64,000 nucleotides of DNA from Bacillus cereus (lineage in GTDB: Bacteria > Bacillota > Bacilli > Bacillales > Bacillaceae_G): assembly GCF_002584535.1 (NCBI RefSeq), contig NZ_NUOT01000044.1:27805-91804 (forward strand), given 5' to 3'. The translations under genes were made by a program, and so were the position numbers. The notes beneath the pieces were generated by a model. It was not told the DNA's origin. It saw nothing but the letters and a program-made list of their open reading frames with translations, and did not search any database. Shown piece by piece: positions 1 through 64,000 of this stretch. The stretch's first letter is position 1; every line of letters begins with the position of its first letter.

Positions 1-29
1 CTATCTTTATCCTCCTTTTTAAACAGCAC
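1..29 (-). repeat. Head of a dispersed repeat, cut by the window edge
   Basis: Read on the minus strand, this edge carries GTGCTG, then TTTAAAAAGGAGGATAAAGA. This closely matches the first bases of the repeat at 9988-10137 (GTGCTTGTTCAAAAGGAGG followed by ATAAAGAG). It lies just beyond the rpsD terminator. Only the head is in the window, so identity as a third copy is an inference. Confidence 0.5.
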
Positions 30-36
30 TATAAGA

Positions 37-68
37 ACGAAAAAAGCCGATCCAAAGATCGGCTTTTT
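37..68 (-). terminator. rpsD terminator
   Basis: The inverted repeat AAAAAGCCGATC / GATCGGCTTTTT (41-52 and 57-68) has a four-base loop. On the minus strand a T run follows it, directly after the rpsD stop codon. Confidence 0.9.
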
Positions 69-72
69 GTCA

Positions 73-675
73 TTAACGAGAGTAGAACTCTACGATTAAT
101 GCTTCGTTGATTTCAGCAGCTAATTCAGCGCGCTCTGCATGGCGAGTGAAAGTAGCTTCTAATTTGTCAGCATCGAAAGTTAAGTACTCAGGTACGAAGT
201 TGTTAACTTCGATTGCTTCTTTGATTACAGCTAGGCTGCGAGATTTTTCGCGAACGCTAATTGTTTGACCTGGTTTAACACGGAAAGATGGGATGTCTAC
301 GCGAGCGCCATCTACCATGATGTGACCGTGGTTTACTAATTGACGAGCAGCGCGACGAGTGCGAGCTAAGCCCATGCGGTAAACTAGGTTGTCAAGACGA
401 GCTTCAAGAAGGATCATGAAGTTTTCACCGTGTTTACCTGACATTTTACCTGCTTGGTCAAATGTGCGACGGAATTGACGCTCAGTCATGCCGTACATGT
501 GACGAAGTTTTTGTTTCTCTTGTAATTGTAAACCGTATTCAGAAAGTTTCTTACGTTGGTTAGGACCGTGAGGACCTGGTGCGTAAGGGCGTTTTTCTAA
601 TTCTTTACCTGTGCCGCTTAGAGAGATTCCAAGACGACGAGACAGTTTCCAAGCTGGACCTGTATAACGAGCCAT
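73..675 (-). CDS. rpsD: 30S ribosomal protein S4
   Basis: This is the primary 16S rRNA-binding protein that nucleates assembly of the small ribosomal subunit. The product is 200 aa, the normal bacterial length. It has an N-terminal S4 domain with the MARYTGP start and an RLG-rich segment. The RNA-binding S4 motif lies around residues 90-155 (LDNLVYRMG, then [13 protein letters not shown]). A strong AGGAGG-type ribosome binding site precedes the ATG. The gene is monocistronic, between its own leader and promoter (741-895) and its terminator. In Bacillus, S4 represses its own translation through the mRNA leader, and a leader of that kind is visible upstream. Identification is unambiguous. Confidence 0.99.
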
Positions 676-740
676 AGTTGACTCCTCCTTTAGTGTTTTT
701 ATTTTCGTAAAATAAAAACAGGCGTAATTGATATTTACGG

Positions 741-816
741 GTATTTTGTTTTCATGTACCTTCGCTCCAGCAGCTGGGAGTTACGAGATACACCTCACAA
801 CAGAGGAACAAAATAC
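741..816 (-). ncRNA. Ribosomal protein S4 leader (autoregulatory)
   Basis: The 5' untranslated region of rpsD folds with a perfect 10-bp closing helix, GTATTTTGTT / AACAAAATAC (741-750 and 807-816). It encloses a conserved-looking GC-containing core with CAGCTGCTGG and GAGGTG. S4 leaders of this layout are known in Bacillales, where S4 binds a pseudoknot and blocks translation. Assignment rests on position and the visible helix. I could not run a covariance-model search. Confidence 0.65.
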
Positions 817-866
817 AAACGATAAACTCATATTACAAGGCTGCCTTTTTATTTTACACAAACGCT

Positions 867-895
867 ATTATATCTTTTTGCTGGAATTTCGTCAA
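867..895 (-). promoter_or_regulatory. SigA promoter of rpsD
   Basis: On the minus strand the -35 TTGACG (890-895) and the perfect -10 TATAAT (867-872) are 17 bp apart. They sit about 50 bp upstream of the S4 leader helix. Confidence 0.9.
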
Positions 896-934
896 GCGAG
901 TTCTTTTTTGTTTTATTCATGGAAATTGTGGAAA

Positions 935-963
935 TTGCAAGAAGGAATTCGAAGCCGTATGAA
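935..963 (+). promoter_or_regulatory. Putative promoter of the methionine gamma-lyase gene
   Basis: TTGCAA (935-940) and TATGAA (958-963) are separated by 17 bp. Both hexamers are only 4/6 matches to the SigA consensus. They are the best pair between the rpsD promoter and the downstream gene. Confidence 0.35.
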
Positions 964-982
964 AGAAAGGATAGCAACATAG

Positions 983-996
983 AGAAAACGCTTACA
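983..996 (+). promoter_or_regulatory. Putative CcpA cre site
   Basis: AGAAAACGCTTACA reads TGTAAGCGTTTTCT on the other strand, a 13/14 match to the cre consensus TGWAANCGNTNWCA. It lies just downstream of the putative promoter and 28 bp before the start codon at 1025. That position suits carbon-catabolite repression by roadblock. Confidence 0.5.
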
Positions 997-1024
997 TAAA
1001 ATAGAGCATAAGGGGGATTTTTGT

Positions 1025-2215
1025 ATGAAAAAGAAACATATAGAAACAGCGCTTATTCATCACGGGTATGATTCCAAGCTGCATAAAGGGAGTTTAACGC
1101 CACCACTATTTCAAACTTCAACGTATACATTTGAAACAGCGCAGCAAGGAGAAGCGAGTTTCGCTGGGCAGGATCCATCTTATATTTATTCGAGACTTGG
1201 AAATCCGACTGTGGAATTGTTCGAGGATCGCATGGCTGTTTTAGAAGGGGGAGAATCGGCGCTAGCGTTCGGTTCTGGAATGGCAGCGATTTCGGCGACA
1301 CTTCTTGCGTTTTTACGTGCTGGAGATCATATCATTTGCTCGAATGGATTATATGGGTGTACGTACGGGTTTTTAGAAGTACTAGAAGAGAAATTTATGA
1401 TTACCCATTCACTATGTGATATGGAAACAGAAGAAGAGATTGAGTCAAGCATACGTCCGAATACGAAAATAATATTTGTTGAAACACCAATTAATCCAAC
1501 AATGAGACTGATCGATTTAGAGAAGGTTATTAAAGTGGCAAAACAAAATGAATTGCTTGTCATTGTCGATAATACATTTTGCTCACCTTATTTACAAACA
1601 CCTCTTACACTTGGCTGTGATGTTGTTCTTCATAGTGCTACAAAATATATTGGTGGCCATGGGGATGTTGTTGCAGGTGTGACGGTTTGTAAAACAAGGG
1701 AACTAGCTGAACAAATTCGCCCGATTCGAAAAGATATTGGGGGGATTATGGCACCTTTTGATGCGTGGCTCTTGCTACGTGGGTTAAAGACGCTAGCTGT
1801 ACGAATGGATCGACACTGTGAGAATGCAGAAAAAGTAGTAGAGTTTTTGCGGAATCACGAAAGTGTTGCATCAGTTTGGTATCCAGAAGGAGAACTAGCA
1901 TCTCACCAAATGAAACGCGGGGGCGGTGTGATTTCATTTACGATTAAAGGTGGAAAAGAAGAAGCACAGGCGTTCATGAATGAGTTGCAATTCATTACAA
2001 TTGCAGTGAGTCTCGGTGACACAGAGACGTTAGTGCAACATCCAGCAACGATGACGCACGCTGTTATTCCAGCGGCAGTACGACATGAAATGGGGATTTT
2101 TGATAATTTAATACGCTTGTCTGTCGGATTAGAATCATGGGAGGATATTGTTTCTGATTTAGCGTACGCGTTACAGAAGCTATCGAATACATTTTCTCAT
2201 GTGAATGGAGAATGA
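1025..2215 (+). CDS. mdeA: Methionine gamma-lyase (PLP-dependent)
   Basis: This predicted cytoplasmic enzyme cleaves L-methionine to methanethiol, 2-oxobutyrate and ammonia. The 396-aa protein is a Cys/Met metabolism PLP enzyme. It has YSRLGNPTV near residue 55, the cofactor-region motif GSGMAAI near 83, and the Schiff-base lysine in HSATKYIGGHGD near 205. The LYGCTY segment near 113 carries the cysteine typical of gamma-lyases and argues against cystathionine synthase or lyase. The ribosome binding site AAGGGGG precedes the ATG. The next gene encodes a free-methionine sulfoxide reductase, so the pair suggests a methionine-handling locus. Cystathionine gamma-lyase activity cannot be excluded from sequence alone. 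Confidence 0.88.
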   Translation: MKKKHIETALIHHGYDSKLHKGSLTPPLFQTSTYTFETAQQGEASFAGQDPSYIYSRLGNPTVELFEDRMAVLEGGESALAFGSGMAAISATLLAFLRAGDHIICSNGLYGCTYGFLEVLEEKFMITHSLCDMETEEEIESSIRPNTKIIFVETPINPTMRLIDLEKVIKVAKQNELLVIVDNTFCSPYLQTPLTLGCDVVLHSATKYIGGHGDVVAGVTVCKTRELAEQIRPIRKDIGGIMAPFDAWLLLRGLKTLAVRMDRHCENAEKVVEFLRNHESVASVWYPEGELASHQMKRGGGVISFTIKGGKEEAQAFMNELQFITIAVSLGDTETLVQHPATMTHAVIPAAVRHEMGIFDNLIRLSVGLESWEDIVSDLAYALQKLSNTFSHVNGE

Positions 2216-2220
2216 AAAAT

Positions 2221-2256
2221 GAGCCATCGATTTACGGAATCGATGGCTCTTCTCTT
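2221..2256. terminator. Bidirectional terminator, mdeA and fRMsr
   Basis: The stem GAGCCATCGAT / ATCGATGGCTC (2221-2231 and 2239-2249) has T-rich tracts on both outward sides, between two convergent genes. Confidence 0.85.
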
Positions 2257-2736
2257 TTACATATGTTTTAGGAGCGTTTCCACAAATTTCTCTAAATAGT
2301 GTTGATCTACTTCATCGAAACGGTTTTTTTCGGGACTATCAATATCTAGTACGCCGATGACGTTGCCTTCTTGTATAATCGGTACAACAATTTCGGAATT
2401 AGAGGCGCTATCACATGCGATATGCCCTGGGAATTGATGAACATCTGCAACAAGCTGTGTTGTTTTTGTTTCAGCTGCTACGCCGCAAACACCGCGCCCA
2501 AATGGGATGCGAACGCATGCTGGCATTCCTTGAAATGGTCCAAGTACAAGCCCTGTTCCTTCTGTTACATAAAAGCCAACCCAGTTAATACGCTCTAAGA
2601 ATTGATTTAAAAGAGCTGAAGCATTTGCTAAGTTAGCAACTACATTTGATTCACCAGTTAACAATGCATCAAGTTGCTTAATTACCGTTTCGTATTGCTC
2701 TTCACGTGAGCCTGTATAACTTTCTTTTGTAAACAT
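2257..2736 (-). CDS. ytsP: Free methionine-(R)-sulfoxide reductase, GAF domain
   Basis: The product is about 159 aa and is a single GAF domain of the fRMsr (YebR/YtsP) family. These enzymes reduce free methionine-R-sulfoxide with thioredoxin. The family cysteines are visible in MPACVRI, GRGVCGVAA and HIACDSASNSE, followed by the conserved IVVPI and GVLDIDSP segments. I chose the ATG at 2736 because GGGTGA lies at the right distance. An in-frame start 60 bp upstream lacks a ribosome binding site. The gene is convergent with methionine gamma-lyase and divergent from refZ. Synteny with B. subtilis rpsD-ytsP-refZ supports the name. Confidence 0.88.
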   Translation of the reverse strand: MFTKESYTGSREEQYETVIKQLDALLTGESNVVANLANASALLNQFLERINWVGFYVTEGTGLVLGPFQGMPACVRIPFGRGVCGVAAETKTTQLVADVHQFPGHIACDSASNSEIVVPIIQEGNVIGVLDIDSPEKNRFDEVDQHYLEKFVETLLKHM

Positions 2737-2885
2737 GGAAACGTCACCCTTTCTATCGAGAAATGTAAAATCATAGCAAAATACGCTGTATTTCATATGA
2801 CTTTGTCGATAGAAAATTAAAGGAATTTGTCTTAAAAGTCAAGAAGTTTAAACTATGGCTGTTCAGAGTGAGAGGAAGTGAGCAC

Positions 2886-3524
2886 GTGAAGCAGACGAAA
2901 CAAAAAGTAATTGATGCGGCAATTTCGTTGTTTTACACGAAAGGGTATGATGGGACATCGGTGCGCGATATTGCAAAGCGGGCGAATGTGAATGTGGCTA
3001 ATATTTCATATTATTTTGCTGGAAAGAAAGGTTTATTAGAACAGCTTATAACGGATTTTTTAGAAGGATATATCGGAGTAATTGAGAGGGCTTTTGAACA
3101 AAGAGAGTACTTACCAGCTAAAGAAGTGTTGAATCAAATTGTACGAGGCATTTTGCGCTATCAGTTTGAACATCGGGAACTTACTCGATTCTTTTACCGT
3201 GAGCTTTCACTTGATACAACGTTAATCCGGGAAGTGATGACTGTTTATTTTTCTAAAGAAAGATATTATATAGAGCAAATCATTAAGCAGGGACAAATGC
3301 AGCAGGAGTTTCAGAAAGTGTCTTTTACAATGTTTATGACGCAATTAAAGGGTATGATAAACATGCCATATTTATATCCGCAATATATAACAGAAGTCTT
3401 GCATTCGTTTCCGTCAGAAACATTCTTTTTGGAAATGTATACGAAAGAAGTAGAGCAATGGATGGAACAAACATTATGTAGACTACATATGTATTATCCT
3501 CTGCCGCGAGCAGTTCATATGTAG
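2886..3524 (+). CDS. refZ: TetR-type regulator of FtsZ, RefZ
   Basis: This is a TetR-fold DNA-binding protein of about 213 aa. The N-terminal helix-turn-helix (GTSVRDIAKRANVNVANISY, followed by YFAGKKG) is strongly TetR-like, and the C-terminal ligand-type domain is helical. In B. subtilis, RefZ binds motifs near the origin and tunes FtsZ-ring placement at the start of sporulation. I assign it from the YttP/RefZ-like N-terminus and from synteny with ytsP. I preferred the GTG at 2886, nine bases after an AGAGGAAG ribosome binding site, over the GTG at 2868, which has none. A bidirectional terminator follows directly. Confidence 0.85.
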   Translation: MKQTKQKVIDAAISLFYTKGYDGTSVRDIAKRANVNVANISYYFAGKKGLLEQLITDFLEGYIGVIERAFEQREYLPAKEVLNQIVRGILRYQFEHRELTRFFYRELSLDTTLIREVMTVYFSKERYYIEQIIKQGQMQQEFQKVSFTMFMTQLKGMINMPYLYPQYITEVLHSFPSETFFLEMYTKEVEQWMEQTLCRLHMYYPLPRAVHM

Positions 3525-3557
3525 AATACCCCCGCCATATTGTAGGTGGGGGTATTT
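3525..3557 (+). terminator. refZ terminator
   Basis: AATACCCCCGCC pairs with GGTGGGGGTATT (one G-T pair) and is followed by TTTT. It begins at the refZ stop codon. The same hairpin may also serve the convergent EamA gene. Confidence 0.85.
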
Positions 3558-3570
3558 TGTGGCGTGTGTT

Positions 3571-4515
3571 TCAAGGCTTAATTTCCTCTTGTATACGTTC
3601 TTGTTTTCGTTGCCATAAGTTGTTGCATAGTAAAGCGATAATTGTAATTATCGCTCCAATTATTTCAATTCTTTCAATTTGATAGCCCCGAAAAATGGAA
3701 CCTATAAGTGCGAGCACAGGGACTAAGTTCATAAATAAGATGCCGTTAATAGATGAAATAAGGCGATTTCCCATGTTCCAGCAAAAGACGGCGACAACAC
3801 CAGCGATAATGGACATATACAATAGTTCAAATCGAACTGTAGCGATTGTATAAAATGTAGGTATGGAAATGAATTTCATATATGTTAGTACAATGACAGT
3901 ACAAACTAACGAAATGGATCCAAATAAACATGTGAGTGTTGTATAGCGAAGTGGCGACCAAGTTGGAAAATGAGAACCGCCGTTTGTGTAAATAACCCAA
4001 CAAATAACGCCAGAGAGCATAAGTATATTTGTTGAAACATGTCCTGCTGCTCCAAATAACATATGAATATTACCTTTGGAAATAACAAGTAGCACACCTA
4101 TCAGTGCACAAAACATACAAAGGAATGTATAGTTTTGTGGTTTTTTCTTCTTTAAGACCCATTGTAATAATAAAGCGAGTATTGGCATAAGAGACTGAAT
4201 CATGGCTGCGTGAATAGCCCCAGAAGGTCCTGCCAATTGCTGTCCGTAGAAAACAAGAAATCCGTATCCAGCAAAACCGACTGTACCATAGAATAATAAA
4301 TAGAAAGCTTGTTTTTCTAAGTGAAAGGCGCTTTTTCCTTCAATTATGAAGAGAAGAATAATAAAAATGATAGCTGCTGATCCGTAACGAAAAGTAGTGA
4401 AAAAGAATGGATCAATAAATTGCAGAGCGCTGGCCATAACTGGAAACATAAATCCCCAAGCTGTTACAGCGAGTAAGCATAAAAGAGAGCCAAATAGTAT
4501 TTGTTTTTTATTCAA
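3571..4515 (-). CDS. EamA/DMT-family membrane transporter
   Basis: The 314-aa protein has about ten predicted transmembrane helices in two EamA repeats. The first starts LLAVTAWGFMFPV and the second begins around residue 155. It is a drug/metabolite transporter superfamily permease, likely exporting a small metabolite or amino acid. The substrate cannot be read from the sequence. The start is TTG, preceded by GAAGGAG about ten bases upstream. The gene is transcribed divergently from a LysR regulator, a classic arrangement in which the regulator controls the transporter. A short lysine/glutamate-rich cytoplasmic tail ends the protein. Confidence 0.85.
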   Translation of the reverse strand: MNKKQILFGSLLCLLAVTAWGFMFPVMASALQFIDPFFFTTFRYGSAAIIFIILLFIIEGKSAFHLEKQAFYLLFYGTVGFAGYGFLVFYGQQLAGPSGAIHAAMIQSLMPILALLLQWVLKKKKPQNYTFLCMFCALIGVLLVISKGNIHMLFGAAGHVSTNILMLSGVICWVIYTNGGSHFPTWSPLRYTTLTCLFGSISLVCTVIVLTYMKFISIPTFYTIATVRFELLYMSIIAGVVAVFCWNMGNRLISSINGILFMNLVPVLALIGSIFRGYQIERIEIIGAIITIIALLCNNLWQRKQERIQEEIKP

Positions 4516-4613
4516 GAGTATCTTTCTCCTTCTTATTTCGATATAGTGAGTTCATAAAAATAAGCATGAGATGAGTATAGCGCTCACTTTCTATGGACAG
4601 GAAATATTGATTT

Positions 4614-4630
4614 GTTATAGCGGTTATAAC
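4614..4630. promoter_or_regulatory. Putative LysR operator
   Basis: A perfect inverted repeat GTTATA-5-TATAAC contains the T-N11-A spacing of LysR boxes. It lies in the divergent intergenic region, 23 bp before the regulator start. Confidence 0.55.
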
Positions 4631-4653
4631 TTTTGGTTAGAGGTGTATATCAG

Positions 4654-5481
4654 ATGGATTTTGAAGCAGTGCAATCGTTTATTGAAGTGAAACATACGAG
4701 AAGTTTATCGAAAGCGAGTAAACGTCTGCATATTTCACAGCCAGCCCTTAGTAAACAAATTCAAAGATTAGAGGCGGATTTAGAAGTTAAATTATTAAAA
4801 CGTTCTACACAAGGAGTGGAGTTAACAGATGCTGGAGAGCTATTTATAAAACGTATTGAGCCAATTATAGAACAAATAAATGAAGTGAAGGGAGAGCTGA
4901 AAGAGTATCAAGAAAAGAAAAAGATTTCAATTGGAGTATTGCCAAGTTTAGCTGCTCATTACATATCAAAATGTAAGAGTATATTAGAAACATACGAAGT
5001 AGAGTGGCAAATTGAACATACGAAAGTGTTAATGGAGTTATTCCGTGAGAGAAAGATTGATGCAATGTTAATTGATTCGGAAGTGGAGGGAGCCAAGTTT
5101 GCAAAAGAAGTAAAAAGAGAAAGTATTGTTTGCGTGGTTTCAAATGAACATGCGTATAAAGACGAACATACGATTCAAATAAAGAATTTACAGCATGAAA
5201 AACTTATTATTTATCCGGAAATTTGTGATATCAGAAAAATGATTATGACAACATTCAAAGGAATGGGTGTTAAACCTACTATTGCTGTAGAAACATCATA
5301 CGCAGAGCCGATGCTTGCGATGGTTCGGGCTGGCCTTGGTATTACGTTATTACCAGAAATTGCAGTGAAGCAAGCTATGCAAGCTGGGATTCGTGTTATG
5401 CATGTGGAACCAACGTTAACGAGAGTAATTTATTTTATATCACATAGGGAAGAGATGTCCTTATTAAAGGCGTTACAGTAA
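4654..5481 (+). CDS. LysR-family transcriptional regulator
   Basis: The 275-aa protein has an N-terminal winged helix-turn-helix (residues 1-60, with SLSKASKRLHISQPALSKQI). The C-terminal part is a periplasmic-binding-type effector domain with YAEPMLAMVRAGLGITLLPE near residue 215. It probably controls the divergent EamA transporter and itself through the inverted repeat at 4614-4630. I chose the ATG at 4654, nine bases after AGAGGTG. The effector is unknown. The C-terminus is slightly short for the family (290-300 aa) but shows no break. Confidence 0.88.
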   Translation: MDFEAVQSFIEVKHTRSLSKASKRLHISQPALSKQIQRLEADLEVKLLKRSTQGVELTDAGELFIKRIEPIIEQINEVKGELKEYQEKKKISIGVLPSLAAHYISKCKSILETYEVEWQIEHTKVLMELFRERKIDAMLIDSEVEGAKFAKEVKRESIVCVVSNEHAYKDEHTIQIKNLQHEKLIIYPEICDIRKMIMTTFKGMGVKPTIAVETSYAEPMLAMVRAGLGITLLPEIAVKQAMQAGIRVMHVEPTLTRVIYFISHREEMSLLKALQ

Positions 5482-5704
5482 ATATTTGAAAAAGAGATAC
5501 AGAAATTTTTAGGAAGTAATATTACAAACGGATCAAAAGAAACATGAAATTTTAAAAAAAACTAGGTCAAAAACACGTCATTACATGATATGATTAGTAC
5601 ATTGTTAGTTGTTAAATATAGGGGATTCCCCTTTTTGTACATAATGCCTTCCATTTCATAAACGGAACGGACAAAAAAAGAGATATAATAGGAGGCTAAT
5701 TTAC

Positions 5705-7414
5705 ATGGATTCTATCCTGACGATCGTTATCATCGTAGTAAGCTCTATTCTAGTGCTGCTCATGATAGAGCTCGTGATAAGAAATCGTTTATATAAAGAT
5801 ATTGAAGCACTTGAGCAGTGGAAACAAGAAATAAAAGATAAACCTGTTGCAGATGAGTTGAAACGGGTTAAGGATTTAAATATGACTGGCCAAACAGAAG
5901 AACTGTTTGGGAAATGGCGTGAAGAATGGGATGAAATTGTTACAAACCTTCTACCAAAAGCTGATAAAACATTAGAAAGCGCCCAAAAGTCAGCCTCACA
6001 ATTTTCCTTCCGAAAAGCAAAGCGTTTGATGAGTGAATCCATTCGTGATTTAGATGAAGCGGATAACCGCATTACGGAGATTTTAAATGAGTTGCAACAA
6101 TTGTTAGAGAGCTATGAGAAAAATAGTTCGGAGATTGAAGAGTTACGTGATACATATCGTAGTATGAAAAAAAGTGTACTTGCTCATCGTCATATGTTTG
6201 GAAAATCTGAACAGAAAATTGAAGAGTTACTTGATATAGAACTGGCGAAATTTCAAGAATTTGATGAGACAACAGAAAACGGTGATTATTTAAAGGCGCG
6301 TGACATTGTAAAAAGTTTGGAAGATGGATTAGCGAGCTTAGAAGTTATCATTCATGAAGTTCCTGATCTATTAGTCGAGTGTCAAGCGACATTACCAGTA
6401 CAATTAGATGATTTATTACAAGGTCATGATGATATGAAGCGTCAAGGATATGTATTAAATCATTTAGAAATCCCTAAAGAATTACGAGATATGAACAAAC
6501 AACTACAAACATGTCTGATTGATTTGGAAGAACTTCATATAACAGAAGCTAATGAGAAAATAGAGGGATTAAAAAAGCGTCTGGATACGTTGTATGATCA
6601 ATTAGAACAAGAAGTGCATGCGAAGCATTATGTAGAGAAAAAATCAGTTACAGTTTATGAAGATTTAGAGGAAATTCATGAAAAAGCAATTGAAACAAAA
6701 TCCGAAACGCAATTTGTGAAACAAAGCTATCAGTTGCAAGATAAAGATATTGAGTCACAAAAATTGATTGAAAAACAAATGCATATTTTAATGAAGCGCT
6801 TTGAGGTATTGCAATTACGTATTGCTGAGCAAGATATTGCTTTCTCTGTCATTCGTGAAGAACTGGAAGAGATTTATGAGCAATGTGAAACATTAAAGGT
6901 CCTTCATGTAGAATATAAAGAGATGTTGCAAACGATGCGTAAAGAAGAATTTGAGGCGCGTGAAAAGTTACAAGAAATGCGTCATATGATTGTAGAAGCA
7001 AAACGCTTTATGCAAAAGTCTAACTTACCAGGTCTTCCAGAAAGCATTATGGAAGATTTACAAAGAGGGCAAGAGGCAATGCAAGGTGTTTATGGACAGT
7101 TAGAATTAAAGCCGCTGAATATGCAGGTTGTAAATAGCATGTTAGAAGAAGCATATGCAATCGTAAATGGTGTATATGAAAAAACGCAGGAGTTAATTGG
7201 ACAGGCGTATTTAGTAGAAAAGCTAATCCAGTATGGTAATCGTTATCGTAGTCATGATACGGATTTATCCCAAAGCTTAGAGAATGCAGAGAGATTGTTC
7301 CGTGAATATGAATATGATGCTGCATTAGAACAAGCAGCTTCTGTTTTAGAACAACTTGAACCTGGTGTTGTTCAAAAGATTGCTGAATTTGTAGACAGCG
7401 AACAAACCCCTTGA
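5705..7414 (+). CDS. ezrA: Septation ring formation regulator EzrA
   Basis: EzrA is a membrane-anchored negative regulator of FtsZ-ring assembly. The product is 569 aa, matching the family. One N-terminal transmembrane helix (residues 3-25, then [15 protein letters not shown]) is followed by a long cytoplasmic stretch of spectrin-like alpha-helical coiled coils rich in E, K, Q and L. An AGGAGG ribosome binding site lies upstream, and the terminator overlaps the stop codon. Its neighbours, the cysteine desulfurase and thiI, follow the B. subtilis order. With refZ at 2.9 kb, two FtsZ regulators lie within 5 kb. Confidence 0.97.
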
Positions 7415-7437
7415 TGAAAAAGGGGTTTGTTTTTTTG
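7401..7437 (+). terminator. ezrA terminator
   Basis: AACAAACCCCTT / AAGGGGTTTGTT is followed by seven T. The left arm lies inside the last codons of ezrA. Confidence 0.92.
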
Positions 7438-7624
7438 TGCTGGATTTGTGTAAATTCTAGAGTGATATTGCTATAATGAATAGCGGAATACAGCAGTGTT
7501 TTTCGTTTCAAAATATAAAATTATGCTTGTATATTAAAAAATGAAACCTTTGAGTATGTTTAGCGTAATTACACGTGTTTGTGATATGATTATATGATGT
7601 GACAGCGCTGAAAGGAGAAGAACG

Positions 7625-8767
7625 ATGATCTATTTTGATAATAGTGCGACAACGAAACCATATCCAGAAGTCCTTCAATCGTATGTAACGGTTGCAGGAA
7701 AATACTTTGGGAATCCTTCTTCTATTCATTCGCTCGGGGGAGAAGCAGAGCGTTTATTAACACAATCAAGAACGATTGCAGCGCAGCTTCTTCATGTTAA
7801 ACCTTCCGAAATTATTTTTACATCGGGTGGAACGGAAGGAAATAACCTTGCGATTAAAGGAATAGCGATGAGGAATCGCTCTCGTGGTAAACATATTATT
7901 ACAACAAATATTGAACACGCGTCTGTGTTTGAAGCATATAAACAATTAGAAGGGCTCGGTTTTGATGTAACATACTTACCTGTAAATGAACATGGTATTG
8001 TATCAGTAGAAAATGTAAAACGAGCGCTTCGTGAGGATACAATTCTTGTTTCAATGATTCATGTTAATAATGAAACAGGAGCGATTCAGCCTATTTCTGA
8101 AGTTGGTAAATTGCTAGCGAACTATCCGAAAATAAGATTCCATGTAGATCACGTGCAAGGGATCGGAAAAGTACCACTTGATCTATATGCTTCGTATATT
8201 GATCTTTGTTCGATATCGGGACATAAATTTCATAGCGTAAAGGGAACTGGACTTTTATATGTACGCGATGGAGTAAGATTAGATCCGATTTTATCAGGTG
8301 GTCAGCAGGAGTTCCGTTATCGTTCTGGTACAGAGAATTTACCTGGTATTGTGGCAATGGTAAAAGCATTGCGTATGACAATGGAACATATGAAAGAAAA
8401 AAGTGACCGTTTACAGAAGTTACAAGCAGAGCTTGTCCGTTTCTTCGAGGGCATGGAAGATGTAACGATTAATACATCCCTTCAATATGCAGCACCGCAT
8501 ATTTTAAATGTATCATTCGTTGGTTTAAAACCAGAAGTAGTGGTTCATGCTCTAGAAGAACGAGACGTATATGTATCAACAAAATCAGCTTGTTCTTCAA
8601 AAGTAAATGAAGTAAGCCGCGTGTTAGAGTCAATGGGCGTGCCGCGTGCAGCAGCAGCAAGTGCAATTCGCATTAGTTTAGCATCTGAAAATACGATGGA
8701 AGAAGTAATGCAATTCGAAGAAATTATAAAAGAAACATTACCAAAATTATACGAAGTGATGAGGTAA
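7625..8767 (+). CDS. nifZ: Cysteine desulfurase (IscS/NifZ type)
   Basis: This PLP enzyme moves sulfur from L-cysteine to a partner protein, forming a cysteine persulfide. The 380-aa product shows the NifS-family N-terminus (YFDNSATTKPYPEV), the cofactor motif TSGGTEGNNLAIKG, the Schiff-base lysine in SGHKFHSVKG near residue 203, and the catalytic cysteine in STKSACSSK near residue 325. The gene ends seven bases before thiI. In B. subtilis the same pair supplies sulfur for 4-thiouridine in tRNA, so ThiI is the likely acceptor. An AAGGAG ribosome binding site precedes the ATG. Confidence 0.95.
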   Translation: MIYFDNSATTKPYPEVLQSYVTVAGKYFGNPSSIHSLGGEAERLLTQSRTIAAQLLHVKPSEIIFTSGGTEGNNLAIKGIAMRNRSRGKHIITTNIEHASVFEAYKQLEGLGFDVTYLPVNEHGIVSVENVKRALREDTILVSMIHVNNETGAIQPISEVGKLLANYPKIRFHVDHVQGIGKVPLDLYASYIDLCSISGHKFHSVKGTGLLYVRDGVRLDPILSGGQQEFRYRSGTENLPGIVAMVKALRMTMEHMKEKSDRLQKLQAELVRFFEGMEDVTINTSLQYAAPHILNVSFVGLKPEVVVHALEERDVYVSTKSACSSKVNEVSRVLESMGVPRAAAASAIRISLASENTMEEVMQFEEIIKETLPKLYEVMR

Positions 8768-9985
<1,218 letters not shown>

Positions 9986-9987
9986 AA

Positions 9988-10137
9988 GTGCTTGTTCAAA
10001 AGGAGGATAAAGAGAGCTGAGCAGTTCGAGACGCGGAGGTCAGGAGGATGCGGCGTGTAGAGTGAACTACATGAGTACTGGACTGGCGACGAAGGGGAAG
10101 AAATACGGCAGTTATCTTTACCGGACTTTTTGAATAT
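9988..10137 (+). repeat. Dispersed intergenic repeat, full-length copy
   Basis: This element of about 150 bp begins GTGCTTGTTCAAAAGGAGG and ends ATCTTTACCGGACTTTTTGAA. Its ends form an imperfect inverted repeat (GTTCAAAAG / CTTTTTGAA). Both ends recur in a 46-bp internally deleted copy at 49902-49947, and the head recurs at 1-29. It contains no ORF of its own. It resembles the short bcr-type repeats reported in B. cereus group genomes, but I cannot assign a specific family from memory. Confidence 0.8.
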
Positions 10138-10223
10138 CTTTTGAAACCATAAATTACCATATCTGAAAATGTATGAAGTCCTATGGTTTATCACACTCTA
10201 TACTCACAAGGAGGTGATACCAT

Positions 10224-10421
10224 ATGGCACGAAGCACAAATAAATTAGCGGTTCCTGGTGCTGAATCAGCATTAGACCAAATGAAATACGAAATCGCTCA
10301 AGAGTTCGGTGTTCAACTTGGAGCTGATTCAACATCTCGCGCTAACGGATCTGTTGGTGGCGAAATTACAAAACGTCTAGTTTCACTAGCTGAGCAACAA
10401 TTAGGCGGTTTCCACAAATAA
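10224..10421 (+). CDS. sspA: Alpha/beta-type small acid-soluble spore protein
   Basis: The 65-aa product belongs to the SASP family that saturates spore DNA and protects it from UV and heat. Family hallmarks are [18 protein letters not shown], the germination-protease cleavage segment YEIAQEFGV, and the C-terminal helix [19 protein letters not shown] very strong AAGGAGGTGAT ribosome binding site precedes the ATG. The gene is monocistronic with its own terminator. Expression is expected in the forespore under SigG. The thiI-sspA adjacency matches B. subtilis. The B. cereus group has several paralogues, so the symbol follows synteny. Confidence 0.95.
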
Positions 10422-10440
10422 TCCCATATATGATGGCTTA

Positions 10441-10473
10441 GAAGGAGCGGATTTTCCCGCTCCTTCTTTTTTG
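10441..10473 (+). terminator. SASP gene terminator
   Basis: GAAGGAGCGG / CCGCTCCTTC with a six-base loop, followed by TTTTTT. Confidence 0.92.
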
Positions 10474-10575
10474 TCGAAATACCATTAAAAAATTTGTCAA
10501 AAGAAGAGGGTTCAAAATTTACTGAAAATTCTTTATTATATAAGGGAGACATAGAGATTAAGGAGGATGATTGTT

Positions 10576-12162
10576 ATGAAGAGAGAGGAATTATTAGCGC
10601 CGCCGTCTTACAATTTAGTTGCGGAGATAGAAAAATATACAAATGAAAAAGAGAAACTTGCTTTAATTTGGCAGGATGACAAAGGGAATAGACGAGAGGT
10701 TACATACTTTGAATTAATAAAAGGTGCGAATAAAATTGGAAACGCTTTTATAAAGAGTGGCTTACAAAAAGGGGACAAGCTTCTCATTATGATGCCACGG
10801 CTAATTGAAGCGTATATGACATACATTGCCGCAATTAAAGCCGGATTTGTAGTTATTCCAAGTTCAGAAATGCTTCGCAAAAAAGATATTGAATATCGCA
10901 TTCAGCACGGAGAAGTAAAGGCAATTGTCAGTTATGGGCCGTATATCGAACAATTTGACGGTGTAGAGATGGTGGAGTCTCTTCAAAAGTTTGCGCTGAG
11001 CGAGCAGTCAGTAGATGGCTGGATCAATTTAAAAGACGTATTAGAAATAGAAAGTGACGAATTAGAGATGGCTAAGACAGACCGAGAAGATATGGTCTTT
11101 TTATCTTACACATCAGGAACAACAGGAAATCCAAAGGGCGTCGTTCATACACATGCTTGGGGCTACGCGCATTTACGTACAAGCGCTCCAAATTGGCTCG
11201 GAATAGAAGAGAATGATGTTGTATGGGCAACGGCTAGTCCAGGTTGGCAAAAGTGGATTTGGAGCCCGTTTTTAGCAACGCTCGGTTCTGGAGCAACAGG
11301 ATTTGTATATCACGGTAAATTTGAACCGAAGACATATCTACAGTTATTAGATGATAATAAAGTGAACGTGCTTTGTTGTACGCCGACAGAGTATCGCTTA
11401 ATGGCAAAAGTAGAGAACCTGCAGCAATATAATCTATCAGCGTTACATAGTGCTGTATCGGCAGGAGAGCCGCTGAACCGAGAGGTAATAGAAACATTCC
11501 AAAATCATTTTCATGTTACCGTCAGGGATGGCTATGGCCAAACAGAAAATACATTACTTGTTGGCGTTATGAAAGGAATGGAGATTAAGCCAGGGTCGAT
11601 GGGGAAACCGACGCCAGGTAATCATGTAGATATTGTAGATGAAGAAGGAAAACCTGTATCCATTGGAGAAGTAGGAGATATTGCTGTTCATATTGAAACG
11701 CCAGCACTTTTTAAGCAATATTATAAAGATGATGAGCGGACAGCGATGCAATTCCGTGGTGATTATTATATTACAGGTGATAAAGCGAAAAAAGACGAAG
11801 AAGGTTATTTTTGGTTTGAGGGACGCGGTGATGATATTATCATTAGCTCTGGTTATACAATTGGGCCATTTGAAGTCGAAGATGCACTTGTGAAACACCC
11901 GTATGTAAGAGAGTGTGCTGTTGTGGCAAGTCCGGATGAAATCCGCGGAAGTGTCGTAAAGGCATTTATCGTTTTAAGAGAAAATGTACAAGAAAAAGAA
12001 GATACACTGATTCCTTTACTTCAAGAACATGTTAAAGAATTAACTGCACCATATAAATACCCTCGCAAAATTGAATTTGTAGACGAACTACCAAAAACAA
12101 TTTCCGGAAAAATTAGACGCGTCGAACTTAGAAAACAAGAAATGGGATTAGGGCTAAAGTAA
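10576..12162 (+). CDS. ytcI: Acyl-CoA synthetase (MbcS/YtcI type)
   Basis: This AMP-forming acyl-CoA ligase has about 528 aa. The ATP/AMP motif SYTSGTTGNPKGVVH lies near residue 180, YGQTE near 320, TGDKAKKDEEGYFWFEGRGDD near 405, and the C-terminal catalytic lysine in PKTISGKIRR near 510. The family converts acetate or short- to medium-chain, branched acids into CoA thioesters. MbcS/YtcI is the synteny-based match. I chose the ATG at 10576, eight bases after AAGGAGG, rather than the upstream ATG that overlaps the ribosome binding site. The true substrate is unknown. Confidence 0.88.
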   Translation: MKREELLAPPSYNLVAEIEKYTNEKEKLALIWQDDKGNRREVTYFELIKGANKIGNAFIKSGLQKGDKLLIMMPRLIEAYMTYIAAIKAGFVVIPSSEMLRKKDIEYRIQHGEVKAIVSYGPYIEQFDGVEMVESLQKFALSEQSVDGWINLKDVLEIESDELEMAKTDREDMVFLSYTSGTTGNPKGVVHTHAWGYAHLRTSAPNWLGIEENDVVWATASPGWQKWIWSPFLATLGSGATGFVYHGKFEPKTYLQLLDDNKVNVLCCTPTEYRLMAKVENLQQYNLSALHSAVSAGEPLNREVIETFQNHFHVTVRDGYGQTENTLLVGVMKGMEIKPGSMGKPTPGNHVDIVDEEGKPVSIGEVGDIAVHIETPALFKQYYKDDERTAMQFRGDYYITGDKAKKDEEGYFWFEGRGDDIIISSGYTIGPFEVEDALVKHPYVRECAVVASPDEIRGSVVKAFIVLRENVQEKEDTLIPLLQEHVKELTAPYKYPRKIEFVDELPKTISGKIRRVELRKQEMGLGLK

Positions 12163-12281
12163 GAAAAAATGGATTTAGATTGTTGCAAGTGCATGTAAAG
12201 TTATGATATCATTTGATAGAACGTATGTTCTTGTTTGGGTTTAAAATGACTACTGAAAAATTGAAAAAAGAGGTGTTTTTT

Positions 12282-12707
12282 ATGATTTTAGGTATTAATC
12301 CGTATTTAGTTTTGGATGGTAATGGACAAGAAGCAGTGAAGTTTTATGAACATGCATTGGATGCAAAAGTTGAAGTCATTCAAACTTTTGGAGAAATGCC
12401 TGAAACTCCAGGATTTACTGTTCCAGATGAGGTGAAGGAACGCGTTTTACATGCGCATTTAAAAGTAGGTAATACAGACCTTATGATTTCAGATACATTC
12501 CCAGGTAAACCACACGAAATTGGATCGCAAGTAACGATAGCGATTAGATTAAGCGATGCAGAAAAGGCAAAAGAAGTATTTGGAAAATTACAAGATGGCG
12601 GTCAAGTAATTATGCCAATTCAAGAAACTTTCTGGAGCCCGGCGTATGGACAAGTAAAAGATAAATTTAACGTAGAATGGCAAGTAACAACAATCCCGGC
12701 TAATTAA
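12282..12707 (+). CDS. VOC/PhnB-like glyoxalase-fold protein
   Basis: The 141-aa product has two vicinal-oxygen-chelate beta-alpha-beta-beta-beta modules. It starts INPYLVLDGNGQEAVKFYEHAL and carries HAHLKVGNTDLMISD around residue 65. The C-terminal segment FWSPAYGQVKDKFNVEWQV (YG followed by D and W) is the usual PhnB/YjdN ending. Function is unknown: the fold occurs in glyoxalases, antibiotic-resistance proteins and inactive relatives. The ATG at 12282 follows AGAGGTG by seven bases. The gene is monocistronic, with a terminator directly behind it. Confidence 0.82.
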   Translation: MILGINPYLVLDGNGQEAVKFYEHALDAKVEVIQTFGEMPETPGFTVPDEVKERVLHAHLKVGNTDLMISDTFPGKPHEIGSQVTIAIRLSDAEKAKEVFGKLQDGGQVIMPIQETFWSPAYGQVKDKFNVEWQVTTIPAN

Positions 12708-12720
12708 AATTCATTTTTGG

Positions 12721-12754
12721 AAAAGCACCATGTTTGTAAAGTGGTGCTTTTTTT
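12721..12754 (+). terminator. Terminator of the VOC-protein gene
   Basis: AAAGCACCA / TGGTGCTTT stem followed by a run of T. Confidence 0.9.
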
Positions 12755-12797
12755 CTACACTTAAATTTCGTAGACTAAAAGAAAAAGGGGGGAGAAG

Positions 12798-14360
12798 ATG
12801 GGGGAGATTTGGTTCGGTGGACATATTTATACAATGAGTGAAGAGAACGAAATGGTTGAAGCTGTGTATGTAGAAGATGGGATGATTATAGATACGGGGA
12901 ATAAAAAAGAGTTAGAAAGTCGTTATGAGCCTGAGCGGGTGCATAATCTAGAAGGAAGAACGATGATTCCGGGCCTTGTGGATAGTCATATGCACCTTAT
13001 TGGGCATGGAGAAAGGTTACTTCGATTAGATTTATCTGCATGCACGTCGTATCAGGAAATGCTTTTGCTCGTTAGAGAGCGGGTTAACGAAGTGGCAGAG
13101 GATATTTGGGTTATTGGTGAGGGCTGGAACGAAAATAATTTCACAGATACTAAAAACGTCCATGTCCGTGATTTAGATGCGATTTCGAAAGAACATCCTA
13201 TCTTATTAAAACGTGTTTGTCGACATGTTACATGGGTGAACTCTTACATACTTGACAAAGCAAATATAACGGTTGAGACGAAGGACCCAAAAGGCGGGAA
13301 AATTGGCCGGGATTCATCAAATGAATTAACAGGTCTTTTATATGAACAAGGCCAAGAATTAATTAAGCATCTTCAGCCTGAAATAGATGAAACATATTTA
13401 CGAAGAGCACTAGAAACAGCTATTCGAGATTGTTGGAAGTACGGATTAGTGGGTGGACATACAGAGGATTTAAATTATTACGGCAGTTTTCGAAAAACGT
13501 ACAATGCGTTTCCATACGTTATAAAAGAAACGCCTTTTAAAGCACATTTACTCGTTCATCATGAAGTGGCGGAAGAACGAAAAGAATATGAAAATGAGCA
13601 TTATATTGAATTTGGGGCCATGAAGATTTTTTCTGATGGTTCTTTTGGCGGAAGAACGGCTTTATTAAGTGAACCGTATGAAGATGAGAAGGAAACAAAT
13701 GGAGTAGCTATTTTTTCTCGTGAAGAGCTCGCGGAATTAGTGAAGAAAGCACGTAATCTACGGATGCCAGTTGCGATTCATACAATCGGTGATTTATCCC
13801 TTGAATATGTAATTGATGCACTGGAGTTATATCCTCCCGGAGAGGGGCTGCGTGATCGTATTATTCATTGTCAACTTGCTCGTGAAGATTTAATTGAACG
13901 TATGAAGAACTTACAAGCAATCATTGATATTCAGCCTGTATTCGTCTCGTCTGATTTCCCATCTGTTATTGAAAAATTAGGAGAGCATCGTCTTCGTTAT
14001 GCGTATGCTTGGAAAACATTGCTCCGTGCAGGTTTGCATTGCGGCGGTGGATCAGATGCCCCAATCGAGCAAGTAAATCCGTTTTTAGGGATGTATAGTG
14101 CCGTAACGCGCCGAAGTTTTATGGATGGAACATGTTATATACCAGAAGAGCGTCTATCGGTATTTGAAGCTGTTTCACTCTTTACGACCGGAAGTGCATA
14201 TACGATTGGAAAAGAAAACGAGCGTGGTAAAATCGCCCAAGGGTATGAAGCGGATTTCACCATAATGGATCGTAATGTATTTGAAATTAAAGTAGAAGAT
14301 ATAAAAAATATACAAGTTACGGCAACTGTAATAGATGGTCAGATTGTGTATCAAAAATAA
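12798..14360 (+). CDS. ytcJ: YtcJ-type amidohydrolase
   Basis: The 520-aa product is a metal-dependent hydrolase of the amidohydrolase-3 (YtcJ/ExoB-like) family. The N-terminal composite beta-sandwich ends in MIPGLVDSHMHLIGHG (HxH metal motif near residue 65). Further ligand motifs are FSDGSFGGRTALL near 280, AIHTIGD near 325 and GGGSDAPIEQ near 415. The C-terminal strand EADFTIMDRNVFE is typical. The substrate is unknown. A GGGGGGAGAAG ribosome binding site precedes the ATG. It is convergent with NAD kinase through a shared terminator. Confidence 0.88.
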   Translation: MGEIWFGGHIYTMSEENEMVEAVYVEDGMIIDTGNKKELESRYEPERVHNLEGRTMIPGLVDSHMHLIGHGERLLRLDLSACTSYQEMLLLVRERVNEVAEDIWVIGEGWNENNFTDTKNVHVRDLDAISKEHPILLKRVCRHVTWVNSYILDKANITVETKDPKGGKIGRDSSNELTGLLYEQGQELIKHLQPEIDETYLRRALETAIRDCWKYGLVGGHTEDLNYYGSFRKTYNAFPYVIKETPFKAHLLVHHEVAEERKEYENEHYIEFGAMKIFSDGSFGGRTALLSEPYEDEKETNGVAIFSREELAELVKKARNLRMPVAIHTIGDLSLEYVIDALELYPPGEGLRDRIIHCQLAREDLIERMKNLQAIIDIQPVFVSSDFPSVIEKLGEHRLRYAYAWKTLLRAGLHCGGGSDAPIEQVNPFLGMYSAVTRRSFMDGTCYIPEERLSVFEAVSLFTTGSAYTIGKENERGKIAQGYEADFTIMDRNVFEIKVEDIKNIQVTATVIDGQIVYQK

Positions 14361-14390
14361 TAGCGACCGTTCGAAAATATGTGACGCAAA

Positions 14391-14425
14391 AATGAGTGCT
14401 AGGGAATCTCCTAGCACTCATTTTT
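14391..14425. terminator. Bidirectional terminator, ytcJ and NAD kinase
   Basis: AATGAGTGCTAGG / CCTAGCACTCATT (14391-14403 and 14410-14422) with T tracts in both directions. Confidence 0.9.
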
Positions 14426-14429
14426 CATC

Positions 14430-15233
14430 TTATAAAAACGTTCTCTGTACTTTTTCCCAGAACGAATTATTTTTTAGTTTTACTGTTTTAATTTGTTTAT
14501 CACTTAAACGAACAACTGCTTTCTCGACTTGTTTAATGCTAAGCGCTTCATTATCCATTCCGATAACAGGGTAATCATTACCGTCTGGAGCAAGCTTTAA
14601 CGTTAATGTACGTTCATGATTTAAGATGAACGGTGATCCAAGTGTACGGTATGTGTTGTTATTTAAAGAAGCAAGTTCGCTTATTTGGAAGCATGGAATC
14701 AATGGATCAACAACTGCGCCGTGCAATGATTTATTATAAGCTGTACTTCCTGTCGGTGTAGAGATGACTAAACCGTCTCCTCTAAATGTTTCGAAATATA
14801 AATCATCAACATGTACATCAACTACAAATGTTTTAATGATGCTAGAGCGTAAAGAAAACTCGTTTAAACAATGGAAAGATGTGTCATGATCAACATCTAT
14901 TTGAATTGTTGGATATTTTCGCACTTCAATTTCATTTTGTGTAATTTCTTGAAGGGCTGTATCGACATGGTCAATATGGAAATCACAGTAGAAAGAAATT
15001 TCATCTTTCGTAGAAACCCCTGCATATAAGCAATCTTCTCTAAAACCTGTTTTACGAACGGCTTGTAAGAAGGTGCCGTCATCTCCAACACTGACGATAG
15101 CGTTTGCATTTTTTGGATGATCTAATATGGTAAATCCATTTTCCTCTAAAATACGACATATTGGCTTCATTTTTTCGACAAGCGTTGCTTTGTCATCACC
15201 ATAAAAGAAAAATAAATTGCGGCGATCTGTCAT
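14430..15233 (-). CDS. nadK2: NAD kinase 2
   Basis: This enzyme phosphorylates NAD to NADP. The product is about 267 aa. It shows the glycine-rich DGT motif as VSVGDDGTFLQAV near residue 52 and the conserved GDGLVISTPTGSTAYNKS near residue 150. DNEALS lies near 225. It is the shorter of the two Bacillus NAD kinases (YtdI/NadF2 type). I chose the ATG at 15233, seven bases after GGAGGG. An upstream in-frame ATG overlaps that ribosome binding site. It is transcribed divergently from ytfI. Synteny with ytcJ supports the paralogue assignment. Confidence 0.93.
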   Translation of the reverse strand: MTDRRNLFFFYGDDKATLVEKMKPICRILEENGFTILDHPKNANAIVSVGDDGTFLQAVRKTGFREDCLYAGVSTKDEISFYCDFHIDHVDTALQEITQNEIEVRKYPTIQIDVDHDTSFHCLNEFSLRSSIIKTFVVDVHVDDLYFETFRGDGLVISTPTGSTAYNKSLHGAVVDPLIPCFQISELASLNNNTYRTLGSPFILNHERTLTLKLAPDGNDYPVIGMDNEALSIKQVEKAVVRLSDKQIKTVKLKNNSFWEKVQRTFL

Positions 15234-15435
15234 TGTGTATCCCTCCATTGCAGTCAAATTTAACGTGGTGCTCCATTAGAAAAATTCTGATGGTATGCTC
15301 AAATAATATATTTCGATATAAAATGTCAAAATCCCTCTTTGTTTTTAGAAAAATTTTTATATTCAATTTTATAACTACTTGTTTAATCCTGTTTGAACCT
15401 GTCGATAATGGATGTGGAGTGAAAGGATGATACAA

Positions 15436-16065
15436 ATGAAGTGGTTTGTGATTGGAATTGGAATTCTTCTCTTGCTCGTTTTACTTATACTATTGTCGAA
15501 ACTATCGCTTAAAGTGACGTTTTTATATTCAGAAATGGAGAAACAATGTTTATTTCAAGTGAAAATATGGATGATTCGATATACATTTGATGTGCTGGAA
15601 AGAATTGAAAAACAACAAAAAAAGACCGAACAAAAAATTGAAAAGGCAGAGAAAGATGGCGGTATAGAAAATAAAATTATGGCGCAACTTGATAGTGTCG
15701 GGGAACTGATAAAAAAGCTTCAAGAAATCCATACTATCATTAAAGGTTTTCTTAAAAAAGTGAAAATCAATAAGTGGAGATGGCATTCGCAAATTGGAAC
15801 TGGGGATGCAGCTAGTACTGGAATTGTTACTGGATATGCATGGGGAATAAAAGGAATGACTGCGGGGGCCTTGGGACAATATACACATGTTATCGATGTA
15901 CCGGAGTTTGAGATTACACCTGTGTTTCAAGGGAAGGGATTTGCATCGAAAGGTGAATTAACAGCATCCTTTCATATATATCGTGCCCTAGTAGCAGGGG
16001 TGAAGTTACTCTTGTTTATGAGAAAACAAAGATCTGGTATAACAGAAAAATCTGTACAAGCATAG
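15436..16065 (+). CDS. ytfI: DUF2953 membrane protein YtfI
   Basis: The 209-aa protein has a strongly hydrophobic N-terminal helix (residues 3-25) followed by a charged linker (IEKQQKKTEQKIEKAEKDGG). The soluble DUF2953 domain holds GTGDAASTGIVTGYAWG near residue 125 and ITPVFQGKGFASKGELTASF near 165. It ends nine bases before ytfJ, with which it forms a two-gene operon. That adjacency is conserved in spore formers, so a sporulation role is plausible, but function is not established. I chose the ATG at 15436, eight bases after AAAGGA. Confidence 0.85.
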   Translation: MKWFVIGIGILLLLVLLILLSKLSLKVTFLYSEMEKQCLFQVKIWMIRYTFDVLERIEKQQKKTEQKIEKAEKDGGIENKIMAQLDSVGELIKKLQEIHTIIKGFLKKVKINKWRWHSQIGTGDAASTGIVTGYAWGIKGMTAGALGQYTHVIDVPEFEITPVFQGKGFASKGELTASFHIYRALVAGVKLLLFMRKQRSGITEKSVQA

Positions 16066-16074
16066 GGGGATAAA

Positions 16075-16470
16075 ATGGATCATCCAATTCAAGGTTTAAT
16101 GACAACTGCAATGCAGCATTTAAAACAAATGACGGATGTAAATACAATTATCGGCGATCCAATTAAAGCGGCTGATGGGAGCGTCATTTTAACGGTTTCT
16201 AAAGTGAGCTTTGGGTTTGCTGCTGGCGGGAGCGAGTTTGGAAAAGTAGAAAGCTCCGGTCGTCATCCATTTGGAGGAGGGAGTGGTGGTGGTGTCTCCA
16301 TTAACCCAGTCGCTTTTCTCGTTATAAATGGACAAGGCGTAAAAGTATTACACTTAGATCAACAGACACATGTGATTGATAAAATCCTTGAGTTAGCACC
16401 GCAAGCTGTTGATAAAGTGAAGGAAATGATGGAGAAGCGAAAAGGCGACGAACCAGAATTTGAAATATAG
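16075..16470 (+). CDS. ytfJ: GerW-family sporulation protein YtfJ
   Basis: The 131-aa product has the family core: DPIKAADGSVILTVSKVSFGF, then a glycine-rich loop (AAGGSEFGKVE, GGGSGGGVSINPVAFLVI) and LHLDQQTHVIDKILELAP. YtfJ/GerW proteins are made in the forespore and are needed for normal spore germination in some species. No signal peptide is seen. The gene is cotranscribed with ytfI. The ribosome binding site GGGGGAT lies just before the ATG, and a strong terminator ends the operon. Confidence 0.93.
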   Translation: MDHPIQGLMTTAMQHLKQMTDVNTIIGDPIKAADGSVILTVSKVSFGFAAGGSEFGKVESSGRHPFGGGSGGGVSINPVAFLVINGQGVKVLHLDQQTHVIDKILELAPQAVDKVKEMMEKRKGDEPEFEI

Positions 16471-16485
16471 AGGATGAATTTCTGA

Positions 16486-16517
16486 GAAGAAGGGCTAAAT
16501 AAAGGCCCTTCTTTTTT
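16486..16517 (+). terminator. ytfIJ terminator
   Basis: AAGAAGGGC / GCCCTTCTT hairpin with a nine-base loop, followed by TTTT. Confidence 0.9.
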
Positions 16518-16584
16518 GTGCTGAATTATGAAAGTGGCATCTTTTTTGAAAAAATATATAAGTTGAGTTAGTTTCATTTGTATT

Positions 16585-16599
16585 TTAGAATCATTATGA
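16585..16599. promoter_or_regulatory. Putative PerR box upstream of tpx
   Basis: TTAGAATCATTATGA matches the PerR consensus TTATAATNATTATAA at 12 of 14 defined positions. It sits 50 bp upstream of the tpx start codon. Fur and Zur boxes have a similar layout, so the regulator is an inference from the peroxide function of tpx. Confidence 0.5.
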
Positions 16600-16649
16600 C
16601 TATTATTAACACTATACATACTTTGTTTTATTAAAAGGAGGATTTTCAA

Positions 16650-17150
16650 GTGACAAACGTAACTTTTAAAGGTAACCCAATCACTTTAGTTGGAACAGAA
16701 GTTAAAGTTGGCGATCAAGCGTCAAACTTCCAAGTGCTAGCAAACGACTTATCTCCAGTAAGTTTAGAAACATACAAAGGTCAAGTGAAATTAATTAGTG
16801 TTGTACCATCTATCGACACAGGTGTATGCGATGCGCAAACTCGTCGTTTTAACCAAGATGCAGCTGGTATTGAAAACACAAAAGTATTAACAATTAGTGT
16901 AGACCTACCATTCGCTCAAAAACGCTGGTGTGCAGCGAACGGATTAGAAAATGTAGCAACACTTTCTGATCACCGTGACCTTTCATTCGGTGAAGCTTAC
17001 GGTGTAGTAATGAAAGAACTTCGTTTACTTGCTCGTGCAGTATTCGTAGTAGACAGCAACGACAAAGTAGTTTACGTAGAATACGTAAGCGAAGGTACAA
17101 GCCATCCAAATTACGAAGCAGCATTAGAAGCAGCAAAAGCTGCTAAGTAA
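16650..17150 (+). CDS. tpx: Thiol peroxidase Tpx
   Basis: This atypical 2-Cys peroxiredoxin reduces hydrogen peroxide and lipid peroxides with thioredoxin. The 166-aa product has the family N-terminus ([19 protein letters not shown]), the peroxidatic cysteine in [15 protein letters not shown] near residue 60, and the resolving cysteine in [11 protein letters not shown] near residue 94. The start is GTG with AAAAGGAGG upstream. It is a single-gene unit, with a PerR-like box 50 bp upstream and a terminator behind. Confidence 0.97.
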
Positions 17151-17160
17151 TGTAAATGAA

Positions 17161-17190
17161 GGCGACCTCTATGTAAGAGGTCGTTTTTTC
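17161..17190 (+). terminator. tpx terminator
   Basis: CGACCTCT / AGAGGTCG with a five-base loop and TTTTTT. Confidence 0.9.
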
Positions 17191-17367
17191 TCATATAGTG
17201 CCGAACGCGGATGTACTGAAAAAGCGCTGATATATAAGAAGAAACAGTCGATATAAAATTAAAATCTGAAAAGGGAGCTCTTAAAAAGGGGTCGCTTTTT
17301 CTTTTGGCAAAAAATTAGATTGTGGTATGATATAAGTTATGTGTAATTGACAGAAGGAGGAATGTAC

Positions 17368-18354
17368 GTGAGTCAGGCAGTAGAAACATTATTTTCTATT
17401 TTTGATTCTTCTACCGTAATTTTACGTAAAGAATTGGATGTAACCTATTTAGAAGCGCTTGTGGAAACAGGGGATAATCTGTTTGAAGGAACGGTTCTAC
17501 AAGAAGAATTATCTGAATCAACAATTGAACGGTTGAATCGTGAATATAGTAAGTTTAATGAAGAAAAATATAAAAGCGAGGAAATTCGCAAATCATTTCA
17601 ACTTGCGATTCTAAAAGGAATGAAAGAAGGCGTGCAAGCCAATCACGAAATGACGCCTGATGCAGTTGGAATGTTTATGAGCTACTTATTCCATAAATTT
17701 ATGAAAGATCAAAAAGAAATCGTTGTTTTAGATCCTGCGATTGGGACAGGGAACTTAATGACGACAATTTTTAATGGTGCTCAAGAAGGTGCAACGATAA
17801 GTGGATTTGGTGTAGATGTGGATGATTTACTTGTTAGACTTGCTTTAGCGAATGCGAATTTACAAAAGCAAGCAATCGAGTTCTTCAATCAAGATGGACT
17901 AGCACCGCTTTATATTGACCCAGTAGATGCAGTTGTTTGTGATTTACCAGTTGGATTTTATCCAAACGAAATTGGCGCAAGTGAATATACTCTTAAAGCA
18001 GATGAAGGAATGTCTTATGCACATCACTTATTTATTGAACAAAGTGTGAAACATACAAAAGAAGGTGGCTATTTATTCTTCTTAGTACCAAACTTTATCT
18101 TTGAAAGTGATCAAGCGCCAAAATTACATGCATTTATTAAAGAAACAAGCTTTATTCAAGGACTATTACAGCTTCCTGTTTCCATGTTTAAAAACGAGAA
18201 AAATGCAAAAAGTATATTTGTTCTCCAAAAGAAAGGTCCAAATGTAACAATGCCGAAACAAGCTTTGTTAGTAGAGTTGCCTAAATTTTCCAACATGAAG
18301 GCGATGGAGAATATTATGGATCAATTAAATACTTGGTTTGCAACGTATAAATAG
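17368..18354 (+). CDS. ytxK: SAM-dependent methyltransferase-like protein YtxK
   Basis: The 328-aa protein has an N-6 adenine methylase-type Rossmann fold. Motif I is VLDPAIGTGNLMTT near residue 125, an acidic motif follows (GVDVDDLLVRLALANANL), and the catalytic-loop position reads DLPVGFY instead of NPPY/DPPF. That replacement makes DNA methylation doubtful. A late Rossmann strand is in GGYLFFLVPNFIFES. The start is GTG at 17368, seven bases after GGAGG. Conserved adjacency to tpx and ackA in Bacillus suggests a chromosomal housekeeping role, which is still unknown. Lack of a specificity subunit argues against a restriction-modification system. Confidence 0.87.
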   Translation: MSQAVETLFSIFDSSTVILRKELDVTYLEALVETGDNLFEGTVLQEELSESTIERLNREYSKFNEEKYKSEEIRKSFQLAILKGMKEGVQANHEMTPDAVGMFMSYLFHKFMKDQKEIVVLDPAIGTGNLMTTIFNGAQEGATISGFGVDVDDLLVRLALANANLQKQAIEFFNQDGLAPLYIDPVDAVVCDLPVGFYPNEIGASEYTLKADEGMSYAHHLFIEQSVKHTKEGGYLFFLVPNFIFESDQAPKLHAFIKETSFIQGLLQLPVSMFKNEKNAKSIFVLQKKGPNVTMPKQALLVELPKFSNMKAMENIMDQLNTWFATYK

Positions 18355-18549
18355 TAATATATGTAACAGGAGTACTCTTAGATATAGTACAGTTTTGTAT
18401 TGTATGTAATAATTTTTAATATATACAAGATAAAACTGAATTTTTTTGAAATCTGTAATATATATTTTTTCTTGGTGTTACAATTTTTTCACTTGAAATA
18501 TATGTCGTACGATGTTTAAATTAAATTCGTGAGTATAAAATTTACTGGG

Positions 18550-18566
18550 GATGAAACGTTTTCATC
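18550..18566. promoter_or_regulatory. Palindrome upstream of ackA (possible cre variant)
   Basis: GATGAAA-CGT-TTTCATC is a perfect inverted repeat with a three-base centre, 84 bp before ackA. It resembles a CcpA cre site but is one base shorter than the consensus. ackA is CcpA-activated in B. subtilis, so the role is plausible only. Confidence 0.35.
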
Positions 18567-18650
18567 TTTGGTATATTTAAACAGATAAAATCGAGCGGTT
18601 TGTGGTCTCATCCACACAACTACCAAGAGAAAAAAGGGGCGAAAGACTAG

Positions 18651-19844
18651 ATGTCAAAAATCATCGCGATTAATGCAGGAAGCTCTTCCTTGAAATTCCA
18701 ATTATTTGAAATGCCAAGTGAAACAGTATTAACAAAAGGTTTAGTAGAACGTATCGGTTTAGAAGATAGTATCTTCACAATTACTGTGAACGGTGAAAAA
18801 CAAACAGAAGTAACAAGTATACCAGACCATGGAGTAGCAGTTAATATGTTACTTAACAAATTAACTGAAAACGGAATCGTGAAATCTCTTGATGAGATTA
18901 GCGGTATCGGTCACCGCGTTGTACACGGCGGCGAAAAGTTTGATGATTCTGCTTTAATTACTGACGAAGTATTAGCGGAAATCGAAAATTTAAGCGAATT
19001 AGCACCACTTCATAATCCAGCACACGTTGTTGGTATTAAAGCATTCCAAGCGGTACTTCCAAACGTACCAGCAGTTGCAGTATTCGATACAGCATTCCAT
19101 CAAACAATGCCGGAAGAATCTTTCTTATACAGCTTACCATATGAATACTATGAGAAATATGGTGTTCGTAAATACGGTTTCCACGGAACGTCTCATAAAT
19201 ATGTAACACAGCGTGCAGCTGAATTATTAGGTCGTCCACTTGAAAGCTTACGTTTACTTTCTTGCCACTTAGGTAACGGTGCAAGTATCGCAGCTGTAGA
19301 AGGCGGAAAGTCTATCGATACTTCTATGGGCTTCACTCCACTTGCTGGTGTAACAATGGGTACACGTTCTGGTAACCTTGATCCTGCGTTAATTCCATAC
19401 CTAATGGAAAAAACAGGACAATCTGTAGAAGAAGTTCTAAACGTATTAAACAAGAAAAGTGGTATGCTAGGTCTTTCTGGATTCTCTAGTGACTTACGTG
19501 ACATCGAACAAGCGGAAAAAGAAGGAAATCACCGTGCAGAGGTAGCGTTAGATATATTCGTAGAGCGTATTCATAAATATATCGGTTCTTATGCAGCTCG
19601 TATGAAAGGTGTAGACGCAATCATCTTTACAGCTGGTATTGGAGAAAACAGTTCTCTAATTCGTGAGCGTGTATTAGAAGGCCTTGAGTTTATGGGAGTA
19701 TACTTCGATCCGAAACGTAACAATGTTCGTGGCGAAGAAGCATTCATCAGCTTCCCTCACTCTCCAGTGAAAATTATTATAATTCCAACTGACGAAGAAG
19801 TTATGATTGCTCGTGACGTATTACGTCTTGGAAATATTGGTTAA
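18651..19844 (+). CDS. ackA: Acetate kinase
   Basis: This ASKHA-fold kinase interconverts acetyl phosphate plus ADP and acetate plus ATP in overflow metabolism. The 397-aa product contains [16 protein letters not shown] at the N-terminus, [11 protein letters not shown] near 87, [11 protein letters not shown] near 145, [13 protein letters not shown] near 175 and [18 protein letters not shown] near 205. The ribosome binding site is AAAAGGGGCG. The gene is monocistronic. A palindrome about 85 bp upstream may mediate carbon regulation. There is no phosphotransacetylase gene next to it, as is normal in Bacillus. Confidence 0.98.
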
Positions 19845-19853
19845 TATATGAAT

Positions 19854-19890
19854 AAAAGACGGGATCCTATAGGATTCCGTCTTTTATTTT
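19854..19890. terminator. Bidirectional terminator, ackA and Nudix gene
   Basis: AAAAGACGGGATCCT pairs with AGGATTCCGTCTTTT and is followed by ATTTTT. It overlaps the last codons of the convergent Nudix gene. Confidence 0.88.
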
Positions 19891-20304
19891 TGTTGCGAGA
19901 AAATGCATGATTCCATTTGGATACAAAGTTTTTTCTTGCCCGAGAAATGCTGTAATGGGAATCCACTTTGCATATGCACTTCGTTCGTTATCTTGCATAG
20001 GTATCATTTCACTTCCATATAATGATGTATCTGTAAAATGAAGCGAGTACAATTGAATAATCTCATGTCCGGCTTCCTCATCTACATAAAAGATATTTTC
20101 AAGACATCCTAAGTAAGTTGTAATTTCTACTTGTGCATTAATTTCTTCCTTAAATTCACGAATCACTGTTTGATCTGATTTCTCTCCAAATTCAATAGAA
20201 CCGCCGAGTGGCCTGTAATATGTTTGAATTTCTGTTTGATATTCTTGAACAAGAATACGCTTGTTATGGAGGAGGATTCCAAATGCCTTTGCGCGTGGGT
20301 ACAT
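19867..20304 (-). CDS. Nudix hydrolase
   Basis: The 145-aa protein has a single Nudix domain. The box reads GSIEFGEKSDQTVIREFKEE, which keeps the REUxEE metal-binding helix. The glycine normally two residues later is an asparagine. Such enzymes hydrolyse nucleoside diphosphates linked to another group. The substrate is unknown. The N-terminus MYPRAKAFGILLHNKRILVQE and the C-terminal NGIMHFLATKI fit small Bacillus MutT-like proteins. An AGGAGG ribosome binding site precedes the ATG. It is convergent with ackA and divergent from the EcsC-family gene. Confidence 0.86.
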   Translation of the reverse strand: MYPRAKAFGILLHNKRILVQEYQTEIQTYYRPLGGSIEFGEKSDQTVIREFKEEINAQVEITTYLGCLENIFYVDEEAGHEIIQLYSLHFTDTSLYGSEMIPMQDNERSAYAKWIPITAFLGQEKTLYPNGIMHFLATKIKDGIL

Positions 20305-20413
20305 ATTATAACCTCCTATATATTGGATAAATATATGTTTAGCCTATCAGATTTGTAAAGAAAAATCTGAAATATGTTACAATAGAACAAAATTGAGCGA
20401 GGTGGTTGTTACG

Positions 20414-21247
20414 ATGCAATCGAAGCGAGAACAAGCCATTTTACAAGAAGTTAAAAATTGGGAAGGACAGCTATTGGAACAGGAGTCAACCGATTTTCAA
20501 AAGATGTTTGATAAGTGGTTGCATACTTCAGTCGCAAAGGTTCCGGAGAAAAAGCGAAAAGAATTTTTTGCGAAAGCAGACGGATGGTTATTTCATCTTC
20601 ATGCATTGATTCAGAGTTCACAATCGCAGCTTGATGCGCGAAATCGTATTTTAGGAACAGCGCGGTTGTTTGATGAATCGATTGAACAGCTGGGAGAATT
20701 GAAAGCATTATCCATTGATCAACTAACATACATAGCAGAGCAACAGACCGCGCGTCATCGTTTATATTCTTTTGTACAGGGAGGAGCAACTGGAGTCGGT
20801 GGTTTATTATTGTTGACAGCTGATTTTCCGGTCATGATTGCGTTAAATGTAAAGGCAGTTCAACTTATTGCAACATCATTTGGTCATGATGTGAACAAGC
20901 CATATGAAATGATGCTCGCTTTAAAAGTATTCCATGCTGCCTTACTGCCAGCAAGGCTTCAGCAATATGCTTGGTATAACTTGCTTCAGGAGCTAGAACA
21001 AGAGGATTCGTTCTTTTATGAAGGGGAAGAAGAAGTATTAAAACCAGCTTCTACAGAAATTTTGTTAAAACAAATTTTGAAGACTTTTTCTATTTATGCG
21101 CTTCGACGTAAACTATTTCAAGGTATTCCTGTATTAGGGATGGCGATTGGTTCTACGGTGAATTACCGTCTAACAAGGAATGTAACAGAATTTGCAACCA
21201 GGTTCTACCAAGTGCGTTACATAGTAGAAAAAGAAAAAAGAGCATAA
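20414..21247 (+). CDS. EcsC-family protein
   Basis: The 277-aa product belongs to the EcsC family (named after the third gene of the B. subtilis ecs operon). It has a helical, charged N-terminal half. A glycine-rich hydrophobic hairpin follows around residues 130-160 (FVQGGATGVGGLLLLTADFPVMIALNVKAV, written in part), with another near 240 (IPVLGMAIGSTVNYRLTRN). Function is unknown. It lies far from any ABC-transporter ecsAB genes here. I chose the ATG at 20414 because GAGGTGG lies at the right distance. A bidirectional terminator follows. Confidence 0.82.
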   Translation: MQSKREQAILQEVKNWEGQLLEQESTDFQKMFDKWLHTSVAKVPEKKRKEFFAKADGWLFHLHALIQSSQSQLDARNRILGTARLFDESIEQLGELKALSIDQLTYIAEQQTARHRLYSFVQGGATGVGGLLLLTADFPVMIALNVKAVQLIATSFGHDVNKPYEMMLALKVFHAALLPARLQQYAWYNLLQELEQEDSFFYEGEEEVLKPASTEILLKQILKTFSIYALRRKLFQGIPVLGMAIGSTVNYRLTRNVTEFATRFYQVRYIVEKEKRA

Positions 21248-21248
21248 A

Positions 21249-21278
21249 AAAAGCGAGAGGCCAAGGCCTTTCGCTTTT
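21249..21278. terminator. Bidirectional terminator, EcsC-family gene and YitT gene
   Basis: AAAAGCGAGAGGCC / GGCCTTTCGCTTTT with a two-base centre and A/T tracts on both sides. Confidence 0.88.
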
Positions 21279-21927
21279 AGTTTGTTGCATGTTGTTTTGA
21301 TATTGGAATAGATACTGTTTTCTTTTCTTCTGCTGGATAATAAATTAAATCAAGCGTCTTTGCCTGCACAGCAATTGAAAGAATAGTAAAAGCAATTTCT
21401 GTCCAAGTTAAATAATATAATGAAAGTGTAAGTACAATCGCATCAAAGACGAAGAAAATCTGACCAATTGTAAATCGAGTTTTTTTACTTAGTACAATTG
21501 TTAAAATATCGTCTCCACCGGTTGAACCACCAAATCGCAATATAAAACCGAGTCCAATCCCAGCCAGCGCACCACCTAGTACTGCAGCTATCCATAAATG
21601 ATTTGATAAATCTACTGTAAATGGAGAATAGTTTTCCATTAAAGAATAAAATACTCCGAATGAAATCGATCCTATAAATGAATAACCAACCATCTTTTTA
21701 CCTAAAAATGTAGCACATAGCAAAATAATCGGGATATCCATTATTACAGTTGAAATTGACGGTGAAATATCAAAAAAGTTTTGGATAAATAGTGCAATTC
21801 CTACAAAGCCACCTTCAGTTAAGTGGTTTTGAAAATGAATGTGATATAGTGCTGCTGATAAAATAAATGAACCGATTAAAAGCATAAAAATTTCTTTAAT
21901 AATTTGTCGACTTTGGATGTTCCTCAT
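21277..21927 (-). CDS. YitT-family membrane protein
   Basis: The 216-aa integral membrane protein has about six hydrophobic helices. The YitT core is present: NHLTEGGFVGIALFIQ, then ALAGIGLGFILRFGGSTGGDD and IGQIFFVFDAIVL. The C-terminal DUF2179 domain found in longer YitT proteins is absent, so this is the short form. Function is unknown for the family. Its leader region, 21928-22400, contains the array of hairpin repeats described separately. Those would be read in the same direction if transcription starts near 22400. The ribosome binding site AGAAGGAAT is moderate. Confidence 0.83.
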   Translation of the reverse strand: MRNIQSRQIIKEIFMLLIGSFILSAALYHIHFQNHLTEGGFVGIALFIQNFFDISPSISTVIMDIPIILLCATFLGKKMVGYSFIGSISFGVFYSLMENYSPFTVDLSNHLWIAAVLGGALAGIGLGFILRFGGSTGGDDILTIVLSKKTRFTIGQIFFVFDAIVLTLSLYYLTWTEIAFTILSIAVQAKTLDLIYYPAEEKKTVSIPISKQHATN

Positions 21928-21943
21928 CGTTATTCCTTCTTTC

Positions 21944-22377
21944 CGTAGTTAGTAGTTCTTTTCATCTTGTAAACTAACTACGAGCTCATATAGCCTTCAG
22001 TTAGTTTACATCAAACTAACTACGCTATATATCGCTGAAGAAATAACGAATAATCCTCTCGTCCATCAATTCTCCCTACTTTCGTTTTAGTTTAAGTCTA
22101 AAAACGACTAAACAAAACTTTGAGTAGGATTGGTTATTTAGCAATCCTGCCTTCTTCTTCGTTTTGTTTAGTAATTATCAATAAAGGCCTAAACAAAACG
22201 CTATGTGTAAGAAGAGTCTTTTCGTTGCCAAATTATCCTTCGGGCAATCATAATTTCCCCACTCTCGTATTTTTTTTCGCTAGACTAAAGTATCTGAGCA
22301 AAAAAATACGCTACGTGTAAGATTCGTCAATTCGATGCCACATGCTCCTTCGAGCGATCATGATATCAAAATCCTTT
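21944..22377 (-). repeat. Array of degenerate hairpin repeat modules
   Basis: At least four imperfect modules of roughly 75-110 bp lie in tandem. Each has a hairpin whose arms differ between modules but stay complementary: CGTAGTTAG (21944) / CTAACTACG (21974); GTTTTAGTTTA (22084) / TAAACAAAAC (22109); CGTTTTGTTTA (22160) / TAAACAAAACG (22190); CGTATTTTTTT (22266) / AAAAAAATACG (22300). In the last two modules the hairpin is followed by a shared block at 22199-22258 and 22309-22368 (CGCTAYGTGTAAGA, TTCG, TGCCA, TCCTTCG, ATCAT). A degenerate version of that block follows the second hairpin of the first module (arms 21999-22007 and 22013-22021). Possibly a known B. cereus group repeat. Identity is not assigned. 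Confidence 0.75.
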
Positions 22378-22747
22378 CTGTAAAAGATTTTATATTATTA
22401 TATCATACTTTCAAAAAATGTATGCGGATGGAAACCGACAATAACCGGAGAAAAATTACAGAATTTGTAATTTTATAGGAAGTATGCTGCTATTTTTAAA
22501 TATTTTTGCAAAATAGTCCTATTTGTTTAGGAGTTGGGAGAGGATGTCCAATAAGTAATAAGAAAGAAGTACTGAAATTTACTCACTTGTTTCCTGTTTG
22601 TCACTTTTTTCTTTGAAAAAAGCATCCCAGTTAATGGGGGATAAAAATTAAACTTCCTGTAGAGTCATGTTTCTGTACAAATTCTTTTCGTTAGTATATG
22701 ACGCGGGGAATGTATATTGTGTTATTTTTTTACAAAAATAAGTTTGT
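22378..22747. other. Intergenic stretch without a recognisable gene
   Basis: This is AT-rich sequence with stops in all frames. On the minus strand TATAAT-like strings lie near 22395-22405 and could start transcription through the repeat array. I see no RNA gene or coding signal. Confidence 0.5.
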
Positions 22748-22795
22748 ATGAGAGTATATTTGTATAGATGGATGAATGGTAAGGGAGGAGATAGT

Positions 22796-23002
22796 ATGTT
22801 CAAAGATATGTTCAAAAGAAAAGAATTAGTATGTTCTCTTTGTCAAAAAAAAATTCAATATGAAGAAGAATTGGTTGCCTTTGTAAAGTTACCAAAAGAA
22901 AGGAATCTGTTAGTAGGTCCTTTTGATGTATGCTTAGCGAAATCAGCGGAAAATATATATTGCAAGCCTTGTTATGAAAAAAGCATGACCCACAGTAAAT
23001 GA
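22796..23002 (+). CDS. Small CxxC-pair protein (putative zinc-binding)
   Basis: The 68-aa cytoplasmic protein has two CxxC knuckles, CSLCQKK near residue 12 and YCKPCYEK near residue 58. They could bind one zinc ion. The middle part is LVAFVKLPKERNLLVGPFDVCLAK. I do not recognise a named family or function. I chose the ATG at 22796 because GGGAGGAGAT sits seven bases upstream. The preceding in-frame codons lack a ribosome binding site. The terminator hairpin begins inside its last codons. Confidence 0.72.
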   Translation: MFKDMFKRKELVCSLCQKKIQYEEELVAFVKLPKERNLLVGPFDVCLAKSAENIYCKPCYEKSMTHSK

Positions 23003-23019
23003 GGGCATGCTTCTTTTAT
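22981..23019 (+). terminator. Terminator of the CxxC-protein gene
   Basis: AAGCATGACCC pairs with GGGCATGCTT (one bulged A) and is followed by CTTTTATT. The stop codon lies in the loop. Confidence 0.75.
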
Positions 23020-23333
23020 TGATGCGCTTTTCCCTCAGACACATGTTGAGTAAGACGATACCATAGCCATAAATCGTTAATGATAGAGGCAAGATCGGCA
23101 ATCTCAGAATTGAGTTTACAAGAAATCTCAAAATTTTCCTCGTTATTTAAACGCTGTTGTTTTTGGTTAATATGATATTCCAGTTCTTTTATACGATCAG
23201 GTATTTTTCCACGAATTTGTTCCCATTTTAATAAAATTGCATGCTGCATGTTTTCAGGGATATCTTCCCATTCTTCTTGTAGTTCAGGTACTTCTATTCC
23301 TAGGTGTTCATCGTATATAAAATATTGTTCCAT
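23016..23333 (-). CDS. Hypothetical 105-aa helical protein
   Basis: I do not recognise this protein. It is acidic and helical, without membrane segments or cysteine motifs. The N-terminus is MEQYFIYDEHLGIEVPELQ, followed by a glutamate/lysine-rich, coiled-coil-prone middle (RIKELEYHINQKQQRL) and SEIADLASIINDLWLWYRL near the end. The start at 23333 is supported by GGGGGTG five to six bases upstream. A longer in-frame extension to 23429 has no ribosome binding site. It is divergent from argG and convergent with the CxxC-protein gene. Confidence 0.7.
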   Translation of the reverse strand: MEQYFIYDEHLGIEVPELQEEWEDIPENMQHAILLKWEQIRGKIPDRIKELEYHINQKQQRLNNEENFEISCKLNSEIADLASIINDLWLWYRLTQHVSEGKAHQ

Positions 23334-23465
23334 ATAGACACCCCCATTTTCTGTTTCCATTGTACCGAAAAAAAGAAAGAAGTTCGATGAAATTGTTAGA
23401 ATTTTTTTTGTTAATATCCCTTGATTCATTTTATAAAAGGTGTTAAAGTTTGAATTATTATTAAT

Positions 23466-23484
23466 TATAATGAATATTTATTCT
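23466..23484 (+). promoter_or_regulatory. argG promoter -10 with overlapping ARG-box-like operator
   Basis: TATAAT (23466-23471) overlaps TGAATATTTATTCT (23471-23484). The latter is a near-palindrome like half of an ArgR/AhrC operator. The position over the -10 element would allow repression by arginine. The -35 (TTAAAG near 23443) is weak. Confidence 0.55.
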
Positions 23485-23499
23485 TTAGGGGGATATAAA

Positions 23500-24705
23500 A
23501 TGGAGAAGAAAAAAGTTGTGTTAGCATATTCCGGAGGTCTTGATACTTCCGTTGCAATTAAATGGTTACAAGATAAAAATTATGATGTTATTGCGCTTTG
23601 CTTAGATTTAGGGGAAGGTAAAGATTTGGATTTTGTAAAAGAAAAAGCACTTTCAGTAGGCGCAGTTAAATCTTACATGATTGATGTTCAAGAAGAATTT
23701 GCGAATGAATATGCATTGATGGCTCTACAAGGTCATACGTTATACGAAGGGAAATATCCACTTATTTCTGCATTATCTCGTCCGTTAATTGCAAAAAAAC
23801 TTGTAGAAATTGCGGAGCAGGAAGGAGCAAGTGCTGTCGCACATGGATGTACAGGAAAAGGGAATGACCAAGTTCGTTTTGAAGTTTCTATTCAAGCATT
23901 AAATCCGTATTTAGAAGTAATTGCGCCAGTACGTGAATGGAAATGGTCACGTGAAGAAGAGATTGCGTACGCGAAAGAAAATGATGTCCCGATCCCAATC
24001 AATTTAGATAGCCCGTTCTCAATTGACCAAAACTTATGGGGACGCAGTAATGAATGTGGAATTTTAGAAGATCCGTGGGCAGCGCCTCCAGAAGATGCAT
24101 ATGAAATGACATTAGCATTAGAAGATACACCGAATAAACCAGAGTTTGTGGAAATTGGATTTGAAGCAGGGGTACCAACAACATTAAATGGCATTTCTTA
24201 TTCACTTTCAGAACTAATCAAAACGTTAAACACTCTTGCTGGAAAACATGGGGTTGGGCGTATTGATCATGTGGAAAACCGCCTTGTTGGGATTAAATCA
24301 CGTGAAGTATATGAATGCCCAGCAGCAATGACGTTACTTACAGCACATAAAGAGTTAGAAGATTTAACGCTTGTAAAAGAAGTAGCTCATTTTAAACCAA
24401 TGATTGAGCAAAAATTAACGGAATTAATTTATAACGGTTTATGGTTCTCGCCTTTAAAACAAGCGCTTGTTGCTTTCTTACAAGAAACACAAAAAACAGT
24501 AACAGGTACTGTACGTGTGAAATTATTTAAAGGTCATGCAATTGTAGAAGGACGTAAATCAGAATACTCTCTATATGATGAAAAATTAGCAACATATACA
24601 GTGGATGATGAATTTAACCATGATGCTGCAGTTGGCTTTATTTCTTTATTTGGTCTTCCAACAAAAGTATACAGCCAAGTAAATCAGAAGAAGGTGGAAG
24701 CGTGA
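23500..24705 (+). CDS. argG: Argininosuccinate synthase
   Basis: This enzyme joins citrulline and aspartate with ATP in arginine biosynthesis. The product is 401 aa. The N-terminal PP-loop is [18 protein letters not shown]. Further family motifs are [14 protein letters not shown] near 115, [10 protein letters not shown] near 150 and [17 protein letters not shown] near 170. I chose the ATG at 23500 after AGGGGG rather than upstream in-frame codons. Its stop codon overlaps the argH GTG start by four bases, indicating translational coupling in an argGH operon. An ARG-box-like sequence overlaps the promoter. Confidence 0.97.
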
Positions 24706-26090
24706 GCAAACTTTGGGGAGGCCGTTTTACAGCAGAAGCAGAAGAGTGGGTCGAGGAGTTTGGAGCTTCCATCTCCTTTGACCAAAAATTAGTGGTAGAA
24801 GATATAGAAGGAAGTATCGCTCACGTTACGATGCTTGCGAAGCAGGGGATTGTGACAAAAGAAGAAGCAGAGAAAATTAAAGAAGGCCTTCAACATTTAT
24901 TAGAAAAAGCGAAAATAAATGAGTTAACTTTTTCAGTAGATGCTGAGGATATTCATTTAAACATTGAAAAAATGTTAATTGAACAAATTGGTGACGTTGG
25001 TGGAAAGCTTCATACAGGAAGAAGTCGTAATGATCAAGTTGCGACAGATATGCATTTATATTTACGTAATAAAGTGAAAGATATTATAAAGGCAACGAAA
25101 CAACTGCAATCGGTTCTTGTTCATCAAGCAGAGAAGAATATTGAAACAATTATGCCGGGGTATACACATTTGCAACGTGCACAGCCAATTTCGTTTGCTC
25201 ATCATGTACTTGCATATTTTTGGATGTTAGAGCGCGATGTAAATCGTTATGAGGATTCAGTGGGGCGCATTAATATTTCTCCGCTTGGTGCGGGTGCTCT
25301 TGCGGGAACTACATTTCCGATTGACCGTTCGTATAGCGCAGAGTTGCTCGGTTTTGAAGGAATCTATGAAAATAGTTTAGATGCAGTGAGTGATCGTGAT
25401 TTCATACTAGAATTTCTTAGCAATTCGTCCATACTAATGATGCATTTATCACGCTTTTGTGAAGAACTCATTTTATGGAGCAGTCAGGAATTTCAATTTA
25501 TTGAAATGAGCGACCAGTACGCAACGGGAAGCAGCATTATGCCGCAAAAGAAAAACCCTGATATGGCTGAACTCATTCGTGGTAAAACAGGGAGAGTATA
25601 CGGCAATCTATTTAGCTTGTTAACGGTAATGAAAGGATTGCCGCTTGCTTATAATAAAGACTTGCAAGAAGACAAAGAAGGTATGTTTGATACGGTGAAA
25701 ACAGTAGAAGGCTGCCTGCACATTATGGCGGGCATGCTAGAAACGATGACTGTAAACAAAGAAAAAATGGGGCAAGCCGTAACACAAGACTTCTCCAATG
25801 CAACAGAAATTGCTGATTACTTAGCAAACAAAGGACTTCCATTCCGTCAGGCGCATGAAATTGTTGGAAAGCTCGTTCTTCATTGTACGCAAAAAGGAAT
25901 CTATTTATTAGATGTACCGCTAGAAACATATCAAGAAATGAGTTCGTTATTTGAAGAAGATTTATATGAAGTTCTTTCGCCATATGCAGCGGTAAAACGT
26001 CGTAATAGTGCAGGTGGAACAGGATTCGAACAAATTCAAAATGCACTGGAAAAAGCGAAGGTGTTAGTGGGAGAGACTGTAAATTTATAA
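24702..26090 (+). CDS. argH: Argininosuccinate lyase
   Basis: This enzyme performs the last step of arginine synthesis, splitting argininosuccinate into arginine and fumarate. The 462-aa product belongs to the fumarase/aspartase superfamily. The signature [20 protein letters not shown] lies near residue 278. [13 protein letters not shown] lies near 106 and [16 protein letters not shown] near 155. Translation starts at GTG in a four-base overlap with argG. The segment [16 protein letters not shown] near 365 is typical of ArgH. A strong terminator ends the operon. Confidence 0.97.
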
Positions 26091-26095
26091 GGATG

Positions 26096-26140
26096 AGAGG
26101 ATACTCCGCTCTATATAGGAGCGGGGTATCCTCTTTTTTT
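26096..26140 (+). terminator. argGH terminator
   Basis: AGAGGATACTCCGCTC pairs with GAGCGGGGTATCCTCT and is followed by seven T. Confidence 0.93.
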
Positions 26141-26304
26141 ACTAGAAAAAATAATAAGTGTGTTAAAGGAGAAAGGAGTTTCGCAATCTTAAGTTGAAAT
26201 TTGGGTAGGTGGAAGATTTAGTAATGTAAGGAGCGTCTATTATGCCAACTTATTAAAGAGTTTACTTCAAATGAAATTCAAAAAGAATAGGGAGGTAATG
26301 CCCT

Positions 26305-27888
26305 GTGTTATCTATAAAAGATATTGAATCGCATATAGAACAACAAGTACAGAACAAAACAGTACCGGGGTTTGCACTATCAATCATAAATGAAACAGAA
26401 ATTTTGTATGAAAAGGCATTCGGTCTCATGAACTGGGAAGAATCGAATCAGAAGGTTACGACCGATACATTGTTCCGCGTTGGATCAGTTAGTAAAAGTT
26501 TAACAGGGACTTTAATAATGAAGCTCGTAGAAGAGGGGATTTTAGATTTAGATGTTCCAATTTGTACGTATATAGAAGAGTTTACCCTGCAGAATCAAGA
26601 ATACGCTCGCACCATAACTCTTCGTATGTTGCTAAGTCATACCGCGGGTTTACCTGATGGAGGAGATATAGAGGGACCTCGTGATCAGGCAGGATGGGTA
26701 TCTTATATAGAGGAAATAGTTCCTAATTTGAAACTAGTAACTCCACCTGGCATCCTATATTCATACGGAAATCATGCTTATAATCTTGCAGGATATGTAG
26801 CTCAATCTGTATGTAAAAAGCCGTTTGCAGAGCTCATGAAGGAATATGTATTAGATCCACTTGGAATGACTAGAACAATGTATGATCCGCTTGAAGCGAT
26901 GACGTATCCTCTTGCTTTAGCCCATGAAAAAACAGAACAAGGCGATTGGAAGGTACAACATAAATTTGCAGAAAATGTAACGAATTATCCTTCCTTTTTT
27001 GGAATGTCGACCATAACAGATTTATCTCGCTTTGCGATGATGCATTTAAATAAAGGGATTTTAGATGGTAAGACCTTTTTAAGGTCAGAAATAATTGAGG
27101 AAATGCATAAGAAGCAAGTTGATAACTACACTTTAAACGAGTTTGGTAGCTGTTTAGGTTTGATAATAGAGAAAGAGCGAGGCTGCGAAATGCTTTGGCA
27201 TAGCGGAGCGATAAGCACATATAAATGTTTTTTAGTATTGTTCCCAGAGAAAAAGCTAGGATTTGTGACGATGGCGACGCAGGATTATGGGTGGGAAATT
27301 ATAGAGATGTTAATGAACCAATTCATAGGACAAACTGTTAAACCTAAAATCACTCCTGTTCAAGTTGATTCGGATTGTTGGAGAAACTATGAAGGGGCGT
27401 ATTTAGGTGCAAAAAGAGGATTTGTCAGTATAACAATTGAAGATACTGCTCTTATGATGGAGTGGAATGGAGAAAAAATGCAATTAGAACCTGTTCGAAA
27501 GGATTTCTATATAGCGCGTCATAATGGTGAGGTAGTATCGATAGGGTTTCGAGTAATGGATTTAAGAACAAAGTATATCGTTATTAATGGAAGCCCTTGT
27601 AAGTATACAGATTTACAAAGAAAGCATGTTCAGGCAGTAGAATGGAAGGATTATGAGGGAACATATTCAGCAGGCGTATTTGAGTTTAGCTTCTTAAAAA
27701 AAGAAGGTAAACCAGTATTTGTAGATGAAGACCAGCACTATCCTTGTTTTCCAATCAACGCTTCTATATTTTACGCAGGAGAATATGGACTTCTTCGATT
27801 TGCAAAGAATACAAGCGGATCTCCAGTATTATCTATTCAAGATGCATGGCATTTGGAATATGTAGGAGAAGAAGTAAAGATAAAGTGA
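26305..27888 (+). CDS. Serine hydrolase, beta-lactamase/PBP4-like
   Basis: The 527-aa protein has an N-terminal class C beta-lactamase/D-amino-acid-peptidase fold. It carries the SxxK motif in RVGSVSKSLTG near residue 60, the YxN-type motif in YSYGNHAYN near 150, and the third motif in LWHSGAIS near 300. It has no signal peptide, so it is probably cytoplasmic. About 170 C-terminal residues form extra beta-rich domains like those in PbpE-type esterases. The substrate is unknown and it need not be a beta-lactamase. The start is GTG after GGGAGG. It is a single gene with its own terminator. Confidence 0.85.
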   Translation: MLSIKDIESHIEQQVQNKTVPGFALSIINETEILYEKAFGLMNWEESNQKVTTDTLFRVGSVSKSLTGTLIMKLVEEGILDLDVPICTYIEEFTLQNQEYARTITLRMLLSHTAGLPDGGDIEGPRDQAGWVSYIEEIVPNLKLVTPPGILYSYGNHAYNLAGYVAQSVCKKPFAELMKEYVLDPLGMTRTMYDPLEAMTYPLALAHEKTEQGDWKVQHKFAENVTNYPSFFGMSTITDLSRFAMMHLNKGILDGKTFLRSEIIEEMHKKQVDNYTLNEFGSCLGLIIEKERGCEMLWHSGAISTYKCFLVLFPEKKLGFVTMATQDYGWEIIEMLMNQFIGQTVKPKITPVQVDSDCWRNYEGAYLGAKRGFVSITIEDTALMMEWNGEKMQLEPVRKDFYIARHNGEVVSIGFRVMDLRTKYIVINGSPCKYTDLQRKHVQAVEWKDYEGTYSAGVFEFSFLKKEGKPVFVDEDQHYPCFPINASIFYAGEYGLLRFAKNTSGSPVLSIQDAWHLEYVGEEVKIK

Positions 27889-27893
27889 AACTT

Positions 27894-27931
27894 AAATCAG
27901 TGAGGGATTCAGGTCTCACTGATTTAGTGTT
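27894..27931. terminator. Terminator between serine hydrolase and DinB-fold genes
   Basis: AAATCAGTGAG / CTCACTGATTT (27894-27904 and 27915-27925), followed by a T-rich stretch. It lies between convergent genes. Confidence 0.8.
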
Positions 27932-27932
27932 T

Positions 27933-28502
27933 TTATACTTCTAGACTACGTGCATGCATCGTTTTATAGATATTTTCAATGATTAAAAAATGATGTTTCT
28001 CATGTATCGCTAAAAGTTGAATGGCTTGAATTAGGTTGGGATACTTAGCGAGTGGATCCAAAAATACAATGTGCCCCGCGATATTTTCTTCTATATTTTG
28101 AACGCATATTTTGATTGCATTTGTTTCGTTAACTAGCAATCGTTCCAGTTCTTTACCATCCATAGAATAATAGATTTTTTTGGATGGTACTAAAATCCAA
28201 GGAGCTTTCATTCCTTTCCCATTTTTTTCTTTGTATACTGCATAGATGTCATGTATTTCAGTTGCAAACGGGGCATTTCTTCTTATTTTGGCATAGGGAA
28301 GAAGTGTGAAAGAAAACTTAATTGCAACTTTTAGCATTTTTGCAATTAAGTACAGGTGGTAGAGATGTTCCCCAATTGACCATTTCCCATTTTTATTTCG
28401 ATGCCATAGTTCTTCTTGCGGAAGTGATTGTAGTTTAGGGAGAAATTGAGATCTTTGTTGATTTAATGTGTGAAAATGTTTTGATATACTTTCAGATTTC
28501 AT
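27933..28502 (-). CDS. DinB-superfamily protein
   Basis: The 189-aa product resembles the DinB/YfiT four-helix bundle. Candidate metal ligands are the histidines in GKWSIGEHLYHLYLIAKM near residue 45 and HEKHHFLIIENI near residue 168. These put three histidines in the usual DinB arrangement. Such proteins are often thiol-dependent S-transferases (bacillithiol in Bacillus), but this one has no assigned role. The start ATG lacks a strong ribosome binding site. It is convergent with the serine hydrolase. Confidence 0.8.
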   Translation of the reverse strand: MKSESISKHFHTLNQQRSQFLPKLQSLPQEELWHRNKNGKWSIGEHLYHLYLIAKMLKVAIKFSFTLLPYAKIRRNAPFATEIHDIYAVYKEKNGKGMKAPWILVPSKKIYYSMDGKELERLLVNETNAIKICVQNIEENIAGHIVFLDPLAKYPNLIQAIQLLAIHEKHHFLIIENIYKTMHARSLEV

Positions 28503-28576
28503 GTACCAGAACCCCTTAGTTCATTTTCCTAATTATACCATCATTATAATTGTTTTGTATTTTGGAAGGGGAATCC

Positions 28577-28669
28577 ATGCTAAAACAACTCTTCATCTGG
28601 AATAGTATGTTTAGAAATCTAAGTTTACCGCATTGCCATCAACGTAAAGAAGGAGAGCACACTATATGA
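28577..28669 (+). CDS. Candidate 30-aa small ORF
   Basis: A 30-codon ORF (MLKQLFIWNSMFRNLSLPHC, then ten more residues) starts with ATG six bases after GGAAGGGG. It ends inside the loop of a terminator hairpin (28651-28684). The ribosome binding site, stop position and terminator are arranged as in a real short gene. It could instead be a truncated relic or a small RNA. I recognise no family. Confidence 0.35.
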   Translation: MLKQLFIWNSMFRNLSLPHCHQRKEGEHTI

Positions 28670-28684
28670 TGTGCTTTCTTTTTT
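28651..28684 (+). terminator. Orphan terminator
   Basis: AGCACA / TGTGCT stem, extended by G-T pairs, followed by TTCTTTTTT. No established gene lies immediately upstream, only the 30-codon ORF. Confidence 0.7.
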
Positions 28685-28848
28685 AGAAAACGTGTTCACA
28701 TAAAGTTGGCTTGTCAATCTGAAAATACTATGGCAGTATATAAGGAACATCCCTATTTTTCGTGAGTTTCCAGTTCGTAATTGTTAAGTTTACGTAAGTA
28801 TGAAAAAGGGAATTGAGAGTAATTTTTATAATGGAGGAAATAAAAAAT

Positions 28849-29190
28849 ATGCAAAACTTACCGAACTGTCCGAAATGTAATTCAGAATATACGTATGAAG
28901 ATGGAAGTCTATTTGTTTGCCCAGAGTGTGCGCATGAGTGGGCTCTAGGGTCAGAAACTGAAAATAGTGAAGACAAAAAGGTTGTTAAAGATGCAAATGG
29001 AAATATCTTAAACGATGGTGATGCTGTAACAGTAATCAAAGATCTTAAAGTAAAAGGAACTTCATCCGTTATAAAGATAGGTACAAAAGTAAAGAGTATC
29101 CGTTTAGTTGATGGAGATCATGATATTGATTGCAAAATTGACGGATTTGGAGCTATGAAATTAAAATCTGAATTTGTTAAAAAGGCATAA
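28849..29190 (+). CDS. PhnA/YjdM-family zinc-ribbon protein
   Basis: The 113-aa product has an N-terminal zinc ribbon ([16 protein letters not shown], then [10 protein letters not shown]) and a C-terminal SH3-like beta domain ([20 protein letters not shown], then [16 protein letters not shown]). This is the full PhnA/YjdM layout. The family was linked to alkylphosphonate use by name only. Its true role is unsettled. I chose the ATG at 28849, with GGAGG eleven bases upstream. No phosphonate genes are nearby. A strong terminator separates it from the next, convergent gene. Confidence 0.9.
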
Positions 29191-29215
29191 AAAGAATCGT
29201 ATATAAATGATTAAA

Positions 29216-29262
29216 AAGACGTTCAGTAAGGTGGTTTTGCCAATTACTGAACGTCTTTTCTT
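29216..29262. terminator. Bidirectional terminator after the PhnA-type gene
   Basis: AAGACGTTCAGTAA / TTACTGAACGTCTT, followed by TTCTTATT. It lies between convergent genes. Confidence 0.88.
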
Positions 29263-29440
29263 ATTCGTATTTATGCCGATTTTCTGTAATACGAATATAT
29301 TCAATATCCATTAAATCACGGAGGAGTGCACCATGACTCAGCTCAACACCATGCTTTTCTTTAAAATGAGAGCAGATTGTGTCGAGCATTTCAATTTCTT
29401 CATCATTTACATCTAAAATAATTCGTTCGGAATCGCCCAT
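29261..29440 (-). CDS. Small hypothetical protein (59 aa)
   Basis: This short gene encodes 59 residues starting MGDSERIILDVNDEEIEML. An amphipathic helix (DTICSHFKEKHGVELSHGAL) and a basic end (RITENRHKYE) follow. GAGGGA lies about six bases before the ATG. Composition is acidic with a helix-turn-helix-like middle, reminiscent of small antitoxin-like or sporulation proteins. No family can be named. It shares a terminator region with the PhnA-type gene. No toxin partner is adjacent. Confidence 0.65.
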   Translation of the reverse strand: MGDSERIILDVNDEEIEMLDTICSHFKEKHGVELSHGALLRDLMDIEYIRITENRHKYE

Positions 29441-29561
29441 GTAGCATCCCTCGTTTCTTTTTTTCTTAGCGTAACCGAACAGATATATTCTATCCTTCGA
29501 TTTTTAAGTTAATCGAATGGGAGCAAAGATATATTTTGTTATTTGATATTTGAATACACAA

Positions 29562-29595
29562 AAAAGCATCAAGCCTACATGAGCTTGATGCTTTT
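29562..29595 (-). terminator. Terminator of the universal stress protein gene
   Basis: AAAAGCATCAAGC / GCTTGATGCTTTT. On the minus strand it is followed by TTTTTT. Confidence 0.9.
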
Positions 29596-29608
29596 ATATT
29601 TTGATAAA

Positions 29609-30067
29609 TTATAGTTCACCTTGCTCTTCTTCACCACGGACAACAAGGACATCGCATTTCGCATAGCGAATAATATGTTCAGAGACGCTACCGATTAAGA
29701 AGCGTTCTACAGCGTTTAAACCAGTTGCACCACACATAATTAAATCTACTTTATGTTTTGGAGCAATTTCTTTTGAAATTTTAGATTTTGGATTACCGAA
29801 TTCTAATACAGTATCTACTTTTTCAAGACCAGCTTCAGTTGCAGTCTTTTTGTAGTCTTCTAATAAATCTTCTGCAAAGAGATTTGCACGCTCAGCAATT
29901 GCTCGGCTATATGCTTCTACAGCAGAGTATGCTTTTACATCAACGATATGAGCGATTGTTAATGTTGCGTTGTTGCGCTTTGCAACTTGAATTGCTTTTT
30001 TAAAGGCTTTTTCTGCTTCTTTGGAACCGTCCACTGCAATTAAAATATTTGTATATGTATTATTCAT
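29609..30067 (-). CDS. Universal stress protein UspA family
   Basis: The 152-aa single Usp domain starts NILIAVDGSKEAEKAFKKA. The ATP-binding loop CGATGLNAVERFLIGSVSEH near residue 115 keeps the G-2x-G-9x-G(S) pattern, so it should bind ATP. UspA-type proteins accumulate in stress and growth arrest. The exact role here is unknown. The ribosome binding site GGGAGGAAT precedes the ATG. It is monocistronic and divergent from the SDR-family gene. Confidence 0.93.
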   Translation of the reverse strand: MNNTYTNILIAVDGSKEAEKAFKKAIQVAKRNNATLTIAHIVDVKAYSAVEAYSRAIAERANLFAEDLLEDYKKTATEAGLEKVDTVLEFGNPKSKISKEIAPKHKVDLIMCGATGLNAVERFLIGSVSEHIIRYAKCDVLVVRGEEEQGEL

Positions 30068-30249
30068 AGTAGATTCCTCCCAATTCTTTTTTATAACCTT
30101 TTTACAACTTAATTATAAAGCAAAATATGGTAATGTGCTTGTCGAAAACGTTACAGAATTTTGAAAAATTTATTTCGATTCTTTTTAGTTGTAATTGATG
30201 GGATAACTTGTTACATATTGAGTATAGGAATAAAAAGGAGGCTATTTTT

Positions 30250-31008
30250 GTGAGACACGCGCTCATTACAGCCGGTACGAAAGGTTTAGGAAAGCAAGTA
30301 ACAGAAAAATTATTGACTGAAGGATATTCAGTAACCGTAACATATCGCAGCGATATAAGAGCTGCCAAAGCAATGAGGGAAAAATATGAACATATAGCAG
30401 AACGACTGCAGTTTGTGCAAGCAGATGTCACGAAAAAAGAGGATTTACATAAAATGGTAGAAGGAGCAATTGACCGTTTTGGCAAAATTGATTTTTTAAT
30501 CAATAATGCAGGTCCTTACGTATTTGAACGTAAAAATTTAATTGATTATGAAGAAGATGAATGGAATGAAATGATACAAGGGAATTTAACAGCAGTGTTT
30601 CGTTTATTAAAACTTGTCGTTCCGATCATGAGAAAAGAGCGTTTTGGCCGTATTATCAATTATGGGTTTCAAGGAGCGGATAGTGCACCTGGTTGGATGA
30701 ACCGTTCCGCATTTGCTGCAGCAAAGGTAGGACTGGTCTCATTAACAAAGACAATTGCTTATGAGGAAGCAGAATACGGAATTACATCAAATATGATTTG
30801 TCCAGGAGATATTATTGGTGAAATGAAAGAGGCAACGATTCAAGAGGCACGTATGATGAAAGATGCCAAGACACCAATTGGTAGATCTGGAACAGGTGAA
30901 GATATCGCTCGCACAATTGCATTTCTATGCGAGGAAGATTCTGATATGATTACGGGCACAATCATTGAAGTAACAGGGGCCGTTGATGTTATTCACAGAC
31001 ATCGATAA
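30250..31008 (+). CDS. ytkK: SDR-family protein with altered active site (YtkK-like)
   Basis: The 252-aa short-chain dehydrogenase fold has a nucleotide-binding TAGTKGLGKQV motif at the N-terminus and LINNAGPYVF near residue 80. The catalytic YxxxK reads FAAAK (in NRSAFAAAKVGLV near 155), so the tyrosine is phenylalanine. The usual serine about 13 residues earlier is glycine. The enzyme may therefore be inactive or non-classical. The C-terminal IAFLCEEDSDMITGTIIEVTG is standard. The start is GTG, with AAAAAGGAGG upstream. It lies next to ald. The B. subtilis ytkK match is by similarity and synteny. Confidence 0.82.
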   Translation: MRHALITAGTKGLGKQVTEKLLTEGYSVTVTYRSDIRAAKAMREKYEHIAERLQFVQADVTKKEDLHKMVEGAIDRFGKIDFLINNAGPYVFERKNLIDYEEDEWNEMIQGNLTAVFRLLKLVVPIMRKERFGRIINYGFQGADSAPGWMNRSAFAAAKVGLVSLTKTIAYEEAEYGITSNMICPGDIIGEMKEATIQEARMMKDAKTPIGRSGTGEDIARTIAFLCEEDSDMITGTIIEVTGAVDVIHRHR

Positions 31009-31045
31009 AAATAGATAAAATCTATAGGAAAACTCGAGATATTTT

Positions 31046-31099
31046 TTGTCAAATATTGAGATATTATGTTAAAATATAAGAGCATAGAAAGCGCTTTAA
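31046..31099 (+). promoter_or_regulatory. ald promoter with cre-like palindrome
   Basis: TTGTCA (31046-31051) and TAAAAT (31070-31075) are 18 bp apart. Eleven bases downstream, AGAAAGCGCTTTAA (31086-31099) matches the palindromic cre form TGAAAGCGCTTTCA at 12 of 14 positions. This suggests catabolite control of alanine use. Confidence 0.5.
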
Positions 31100-31144
31100 A
31101 AAAATGATTCAGGGGTCATTTCATAACTCAAGGGGGAATTAAGA

Positions 31145-32278
31145 ATGCGTATCGGTATTCCAACAGAAATTAAAAACAATGAAAACCGCGTGGCAATGAC
31201 GCCAGCTGGTGCTGTGCATTTAGTACACAATGGTCATGATGTTTTTGTTCAAAAGGGTGCAGGTTTAGGATCTGGCTTTACAGATGAAGAATACGTACAA
31301 GCTGGGGCAAAACTTGTTGAAACTGCTGAAGAAGCATGGAATCAAGAGATGGTTATGAAGGTAAAAGAGCCAATTGAAAGTGAGTATGGTTATTTCCGTG
31401 AAGGTTTAATTTTATTCACATACTTACACTTAGCTCCAGAACCAGAATTAACAAAAGCTTTAATCGATAATAAAGTAGTAGCAATTGCTTATGAAACAGT
31501 ACAATTAGACAACCGTTCTTTACCACTACTTGCACCTATGAGTGAAGTAGCTGGTCGTATGTCTGCACAAATTGGTGCACAATTCCTTGAGAAAAACAAG
31601 GGCGGTAAAGGCATTTTACTTGCAGGCGTTCCGGGAGTAAAACGTGGTAAAGTAACAGTTATCGGCGGTGGTCAAGCTGGTACAAACGCGGCGAAAATTG
31701 CGGTAGGTTTAGGTGCTGATGTAACGATTATCGACTTAAGTGCAGAACGCCTTCGTCAATTAGATGATATTTTCGGTAACCAAGTAAAAACTTTAATGTC
31801 TAACCCTTATAACATTGCAGAAGCTGTAAAAGAATCTGATCTTGTAATCGGTGCAGTATTAATTCCAGGTGCAAAAGCGCCAAAACTTGTAACAGAAGAA
31901 ATGATTAAATCAATGGAAACAGGTTCTGTTGTAGTAGATATCGCAATTGACCAAGGTGGTATTTTCGAAACAACTGATCGTATTACAACTCATGACAACC
32001 CAACTTATGAAAAACACGGCGTTGTTCACTATGCAGTTGCAAACATGCCTGGTGCGGTTCCGCGTACATCAACTCTTGCGTTAACAAACGTAACAGTACC
32101 ATATGCAGTACAAATTGCAAACAAAGGTTACAAAGAAGCTTGCTTAAGTAACTCTGCATTATTAAAAGGTATTAACACGTTAGACGGCTATGTAACATTT
32201 GAAGCAGTTGCAGAAGCACACAGCTTACAATACGCTGATGCGAAAGAGCTTCTTGATAAAGCTCCTGCTTTATCATAA
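31145..32278 (+). CDS. ald: Alanine dehydrogenase
   Basis: Alanine dehydrogenase interconverts L-alanine and pyruvate plus ammonia with NAD. The 377-aa product begins [20 protein letters not shown]. It has the substrate lysine region VMKVKEP near 75, the catalytic-region histidine in TYLHLAPEP near 96, and the NAD-binding glycine motif [15 protein letters not shown] near 175. [19 protein letters not shown] near 300 is diagnostic. An AAGGGGGAAT ribosome binding site precedes the ATG. In Bacillus it supports growth on alanine and sporulation. A cre-like site lies in the leader. Confidence 0.97.
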
Positions 32279-32290
32279 TAAAAAAATTGT

Positions 32291-32322
32291 GAGACCTTCC
32301 TTAGATAAGGAGGGTCTTTTTG
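32291..32322 (+). terminator. ald terminator
   Basis: AGACCTTCCTT / AAGGAGGGTCT with a four-base loop and TTTTT. Confidence 0.9.
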
Positions 32323-32523
32323 TATGTAGTAACTCAAGTGTCTTCTACAAAAAGTTAGACCTCGATTTAACAAAATATTCAATATGTTTTTATAACGTAT
32401 GATAGACAAAAAAATTTTAAGAATGATACGATAGGATTTGGGGAATTATGTTTATTTCATATGTGATTTATAATAAGTAACGAGAATTATAGAATAAAGT
32501 AAATTGGTCTAGGGGGGGATCCA

Positions 32524-32958
32524 ATGGGGAGGAAAAGTAGTAAGAAAAAACAGAAGAGACAACCTAAACAACAGCATGTATTGCAACAAAAGGAAGTAGT
32601 TATAGAGCAACATGAGAAACCAATTGCCATTATACTTAAAGTACTTAGAATCATTACTATTTTTCTGTATTTAGGATTCTGTGTTTACATCTATTTTAAA
32701 ATGAGTCAGTCACATCTAACTAAGGGGTTTTTTGGGGAGTTATTAAAGATATTTGTAGGAATAGTAGAAATGGTGTTGTATGGCTTTTTATTTCTATATA
32801 TATGGACACCAAGTGATAAAGGTGAACAGGATAAGAGCAAGGCGAGAAGGAGAAAAGGTTCATCAAATTCATCAAGTGGATTTGTAAACTATAGCGATAA
32901 CGATTGTAGTAGTTCAGGTGATAGTGGAGGAGGAGATTGCGGAGGCGGTGGAGATTAA
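32524..32958 (+). CDS. Membrane protein with Gly/Cys/Asp-rich tail, copy 1
   Basis: The 144-aa protein has a lysine-rich N-terminus (MGRKSSKKKQKR), two hydrophobic helices (about residues 37-58 and 70-95), a basic linker (KARRRKG) and the tail SSSGFVNYSDNDC, SSSGDSGGGDCGGGGD. I know no function. The N- and C-termini match copy 2 at 33333-33767 while the membrane part differs strongly. AGGGGGGGA lies upstream of the ATG. The topology would place both termini on the same side. Tails of this type occur in other uncharacterised bacterial membrane proteins. Confidence 0.75.
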   Translation: MGRKSSKKKQKRQPKQQHVLQQKEVVIEQHEKPIAIILKVLRIITIFLYLGFCVYIYFKMSQSHLTKGFFGELLKIFVGIVEMVLYGFLFLYIWTPSDKGEQDKSKARRRKGSSNSSSGFVNYSDNDCSSSGDSGGGDCGGGGD

Positions 32959-33038
32959 AAAAGTAGTCCGCCTTAAAATGTTTCATTATTTGGAATGGTA
33001 CGAGGCGATTTTGAAAGAAGTTGCCAATAAAATGAAAC

Positions 33039-33237
33039 ATTCAGCGGTGGAGCTTTCTCCATCCACCGCTGAATATTAGCCTTCACCAACTGGACTTTGA
33101 CAAGCAGTCCATCTCTTACTAATTTTTTCTGTCAGGGAGCTTTGAGACGAGGGGTATTACTGCTCGTAAATATTAGGATAAAAGGGATGCTCTTTAATTT
33201 TTACTCGTAATACGAGATAGAGAGCATCTTTTTGTTT
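33039..33237. other. Cluster of intergenic hairpins
   Basis: Three structures lie between the paralogues. The first is a 13-bp perfect stem ATTCAGCGGTGGA / TCCACCGCTGAAT (33039-33051 and 33062-33074). The second is TGGACT / AGTCCA near 33091-33111. The third is a terminator-like stem GATGCTCT / AGAGCATC (about 33188-33232) with an inner CTCGT-AAT-ACGAG and TTTTTG. Stops interrupt all frames. The region may be a structured RNA or an inserted repeat. No match was testable. Confidence 0.5.
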
Positions 33238-33332
33238 TGAAAATCTAAAAATTGGAATTTTTTCTTGTTAATGAGATTCCTCTTATGGTAGTTTGGGATT
33301 ATATAAATAAGTAGATTTAAAGAGGGGATGTC

Positions 33333-33767
33333 ATGGGGAGAAAGAGTAGGAAGAAAAAACAGATAAAACGGCAGAAATATATAAAGAAAAAGCAGGAACA
33401 GAATATACCATTTCAACAGAAGCTGGCTTTTCGTATAGAGGGAATTGCTAGGTATATTAGTATGGTTTTATATGTGATTTTGTGTATGTATTTGTTAGGT
33501 GTATTTTATCAAATCGAGATAAGACCTGAATTTTTGGAAGACATCTTTCAGGGGATTGTTTTTTTGGCACCATTCGGTATGTTTTTTGTATTGTTTGACA
33601 AAGTATGGCCAAGCCGTGAAAGTAAAAATGATAAGAAAAGGCAGCAGAAAAGAAAACGATCTTCCTATGCTTCAAACTCGTCAAGTGGATTTGTAAACTA
33701 CAGCGATAATAATTGTAGTAGTTCAAGTGATAGTGGTGGTGGAGATTGCGGGGGCGGTGGAGATTAA
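33333..33767 (+). CDS. Membrane protein with Gly/Cys/Asp-rich tail, copy 2
   Basis: This 144-aa paralogue of the protein at 32524-32958 has the same length. It shares the N-terminus MGRKSRKKKQ and the tail SNSSSGFVNYSDNNC, SSSSDSGGGDCGGGGD. The two transmembrane helices (about residues 35-58 and 70-92) and the loop are divergent. DNA identity is highest in the last 100 coding bases and continues about 40 bp past the stop. That suggests duplication with selection or gene conversion on the tail. AGAGGGGATGTC precedes the ATG. Function is unknown. The conserved cysteines (two per tail) could form a disulfide or bind metal. Confidence 0.75.
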   Translation: MGRKSRKKKQIKRQKYIKKKQEQNIPFQQKLAFRIEGIARYISMVLYVILCMYLLGVFYQIEIRPEFLEDIFQGIVFLAPFGMFFVLFDKVWPSRESKNDKKRQQKRKRSSYASNSSSGFVNYSDNNCSSSSDSGGGDCGGGGD

Positions 33768-33822
33768 AAAAGTAATCTATCTTAAAATGTTTCATTATTC
33801 AGAATGAAACGTTAGAACTTGA

Positions 33823-33945
33823 AAGAGATTACTAGGATGGAATAGTGTATCGCAGAAAGGAAGCGCAGTAATAAATTTAACAAAAGAGCCAGAAGAAAGA
33901 ATACAAAAGAGAAATGATTTGAACGAGAGGAGAAGCTATCGTTAG
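33823..33945 (+). pseudogene. Coding relic without start codon
   Basis: A 40-codon open stretch reads GWNSVSQKGSAVINLTKEPE and EERIQKRNDLNERRSYR before a stop. It has no in-frame ATG, GTG or TTG with a ribosome binding site. Composition looks protein-like, as if it were the remnant of a longer gene. I do not recognise the parent. It overlaps the next relic by a few bases in another frame. Confidence 0.35.
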
Positions 33946-34063
33946 TTTAGAGCAAACTGTACGAGAATTAAAAGAAGAAGTGAAAAAAGTAAGGAAACAG
34001 AAATAGAAATGTTTTTTGATCTTTGCAATTGTAATTGTACTTGGCTGGTTTTTGCGGAAATAA
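33938..34063 (+). pseudogene. Degraded small coiled-coil/membrane protein gene
   Basis: AGAGGAG is followed five bases later by ATC instead of a start codon. The frame then reads VSLEQTVRELKEEVKKVRKQ, a TAG stop at 34004-34006, and in the same frame KCFLIFAIVIVLGWFLRK before TAA. The layout (short charged coiled coil plus one C-terminal membrane helix) resembles XhlA-like small proteins. Loss of the start codon and an internal stop suggest a decayed gene. Alternative starts cannot be excluded. Confidence 0.45.
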
Positions 34064-34087
34064 TAAATAACTTAGGGGATGGGAAGA

Positions 34088-34423
34088 ATGATGGAGAAAG
34101 TAAATCTTTTAGAACTCACAAAAGAGATTACAGAGCAGCACAAAAATTTTGTTGTCTCGAATATAAATAATCATTGTTTGCGGATTGCTGTGTTTATGGG
34201 AGAATATGATTGGCACTTTCACTCGAATTCGGATGAATTATTTATAGTACTCGAGGGAGAATTGCTGATCGATTTTCAGGATAAGGATACAGTTGTTCTA
34301 AAACCGAATGATTCTATTTTAATTCCAGCAGGTACTATCCACCGCACAAGAGCACTACAGCGAACCGTTAACCTCTGTTTTGAAAATTTAGAAGCGGATA
34401 CTGTTATTGTGGAGAATGTATGA
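34088..34423 (+). CDS. Small cupin-fold protein
   Basis: The 111-aa single-domain cupin shows the metal-binding motif WHFHSNSDELFIVLEGELLI near residue 45 and the second motif PNDSILIPAGTIHRTRAL near residue 80. This gives the His, His, Glu, His set. Ligand or reaction is unknown. The ATG at 34088 (or the next ATG) is favoured because GGGG lies about eight bases upstream. Its stop overlaps the start of the GNAT gene by four bases, so the two are translationally coupled in a three-gene operon with the DUF6176 gene. Confidence 0.83.
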   Translation: MMEKVNLLELTKEITEQHKNFVVSNINNHCLRIAVFMGEYDWHFHSNSDELFIVLEGELLIDFQDKDTVVLKPNDSILIPAGTIHRTRALQRTVNLCFENLEADTVIVENV

Positions 34424-35214
34424 GAAAGTTAGTGTTACCAGAGTATCATAAGATTCTTCCGGTTTTAGAAGAGAACAAACAGACAGCTACTTTTGCCTAT
34501 GCAGTATGTGATCAAACGATAGATGGTGAAATCTTTGTAAATGATAGATTAACAGCAGGAATGATTGCGACTGCTAATGGTATTTACTATTTGTTTGGAG
34601 ATACATATGATCAGGAATTTCAATGTACTTTGTTTTCTCACATTGAAAGTAATGTTTTAACAACAGAGAAACGATTCACATTATTTGTGTCTAGCTTAGA
34701 TTGGGAAAACATTATTGAAAATCATTTCAAGGATGTATTTCGGAAAATCCCTCGAAAAAAATTTCTATTTCAAAGAGAGTGCTTTGAAGATGGAAAAAGA
34801 GAAGTAGATGATTTTACGTACCAGGTCATACGTGTCGATAAAAATGTAATAGAAAAAAGTACGGAATTTACGGAGCAGTATTATAAAGAGTATTGGGGAT
34901 CAAAAGAAACGTTTTTGAAGCGTGGTTTTGGTTTTTGTATTGTACAAGGTCAAAAGGTAGTGGCGGAGTGTATTTCAATTTTTAGAGGTGATGATTTTGC
35001 GGAAATTGATATTGCAACACATCCAGACCATCAACGGAAAGGGCTTGCTGGATTAGTCGCAACTTCTTTCATAGAACATTGCATACAAAATGGAATTACA
35101 CCGTGTTGGGATTGTAATAGCGATAACATTTCTTCACAAAATTTAGCTGGTAAATTAGGTTTTTGTCATCCAATAGAATATGTTTTATATGTACGAAAAA
35201 AGATGAGGGAATAA
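34420..35214 (+). CDS. GNAT-family acetyltransferase
   Basis: The 264-aa protein has an N-terminal half of unknown fold and a C-terminal GNAT domain. The acetyl-CoA loop is IATHPDHQRKGLAGLVATSF near residue 190 (Q/RxxGxG/A as QRKGLA). PCWDCNSDNISSQNLAGKLGF near 228 is typical of the GNAT_acetyltran (PF12746) group. The acceptor is unknown. It overlaps the cupin stop codon and ends two bases before the next gene. The genomic partner set suggests a small-molecule modification role, which is only an inference. Confidence 0.85.
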   Translation: MRKLVLPEYHKILPVLEENKQTATFAYAVCDQTIDGEIFVNDRLTAGMIATANGIYYLFGDTYDQEFQCTLFSHIESNVLTTEKRFTLFVSSLDWENIIENHFKDVFRKIPRKKFLFQRECFEDGKREVDDFTYQVIRVDKNVIEKSTEFTEQYYKEYWGSKETFLKRGFGFCIVQGQKVVAECISIFRGDDFAEIDIATHPDHQRKGLAGLVATSFIEHCIQNGITPCWDCNSDNISSQNLAGKLGFCHPIEYVLYVRKKMRE

Positions 35215-35216
35215 AC

Positions 35217-35561
35217 ATGAAGGTCGAATTAACAAGATTTAAAGTGAAACCAGGAAAAAGTCATCGTGTGGATGAGTGGATGAAACTTCTCAATAATCAT
35301 ATGAAAGAAGTACTTTTGACATTAAACGACGAAAAAATGTATGTAGAGACAATTTTCCGGGAAATAAGGGATGAGAAAGAGTATTTGTATTGGTATTCGG
35401 TACAAGGAGAAGGCGGAATAGATGTCGAAAGTTCTCAGCATGAAATTGATAAAAAGCATTTAGAGTTTTGGTATGAATGTATCGATGAAGAATCGCCTGT
35501 TTCCCATATGAAAACAGAAGTTGTTATGATTCAAGATGTTGTTAAAGAAGCGATGAAATAA
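35217..35561 (+). CDS. DUF6176-like protein
   Basis: The 114-aa protein starts MKVELTRFKVKPGKSHRVDE and contains EKMYVETIFREIRDEKEYLYW (shown in part) and HEIDKKHLEFWYECID. This looks like a dimeric ferredoxin-like barrel of the DUF6176 type found in Bacillus. No catalytic motif is obvious. GAGGGA precedes the ATG by six bases. It is the last gene of the cupin-GNAT operon, two bases after the GNAT stop. Function is unknown. Assignment to the DUF is from memory. Confidence 0.7.
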   Translation: MKVELTRFKVKPGKSHRVDEWMKLLNNHMKEVLLTLNDEKMYVETIFREIRDEKEYLYWYSVQGEGGIDVESSQHEIDKKHLEFWYECIDEESPVSHMKTEVVMIQDVVKEAMK

Positions 35562-35942
35562 TATTTTTGTAAGTAATAGGAAAAGTTCATCAGAGGAGAT
35601 GGGTTTTTTGCTTGTAGAAAATTACATATTTCAAGCCTTTCTACTCATATAAGAAATATTGTTAGAGCGCTCAACATGGTGATTCCAACTACATGAATTT
35701 GAAGGAATAAAAAGCCCCTCTATTAATTTTCTGCTATAATAAACACTTATTATTATAATTCTTAATATAGAGAATTATAAATACAACTACAAATGATTAT
35801 TCAAGTAGAATTAAAGAATAATTGAAATTAGTTGTGGGGAGTACCATATATAAGAGGGGGAACAGTTGAGAAATATCTATTTCGAAACATTAGTGAGAAT
35901 AGTTAGAAAATTTATGTTATAATATGGAAAAAGGGGGCCTAT
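35562..35942. other. Intergenic region with a palindrome
   Basis: There is no gene here. A TATAAT lies at 35735-35740. A perfect inverted repeat TATAATTCT-8-AGAATTATA spans 35754-35779 and could be an operator or a short RNA hairpin. A second TATAAT at 35918-35923 probably serves the small membrane protein at 35943. Confidence 0.5.
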
Positions 35943-36149
35943 ATGAAGCAAATACATGGAGCAATTTATATCTACATAACAATGTTTTTTGTTGGAGCGT
36001 CTTATGGTTTAGGACATTCATACTCGCACCCAATTTTAACTTTTTTGAGCGGGACATGTATGGCCATCGCGATTTGTGTACACTTTTTCTCAGTTTGGAT
36101 TGTTAAATTTCAATTAAATATTAGTGAAATGGAAGAAGGCACCTTTTGA
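35943..36149 (+). CDS. Small membrane protein (68 aa)
   Basis: Two hydrophobic helices (about residues 7-27 and 31-53) cover most of the protein. It starts MKQIHGAIYIYITMFFVGAS and ends in an acidic tail (NISEMEEGTF). AAGGGGG lies six bases before the ATG, with a TATAAT 20 bp upstream. A terminator overlaps its stop codon. Function and family are unknown. Size and layout fit many small Bacillus membrane proteins. Confidence 0.72.
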   Translation: MKQIHGAIYIYITMFFVGASYGLGHSYSHPILTFLSGTCMAIAICVHFFSVWIVKFQLNISEMEEGTF

Positions 36150-36164
36150 GAGGCCTTCTTTTTA
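36133..36164 (+). terminator. Terminator of the 68-aa protein gene
   Basis: AAGAAGGC / GCCTTCTT followed by TTTAATT, next to the convergent DUF2785 gene. Confidence 0.78.
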
Positions 36165-36995
36165 ATTGTATTGACGAAATCTTTTTAATAAGTTTTCAAT
36201 CTCGATTTCTGTTTCTTTACATATGGAATTTGTTCGTAATCGGAAGAATAAGCTTCGCAAAAATGATTTTATATTTCTGTATAACGCTTCATAAGGTGCG
36301 GTAGATAATTTTGTTTTTTGAACTTCCATTTGATTTATTAAGGAATGTAAGGATGAGATGAGTTCTTTTTTATTTAAACCGTTTTTAAGCATGGCGATGA
36401 TAGGAGTGACAATTCTTTCATCTTCTTCATAGTTGTAATGAGTTGTATGTACACTTACTTTTTTTAATAGAGTTTGCATTATTTCTGGGTAATATGTGGT
36501 TTCAAGCTTTGGATTGTTGACAAGTTCATCGAATGTATCTGAAACATGAGCGATGCTATGAGCCCAACCTTGTTCACTAACATATCCGCGAAAATCATGT
36601 TCTTGGTTCATATATATAATTAATTTGTCTTTCACATCTAATATGTCAGACGGTGATAAGAAGTTATGTTTTGTATCGGCGTATATGATTAAAGCAATTA
36701 ATAGTGTTGTAAATGATCGAGTGAATACTGCATCCTTATCATCTGTAGTGATTTTATAAAATAAATATTGTTCGTTTATACTTTGTGACAATAATTGCGA
36801 TAATTGTGTGTGTGTAATATGATCATTTGTAATAAGATGGAAAAACGTTGTGTAGATTAATGTATCTCGTAAATAACTATCTGGGGTGCCGATATGCTGA
36901 AGCATTTTTGAAATTAGTTTATCGATATCTATCGTGGAATCTATGGTGTAATGATTAGCCTTTATTTCTTCTAATTGTTTTTGAAGTTGTTGCAT
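36162..36995 (-). CDS. DUF2785 protein
   Basis: The 277-aa cytoplasmic helical protein carries the DUF2785 core EHDFRGYVSEQGWAHSIAHV near residue 135. SDTFDELVNNP follows. The N-terminal half is helical with LISKMLQHIGTPDSYLRDTL. Function is unknown. Members are scattered in Bacilli. GGAGAG precedes the ATG. It is convergent with the small membrane protein gene, and its start lies beside the broken lipoprotein gene on the other strand. Confidence 0.82.
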   Translation of the reverse strand: MQQLQKQLEEIKANHYTIDSTIDIDKLISKMLQHIGTPDSYLRDTLIYTTFFHLITNDHITHTQLSQLLSQSINEQYLFYKITTDDKDAVFTRSFTTLLIALIIYADTKHNFLSPSDILDVKDKLIIYMNQEHDFRGYVSEQGWAHSIAHVSDTFDELVNNPKLETTYYPEIMQTLLKKVSVHTTHYNYEEDERIVTPIIAMLKNGLNKKELISSLHSLINQMEVQKTKLSTAPYEALYRNIKSFLRSLFFRLRTNSICKETEIEIENLLKRFRQYN

Positions 36996-37082
36996 GCAAT
37001 CTCTCCTTTTTTTATGTGTTTAGAAAATTCTGTATTTAAATATTATAATAGAAATAGAGAATATACAAGAAATACATACTAC

Positions 37083-37387
37083 AGTAAAAAGAAAGTTATT
37101 GGACTTTTCACGATAGTAATAGCATGTATACGTAATGAGAAAGTTGAGAATGAGCATGTGAATGTGCAACAACAAACAGAAAAAGGTGCTATGGAAGGAT
37201 ACGTTATGATGAGAAATGAGACTGTATATTTCATCATGAATAAAAAATCCGAAATGATAGAAGTTATATAAATCAACACCTACATATGGGAATCCAAACA
37301 GACGTGATTTTAAATTTTGACGATGAAGGTGTATATAAAGTTGAAATCAGGATAACTGTTAATAGGTTTGAGATAGTAGAGACATAG
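37083..37387 (+). pseudogene. Broken lipoprotein gene
   Basis: An in-frame stretch from 37083 reads KKKVIGLFTIVIACIRNEKV, a lipoprotein signal with a lipobox-like VIAC, then GAMEGYVMMRNETVYFIMNK before a stop at 37269-37271. The codon expected to be ATG is AGT. A second protein-like stretch (MGIQTDVILNFDDEGVYKVE, then VNRFEIVET) continues in another frame from 37286 to 37387. Together they look like one secreted lipoprotein gene inactivated by start loss and a frameshift. The family is unassigned, possibly DUF3221-like. Confidence 0.5.
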
Positions 37388-37392
37388 GATAT

Positions 37393-37423
37393 AAAAAAAG
37401 GTAGCGCAGTCGCTACCTTTTTT
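37393..37423. terminator. Terminator of the M24 peptidase gene
   Basis: AAAAAAAGGTAGCG / CGCTACCTTTTTT with a four-base loop. A and T tracts on both sides allow use in either direction. Confidence 0.9.
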
Positions 37424-37424
37424 C

Positions 37425-38522
37425 TTATTTAACAAACTGTAATTCTTTTGGGAATTTCGTTAAAATTTCTGATCCGTCTTTCGTGATGTAGAGATCATCT
37501 TCAATACGAACACCGCCTACGTTTGGTATGTAAATACCTGGTTCAATTGTGAAGACCATTCCTTCTTTTAATGGAGATGGATTTCCTTCTTTTACATCTG
37601 GATACTCGTGTACGCTAATTCCAAGTCCGTGGCCAAGGCGGTGCGGGAAGAAATCTCCATAACCTGCATCTGCGATAACAGAGCGAGCAGCACGGTCAAT
37701 TTCGCCAAGTGTAACACCTGGTTTACAAGCTTCAACCGCTTGTAATTGGCCAGCTAGTACAGTGTTATAAATGCGTGTTTGTTCTTCTGAAATATCGCCA
37801 AATGCTACTGTACGTGTAATGTCAGAGCAGTAACCGTCAATGATGACACCTAGGTCAAATAGTACGAAGTCACCGCGCTTCATTTTGTTTGCTCCTGGAA
37901 TGCCGTGTGGCAATGCGGAGTTTGCTCCTGTTAGTACCATTGTGTCAAAGGACATTTTATGAATGCCTTTTTTCTTCATTTCATGTTCGATGATTGCTAA
38001 CACTTCTAATTCGCTACGATTTTCTTGAATCGCATTTACACCGATTTCAACAGCGTAGTCAGCCATGGAAGCTGCTTGGCGTAAAATAGAAAGTTCTTTT
38101 TCGTCTTTAATTAAACGAAGTTCGCGTACTTTTTCTTCGGCAGATTGGAAAGATGCTTTCGGGAATAATTTTCTTACTTCTTCATAGCGTTCTACATTTA
38201 AATGTTCTTTTTCAATTGCCACTTTATTTACATCGATGCCACGGTCTTGAATTGCTTTTGTAATCATATCCCACGGTTTGTCTGTATCAGTGAATCCGAT
38301 AATTTCATGCGCCCAACCAGCGTTTCTAGCCTGACCTTCTTCCATTTTAGGGCAGATTAAAATTGGTTCTTTTTCTTGGAATACAAATAGACCGAGTAGT
38401 CTTTCGTGTGGTTCGCAATGGAAGTTTGTCATATAGAAGATGTTTGGTGTAGAAGTTAAAAATGCAGCTTCTACGTTCTGTTCTTGTAGCCATTGCATTA
38501 AGTTTTCTAATCTAGTATTCAT
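37425..38522 (-). CDS. Xaa-Pro dipeptidase/aminopeptidase P-family M24 peptidase
   Basis: The 365-aa protein has a creatinase N-terminal domain and a C-terminal pita-bread M24 metallopeptidase domain. The two-metal site is complete: Asp in FDLGVIIDGYCSDITRT near residue 223, His in HRLGHGLGISVHEYP near 298, Glu in FTIEPGIYIP near 330 and Glu in GVRIEDDLY near 343. It should cleave Xaa-Pro dipeptides or N-terminal Xaa-Pro. The ATG at 38522 is preceded only by a weak GGGGGTG. It is divergent from ytkL. Confidence 0.93.
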   Translation of the reverse strand: MNTRLENLMQWLQEQNVEAAFLTSTPNIFYMTNFHCEPHERLLGLFVFQEKEPILICPKMEEGQARNAGWAHEIIGFTDTDKPWDMITKAIQDRGIDVNKVAIEKEHLNVERYEEVRKLFPKASFQSAEEKVRELRLIKDEKELSILRQAASMADYAVEIGVNAIQENRSELEVLAIIEHEMKKKGIHKMSFDTMVLTGANSALPHGIPGANKMKRGDFVLFDLGVIIDGYCSDITRTVAFGDISEEQTRIYNTVLAGQLQAVEACKPGVTLGEIDRAARSVIADAGYGDFFPHRLGHGLGISVHEYPDVKEGNPSPLKEGMVFTIEPGIYIPNVGGVRIEDDLYITKDGSEILTKFPKELQFVK

Positions 38523-38670
38523 AAATTCGCACCCCCGAGATTTTAATTACATATATAACTTTACATCGGATGGAAGCGTTATGACAAGCAAATCGATGTT
38601 TGAAAAGACAGGGAATTGTGAAATCATGTAGAATACAAGGTGTGAATGTAAACAAGGGAGGAATATAATC

Positions 38671-39354
38671 ATGAAAGTATCTTATCATGGCCATTCAGTT
38701 GTAAAGATTGAAACGAATGGGAAGGTTATCTTAATTGATCCATTTTTAACAGGTAATCCCAAAACAGATTTAAAGGCCGAAGATGTTAAGGTAGACGCAA
38801 TTATTTTATCGCATGGTCATGGTGATCATGTCGGCGATACAGTAGCGCTTGCGAAGAAAAATAATGCGGTTGTTGTGGCACCATTTGAACTCGCAACATT
38901 TTTAGGATGGCAAGGTGTGAATACGCACCCAATGCATATCGGTGGCTCGCATGTATTTGATTTTGGGAAAGTGAAATTTACACAAGCATTCCATGGTTCT
39001 AGTTATATTGATGAAGAAAATAAGACGATTACATATACGGGAATGCCGGCTGGAATTTTATTTACGGCAGAAGAGAAAACGATTTATCATGCAGGGGATA
39101 CTGCATTATTTTCTGATATGAAGTTAATTGGGTCTCTGAACAAAATTGATATCGCATTTTTACCAATTGGTGATAATTTTACAATGGGACCAGAGGATGC
39201 AGTATTAGCTGCGGAATGGATTGGAGCAAAAACGGTTGTACCAATGCATTATAATACGTTCCCAGTTATTGAACAGGATCCGCATCTTTTTGTGCAAAAA
39301 TTAACAAGTAGTACAGGTAAGGTATTAGAAGCTGGGGAAAGTATTACAATATAA
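38671..39354 (+). CDS. ytkL: Metal-dependent hydrolase, MBL fold (UPF0173, YtkL)
   Basis: The 227-aa beta-lactamase-fold protein has the metal motif [11 protein letters not shown] (HxHxDH) near residue 50, a further ligand histidine in QAFHGSSY near 110, the bridging Asp in [14 protein letters not shown] near 145 and the last His in [10 protein letters not shown] near 190. The family is UPF0173. The physiological substrate is unknown. AAGGGAGGAAT precedes the ATG. It is divergent from the M24 peptidase gene, as in related Bacilli, and followed by a terminator. Confidence 0.93.
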
Positions 39355-39362
39355 AAAGAAGA

Positions 39363-39397
39363 CCCTTCATTTGAAAAGACAAGTGAAGGTTTTTTTA
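39363..39397 (+). terminator. ytkL terminator
   Basis: CCTTCATTTG / CAAGTGAAGG with a loop of A/G, followed by TTTTTTT. It overlaps the end of the small minus-strand gene. Confidence 0.85.
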
Positions 39398-39553
39398 TGT
39401 GTGCAAAATAGGTTTGAAAGCCGATGCTTGTTTTGGTGTTTCTTTTACTTCTGGTGATGTTTGTTCTGGTGCTTCATTTAATTCCATTGCAACTTTTTTG
39501 CCATCAACGAAAGCTAAAAATATAGCACCTACAACTTCTAAAAATTTTTTCAT
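39395..39553 (-). CDS. Small hypothetical protein (52 aa)
   Basis: The short gene encodes MKKFLEVVGAIFLAFVDGKK, then an acidic proline-rich stretch (NEAPEQTSPEVKETPKQ) and a hydrophobic end (FKPILHT). The N-terminal hydrophobic segment could be a short membrane anchor. GGAG lies nine bases before the ATG at 39553. An in-frame ATG six bases upstream is too close to it. I recognise no family. Confidence 0.6.
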   Translation of the reverse strand: MKKFLEVVGAIFLAFVDGKKVAMELNEAPEQTSPEVKETPKQASAFKPILHT

Positions 39554-39800
39554 TTTCATTCGCTCCTTCGTTTGACTTCTTGTCTTTATTGTATCTTGGA
39601 ACGAGAAGACAAACTATCGAATGAGGTGACAGTAGCATTACACTGTTGTAAGAATGTGACTGATAGAATATAAGGGTCATTTTTGTTATAAAAAAAATAG
39701 TACAGATACATAAAAGTACAGTGTAACAGTTTCGGAAATATAGTATACTAAAAATACAACACATGAAGAATTTAGGGAAAAGAAAGTATGGTGAAACCAT

Positions 39801-41114
39801 TTGGCTACCAAGCATAATCAAATTTTAGAACATATTAATAGCCTGCCGGTAGGGCATAAAATTTCTGTACGTCAAATTGCAAAAGATTTGAGTGTAAGTG
39901 AAGGAACAGCCTATCGTGCGATTAAAGATGCAGAGAATAAAGGATATGTCAGTACAATTGAACGTGTCGGAACGATCCGAATTGAACAAAAGAAAAAGGA
40001 AAATATTGAAAAACTAACATATGCCGAAGTGGTCAATATTGTCGATGGCCAAGTACTTGGTGGAAGAGAAGGATTACATAAAACATTAAATAAATTCGTG
40101 ATTGGGGCCATGAAATTAGAGGCGATGATGCGCTATACAGAAGCTGGGAACTTGCTGATTATCGGTAACCGTACGAATGCCCATCAACTAGCGTTAGAAG
40201 CAGGCGCTGCAGTCTTAATTACAGGTGGATTTGATACAGAAGACCGTGTGAAAAAATTAGCGGATGAATTAAAGCTACCGATTATTTCAAGTAGCTATGA
40301 TACGTTCACTGTGGCAACGTTAATTAACCGCGCCATTTATGATCAGCTTATCAAAAAGGAAATTGTACTTGTTGAAGATATTTTAACACCAATTGAAGAG
40401 ACGCTATATTTAAAACCTAGTGATAGAGTAGAACAATGGCATGCGTATAATGAAGAAACGATGCATGGGCGTTATCCAATTGTGGATGAAAATAAAAAGG
40501 TATTAGGGATTGTTACTTCAAAAGATATGATTGGTATCGCGAAAGAAACACCAATTGAAAAAGTAATGACAAAGCAGCCGATTACAGTAAATGGGAAAAT
40601 GTCTGTTGCAGCGGCAGCCCGCATGATGGTATGGGAAGGAATTGAACTTCTTCCTGTTGTTGATGAAAACAATCGCTTGCAAGGAATTATTAGTCGTCAA
40701 GACGTACTACAAGCGCTGCAAATGATTCAACGTCAACCGCAAGTTGGGGAGACGATTGAAGATATCGTTACAAATCAATTTGTGACACCGAAAGAAGCAA
40801 AGCACGAACACAGTTATCAATTTTCTGTGACGCCACAAATGACGAGTTCATTTGGAACATTATCATATGGAGTATTTACAACTGTTGTCACAGAAGCAAC
40901 GAATCGTGCCATTCGTGCGCAGAAAAAAAGCGATTCGATTGTTGAGAATTTAACAATCTACTTTGTAAAGCCTGTTCAAATCGACAATGTTGTTTCTGTA
41001 CATCCGCAGGTGTTAGAAATTGGGCGTAAATTTGGAAAGGTAGATGTAGAAGTGCGGCACGGAGGAGAAGTTGTTGGAAAAGCACTATTAATGGTGCAGC
41101 TCATTGATCGATAA
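39801..41114 (+). CDS. ytoI: YtoI: HTH, DRTGG, two CBS domains and hotdog domain
   Basis: The 437-aa multidomain regulator-like protein has, in order, an N-terminal winged helix (SVRQIAKDLSVSEGTAYRAI), a DRTGG domain (residues 75-180), a CBS pair (residues 195-310, with HGRYPIVDENKKVLGIVTSK and ELLPVVDENNRLQGIISR) and a C-terminal hotdog fold (FGTLSYGVFTTVVTEATNRA). CBS/DRTGG modules usually sense adenosine nucleotides, possibly cyclic di-AMP. The DNA target is unknown. The start is TTG, with GGTGA seven bases upstream. No better start lies in frame. Synteny with ytkL and ytpI supports the name. Confidence 0.88.
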   Translation: MATKHNQILEHINSLPVGHKISVRQIAKDLSVSEGTAYRAIKDAENKGYVSTIERVGTIRIEQKKKENIEKLTYAEVVNIVDGQVLGGREGLHKTLNKFVIGAMKLEAMMRYTEAGNLLIIGNRTNAHQLALEAGAAVLITGGFDTEDRVKKLADELKLPIISSSYDTFTVATLINRAIYDQLIKKEIVLVEDILTPIEETLYLKPSDRVEQWHAYNEETMHGRYPIVDENKKVLGIVTSKDMIGIAKETPIEKVMTKQPITVNGKMSVAAAARMMVWEGIELLPVVDENNRLQGIISRQDVLQALQMIQRQPQVGETIEDIVTNQFVTPKEAKHEHSYQFSVTPQMTSSFGTLSYGVFTTVVTEATNRAIRAQKKSDSIVENLTIYFVKPVQIDNVVSVHPQVLEIGRKFGKVDVEVRHGGEVVGKALLMVQLIDR

Positions 41115-41120
41115 ACATGA

Positions 41121-41178
41121 AAAAGAGCTGAATGGAGAATCCCTTTTATGACAGGGATATTCATTCAGCTCTTTTTTG
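41121..41178. terminator. Bidirectional terminator after ytoI
   Basis: AAAAAGAGCTGAATG (41121-41135) pairs with CATTCAGCTCTTTTT (41163-41177), with an internal second helix TCCC / GGGA. Confidence 0.9.
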
Positions 41179-41197
41179 TAAAAGGGTATGAATACAG

Positions 41198-41395
41198 CTA
41201 ATAGTAACGAAATAGTGGGAAGATTATATTCCATGAAGTAAAGGTGATAGGAGAATCGGGATAGTAATGTTTCGTATACCCAATTTCGTATAGAGCGTTT
41301 AGAATGAGTGTGATGATAGGAACTAAGAACATTTTCTTCATGATTACGGAAACACATAAACCTAAATCAATGACGATAAAAAGAACAATGAACAA
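41198..41395 (-). pseudogene. Remnant of a small membrane protein gene (DUF2651-like)
   Basis: The minus strand reads 65 hydrophobic residues from TTG (FIVLFIVIDLGLCVSVIMKK, ending TSWNIIFPLFRYY). The membrane-helix-like continuation (PTISLLLAVFIPFYKK) lies in the adjacent frame immediately after. No ribosome binding site precedes the TTG. This suggests a YbeF/DUF2651-type membrane protein gene with a frameshift near 41210 and a lost start. It could also be an intact but shortened gene. Confidence 0.4.
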
Positions 41396-41520
41396 TTACA
41401 TAAGAACCGGGTCAATTTGGTCAATCAATGAGATTGCGGCTCCTTTTGTTTGGCAGTTTATGGTATAATTGAATTATCAGATAATTGATATATATAAAGA
41501 AAAAAAGGATGGTGCTTGAT

Positions 41521-41781
41521 ATGTCATCAGAGTTACTCTTTTTTGGTGGTGTTGCATTGTTTTATTTTCTTATGATGATACCGATTCAGTATCTTTACAT
41601 TAAAGGATTAAACGAGCAAAGACAACTAACAAAACTTTCACAACAAGAACTGTATAAAAATATGTCTTTTGAAGAAGAACAATTACATTTTCATGTGCAA
41701 GGCAATCCTTTTAATATTCCACCTGCTTTTGTTGCCTATCTAATTTTGAAAATAAAGAATCACAAAAAAGCATCAGCATGA
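41521..41781 (+). CDS. Small membrane protein, DUF3949-like
   Basis: The 86-aa product has one strong N-terminal transmembrane helix (LLFFGGVALFYFLMMIPIQY). A soluble part with SQQELYKNMSFEEEQLHFHV and GNPFNIPPAFVAYLILKIK follows. From memory this fits the DUF3949 family of Bacillus, with unknown function. I chose the ATG at 41521, nine bases after AAGGATGG. A TATAAT lies at 41464-41469. It is convergent with ytpI through a shared terminator. Confidence 0.7.
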   Translation: MSSELLFFGGVALFYFLMMIPIQYLYIKGLNEQRQLTKLSQQELYKNMSFEEEQLHFHVQGNPFNIPPAFVAYLILKIKNHKKASA

Positions 41782-41797
41782 ATAGCTGATGCTTTTT
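41764..41797. terminator. Bidirectional terminator, DUF3949-like gene and ytpI
   Basis: AAAAAGCATCAGC / GCTGATGCTTTTT with a seven-base loop between convergent genes. Confidence 0.9.
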
Positions 41798-42101
41798 ACA
41801 TTTTTTTATATGCTTCTGCTTCTTCGATTGCAAGAGGCGAGAAGTGTTTATACTGGCGGAATCCATTAAAAACGCTTGCACTGCCAAATAAGATAAATAA
41901 GACACCGACGATGATACGTGCAGTCGAGATGTCTAAGAAAAATTGATTTGCACCGAATAATGCAACGAATACACCAAGTGCCATCGCAGATTTTCCAGCA
42001 AGCCACCCTTTTTCCATCTGACGATTTGTACGAAAATATTTTGTTTTATAGAAGAGATACAACATAAATGAAATGATAATACAAAAGACTAATACTGGCA
42101 T
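41796..42101 (-). CDS. ytpI: YtpI-like membrane protein
   Basis: The 101-aa integral membrane protein has three hydrophobic helices. It starts MPVLVFCIIISFMLYLFYKT, has a conserved basic loop (RTNRQMEKGWLAGKSAMALG), then FVALFGANQFF and a last helix ending in SASVFNGFRQYKHF. This matches B. subtilis YtpI in layout and gene neighbourhood (ytoI, ytpI, nrnA). Function is unknown. GGAGG lies eight bases before the ATG at 42101. The direct repeats at 42133-42413 lie immediately upstream in its leader. Confidence 0.85.
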   Translation of the reverse strand: MPVLVFCIIISFMLYLFYKTKYFRTNRQMEKGWLAGKSAMALGVFVALFGANQFFLDISTARIIVGVLFILFGSASVFNGFRQYKHFSPLAIEEAEAYKKM

Positions 42102-42132
42102 AATGTAATCCTCCATTATTTTGTATGTAGAT

Positions 42133-42230
42133 AAATTAAAAACATGAAATATCAAGTCCCTCTTTTTTAGGTGGAAGAGAGGATCGAAGCGGTCAGTGCC
42201 TATTTTAGCCCCGTGCCGAGAGAAAACACA
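42133..42230 (-). repeat. Direct repeat, copy A (about 98 bp)
   Basis: This copy shares with copy B a core of 19 identical bases (TTTTAGGTGGAAGAGAGGA then TC) plus flanking blocks AAAAAC-TGAAAT, GAAGCG, CAGTGCC and GAAAACA. It lies in the leader of ytpI. Orientation is given by that gene. No ORF is present. Confidence 0.7.
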
Positions 42231-42305
42231 GGTAGGAAATGAGTAGAGAATCCTTTTTGTTTACAAAGTCGTGATTGATAGGGTGATAAAACCCTGGATA
42301 AATCT

Positions 42306-42413
42306 AAATAAAAAACCTGAAATAAAATCCTTTCTTTTAGGTGGAAGAGAGGATCCGCTCAAGCATAGAAGCGATTAGTGCCCATTTCATATTCATGCCA
42401 AAAGAAAACAAAA
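42306..42413 (-). repeat. Direct repeat, copy B (about 108 bp)
   Basis: The second copy starts 173 bp downstream of copy A in the same orientation. Relative to A it has an extra CGCTCAAGCATA-type insertion after GGATC, and several transitions in the right half. The spacer (42231-42305) is not repeated. Confidence 0.7.
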
Positions 42414-42546
42414 GACATTATCTAAACTTTCTAACTATTATTATAAAGCAATTGTCCACATGAATAAATTATTTTCAGTTATAATGAAGGATAAAGTAAG
42501 AAAATTGATGACAGAGGTAGAAATTAATAAAAAGGAGATTATACAT

Positions 42547-43479
42547 ATGCATGAACAAATTTTAGCGATGATTAAAGAGTTTGATACGATTATCATTCAC
42601 CGTCATGTCCGTCCAGACCCAGATGCATTAGGTTCTCAGTGTGGTCTTGGGACAATTCTTCAAGAATCGTTTCCAGAGAAAAAGGTTTATATGGTCGGAT
42701 ACAATGAACCAACCTTATCTTATTTACGAGTAATGGATGAAATTGATGATGAGACTTATGCGAATGCACTTGTTATCGTTTGTGATACAGCGAATCAAGA
42801 ACGCGTTTGTGATCAGCGTTATACAAAAGGAAAGATGCTCATTAAAATCGATCATCATCCAAATGAAGATCCATACGGAGACATTACGTGGGTGGACACG
42901 ACATCAAGTTCTACAAGCGAGCTTATTTATGAATTGTATTCTTATGGAAAAGATAAAGGTCTAAAACTATCGAAAGAATCTGCACGTCTTATTCTAGCTG
43001 GTATTGTTGGAGATACAGGGCGTTTCTTATTCCCAAATACATCGGCAAGAACACTTCGCTATGCAGGTGAGCTTGTTGAAATGGGTGTAGATTTTCCAGA
43101 GTTATATAACGAAATGTATAAAACGAAAGAGAAAATCGCTCGTTTAAATGGATTCATTTTACAAAACTTTACGATGACAGAAGAGGGAGCGGCTTATATT
43201 AAGCTGACAAAAGAAGTGCTAGAAGAGTTCGATGTCCTTCCTTCTGAAGCATCTGGCGTTGTTGGAGCACTTGGTAATGTTGACGGACTAAAAGCTTGGG
43301 TTTTATTTTTAGAGGAAGAAGATGTAATTCGCGTTCGCCTTCGTTCAAAAGGACCGGTTATTAATAAGCTAGCGATGAAGTATAATGGCGGAGGTCATCC
43401 GATGGCTTCGGGTGCAAAAGCGTCTTCTTGGGAAGAAGCAGATCGTCTTTTTGCAGACTTGCGTGAGATTTGTAAATAA
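42547..43479 (+). CDS. nrnA: NanoRNase/pAp phosphatase NrnA (DHH family)
   Basis: The bifunctional enzyme degrades 2-5 nt RNA and dephosphorylates pAp. The 310-aa product has the DHH-domain motifs HRHVRPDPDALGSQ near residue 20, VIVCDTANQER near 80, IDHHPNEDPYGDI near 103 and GDTGRFLFPNT near 160. The DHHA1 motif is NGGGHPMASGAKA near 285. I chose the ATG at 42547, eight bases after AAAAGGAG. Synteny with ytpI and ytrI fits ytqI of B. subtilis. Confidence 0.95.
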   Translation: MHEQILAMIKEFDTIIIHRHVRPDPDALGSQCGLGTILQESFPEKKVYMVGYNEPTLSYLRVMDEIDDETYANALVIVCDTANQERVCDQRYTKGKMLIKIDHHPNEDPYGDITWVDTTSSSTSELIYELYSYGKDKGLKLSKESARLILAGIVGDTGRFLFPNTSARTLRYAGELVEMGVDFPELYNEMYKTKEKIARLNGFILQNFTMTEEGAAYIKLTKEVLEEFDVLPSEASGVVGALGNVDGLKAWVLFLEEEDVIRVRLRSKGPVINKLAMKYNGGGHPMASGAKASSWEEADRLFADLREICK

Positions 43480-43501
43480 GAATACTCTTATATAAAACAA
43501 G

Positions 43502-43532
43502 AAAAAGTAGGGACGCTGCGTTCCTACTTTTC
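43502..43532. terminator. Bidirectional terminator, nrnA and ytrI
   Basis: AAAAGTAGGGA pairs with TTCCTACTTTT, overlapping the end of convergent ytrI. Confidence 0.85.
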
Positions 43533-44027
43533 TTGTTTTATATTGATGTCAATTTCGAGCACGGTATCAAAAGAGAGTGAGGAAACTTTGAAGCGATAGG
43601 TTCGATCATAGTGTTTATATACTTTATTTTCAATTACTTTTTTTAGGAGTTCTTTATTTTTCGCAATGCTTTGTATATTTTTCGTTAAGAGATGCTGTAG
43701 GTCATTGTGAATGGATGTTGTCATGTTTTCGAGAGTAAGGTTGTCTAAGTCGTATTTATCATGGTTTGAAATTTTAATTTTAATTTCTTGAATAGTTAAG
43801 AGCTGCTTGTTTTCTTCATTTAGTTTATCGTGATCTTCAAGAAGAACATGAAGCTTTTCTTCTTGTTTCTTAATGATTTGTTTTTGTTTTTCGATTGTAC
43901 TGGCTTGTTCTTGTTGAAAAACACCATATATGTACAAAAAAATAAACCAGCTAAAAATACCACCAACCGCAGCGCCACCCAAAAATAAATACCATCGTTT
44001 AGCGGTAGAATCGCTTGGTACTCTCAT
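43524..44027 (-). CDS. ytrI: Sporulation membrane protein YtrI
   Basis: The 167-aa protein has one N-terminal transmembrane helix (RWYLFLGGAAVGGIFSWFIF, then YIYGVF). A long coiled coil (QASTIEKQKQIIKKQEEKL) and a C-terminal beta-rich domain (FKVSSLSFDTVLEIDINIK) follow. In B. subtilis, ytrH and ytrI form a SigE-dependent operon needed for efficient sporulation. Here ytrI starts in a four-base ATGA overlap with the ytrH stop, so the two are translationally coupled. It is convergent with nrnA. Confidence 0.88.
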   Translation of the reverse strand: MRVPSDSTAKRWYLFLGGAAVGGIFSWFIFLYIYGVFQQEQASTIEKQKQIIKKQEEKLHVLLEDHDKLNEENKQLLTIQEIKIKISNHDKYDLDNLTLENMTTSIHNDLQHLLTKNIQSIAKNKELLKKVIENKVYKHYDRTYRFKVSSLSFDTVLEIDINIKQEK

Positions 44028-44362
44028 ACATGATCCTGCGTAATCCATTTAATAATAATAAGACCGGTTTGCATGCCGCCTGTTGCGAAAAAGATAAGTA
44101 AAATTTGTTTCACAATGTCTCTCATATCTCCTTCGAAAAAACTTCTTTCAAAGCTATAAAATGTGTCAAAAGTCCCGCCGATTGCTGCGACGAGTGCCCA
44201 AATTCGTAAATTTTGTGCGAATTGATTAATGGAAGTAAGGGCAGGCTGTCCAATCAGAAATGCCCCAACTCCTCCAATTAAAGAACCACCAAGTATAACC
44301 CCAAAGGCAATAAAATAACTAATAATAAGAAGAGAGAAAAAAGTATATTGTCTTACATCCAT
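44024..44362 (-). CDS. ytrH: Sporulation membrane protein YtrH
   Basis: The 112-aa integral membrane protein starts MDVRQYTFFSLLIISYFIAF. Glycine-rich helices (GVILGGSLIGGVGAFLIGQP), RIWALVAAIGGTFDTFYSFE and a last helix (FFATGGMQTGLIIIKWI) follow. This matches the YtrH family. I chose the ATG at 44362, seven bases after AAAGGAG. An ATG six bases earlier is too close to it. It is divergent from dnaE, and the first gene of the ytrHI operon. Confidence 0.88.
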   Translation of the reverse strand: MDVRQYTFFSLLIISYFIAFGVILGGSLIGGVGAFLIGQPALTSINQFAQNLRIWALVAAIGGTFDTFYSFERSFFEGDMRDIVKQILLIFFATGGMQTGLIIIKWITQDHV

Positions 44363-44479
44363 CGTCATTCTCCTTTCTCTTTCATATATATGGACAAAGT
44401 ATAAGAAGTATGTTTTGATTTCCGCTTTCCGCATCACCTATAATGAGAGTAGTCAAATAGGTAAAGAGAGGGTACAACA

Positions 44480-47400
44480 GTGAAGTTTGCGCATTTACAA
44501 TGTCAAACCGTTTATAGTTTGTTAAAAAGTGCTTGTAAAATTGATGAACTCATCGTTCGGGCGAAAGAGCTTGGCTTTTCATCGCTTGCGATTACAGATG
44601 AAAATGTGATGTATGGAGTCATTCCGTTTTATAAAGCATGTAAGAAGAATGGTATACAGCCGATTATCGGATTAACAGCTTCTGTGTTTAGTGAGGAGGA
44701 GGAGCGAGCTTATCCACTTGTATTACTTGCAGAAAATGAAATAGGTTATCAAAACTTATTAAAAATTTCTAGTACGATCATGACTAAGTCTAAAGATGGG
44801 ATCCCAAAAAAGTGGCTTTCTCATTATGCAAAAGGGTTGATTGCAATTTCACCAGGAAAAGACGGGGAAATTGAACAGCTATTGTTAGAAGGAAGAGACG
44901 AGATCGCTGAAGAAGTAGCTCGTTCGTATCAAAATATGTTTGGAAGCTTTTACATGAGTTTGCAGCATCATGCGATTCAAGATGAACTGTTTTTACAAGA
45001 GAAAATACCACAATTTATAAACGAGATGAATATTCCAGTCGTCGCGACAAATGATGTCCGTTATGTGAATCAAAGCGATGCACTTGTGCAGGAGTGCTTG
45101 CTATCAGTTCAGAGCGGAACAAAGATGACTGATCCAGATAGACCAAGACTCAAAACAGATCAGTATTATTTAAAATCAGCAGTTGAAATGCAGGCTTTAT
45201 TTTCTCATGAAGAAGAAGCCGTTCAGAATACAGTTCATATAGCTGAGCGTTGCCGCGTAGAAATTCCTTTCCACGTTAATCAATTGCCGAAGTTTTCTGT
45301 TCCATCTAATGAAACATCAGATGCTTATTTGCGCCGTATTTGTAATGAGGGTCTAAAACAGCGATATAGAACGGTTCAAGATGTACATAGGAAACGTTTA
45401 GAACATGAACTTGAAGTTATCTCTCGCATGGGATTTAGTGATTATTTCCTCATTGTTTGGGATTTTATGAAATACGCACATGAACATGACATTTTAACAG
45501 GGCCGGGTCGTGGTTCAGCAGCAGGTTCACTTGTTTCTTATGTGTTAGAAATCACAGACATCGATCCAATTGAGTACGACTTGCTGTTTGAACGATTTCT
45601 AAATCCTGAACGTGTTACGCTGCCAGATATTGATATTGATTTTCCGGATATTAGACGTGATGAGATGATTCGTTATGTGAAAGATAAATATGGTCAGCTT
45701 CGTGTTGCTCAAATAGTTACGTTCGGAACGCTTGCTGCAAAAGCAGCGATTCGAGATATCGCCCGCGTAATGGGGCTTCCACCAAGGGATATCGATATAT
45801 TTTCAAAACTTATTCCGTCAAAGCTTGGAATCACATTAAAAGAAGCGTATGAAGAATCTAGGTCTCTTCGTGAATTTGTACAAGGAAATCTCTTGCATGA
45901 GCGTGTTTTTGAAATTGCGAAGCGCGTCGAAGGTTTACCACGTCATACGTCTATTCATGCGGCGGGAGTCATAATGAGTCAGGAGCCGTTAACGGGGAGT
46001 GTTGCGATTCAAGAAGGGCATAACGATGTATATGTAACGCAATATCCCGCAGAAGTGTTAGAAGAACTGGGCCTGTTAAAAATGGACTTTTTAGGTTTAC
46101 GTAATTTAACGTTACTCGAAAACATTCTTAATTTTATTGTGACTAAAACTGGTAAACAAATTGATATACGGAATTTACCACTTGAGGATGAAAAGACATT
46201 CCAGTTACTTGGAAAAGGAGATACAACAGGCGTGTTCCAGCTTGAATCCGGAGGAATGCGGAATGTATTACGTAGCTTAAAACCAAATGAGTTTGAAGAT
46301 ATTGTTGCTGTTAACGCATTATATCGCCCAGGACCAATGGAGCAAATTCCAACCTTTATTGAATCAAAGCACGGAAAGCGTCAAATTCATTATTTACATG
46401 CGGATTTAAAGCCGATTTTAAAAAGCACATATGGTGTCATTGTATACCAAGAACAAATTATGCAAATCGCCTCGCAGTTAGCAGGGTTTTCACTCGGGGA
46501 AGCTGATTTGCTTCGCCGTGCAGTGAGTAAGAAAAAACGTGAGATTTTAGATCAAGAAAGAATGCATTTTGTACAAGGGTGTTTACGAAATGGATACGAT
46601 AAGACATCAGCAGAACAAATTTATGATTTAATTGTGAGATTTGCGAATTACGGTTTTAACCGAAGTCATGCTGTAGCCTACAGTATGATTGGATATCAGC
46701 TTGCTTATTTAAAAGCGAACTATCCTTTAGAGTTTATGACTGCGCTGTTATCTAGTGCGATAGGTAATGAAGATAAGATTGTGCAATATATACGCGAAAC
46801 GAAGCGCAAAGGTTTTCGTGTTTTATCGCCGTCTCTTCATAGAAGTAGTTACAATTTCCAAATAGAAGGGAACGCAATCCGTTATAGCTTGCTGTCAATT
46901 CGAAATATAGGGATGGCTACAGTGAATGCGGTGATAGAGGAAAGAGAAAGAAATCCATTCCAAGATTTATTTGAATTTTGTCTTCGTATGCCAGCAAAGT
47001 TTGTTACGGAGCGTAATTTAGAGGCTTTTGTTTGGGCAGGCTGTTTCGATGATTTTCAAGTTTCGCGAACAACGTTGTTTAACAGTATTAAGGGGGCTCT
47101 AGAGTACGCAAGCCTTGCTCGTGAATTAGGGGAAGAAAGTGTCCCAAAATCAGTATATGTACAAGGAGAAGAGCTATCTTTTATTGAACAATTAAATAAT
47201 GAAAAAGAAGCGCTTGGCTTTTATTTATCCAGTTATCCAACGGCGCAGTACGCAAAGCTTGTAAAAGAACTAGAAATTCCATCGCTTGCGCAAGCGATGA
47301 GGCAAAAGCGAAAAGTACAACGTGCAATTGTTTATGTAACAGGTGTAAAAGTCATTCGGACGAAAAAATTGCAAAAAATGGCGTTCGTCACTTTTTGTGA

Positions 47401-47809
47401 TCAAAATGATGAAATGGAGGCAGTTGTTTTTCCTGAGACGTATATTCATTTTGCGGAGAGGTTACAAGAAGGTGCAATTGTTTTAGTGGAGGGGACGATT
47501 GAACAGCGAAATCATAAATTGCAATGGATTGTGAACGGTCTTTATCCATTGGAACAAATGGATGTTTACAATGAAATGAAAGAAGCATCGATTTATGTAA
47601 AACTACCCTCGCAGTATGAAAAGAGGCTGTTAAATCAAGTTACAAAAATATTGTTTCACTATTCAGGTTTTGTGAAAGTACTAATTTATTATGAAAAGGA
47701 ACATAAAATGGTACAATTATCTCGTAGTTTATCAATTCATCCAAGTGAAGAATGTTTAGGAGCACTTCGTGAAATAGTCGGTGAGGAAAATGTCGTAGTG
47801 AAAATATAA
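44480..47809 (+). CDS. dnaE: DNA polymerase III subunit alpha DnaE
   Basis: In Bacillus this is the second, essential replicative polymerase. It extends RNA primers on the lagging strand before PolC takes over. The 1109-aa protein has an N-terminal PHP domain (HLQCQTVYSLLKSACKID, ITDENVMYG), the polymerase core with TGPGRGSAAGSLVSYVL near residue 340 and the catalytic aspartates in LPDIDIDFPDIRRDEMI near 385. GVFQLESGGMRNVLR and FNRSHAVAYSMIGYQLAYLK lie further on, then the OB domain near 960 (VTGVKVIRTKKLQKMAF). The start is GTG after GAGAGGG. No frameshift is seen. Confidence 0.97.
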   Translation: MKFAHLQCQTVYSLLKSACKIDELIVRAKELGFSSLAITDENVMYGVIPFYKACKKNGIQPIIGLTASVFSEEEERAYPLVLLAENEIGYQNLLKISSTIMTKSKDGIPKKWLSHYAKGLIAISPGKDGEIEQLLLEGRDEIAEEVARSYQNMFGSFYMSLQHHAIQDELFLQEKIPQFINEMNIPVVATNDVRYVNQSDALVQECLLSVQSGTKMTDPDRPRLKTDQYYLKSAVEMQALFSHEEEAVQNTVHIAERCRVEIPFHVNQLPKFSVPSNETSDAYLRRICNEGLKQRYRTVQDVHRKRLEHELEVISRMGFSDYFLIVWDFMKYAHEHDILTGPGRGSAAGSLVSYVLEITDIDPIEYDLLFERFLNPERVTLPDIDIDFPDIRRDEMIRYVKDKYGQLRVAQIVTFGTLAAKAAIRDIARVMGLPPRDIDIFSKLIPSKLGITLKEAYEESRSLREFVQGNLLHERVFEIAKRVEGLPRHTSIHAAGVIMSQEPLTGSVAIQEGHNDVYVTQYPAEVLEELGLLKMDFLGLRNLTLLENILNFIVTKTGKQIDIRNLPLEDEKTFQLLGKGDTTGVFQLESGGMRNVLRSLKPNEFEDIVAVNALYRPGPMEQIPTFIESKHGKRQIHYLHADLKPILKSTYGVIVYQEQIMQIASQLAGFSLGEADLLRRAVSKKKREILDQERMHFVQGCLRNGYDKTSAEQIYDLIVRFANYGFNRSHAVAYSMIGYQLAYLKANYPLEFMTALLSSAIGNEDKIVQYIRETKRKGFRVLSPSLHRSSYNFQIEGNAIRYSLLSIRNIGMATVNAVIEERERNPFQDLFEFCLRMPAKFVTERNLEAFVWAGCFDDFQVSRTTLFNSIKGALEYASLARELGEESVPKSVYVQGEELSFIEQLNNEKEALGFYLSSYPTAQYAKLVKELEIPSLAQAMRQKRKVQRAIVYVTGVKVIRTKKLQKMAFVTFCDQNDEMEAVVFPETYIHFAERLQEGAIVLVEGTIEQRNHKLQWIVNGLYPLEQMDVYNEMKEASIYVKLPSQYEKRLLNQVTKILFHYSGFVKVLIYYEKEHKMVQLSRSLSIHPSEECLGALREIVGEENVVVKI

Positions 47810-47912
47810 TGGACAATTTCCCTATAGTTCGATTATTATAGTAATTGTGTTCGTGGTCAGACCACTTGGAGAGAATAATATCAGCAAGAATAATTTGAGG
47901 AGAGTGGATAGT

Positions 47913-49151
47913 TTGTCAACACTTCGTGAAGAAGCACTTCACATGCATAAAGTGCATCAAGGAAAATTAGAAACTGTATCAAAAGTAAAAGTAGAAAATG
48001 CTAAAGATTTAAGTCTTGCGTATTCTCCAGGGGTTGCAGAACCTTGTAAAGAAATTTATGACGATAAAAGTAAGGTATATGAATATACGATGAAGGGAAA
48101 CATGGTAGCAGTTGTGACGGATGGAACAGCTGTACTTGGCCTTGGTAATATCGGACCAGAAGCATCTCTTCCAGTAATGGAAGGTAAAGCAGTATTATTC
48201 AAGAGTTTTGCTGGCGTAGATGCATTCCCAATTGCTTTAAATACAAACGATGTAGATAAGATTATTGAAACTGTAAAATTAATGGAGCCAACATTTGGCG
48301 GTGTAAACTTAGAGGATATTGCAGCACCAAACTGCTTTATCATTGAAGAACGTCTGAAAAAAGAAACAAATATTCCTGTATTCCATGATGATCAACACGG
48401 TACAGCTATCGTAACAGTAGCGGGTCTTGTAAATGCACTTAAGCTAGTTGGAAAGAAAATGTCTGACATTAAAGTTGTAGCAAATGGTGCAGGTGCAGCA
48501 GGGATTGCAATCATTAAACTTTTATATCGCTATGGTGTACGCGACATTATTATGTGTGACCGAAAAGGCGCAATTTATGAAGGTCGCTCTGTTGGGATGA
48601 ACCCAGTGAAAGATGAAGTTGCAAAATATACAAATAAAAATCGTGTAGAAGGTTCATTAGCAGATGTCCTGCAAGGTGCGGATGTATTTATCGGTGTATC
48701 TGTAGCGGGTGCGTTAACTGAGGAAATGGTTCGTACAATGAATGACGATGCAATTATTTTTGCAATGGCAAATCCGGTTCCAGAAATTATGCCGGAAATT
48801 GCAAAAGCAGCAGGCGCAGCTGTTGTTGGGACTGGTCGCTCTGACTTCCCGAACCAAGTAAATAATGTACTAGCATTCCCTGGTATTTTCCGTGGTGCAC
48901 TTGATGTACATGCTACGCAAATTAATGAAGAAATGAAAATGGCAGCTGTACAAGCCATTGCAGAGCTTGTAACGGCAGATGAGTTAAATGCGGATTATAT
49001 CATTCCGGCACCGTTTGACGCGCGTGTAGCGCCTCAGGTAGCGGCTTACGTTGCGAAAGCGGCGATGGAGACAGGAGTAGCTCGCCGTCAAGTAGATCCA
49101 AATGAAGTTGCTGAGAAAACAAAAAAATTAGCGCTGATTGGTAAAGAGTAA
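47913..49151 (+). CDS. ytsJ: NAD(P)-dependent malic enzyme (YtsJ type)
   Basis: The enzyme decarboxylates malate to pyruvate, giving NAD(P)H. The product is about 412 aa. It shows SLAYSPGVAEPCKEI near residue 32, TDGTAVLGLGNIGPEASLPV near 72, VFHDDQHGTAIVTVAGLVNA near 150 and the NAD(P)-binding VVANGAGAAGIAIIKLL near 185. The start is TTG at 47913, ten bases after GAGGAG. An upstream GTG in frame is too near it. YtsJ is the main NADP-dependent malic enzyme of B. subtilis. The cofactor here is inferred. It is likely cotranscribed with the GntR regulator. Confidence 0.93.
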   Translation: MSTLREEALHMHKVHQGKLETVSKVKVENAKDLSLAYSPGVAEPCKEIYDDKSKVYEYTMKGNMVAVVTDGTAVLGLGNIGPEASLPVMEGKAVLFKSFAGVDAFPIALNTNDVDKIIETVKLMEPTFGGVNLEDIAAPNCFIIEERLKKETNIPVFHDDQHGTAIVTVAGLVNALKLVGKKMSDIKVVANGAGAAGIAIIKLLYRYGVRDIIMCDRKGAIYEGRSVGMNPVKDEVAKYTNKNRVEGSLADVLQGADVFIGVSVAGALTEEMVRTMNDDAIIFAMANPVPEIMPEIAKAAGAAVVGTGRSDFPNQVNNVLAFPGIFRGALDVHATQINEEMKMAAVQAIAELVTADELNADYIIPAPFDARVAPQVAAYVAKAAMETGVARRQVDPNEVAEKTKKLALIGKE

Positions 49152-49165
49152 GCGAGGAATTTCCA

Positions 49166-49810
49166 TTGACATCATCAAATACAAAAGTATATCTCGAAAT
49201 TGTAAAGAAAATCCGTTCCATTATGGAAGAGGATGGTTTAGTAGCAGGTGATCGATTACCATCTGAGCGTGAGTTAAGTGCACGTTTAAATGCCGGGCGT
49301 TCATCTGTACGGGAAGCATTGCGAGCTTTAGAACTCGTAGGATTAATTGAAACAAGACGCGGAGAAGGGACGTTTATTCGAAACTTTTATGATAACGGTC
49401 TTGTTCAACTAATCGCACCATTTTTATTACAAGATGAGAAAACAATTCGTGATTTGTTACAGATGAAACGATTACTTGAAAAAGATATTCTTCGAATCGT
49501 ATGTGATTTACCGAAAGAAACGTTTTCTAATGTATTAGGTATGTTGCGACAAGTTCTTAAAAAGGACGAAAGTTCAATCCAGGAGTTCCATCAAACGTTT
49601 TTTAAAACACTTATTGAACAAGTGGACAATTATTTACTGTATCGTGTTTGGAGAATTGTAAATGATTACGTTGCGACTCTTTCTTATGAAATTTCATTAG
49701 AATCTATAGAAACTTATAGAAAGCTTTATGAAGCGCTATACGAGAAAAAAGAAGAAGAGGCGCTAAAAATATATGATGAATTAATGGGAAACATGCAGTT
49801 TCACTCGTAA
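49166..49810 (+). CDS. FadR/GntR-family transcriptional regulator
   Basis: The 214-aa protein has an N-terminal winged helix (LVAGDRLPSERELSARLNAG, then RSSVREALRALELVGLIETR) and a helical FCD-type effector domain. The domain begins near residue 80 (LLQMKRLLEKDILRIVCDL). It starts at TTG 14 bases after the malic-enzyme stop, with GCGAGGAA upstream. This suggests an operon with that gene, lying just before accDA. It may sense an acyl or organic-acid ligand, but there is no direct evidence. Confidence 0.88.
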   Translation: MTSSNTKVYLEIVKKIRSIMEEDGLVAGDRLPSERELSARLNAGRSSVREALRALELVGLIETRRGEGTFIRNFYDNGLVQLIAPFLLQDEKTIRDLLQMKRLLEKDILRIVCDLPKETFSNVLGMLRQVLKKDESSIQEFHQTFFKTLIEQVDNYLLYRVWRIVNDYVATLSYEISLESIETYRKLYEALYEKKEEEALKIYDELMGNMQFHS

Positions 49811-49901
49811 TGTATAAAATTTGTCGAAATGACCATGACACGTTATGACAAACAATCTATCGCATAGCGGTTAAAGTTAAACGTAAAGAGAGAGGTTATG
49901 A

Positions 49902-49947
49902 GTGCGTGTTCAAAAAGGAGCGATCTTTACCGGACTTTTTGAACATC
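49902..49947 (+). repeat. Dispersed repeat, internally deleted copy
   Basis: GTGCGTGTTCAAAAAGGAG is joined directly to ATCTTTACCGGACTTTTTGA. These are the two ends of the 150-bp repeat at 9988-10137 with about 105 bp of the middle missing. The ends form the hairpin GTTCAAAAAG / CTTTTTGAAC. It lies between the GntR gene and accD. Confidence 0.8.
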
Positions 49948-49973
49948 CTCTATTAGACAGATTGAGAAGACAA

Positions 49974-50010
49974 GGCTAACATCGAATTTTGGTGTTAGCC
50001 CAGTTTTCTT
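49974..50010 (+). terminator. Hairpin upstream of accD, probable terminator
   Basis: GGCTAACA / TGTTAGCC with an 11-base loop, followed by CAGTTTTCTT. It may end the malic enzyme-GntR transcript or attenuate accDA. Confidence 0.6.
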
Positions 50011-50049
50011 CTTACCCTAACCTTAGCTCTCAACAAAGGGGGTCAAATT

Positions 50050-50919
50050 GTGCTAAGAGATTTATTCGTAAAAAAGAAAAAGTATGCTGCAATTCCTTCA
50101 GAACAAGTACGAAGAGATGTGCCGGACGGTGTTATGACAAAATGTCCGAAATGTAAGAAAATCATGTATACAAAAGAGCTTCTGAAAAATTTAAAAGTAT
50201 GTGTGAACTGTGGTTATCATCATCCGATGAATGCGTGGGAGCGCCTTGACAGTGTATTGGACGAAGGTTCATTTCGTGAGTACGACAAAGAGATGGTTTC
50301 GGTAAATCCACTTGGGTTCCCAAATTATGAAGAGAAGCTAGAGAGTGATCGCAAGAAAACAGAATTAAACGAAGCGGTTGTGACAGGTGAAGGAACAATT
50401 GATGAAATGCTTGTTGTGATTGCAGTAATGGATTCTCGTTTTCGAATGGGCAGCATGGGCTCTGTTGTAGGCGAAAAAATTGCACGTGCAGTTGAAAAAG
50501 CATACGAGTTACAAGTTCCATTTATTATCTTTACTGCATCGGGCGGCGCGCGCATGCAAGAAGGTATTTTAAGTTTAATGCAAATGGCAAAAACGAGCGT
50601 AGCTTTGAAAAAACATAGCAATGCTGGAGGATTATTTATTTCTGTTATGACTCATCCGACAACAGGCGGTGTTTCGGCAAGTTTTGCTTCACTTGGTGAT
50701 TATAATCTTGCAGAGCCAGGTGCACTTATCGGCTTTGCTGGTAGACGTGTAATTGAACAAACGGTGCGTGAGAAACTGCCAGAAGACTTTCAAACGGCAG
50801 AATTTTTATTAGAGCACGGTCAATTGGATGCGGTTGTGCATCGCAATGATATGAGAGAATCGCTCCGTAAGATTTTAGAAGTTCATCAAGGAGGGGAAAC
50901 GGCTGTATGGCAGAGTTAG
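50050..50919 (+). CDS. accD: Acetyl-CoA carboxylase carboxyltransferase subunit beta
   Basis: AccD and AccA transfer the carboxyl group from biotin carrier protein to acetyl-CoA, giving malonyl-CoA for fatty acids. The 289-aa product has an N-terminal zinc ribbon ([18 protein letters not shown], then [10 protein letters not shown]) and the crotonase-fold core ([52 protein letters not shown]). The start is GTG after AAAGGGGG. Its end overlaps accA by 13 bases. A repeat copy and a hairpin lie upstream. Confidence 0.97.
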
Positions 50920-51881
50920 AATTTGAAAAACCAGTTGTTGAGCTAAGAAATAAGATTCGTGAACTAAAAGACTATACGAACAACAGCCAGATGGACTTCA
51001 GTGAGGAGATTCGTATTTTGGAAGGGAAGCTAGAAAATCTAGAGGAAGAAATATACGGCAATATGAAAGTATGGGATCGCGTTCAAATTGCTCGTCATGC
51101 AGAACGACCGACAACGCTCGATTATATTGAGCACTTATTTACTGATTTTTTTGAATGTCATGGAGATCGTCTATATGGCGATGATGCAGCGATTGTCGGC
51201 GGCATTGCGAAATATGATGGGATGCCTGTAACGGTAATTGGGCACCAGCGCGGGAAAGATACGAAAGAAAATATTCGTCGTAATTTTGGAATGCCTCATC
51301 CAGAAGGATATCGAAAGGCGCTACGTTTAATGAAGCAAGCTGAGAAATTTAATCGCCCGATTATTTGCTTTATTGATACGAAAGGTGCGTATCCTGGTAA
51401 AGCTGCTGAAGAACGTGGTCAAAGTGAAGCGATTGCCCGTAATTTATTTGAAATGGCAGGGCTTACTGTACCAGTTATTTGTATCGTTATTGGTGAAGGT
51501 GGCAGCGGTGGTGCACTAGGTCTTGGAGTAGGGGATTACATTCATATGCTAGAAAATTCCACTTATTCTGTTATTACACCAGAGGGAGCGGCAGCGATTC
51601 TTTGGAAAGATGCAGGAAAAGCGAGGGAAGCTGCTGAAGCGATGAGAATTACGGCAGCGGATTTGAAAGAATTAGGTGTAATTGACGAAATTATTCCAGA
51701 AGCGCGTGGCGGTGCGCATCGTAACATTTTAAAACAATCAGAAAACATCGACCTAATGCTCAGAAAAACATTCCAGCAATTAAACGGTATCTCGAAAGAG
51801 GAATTAGTCGAAAAACGTTATGAAAAATATATGAAAATTGGGCAAGTTTCGTTTTCAAACGCTTCCATTTGGATAAAATAA
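50907..51881 (+). CDS. accA: Acetyl-CoA carboxylase carboxyltransferase subunit alpha
   Basis: This is the partner of AccD in the carboxyltransferase. The 324-aa product starts [20 protein letters not shown]. Motifs are [15 protein letters not shown] near residue 65, [17 protein letters not shown] near 125, [20 protein letters not shown] near 155 and [15 protein letters not shown] near 195. It overlaps accD by 13 bases, with AAGGAGG inside accD, so translation is coupled. A terminator follows, and pfkA has its own start region. Confidence 0.97.
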
Positions 51882-51887
51882 GAAAAG

Positions 51888-51919
51888 CGTGCGTTCCACT
51901 TCGCGAATGCACGTTTTTA
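51888..51919 (+). terminator. accDA terminator
   Basis: CGTGCGTTC pairs with GAATGCACG (51888-51896 and 51905-51913), followed by TTTTTA. Confidence 0.82.
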
Positions 51920-52003
51920 TTGTGAAAAGACACATCTTCTCCATTGTATTTTTATATTTCTTCATGTTATTTTATTATAAGGCAAATAATCTTTATGAGG
52001 TGA

Positions 52004-52969
<966 letters not shown>

Positions 52970-53022
52970 TCGGCGTAATGTCAAATACTTGGGAACGGTT
53001 TCATAATTTTCGGAGGTGCAAT

Positions 53023-54780
53023 ATGCGTAAAACAAAAATTGTATGTACTATAGGTCCTGCTAGTGAAAGTATTGAAAAATTAGAGCAATTAATCGGAGCG
53101 GGTATGAACGTTGCTCGTTTAAACTTCTCTCATGGTAGCCATGAAGAGCATGGAGCGCGTATTAAAAACATTCGCGAAGCTTCAAAGAAAACTGGTAAAA
53201 CAGTTGCAATCTTACTTGATACAAAAGGTCCAGAAATCCGTACACATGATTTCGTAGACGGACAAGCTGAACTAGTAACAGGTGCAGAAGTAGTTATCTC
53301 TACAGAGCAAGTATTAGGAACTGCAGAGAAGTTCTCTGTATCTTATGCTGGTCTTTATGATGATGTAGACCCAGGTTCTCGCATTCTAATTGATGACGGT
53401 CTTATCGAACTAGAAGTGATCGAGAAAGCTGCCGGAAACATCCGTACAAAAGTATTAAACAGCGGAACTGTAAAAAATAAAAAAGGTGTTAACGTACCAA
53501 ACGTAAGCATTAAGCTTCCTGGTATCACTGAAAAAGACGTACAAGATATCATATTTGGTATCGAGCAAAAAGTTGATTTCATTGCAGCATCTTTCGTACG
53601 TAAAGCAGCTGACGTATTAGAAATCCGTGAATTATTAGAAGCACATAATGCAGGGTTCATCCAAATCGTACCAAAAATTGAGAACCAAGAAGGTATCGAT
53701 AACATCGATTCAATCTTAGAAGTTTCTGACGGTTTAATGGTAGCTCGTGGTGATATGGGTGTGGAAATTCCGCCAGAAGAAGTACCATTAGTACAAAAGC
53801 GTCTAATCAAAAAATGTAACGTATTAGGTAAACCGGTTATTACAGCAACACAAATGTTAGATTCTATGCAACGTAACCCACGTCCAACTCGTGCGGAAGC
53901 GAGTGACGTAGCGAACGCAATCTTCGACGGTACAGATGCAATCATGCTTTCTGGTGAAACTGCAGCGGGTCAATATCCAGTAGAAGCAGTAACAATGATG
54001 GCGAACATCGCAGTACGTGTTGAAAAATCATTGCAATATGAAGATATGTTCAAAAAACGTATTAAAGAGTTCACTCCAACAATTACAGATGCGATTAGTC
54101 AATCTGTTGCACATACAGCGCTTGCTCTTGATGTAGCTGCAATTGTAGCTCCAACAGAAAGTGGATACACTGCAAAAATGATCTCTAAATATCGTCCGAA
54201 ATCTCCAATCGTAGCTGTAACATCTGACGAGCAAGTGGGTCGTCGTCTTGCACTTGTTTGGGGTGTGCAAGCATTTATGGCTGGAAAACGTGCAGCATCT
54301 ACTGATGAAATGTTAGATACTGCGATTCAAACGGTTATGGATGCAGGTCTAATCGAACTTGGAGATACTGTTGTAATTACTGCTGGTGTTCCAGTTGCTG
54401 AAACTGGTACAACAAACTTAATGAAAATCCATGTTGTTGGCGAAGAGATCGCTAAGGGACAAGGGATTGGTCGTAAAGCAGCAAAAGGTAAAGTAGTTGT
54501 AGCGAAAACAGCTGCAGAAGCTGTAGCGAACGTAACAGAAGGTGACATCCTTGTTACAACAAGTACGGATAAAGATATGATTCCTGCAATTGAAAAAGCG
54601 GCAGCTCTAGTTGTAGAAGAAGGCGGCTTAACAAGCCATGCAGCTGTTGTAGGTGTATCAATCGGCATTCCAGTTATCGTTGGTGTAAATGGTGTAACAG
54701 CAACTCTAAAAAATGGCCAAGAAGTAACAGTTGATGCAGCGCGCGGAATTGTTTATAATGGACATGCGGAAGTGCTATAA
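53023..54780 (+). CDS. pyk: Pyruvate kinase with C-terminal PEP-utilising domain
   Basis: This enzyme converts phosphoenolpyruvate and ADP to pyruvate and ATP. The 585-aa product is the long Bacillus form. The barrel carries [27 protein letters not shown] near residue 63, [13 protein letters not shown] near 215 and the signature [20 protein letters not shown] near 240. The extra C-terminal domain ends with the phosphohistidine-type loop [20 protein letters not shown] near 535. I chose the ATG at 53023, seven bases after CGGAGG. It is cotranscribed with pfkA, and a strong terminator follows. Confidence 0.98.
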
Positions 54781-54791
54781 GAAGTAATATG

Positions 54792-54825
54792 GAGAGAAGG
54801 ATAGGAGTCCTTCTCTTTTTTTTTA
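54792..54825 (+). terminator. pfkA-pyk terminator
   Basis: AGAGAAGGA / TCCTTCTCT with a six-base loop and nine T. Confidence 0.93.
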
Positions 54826-55094
54826 CAATTTAAAGATAAAAATCATTCTGAAAAAGTGGGGCTTTCATTAGTCGAAAAGGATTACCCCTTAGATAGGTGT
54901 TGTTTGAAGTCTTAAAACCTTGTAAGAAGGAATTGTTTTGTGATTAGTAAGGGAAAGTCTAATGTACTTCTTGGAGGGAATTAAGGGCTATCTCGACGTT
55001 GTGAGCGCATTTTATTAGCTCAGTGCCTTGTTTTTATTTGAATGAAATGAGGGGTATTGTGCTTTAAATATAACGAAGGAAAAGGTGTGAGAGT

Positions 55095-55484
55095 ATGAAG
55101 TGGCTTCTGTTTCTTTTTATTTTAATTCCTACAGTTGAAGTGACAGTGCTCATTGGTTCTAGTCATTTAATTGGCATGTGGCCAACTTTCGCTATGATTG
55201 TGTTTACGGCTGCCCTTGGTGCTTATTTAGCAAAACAACAAGGGTTTATGGTGCTAAGAGAAATTCAGTCAAGATTGAATAGAGGGGAAATGCCAGGTGA
55301 TGCCGTATTAGATGGGATCTTTGTCTTTATAGGTGGAGTCCTTCTGTTAGTACCTGGATATGTAACGGATATAATAGGGTTTGTTTTTATATTTCCACTA
55401 ACAAGAAAGCTATTTAAGCCTGTTGTAATGAAATGGTTAGAGTGGAAATTAAGAAGGAACACAACCGTTATCGTGCAAAAATAA
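55095..55484 (+). CDS. fxsA: FxsA-family membrane protein
   Basis: The 129-aa protein has three to four hydrophobic helices. It starts MKWLLFLFILIPTVEVTVLI, has the family core AALGAYLAKQQGFMVLREIQ, a glycine-rich helix (FVFIGGVLLLVPGYVTDIIG) and a basic C-terminal tail (EWKLRRNTTVIVQK). FxsA was named for suppressing phage F exclusion in E. coli. Its role in Bacillus (YtzA) is unknown. AAGGTGTGAG precedes the ATG. It sits between pyk and ytvI as in B. subtilis. Confidence 0.92.
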   Translation: MKWLLFLFILIPTVEVTVLIGSSHLIGMWPTFAMIVFTAALGAYLAKQQGFMVLREIQSRLNRGEMPGDAVLDGIFVFIGGVLLLVPGYVTDIIGFVFIFPLTRKLFKPVVMKWLEWKLRRNTTVIVQK

Positions 55485-55520
55485 CACTTAGAACGCGATT
55501 TGTTCTAAGTGTTATTTTTT
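55483..55520 (+). terminator. fxsA terminator
   Basis: AACACTTAGAAC / GTTCTAAGTGTT with a seven-base loop, followed by ATTTTTT. Confidence 0.92.
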
Positions 55521-55639
55521 GTCGAATTACAAAATGTATAATTATTCATTTGTAGAAAAAGGAAGAAATACCAATAATAATTATGTGTAAAACAGAATAA
55601 AAATGTAAAACGGTGTTTAAAAGGGTGTTTTTATGCAAA

Positions 55640-55680
55640 AACAAGGGAATTACCCATAACATATGGATAATTCCCTTGTT
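55640..55680 (-). terminator. Hairpin downstream of ytvI
   Basis: AACAAGGGAATTA / TAATTCCCTTGTT with an inner CCAT/ATGG pairing. On the minus strand it is followed by TTTTTGC. It lies about 100 bp beyond the ytvI stop and probably terminates it. Confidence 0.65.
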
Positions 55681-55777
55681 CTATTTGTGAGTAGTAAGAC
55701 CCCGTCTCAAGGTTCAGAGGGAAACGAGGAAGAGAAGGTGGGCTGATGAAGAAAACCCCACGGATTAAAGTTTTACT

Positions 55778-56896
55778 TTATTTTAATGGTGACCCTTTAA
55801 TAAATTTCCATAAATCATGAAATACATGGGCCTTGTGCAATGTGTTTAATAGTACTAATGTAACTGGACCGATGATTAATCCTAAAAAACCATATAGTTT
55901 AAATCCGACGAACAATGCAATAAGCGTCGATAATGGATCGAGTCCGATGTTGGATGATAACACTTTTGGTTCCATGATTTGTCTTTGAACAATGACAACA
56001 ATATATAAAATAAGTAGGCCGATTGCGAAGGCTGTATCTCCTGTGAAAAATACATAGATAACCCAAGGAACAAAGACTGCTCCTGTTCCTAAATAAGGAA
56101 GTAAGTCTACAATTCCTGTAATGATTGCAATTGTGATAGCATACGGTACACGTAAAATTAATAATCCGATTAGTACGATGACGGTTGTCATAGACACAAG
56201 TGTGAGTTGTGCCTTTACAAACCCAAATAGTGCTTTTCGTAAATCGACAAAAATAGTTTTTCCGTATCCGTGTAGGCGATTTGGCAGCAAGCGTTTTCCT
56301 TTATGAGCAAGTGCATGCCAATCAAAACTAATAAAGAAAGTTGCTAATAAGATAAAGACAAGAACTGTTAAAGTTGTTGGGAGTGCACTAATGAAGTTTG
56401 TTAATCCGCTTATAATAGCAGTCAACAAGTCCTTCATCTGCTTTGTTGCGTCCGTTCCTAGATTTTGAATGTTTTGTGTAATGGTATATTGTTGTGATTC
56501 ACCAAGATGATTAAATTTAGAAATTAAATCATCATATAAAGGCATAATATTATTGAGTGCAAATTGCTGTGCATACTGTACAATTGCTGGAAACTTCTCT
56601 GTGACGATTTGTAGTAAGTAAGTTGTGGCGGAAATCGCTTCTGTTACAAGATACGTAACGAGTCCGACTAAGGCGCCAAACACGAGAACTAAGCTGACGA
56701 GTACCGCTAAGGCACGGGGAAATTGTAATTTTTGATTGAGAAAATTTACGACTGGATTAATCAAGTAAGCAAAAGCTAATGCGATGATAAAAGGGTATAT
56801 AAGACCTGAAACATACAAAAGCGCATAAAACCCAATTATTGTTGCTAGAATGACAAATATAAGTCGCAATATCATATACAGTGAGTTTCGATTCAA
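55778..56896 (-). CDS. ytvI: AI-2E-family membrane protein YtvI (sporulation)
   Basis: The 372-aa polytopic membrane protein has about seven to eight helices in the AI-2E/PerM arrangement. N-terminal helices (residues 8-30, 33-50, 62-85) come first, then a soluble segment (FPAIVQYAQQFALNNIMPLY). C-terminal helices follow, including the loop IVDLLPYLGTGAVFVPWVIY and GLIIGPVTLVLLNTL. YtvI is a conserved sporulation-associated member. The transported substrate is unknown. The start is TTG after GGGAGG. It is divergent from ytwI. Confidence 0.87.
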   Translation of the reverse strand: MNRNSLYMILRLIFVILATIIGFYALLYVSGLIYPFIIALAFAYLINPVVNFLNQKLQFPRALAVLVSLVLVFGALVGLVTYLVTEAISATTYLLQIVTEKFPAIVQYAQQFALNNIMPLYDDLISKFNHLGESQQYTITQNIQNLGTDATKQMKDLLTAIISGLTNFISALPTTLTVLVFILLATFFISFDWHALAHKGKRLLPNRLHGYGKTIFVDLRKALFGFVKAQLTLVSMTTVIVLIGLLILRVPYAITIAIITGIVDLLPYLGTGAVFVPWVIYVFFTGDTAFAIGLLILYIVVIVQRQIMEPKVLSSNIGLDPLSTLIALFVGFKLYGFLGLIIGPVTLVLLNTLHKAHVFHDLWKFIKGSPLK

Positions 56897-57274
56897 AGGT
56901 GTTTACCTCCCATTCCAAATCGTATTTATGTTATAGTGGAATGATGGATTTATCCCGCTATTTACGGGCGGTGTAAAGCAATTTGCTCGTAAAAGCCTGA
57001 CGGCGAGGGCTAATTGACAGTAAAAAATCCCCTATACTGATTGACAAGAGCCTCATTTAATCTACTTTTTATTTTACCTGTTTCTTATAAGAAAAGAAAG
57101 GAGAGTGCTTGTCTTTCTTGGTAAATGTAAACATCGTATTTAAGGGGTTGAAGGTCTGTATATATCATCTATATTGATTAATAAATATTTATCATTTATA
57201 GCATGTATAACGATGTGTTTAACAGAATTTTTTTTTGTAAACAGGTTCATTATTTTCAGAAAGGAAGTGTAATC
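56897..57274. other. Intergenic region between ytvI and ytwI
   Basis: There is no gene. TTGACA-like strings at 57013-57018 and 57040-57045 lack well-spaced -10 boxes. A GGCGGTGT/AGCCTGAC GC-richer patch lies near 56965-57010. I see no clear RNA or repeat. Confidence 0.4.
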
Positions 57275-57736
57275 ATGATTAGTCAATCCACGTTATTTTT
57301 ATTCATACTTCTTATTATTGGACTTATTGCTAAAAATCAATCACTCACTGTAGCAGTTGGTGTTTTATTTTTATTAAAGTGGACGTTTTTAGGAGATAAG
57401 ATTCTACCATATCTACAAACAAAAGGAATTAATCTTGGTGTAACGGTAATTACGATTGCGGTTCTTGTTCCAATAGCTACGGGTGAAATCGGATTTAAGC
57501 AGTTGAGTGAAGCGGCTAAATCTTATTACGCATGGATTGCTTTAGCGTCAGGAATAGCGGTCGCTCTCTTGGCAAAAGGAGGAGTACAGTTATTAACGAG
57601 TGATCCTCATATTACAACTGCGCTCGTATTTGGAACAATTATAGCAGTTGCGTTGTTTAATGGAGTCGCTGTAGGACCATTAATTGGAGCGGGAATTGCG
57701 TATGCGGTGATGAACATTATACAAATGTTTAAGTGA
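57275..57736 (+). CDS. ytwI: UPF0756 (DUF441) membrane protein YtwI
   Basis: The 153-aa integral membrane protein has four to five helices. It starts MISQSTLFLFILLIIGLIAK. Family features are NQSLTVAVGVLFLLK, the loop TKGINLGVTVITIAVLVPIA, then SYYAWIALASGIAVALLAKG and a final helix (VAVGPLIGAGIAYAVMNII). Function is unknown. I chose the ATG at 57275, with AAAGGAAG upstream, over a longer frame lacking a ribosome binding site. A long hairpin lies downstream. The order ytvI, ytwI, citZ is the B. subtilis order. Confidence 0.9.
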   Translation: MISQSTLFLFILLIIGLIAKNQSLTVAVGVLFLLKWTFLGDKILPYLQTKGINLGVTVITIAVLVPIATGEIGFKQLSEAAKSYYAWIALASGIAVALLAKGGVQLLTSDPHITTALVFGTIIAVALFNGVAVGPLIGAGIAYAVMNIIQMFK

Positions 57737-57862
57737 AAAATTTTATTGTAATATAAATTTTTTGAATTCTTTCCATTCACAAAAGTCAGATAATTGTTTA
57801 TAATGTAATTAGAAAACTTTTCAAAGGTTACATAGCAGCGAAGACTTACACCAGATAAAATA

Positions 57863-57912
57863 AAAACAACATAAAACAATTTTTACTGATGTTGTTTTAT
57901 GTTGTTTTTATC
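57863..57912 (+). terminator. Long hairpin terminator after ytwI
   Basis: An 18-bp perfect stem (57863-57880 and 57893-57910), based on ACAACATAAAACAA / TTGTTTTATGTTGT, has A and T runs outside. It lies about 125 bp after the ytwI stop. Confidence 0.8.
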
Positions 57913-57931
57913 ATAAACTCTTCGAAACTAG

Positions 57932-58072
57932 TTTTCCTCACCATCTGTTGTTCTAAGCGTGAGGATTCGAGGAGAAACTCACGCTCATGCTTTACAACAA
58001 GCAATGGAACTACAAGATGGGAACATCACAGCAAATTTGCATGATCGTGCATTTTGCTTGCCTAAAGAGTGA
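57932..58072 (+). pseudogene. Coding-like relic upstream of citZ
   Basis: A 46-codon open stretch reads RIRGETHAHALQQAMELQDG, then NITANLHDRAFCLPKE and a stop. It has a protein-like composition but no start codon with a ribosome binding site, and a TAG directly in front. It looks like the 3' end of a lost gene. I recognise no parent family. It may also be a chance ORF. Confidence 0.35.
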
Positions 58073-58156
58073 ACGGGCGTTCATAATTTATATGGGGAAG
58101 CAAACAAATATAAGGGAGCAAGGTTGGGAGAATTTTCAGAAAAAGGAGAGAGTGTA

Positions 58157-59272
58157 ATGACTGTTATTCGAGGTTTAGAAGGGGTAGTAGCAACAACATC
58201 ATCCGTGAGTTCTATTATTGACGATACATTAACGTATGTTGGGTATAATATTGATGATTTAGCGGAAAACGCTACGTTTGAAGAAGTGGTATACTTACTG
58301 TGGCATCGTAAACTTCCTAATGAAGAGGAATTAAATGAGTTAAAAGAATCTTTATCGGAATATTCTAAAGTTCCAAGTGAGATTTTATCATATTTAAAAC
58401 AAGTAGATTTAAAGATTGCACATCCGATGTCAGTTTTACGAACAGCGATTTCCATGTTATCATTATACGATGAGAGTGCTGAATTAATGGATGAGAAGTC
58501 CAATTATTTGAAAGCGGTTAAATTACAGGCTCAAGTAGGTACTCTTGTTGCAGCATATGCAAGAATTCGTAAAGGTTTAGAAGTTGTTGAGCCACGAAAA
58601 GATCTATCATTAGCTGCAAACTTTATCTATATGTTAAATGACCGCGAACCAAATGAAGTAGAAATCGAAGCTTTTGATAAGGCGCTTGTGCTTCATGCGG
58701 ATCATGAATTAAATGCTTCTACATTTACAGCACGTGTTTGTGTTGCGACGCTTTCAGATGTATATTCTGGAATTACAGCAGCAATTGGTGCTTTAAAAGG
58801 ACCTCTTCATGGCGGTGCGAACGAAAATGTAATGAAGATGTTAAAAGAGATTGGTGAAGAAGAAAATGTAGAGTCCTATATTCATAACGCACTTCAAAAT
58901 AAAGTTAAGATTATGGGATTTGGCCATCGCGTATATGAAAATGGTGACCCACGTGCGAAACATTTACGTGAAATGTCTAAGAGATTATGCGTGCTTTTAG
59001 GAGAAGAGAAATGGTATAATATGTCTATCAAAATCGAAGACATTGTCACAAAAGAAAAAGGTCTTCCACCAAATGTCGATTTCTATTCTGCTTCTGTTTA
59101 CCATTGTTTAGGAATTGATCATGATTTATTTACACCAATCTTTGCGATTAGTCGTATGTCAGGTTGGTTAGCTCATATTTTAGAGCAATATGAAAACAAC
59201 CGTTTAATCCGTCCGCGTGCTGATTATAATGGACCAACGCATCAACGTTATATCCCATTAGCGCAACGATAA
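58157..59272 (+). CDS. citZ: Citrate synthase
   Basis: Citrate synthase condenses oxaloacetate and acetyl-CoA at the entry of the TCA cycle. The 371-aa product is the short Gram-positive form. The catalytic histidine is in GALKGPLHGGANENV near residue 220, the second in GFGHRVYENGDPRAKH near 260, and the aspartate in PPNVDFYSASVYHCLG near 310. I chose the ATG at 58157 after AAAGGAG. It heads the citZ-icd-mdh cluster. In B. subtilis it is controlled by CcpA and CcpC. I see no unambiguous site here. Confidence 0.97.
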   Translation: MTVIRGLEGVVATTSSVSSIIDDTLTYVGYNIDDLAENATFEEVVYLLWHRKLPNEEELNELKESLSEYSKVPSEILSYLKQVDLKIAHPMSVLRTAISMLSLYDESAELMDEKSNYLKAVKLQAQVGTLVAAYARIRKGLEVVEPRKDLSLAANFIYMLNDREPNEVEIEAFDKALVLHADHELNASTFTARVCVATLSDVYSGITAAIGALKGPLHGGANENVMKMLKEIGEEENVESYIHNALQNKVKIMGFGHRVYENGDPRAKHLREMSKRLCVLLGEEKWYNMSIKIEDIVTKEKGLPPNVDFYSASVYHCLGIDHDLFTPIFAISRMSGWLAHILEQYENNRLIRPRADYNGPTHQRYIPLAQR

Positions 59273-59433
59273 TTTAAAAACACTATTTTGATAGTGTAAA
59301 TACACTTTCAAAAGTCTGATTTTTTTGCAAAGATGTAATGATTGGAATATTTTAATTTGACTAACGGTTTGAACTGAGGGTTTTATTCCCTCAGTTTCAT
59401 ACATATGAAATTTCAAACATGGGGGTTATCACA

Positions 59434-60726
59434 GTGACGACAGGAGAAAAAATTACTGTAACGAATGGTGTTATGAATGTACCGAACAATCCAATTATTC
59501 CTTTTATTGAAGGAGATGGAATTGGACCAGATATTTGGGCAGCAGCATCTCGTGTATTAGAAGCGGCTGTTGAAAAAGCTTATGATGGTGAGAAGAAAAT
59601 CGTTTGGAAAGAAGTGCTTGCAGGGGAAAAAGCATTCAACCAAACAGGTGAATGGTTACCAGAAGAGACGTTAAATGAGATCCGTGAATACTTGATTGCA
59701 ATTAAAGGCCCACTTACAACTCCTGTTGGTGGTGGTATCCGTTCTCTAAACGTAGCACTTCGTCAAGAATTAGATTTATACGTATGTTTACGTCCAGTTC
59801 GTTATTTTGAAGGTGTTCCTTCACCTGTAAAACGTCCGGAAGATACTGATATGGTAATTTTCCGTGAAAATACAGAAGACATTTATGCTGGTATTGAATA
59901 TGCACAAGGATCTCCAGAAGCGCAAAAAGTGCTTGAGTTCTTAAAAGAAACAATGGGTGTAAATAAAATTCGCTTCCCAGAAACATCAGGAATTGGTATT
60001 AAACCAATTTCAGAAGAAGGGACAAAGCGTCTTGTTCGTGCTGCGATTCAATATGCAATTAACGAAAAACGCTCTTCTGTTACATTAGTTCATAAAGGAA
60101 ACATTATGAAATTTACAGAAGGTGCTTTCAAAAACTGGGGTTATGAAGTAGCGGAACAAGAATTCAGTGATAAAGTATTTACTTGGGCTGAATATGACCG
60201 CATTGTTGAAAAAGATGGTAAAGATGCAGCGAATAAAGCGATGGCAGCAGCTGAAGAAGCTGGCAAAATCATCGTTAAAGATTCTATTGCAGATATCTTC
60301 TTACAACAAATTTTAACACGTCCACGTGAGTTCGATGTTGTTGCAACAATGAACTTAAATGGCGATTATATTTCTGATGCACTTGCAGCACAAGTAGGTG
60401 GCATTGGTATTGCACCTGGTGCAAACATTAACTATGTTACTGGGCATGCTATTTTTGAAGCTACACATGGTACAGCTCCAAAATATGCAGGTTTAGATAA
60501 AGTAAATCCATCTTCTGTCCTTCTTTCAGGAGTATTATTATTAGAGCATTTAGGATGGAATGAAGCTGCGAAATTAGTAACTGCTTCAGTAGAAAAAACA
60601 ATTGCTTCAAAAGTGGTAACATATGACTTCGCACGTCTTATGGATGGTGCAACTGAAGTGAAATGTTCTGAATTTGCTGATGCCCTTATTAATAATATGG
60701 ACTTAGCGGTAATCAAAAACGCATAA
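59434..60726 (+). CDS. icd: Isocitrate dehydrogenase (NADP)
   Basis: This enzyme oxidises isocitrate to 2-oxoglutarate. The 430-aa product has [20 protein letters not shown] at the N-terminus, the substrate-binding loop [20 protein letters not shown] near residue 95 and [15 protein letters not shown] near 145. [20 protein letters not shown] lies near 305 and [13 protein letters not shown] near 340. The GTG at 59434 is preferred, eight bases after GGGGG. The upstream ATG overlaps this ribosome binding site. It is the middle gene of citZ-icd-mdh, 20 bp from mdh. Confidence 0.97.
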
Positions 60727-60746
60727 TTTAAAGTGAGGGAGAAATT

Positions 60747-61685
60747 ATGACAATCAAACGCAAAAAAGTATCAGTCATCGGTGCAGGATTTACAGGAGCA
60801 ACAACAGCATTCTTATTAGGACAAAAAGAGCTTGCAGATGTTGTATTGGTGGACATTCCACAACTGGAAAATCCAACAAAAGGGAAAGCGTTAGATATGT
60901 TAGAAGCAAGCCCTATACAAGGTTTTGACGCTAACATTATCGGCACGTCTGATTACGCAGATACTGCTGATTCTGACGTTGTTGTTATTACAGCGGGTAT
61001 TGCACGTAAACCAGGTATGAGCCGTGATGATTTAGTAGCGACAAACTCTAAAATTATGAAAAGTATTACACAAGATATCGTAAAACATTCACCAAACGCA
61101 ATTATTGTTGTGTTAACAAATCCAGTTGACGCAATGACATATTCTGTATTTAAAGAAGCTGGATTCCCGAAAGAGCGCGTTATCGGTCAATCTGGTGTAT
61201 TAGATACAGCTCGTTTTCGTACATTCATCGCACAAGAATTAAATCTTTCTGTTAAAGACATTACAGGATTCGTTCTTGGTGGTCACGGTGATGATATGGT
61301 ACCTCTTGTACGTTATTCTTATGCAGGCGGTATTCCGTTAGAAACATTAATTCCAAAAGAGCGCTTAGATGCAATCGTAGAACGTACGCGTAAAGGCGGC
61401 GGTGAAATTGTAAGTTTACTAGGAAACGGTAGTGCATACTACGCACCAGCTGCTTCTTTAGTTGAAATGACTGAAGCGATCTTAAAAGATCAACGCCGCG
61501 TATTACCGGCTATCGCATACCTTGAAGGTGAATATGGATATAGTGACCTTTACCTAGGTGTACCAGTAATTCTAGGTGGTAACGGAATTGAAAAAATTAT
61601 CGAATTAGAACTTCGTGAAGAAGAAAAAGAAGCGTTAGATCGTTCAGTAGAATCTGTACGTAACGTTATGAAAGTTCTTGTTTAA
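60747..61685 (+). CDS. mdh: Malate dehydrogenase
   Basis: This enzyme oxidises malate to oxaloacetate with NAD. The 312-aa product belongs to the lactate/malate dehydrogenase family. The Rossmann loop is [29 protein letters not shown] near residue 88 carries the substrate arginines typical of [18 protein letters not shown] lies near 128, and the catalytic histidine is in [18 protein letters not shown] near 180. AGTGAGGGAG precedes the ATG. It is the last gene of the TCA cluster, ended by a strong terminator. Confidence 0.97.
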
Positions 61686-61697
61686 TACAAAATATAT

Positions 61698-61735
61698 GGT
61701 AGAAAAAGATTCGGACTCCGAATCTTTTTCTACTA
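61698..61735 (+). terminator. citZ-icd-mdh terminator
   Basis: A 17-bp perfect stem (61699-61715 and 61717-61733) with core AAAAAGATTCGGA / TCCGAATCTTTTT. Confidence 0.92.
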
Positions 61736-61900
61736 TTTAGAGTATTATTTTTTTAAAATAACATGAAAACGCTATCATTAATTGTATCCTACAATGGAAA
61801 CATAGACTTATAATATACAGTGCCCTCATTATAGTAGCGCTTCGGATAATATATTGCTTTTGGTAGGATAATAAAATAAAACTTGGAGGGGGATTGTAAC

Positions 61901-62374
61901 ATGTTAAAGAAAAAAATTCAAATTGGTCGTCGAATGGATGAGATTACAGTAGGAGAAAAGTTATCTATCACTGAAAAAATTGAGGATAAAGATCTATTAT
62001 TGTATTTAGGATTAACAAATGATTCCAATCCGTTATATATCCAGCATGATTATGCATCCCAAACTCCGTATGAAAAGCCAATTGTACCAAGCATTATGTT
62101 AACGGGTATAATTACAACGGCAGTTACAAAATATTTACCAGGTCCAGGTAGTCATGTTGTTAGGAAAGATCTAACTTTTGTGAAACCAGTTCATCATTAT
62201 GAAACATTGCAAATTCATTTTGAAGTTGTAGCGGTTTCGGAGGAAGAACATACAATTGATATGCGTGTATTCGCTTATGATGAAAATGAAGAAGTAGTTG
62301 TAAAGGGTGTATTAACGGTAGCACCGCCTTACAAATCGGCTTCTATTTTAGAAAAAGCATTAGATAATTTTTAA
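61901..62374 (+). CDS. MaoC-like hotdog-fold dehydratase
   Basis: The 157-aa protein has a single MaoC/R-hydratase hotdog domain. The catalytic motif reads GLTNDSNPLYIQHDYA near residue 40, keeping the Asp and His of enoyl-CoA hydratases. VPSIMLTGIITTAV follows near 65. It probably hydrates or dehydrates an acyl thioester. The substrate is unknown. I chose the ATG at 61901, nine bases after GGAGGGGG. It lies between mdh and phoPR and ends before a palindromic terminator. Confidence 0.85.
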   Translation: MLKKKIQIGRRMDEITVGEKLSITEKIEDKDLLLYLGLTNDSNPLYIQHDYASQTPYEKPIVPSIMLTGIITTAVTKYLPGPGSHVVRKDLTFVKPVHHYETLQIHFEVVAVSEEEHTIDMRVFAYDENEEVVVKGVLTVAPPYKSASILEKALDNF

Positions 62375-62395
62375 TAATGAGTTCGTGTGTAATAA

Positions 62396-62437
62396 AAAAT
62401 CGTACTAATCTATCATATGATAGATTAGTACGATTTT
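62396..62437. terminator. Perfect 42-bp palindrome, bidirectional terminator
   Basis: Two 21-base arms (62396-62416 and 62417-62437) are exactly complementary with no spacer. The centre is ATCATATGAT and the ends are AAAAT/ATTTT. It lies between the MaoC gene and the convergent 46-aa gene. Confidence 0.85.
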
Positions 62438-62446
62438 AAGTATAAC

Positions 62447-62587
62447 TTAACTGAAAAAACCTTCTACAAACCCTTCTGAGAAATCAACGATGCTAGTTTG
62501 TAATGTTCCCCAGTTTGAAAAGCAGACAGTAAAACCAACTACAAATAATAAAGTGAAGCCAAGTAGTACCCATTTTTTGCGATTCAT
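62447..62587 (-). CDS. Small membrane protein (46 aa)
   Basis: The short gene encodes a basic start (MNRKKW), one strong transmembrane helix (VLLGFTLLFVVGFTVCF) and an outside tail with SNWGTLQTSIVDFSEG. GAGGGG lies nine bases before the ATG. The palindromic terminator follows directly. Such single-pass proteins are common in Bacillus. No family or role is recognised. Confidence 0.68.
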   Translation of the reverse strand: MNRKKWVLLGFTLLFVVGFTVCFSNWGTLQTSIVDFSEGFVEGFFS

Positions 62588-62684
62588 TTTGAATTCCCCT
62601 CTTAATTTATGAATCTTTATGTCCGAATTTAATAATGTTAATTGTTACATTTTAAGGAGAGAGAAGTCAAGTGGGTATCTGTCT

Positions 62685-63008
62685 TTAACCACGTGGCCAA
62701 AGAATAATAAACACACCAATAAGGCAAACCGCTGCACCAGCCCAATCGAACAAATCAGGTGTTTTCTTATCAATCATCCATCCCCATAGTAAACTCATTA
62801 CAATAAACACGCCGCCGTAAGCTGCGTATATACGGCCGAAACTAGAAAATACTTGGAATGTTGCAATTACGCCGTATAAGCATAAAATGATCCCGCCAAT
62901 TAGGCCAAACCAAATGGAACCGCCTTCTCTTATCCATTTCCAGATGAGGTATCCACCACCAATTTCAGCTAGTCCGGCAAGAATGAAAATAACAGCTGCT
63001 TTAAACAT
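62685..63008 (-). CDS. YnfA-family small membrane protein
   Basis: The 107-aa protein has four transmembrane helices and the YnfA/UPF0060 signature: [19 protein letters not shown] near residue 11, [15 protein letters not shown] near 38, [20 protein letters not shown] near 58 and an ending [20 protein letters not shown]. The fold resembles small multidrug resistance proteins, but transport has not been shown for most members. AGCGATGG is a weak ribosome binding site. It is divergent from phoP. Confidence 0.92.
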
Positions 63009-63179
63009 GAATATGTACCATCGCTTTCTATTAGATATATTTTCCTGTATAACTATAGTACAATCAAACTTAGTGAATAGACAATTCTATTGAGAGGGGA
63101 ATTGTTTTCTAGTATGATGAGAATAACGGGGAAATACTAGGATGAAGAAGGTTTCAAGTCTATAACTTGGAGGAAGAGA

Positions 63180-63896
63180 ATGAGTAATAGAATTTTAGTT
63201 GTTGATGATGAGGAGTTTATTTTAACTTTAATTGAATTTAATTTGCAGCAAGCAGGATTTGAAGTCATAACAGCAATGGATGGCGAAGTGGCACTGCATA
63301 AAGCGACAACTGAACGTCCAGACCTGATCATATTAGATTTAATGCTTCCGAAAATGGATGGTATGGAAGTGTGTAAAGAATTACGTTTACAGCGTATTAT
63401 GACACCTATTTTAATGTTAACAGCGAAAGATGATGAATTTGATAAGGTGTTAGGTCTTGAGCTTGGGGCAGATGATTATATGACAAAGCCGTTTAGTCCG
63501 AGGGAAGTTGTTGCTCGTGTGAAGGCAATTTTACGTCGTACGAAATTGCAAGAAGAACAAGTTCCAGAAGTGCAGGATGAAAATAGCATTATGATTACTG
63601 ATTTAAAAATTTTACCTGAGTTTTACGAGGCGTATTTCCAGGGGGAAAAGCTAGAGCTAACGCCGAAAGAATTTGAGCTACTTGTATATTTAGCAAAAAA
63701 TAAGGGCCGTGTGTTAACACGTGATCAGTTACTAAGTGCTGTATGGAACTATGATTTTGCTGGAGATACAAGAATCGTCGATGTTCATATTAGTCATTTA
63801 CGAGATAAAATTGAAAAGAATACGAAAAAGCCAGCATACATTAAAACAATTCGTGGATTAGGTTATAAATTAGAGGAGCCAAAGGGGGATGAATAA
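63180..63896 (+). CDS. phoP: Phosphate response regulator PhoP
   Basis: This OmpR-type response regulator is the activator of the phosphate-starvation regulon, paired with PhoR. The 238-aa product has a receiver domain with the acidic pocket VVDDEE, the phospho-aspartate in LIILDLMLPKMDG near residue 53, and the conserved lysine in DDYMTKPFSPREV near 102. The C-terminal winged helix is ELTPKEFELLVYLAKNKG, RIVDVHISHLRDKIE. TTGGAGGAAG precedes the ATG. Its stop overlaps the phoR start by eight bases, indicating coupled translation. Assignment follows synteny with mdh. Confidence 0.95.
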   Translation: MSNRILVVDDEEFILTLIEFNLQQAGFEVITAMDGEVALHKATTERPDLIILDLMLPKMDGMEVCKELRLQRIMTPILMLTAKDDEFDKVLGLELGADDYMTKPFSPREVVARVKAILRRTKLQEEQVPEVQDENSIMITDLKILPEFYEAYFQGEKLELTPKEFELLVYLAKNKGRVLTRDQLLSAVWNYDFAGDTRIVDVHISHLRDKIEKNTKKPAYIKTIRGLGYKLEEPKGDE

Positions 63897-64000
63897 ATTC
63901 CGCTCGAGGCTTCTCTTTACATTTGTTTCTCTGATTATTCTTATTTTAGTTGGACTAGGGGTACTGCTCGAAACGGTGTTTGAGAACTACTATATTGATC
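63889..64000 (+). CDS. phoR: Phosphate sensor histidine kinase PhoR (5' part)
   Basis: Only the first 37 codons are in the window. They start MNKFRSRLLFTFVSLIIL and continue as a single membrane helix (ILVGLGVLLE), then TVFENYYID at the edge. A short basic N-terminus followed by a transmembrane helix is the expected start of PhoR. The ATG overlaps the phoP stop by eight bases. The sensor, HAMP, PAS and kinase domains lie beyond the end of the window. Confidence 0.85.
   Translation, partial: MNKFRSRLLFTFVSLIILILVGLGVLLETVFENYYID

What the first reader, a model, noticed from the sequence alone, without database searches (positions are those of the whole stretch)
21944..22377. Tandem hairpin modules with compensating arm changes
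Four or more degenerate modules each keep a hairpin whose two arms change together (CGTAGTTAG/CTAACTACG, CGTTTTGTTTA/TAAACAAAACG, CGTATTTTTTT/AAAAAAATACG). In the last two modules a shared block follows (CGCTAYGTGTAAGA ... TCCTTCG ... ATCAT), and a decayed version is seen in the first. Covariation of the arms while the flanking block is conserved suggests selection on structure, either RNA in the yitT leader or a mobile hairpin element that inserts next to copies of itself.
Basis: partly seen in the sequence, partly recalled or inferred. Interest (0 to 1): 0.72.

Follow-up and report, generated by a model that had tools for sequence, protein, structure and literature searches.

The report
Leader-peptide relay upstream of yitT
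The repeated hairpins are the linkers of a chain of tiny genes in front of a membrane-protein gene (yitT), apparently built so that a ribosome sitting on one tiny gene unlocks the next and finally yitT; the first tiny protein is kept in many related bacteria and was not found in the papers searched.

Summary
The hairpin modules are real and lie on the minus strand in the leader of yitT. They are not a mobile element. Peptide A precedes 50 of 50 short-form yitT genes found by protein search in two families (19 and 31 genomes). A pattern found it in 65 of 398 sampled genomes of the class (reversed-pattern control 0); all 66 places precede yitT. Synonymous exceed amino-acid changes in 937 of 946 pairs. 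The stop is UAG followed by C in 84 of 84 contexts. In the window the yitT SD is locked by a 12-bp helix with the end of ORF B, which covaries in 17 relatives. A ribosome modelled at the ORF B stop frees the SD (0.00 to 0.95 unpaired). Best reading: a tandem leader-peptide translational attenuator, ermA-like in logic, on a gene of unknown function. The signal is unknown, and the A-to-B step is only weakly supported.

The parts
22387..22414 (-). promoter-like site (TTGAAA, 16 nt, TAAAAT) before the leader
   Evidence: consensus scan, 10 of 12; 10 such sites found in the region against a mean of 7.0 in shuffles, so weak alone
22362..22379 (-). Shine-Dalgarno region of ORF A1
   Evidence: sequence; SD of -5 kcal/mol or better before ORF A in 83 of 84 contexts
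22311..22361 (-). leader ORF A1, MIARRSMWHRIDESYT*, stop UAG followed by C
   Evidence: conserved peptide family
22266..22310 (-). hairpin 1, starts right after the A1 stop and ends just before the A2 SD
22201..22251 (-). leader ORF A2, MIARRIIWQRKDSSYT*, tandem copy of A1, with SD at 22252-22264
   Evidence: L001 also has two A ORFs
22160..22200 (-). hairpin after A2
22122..22159 (-). remnant of a further module: SD-like AAGAAGAAGGCAGG and a broken A-like reading frame
   Evidence: sequence only; inference
22083..22118 (-). hairpin of the remnant module, before the ORF B SD (22067-22082)
22025..22066 (-). leader ORF B, MDERIIRYFFSDI*, stop UAG followed by C
22037..22048 (-). anti-SD inside ORF B; pairs 12 bp with the yitT SD region
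21988..22030 (-). hairpin 2 with base AUAUAG/CUAUAU overlapping the ORF B stop
21944..21982 (-). hairpin 3; its 5' arm can pair instead with the 3' arm of hairpin 2 (21999-22010 with 21968-21979, 12 bp)
21925..21939 (-). SD region and start codon of yitT
21277..21927 (-). yitT, short form (216 aa, YitT_membrane domain only)
   Evidence: Pfam PF02588, E 2.8e-45, residues 13-213

Best explanation
The array is the 5' leader of yitT and acts as a tandem, ribosome-operated translational attenuator. Shown by comparison or computation: short ORFs A1, A2 and B lie in series; ORF A is under strong selection for its amino-acid sequence and always ends in UAG-C, with a hairpin right behind; in the free RNA of the window the yitT SD is locked in a 12-bp helix with the end of ORF B, stacked on hairpins 2 and 3. 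Predicted: a ribosome on ORF B removes that lock; when it sits at the ORF B stop it also covers the 5' arm of hairpin 2, whose freed 3' arm captures the 5' arm of hairpin 3 and keeps the yitT SD open. Inferred: a ribosome that pauses at the end of ORF A, probably through its nascent peptide (R-[ST]-[IV]-W-x-x-x-D-L-S-Y-[TI]) and the UAG-C stop, opens the SD of the next ORF, so that the signal is relayed A to A to B to yitT. The signal (a translation inhibitor, a metabolite in the exit tunnel, or slow termination) is not known.
For: Peptide A directly upstream of 19 of 19 short yitT genes in one family and 31 of 31 in a second, found by protein search without regard to the leader; all 50 rechecked (stop UAG-C 50 of 50; the script's YitT motif in 48, the other two are YitT). 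Pattern search: 65 of 398 class genomes, reversed-pattern control 0; all 66 places precede YitT. None in the 24 long-form YitT loci examined. Coding: 44 distinct ORF A 3' ends, summed entropy at codon positions 1/2/3 is 5.7/6.0/14.3, pS>pN in 419 of 420 between-group and 518 of 526 within-group pairs. UAG and +4 C in 84 of 84 contexts, while 3 of 37 long window ORFs end in TAG. SD before ORF A in 83 of 84, against 114 of 420 random places. ORF B tail x yitT SD: 97.5% of cells paired in 17 sequences, two pairs changed on both sides; slid controls 25-66% over the whole structure; RNAalifold finds the helices unasked. One compensated change turns Phe into Ser. Native duplex better than the median other-family SD in 11 of 11 of the window's group, mean -13.9 against -9.2, reversed SD -7.7. 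Switch in the window: SD unpaired 0.00 free, 0.95 with a ribosome at the B stop, arm2:arm3 0.00 to 0.98; with a longer RNA and a 10-nt SD window placed by the script 0.20 to 0.86, group mean 0.20 to 0.63 over 21 rows.
Against: No expression, ribosome-profiling or inducer data. In the same model the yitT start codon itself does not open (0.47 unpaired free, 0.34 with the ribosome), and a ribosome at ORF B codon 5 opens the SD as well (0.98) without the alternative hairpin, so the stop is not special for opening. The A-to-B step is weak: SD(B) unpaired goes 0.29 to 0.51 in the window's group but 0.45 to 0.41 and 0.34 to 0.37 in groups 2 and 3; ORF A tail x SD(B) is better than the median other-family SD in 12 of 14, 8 of 20 and 15 of 19, and only a little better than a reversed SD (means -8.1/-6.9, -9.7/-8.3, -8.8/-8.5). 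ORF B x yitT SD fails in group 2 (7 of 21), and in groups 2 and 3 a reversed SD does nearly as well (-11.3/-10.5, -14.3/-13.1); there the yitT SD opens only 0.31 to 0.52 and 0.24 to 0.32. The alternative helix shows no two-sided change. In one search two of five measures are no better than shuffles (147 and 378 of 500). The ribosome was only a 31-nt unpaired mask. The peptide shows no arrest motif that I recall (not searched). GCTCGAAGGAGCAT in ORF A of the window's group could be RNA-level selection.
Confidence: 0.72

Rival explanations
1. Translational coupling chain without a sensor: the ORFs and hairpins merely pass terminating ribosomes on to yitT and set its level.
For: Same anatomy: the stop of each ORF, a hairpin and the next SD lie side by side; in the second family the second ORF overlaps the yitT start in many loci; any ribosome on ORF B opens the lock.
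Against: A set level does not need a peptide kept over families right up to an invariant UAG-C stop.
Confidence: 0.13
2. Amino-acid starvation attenuator: slow decoding of Arg (AGG) or Trp codons in ORF A is the signal.
For: Trp in 44 of 44 distinct ORF A ends and Arg AGG in 44 of 44, though AGG was part of the search pattern for many; among the 50 loci found by protein search AGG is in 48. AGG is 23 of 597 Arg codons in the window.
Against: No run of regulatory codons; residues that such a sensor does not need (Asp, Ser, Tyr) are as conserved; two loci have Lys AAG in place of AGG; no terminator-like site on the minus strand in the leader.
Confidence: 0.09
3. RNA-only switch (riboswitch or thermometer); the ORFs are incidental.
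For: Strong fold, z -6 to -7, AT-rich hairpins, covarying SD lock.
Against: ORF A evolves as coding sequence; ORF A starts have SDs; loops and lengths of the first hairpin vary; no Rfam match.
Confidence: 0.05
4. Mobile or repeat hairpin element (bcr-type or other) that inserted next to itself.
For: Tandem modules with repeated arms.
Against: Only short weak matches in plasmids and phages, none in viral contigs; one locus per genome, before yitT; modules explained by ORF duplication, also seen in L001.
Confidence: 0.01

Closest known systems
ermA and ermB two-leader translational attenuators (macrolide methyltransferases)
   Same: Two short leader ORFs in series; for ermA one of two models has stalling on the first activate translation of the second (passage of PMC8274638); leader RNA hides the main SD.
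   Different: Target is a short YitT membrane protein, not a methyltransferase; the peptides look unrelated (by eye, not tested); ORF A ends in an invariant UAG-C; the number of A ORFs varies; inducer unknown.
uORFC-6-1 motif upstream of hflX, mainly Bacillales
   Same: Conserved uORF plus covarying RNA structure, proposed to respond to stalled ribosomes (PMC8632094; passages seen).
   Different: Arg-Leu-Arg motif, structure downstream of one uORF start; hflX, not yitT; no tandem ORFs in the passages seen.
TnaC-type arrest at a stop codon (recalled; PMC8429421 seen in a search listing only)
   Same: Conserved residues up to the stop, including a Trp, suggest arrest at termination.
   Different: TnaC works through transcription and Rho (recalled); no sequence relation tested.

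Membership tests
Leader-peptide translational attenuator (erm type) | short leader ORF with its own SD upstream of the target on the same strand | tested here: met
Leader-peptide translational attenuator (erm type) | leader peptide under selection as protein | tested here: met
   ORF A; ORF B looks mostly nucleotide-level
Leader-peptide translational attenuator (erm type) | target SD sequestered in leader RNA | tested here: met
   window and its group; weaker or not supported in groups 2 and 3
Leader-peptide translational attenuator (erm type) | alternative pairing that frees the SD when a ribosome occupies the leader ORF | tested here: inconclusive
   predicted for the window; the alternative helix is pairable in 99.3% of cells but shows no two-sided changes
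Leader-peptide translational attenuator (erm type) | ribosome arrest by an inducer on the leader ORF | not testable with these tools
   needs toeprinting or ribosome profiling
Leader-peptide translational attenuator (erm type) | target gene answers the inducer (resistance gene) | tested here: inconclusive
   YitT function unknown, no solved relative by sequence; YitT-family mutations in macrolide-selected M. pneumoniae are a weak lead
Macrolide +X+ leader peptides | [KR]-x-[KR] motif in the leader peptide | tested here: not met
   read by eye: absent from A1 and A2 of the window; motif itself recalled
Amino-acid attenuator (trpL type) | run of regulatory codons and an intrinsic terminator | tested here: not met
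Rfam families | covariance-model score at or above the gathering cut-off | tested here: not met
Mobile or interspersed repeat (bcr-like) | copies at unrelated loci | tested here: not met
   own genome not held

The most novel reading that the evidence does not exclude
ORF A encodes an undescribed ribosome-arrest peptide (core RxIWKRYDLSYT, with variants) that acts at termination on an invariant UAG-C stop, and thus reads release-factor-1 activity or a ligand in the exit tunnel; through a relay of stacked SD locks it controls short YitT across the Bacilli, which would give this uncharacterised membrane family its first physiological cue.
Probability: 0.33. Interest if true: 0.82.

Novelty: new variant of a known kind. 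Interest (0 to 1): 0.66.

Why it matters
YitT proteins are common and, as far as the searches here show, uncharacterised. A conserved leader peptide should tell when the cell wants the short form made, and standard reporter assays can test it. If the peptide arrests ribosomes at UAG, it is a natural sensor of termination or of a drug. The array also shows how tandem leader ORFs multiply: one A in 18 of 19 family genomes, two in P. taiwanensis, two plus a remnant here.

Tried and rejected
Rejected: mobile element; known RNA family; intrinsic terminators in the leader; the plus-strand ORF 22120-22320 as a gene (antisense to the leader ORFs). Long YitT paralogs as carriers of the leader: 24 loci examined; the first scan would have missed variants such as HRTIW...SYI and gave one unrelated RR..W chance hit in L056; a loose DNA pattern on the same 24 loci gave none. 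A first, stricter pattern suggested that the peptide is confined to one family (16 of 397 order genomes); a one-mismatch search (2 of 398) and the wider pattern showed that this was too narrow; the family-wide search (1 of 39) used a pattern that was also too narrow. Ribosome-on-A masks gave no support in groups 2 and 3. Paper searches for YitT with leader-peptide, uORF, riboswitch or antibiotic terms, and for the peptide strings, found nothing on such a leader. A solved-structure search with YitT gave no hit at E up to 1.

Rows dropped before counts: L067 and L068 lacked the YitT motif used by the script and were left out (YitT loci); L120 had no ORF B found and was left out; 148 raw matches were merged to 84 by nucleotide context; one search also merged identical pairs; one search used 17 of the 19 leaders listed (without L012, L015), one search used 18 modules (without L012, L015, L018); L147 and L148 are not in the 84. 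For L001 the script took an upstream ATG as the A start (MNRILKRKDFDT...); the 16-residue form is used in the text.

Full report
What is there. On the minus strand, between a promoter-like site (22414-22387) and yitT (21927-21277; Pfam YitT_membrane), the leader holds ORF A1 (22361-22311, MIARRSMWHRIDESYT*), a hairpin (22310-22266), ORF A2 (22251-22201, MIARRIIWQRKDSSYT*), a hairpin (22200-22160), a decayed module (22159-22083), ORF B (22066-22025, MDERIIRYFFSDI*), hairpins 2 and 3 (22030-21988 and 21982-21944) and the yitT SD. The shared block is the two A ORFs read on the other strand.

Is it more than chance? The 476-nt leader folds 6.1 sd below dinucleotide shuffles (0 of 100 as good), and 145 nt at its end 6.9 sd below (0 of 200).

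Relatives. An ortholog in Priestia taiwanensis (class Bacilli; 69% identical over residues 10-211) has the same leader with two A ORFs and one B (L001). All 19 genomes held of its family have a short yitT with peptide A in front. In a second family 31 of 38 genomes have a short YitT at E 1e-42 or better, and all 31 have peptide A: 20, nine among the loci L085-L102, and G440 and G668 with Lys AAG in place of Arg AGG. One search rechecked these 50: stop UAG and +4 C in 50 of 50, AGG in 48. A pattern built from these hits found 65 of 398 genomes sampled from the class (66 places) and 17 of 397 from the order, with no match of the reversed pattern in either. All 66 class places were looked at and precede a YitT gene (50 loci, the rest). 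One order genome outside the family (G389, L166) has MLAQRSIWHRQDSSYT*. The 24 long-form YitT loci examined do not have it. Whether short YitT genes without peptide A exist elsewhere in the class was not searched.

Coding evidence. Among 44 distinct ORF A 3' ends the third codon position carries most of the variation (14.3 bits against 5.7 and 6.0), and synonymous exceed amino-acid changes in 419 of 420 pairs between groups and in 429 of 435 and 89 of 91 within them. Trp, Asp and Ser of the core are invariant, Tyr is in 42 of 44. AGG is in 44 of 44, but was in the pattern that fetched many. The stop is UAG and the next base C in 84 of 84 contexts; the search pattern allowed UAA as well. That UAG followed by C is a weak stop context is recalled, not tested. 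An SD precedes ORF A in 83 of 84.

Groups. For some searches a script sorted loci by the peptide: group 1, the window's type (RSIW followed mostly by Gln or His; ORF B of 13 residues); group 2, mainly the second family; group 3, the longer A peptides.

The lock on yitT. In 17 aligned leaders of group 1 the end of ORF B pairs with the yitT SD region over 12 bp; 97.5% of cells are paired, two pairs change on both sides, and sliding the partners drops pairing over the whole structure to 25-66%. Shuffle controls were passed by pairing, cells with two-sided change and covariation score (0 of 500 each) but not by the number of pairs with two-sided change (147 of 500) or of further pair types (378 of 500). 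RNAalifold finds the same three helices and one 4-bp helix more. One compensated change turns a Phe codon of ORF B into a Ser codon, so the RNA pairing outranks the peptide there. The base AUAUAG/CUAUAU of hairpin 2, which includes the ORF B stop, is 6 of 6 in 13 of 17 with the best partner searched for. ORF B ends in UAG in 11 of 11 distinct group-1 sequences, followed by C in 10.

The switch. In the window the free RNA has the yitT SD 0.00 unpaired. A 31-nt mask for a ribosome at the ORF B stop gives 0.95, with the alternative hairpin arm2:arm3 at 0.98 in place of hairpin 3; a mask at ORF B codon 5 gives 0.98 without it; the start codon stays partly paired (0.47 unpaired free, 0.34 with the ribosome at the stop). 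With a longer RNA the window goes 0.20 to 0.86; the means are 0.20 to 0.63 in group 1 (21 rows; two of them use ORF A2 as the next ORF), 0.31 to 0.52 in group 2 (28) and 0.24 to 0.32 in group 3 (32). The alternative helix is pairable in 99.3% of cells but has no two-sided change. The A-to-next-ORF step has modest support in group 1 and none from the masks in groups 2 and 3; in those groups a reversed SD pairs nearly as well with ORF B as the true one.

How it most likely works. A tandem attenuator: a ribosome delayed at the end of an ORF keeps the next SD open. Shown: anatomy, coding conservation, the covarying lock. Predicted: the opening. Inferred: the delay, its cause, and the relay from A. 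The nearest described logic is that of ermA, where by one of two models stalling on the first leader activates translation of the second (PMC8274638, abstract and passages); a conserved uORF with RNA structure is described before hflX (PMC8632094, passages). Whether this is a drug-response system cannot be told; YitT-family mutations turned up in at least three macrolide-selected Mycoplasma pneumoniae mutants (PMC10240068, passages), a weak lead only.

In print? Searches for YitT with leader-peptide, uORF, riboswitch or antibiotic terms and for the peptide strings found nothing on such a leader in the held library; most subscription journals are not held.

Noticed in passing
L111-L132: In many of these loci ORF A is longer (e.g. 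MCPRRTKSQRTIWKRCDLSYT*) and looks like an internal repeat of its RRT part; the second ORF often starts MRR with the same CGAAGG codons.
   Followed up: partly
L063-L082: In the second family the next ORF runs through hairpin 3 and in many loci overlaps the yitT start codon in another frame, a different coupling from that in the window.
   Followed up: partly
window 22342-22355 (-) and ORF A of the 19 family genomes: GCTCGAAGGAGCAT is identical in the window's A1 and all 19 family genomes although the rest of ORF A drifts; it holds CGA-AGG codons, an SD-like AAGGAG and a 4-bp mini-hairpin.
   Followed up: no
window 22122-22159 (-): Decayed third A-like module with SD-like sequence but no clean start or stop; array length varies between species.
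   Followed up: no
L002-L007 (G001): P. taiwanensis has six YitT-family matches; only the short one bears the leader.
   Followed up: partly
window 21277-21927 (-): Pfam finds only the YitT_membrane domain, no C-terminal DUF2179; one paper uses that lack to tell YczE from YitT proteins (PMC4944035, passage), so the name yitT may need a second look.
   Followed up: no
window 22748-23002 (+): Small cysteine-rich 84-aa ORF, weakly zinc-finger-like below Pfam cut-offs, divergent from the yitT leader.
   Followed up: no
window 21249-21278: Terminator-like hairpin between the EcsC-family gene and yitT, which converge.
   Followed up: no
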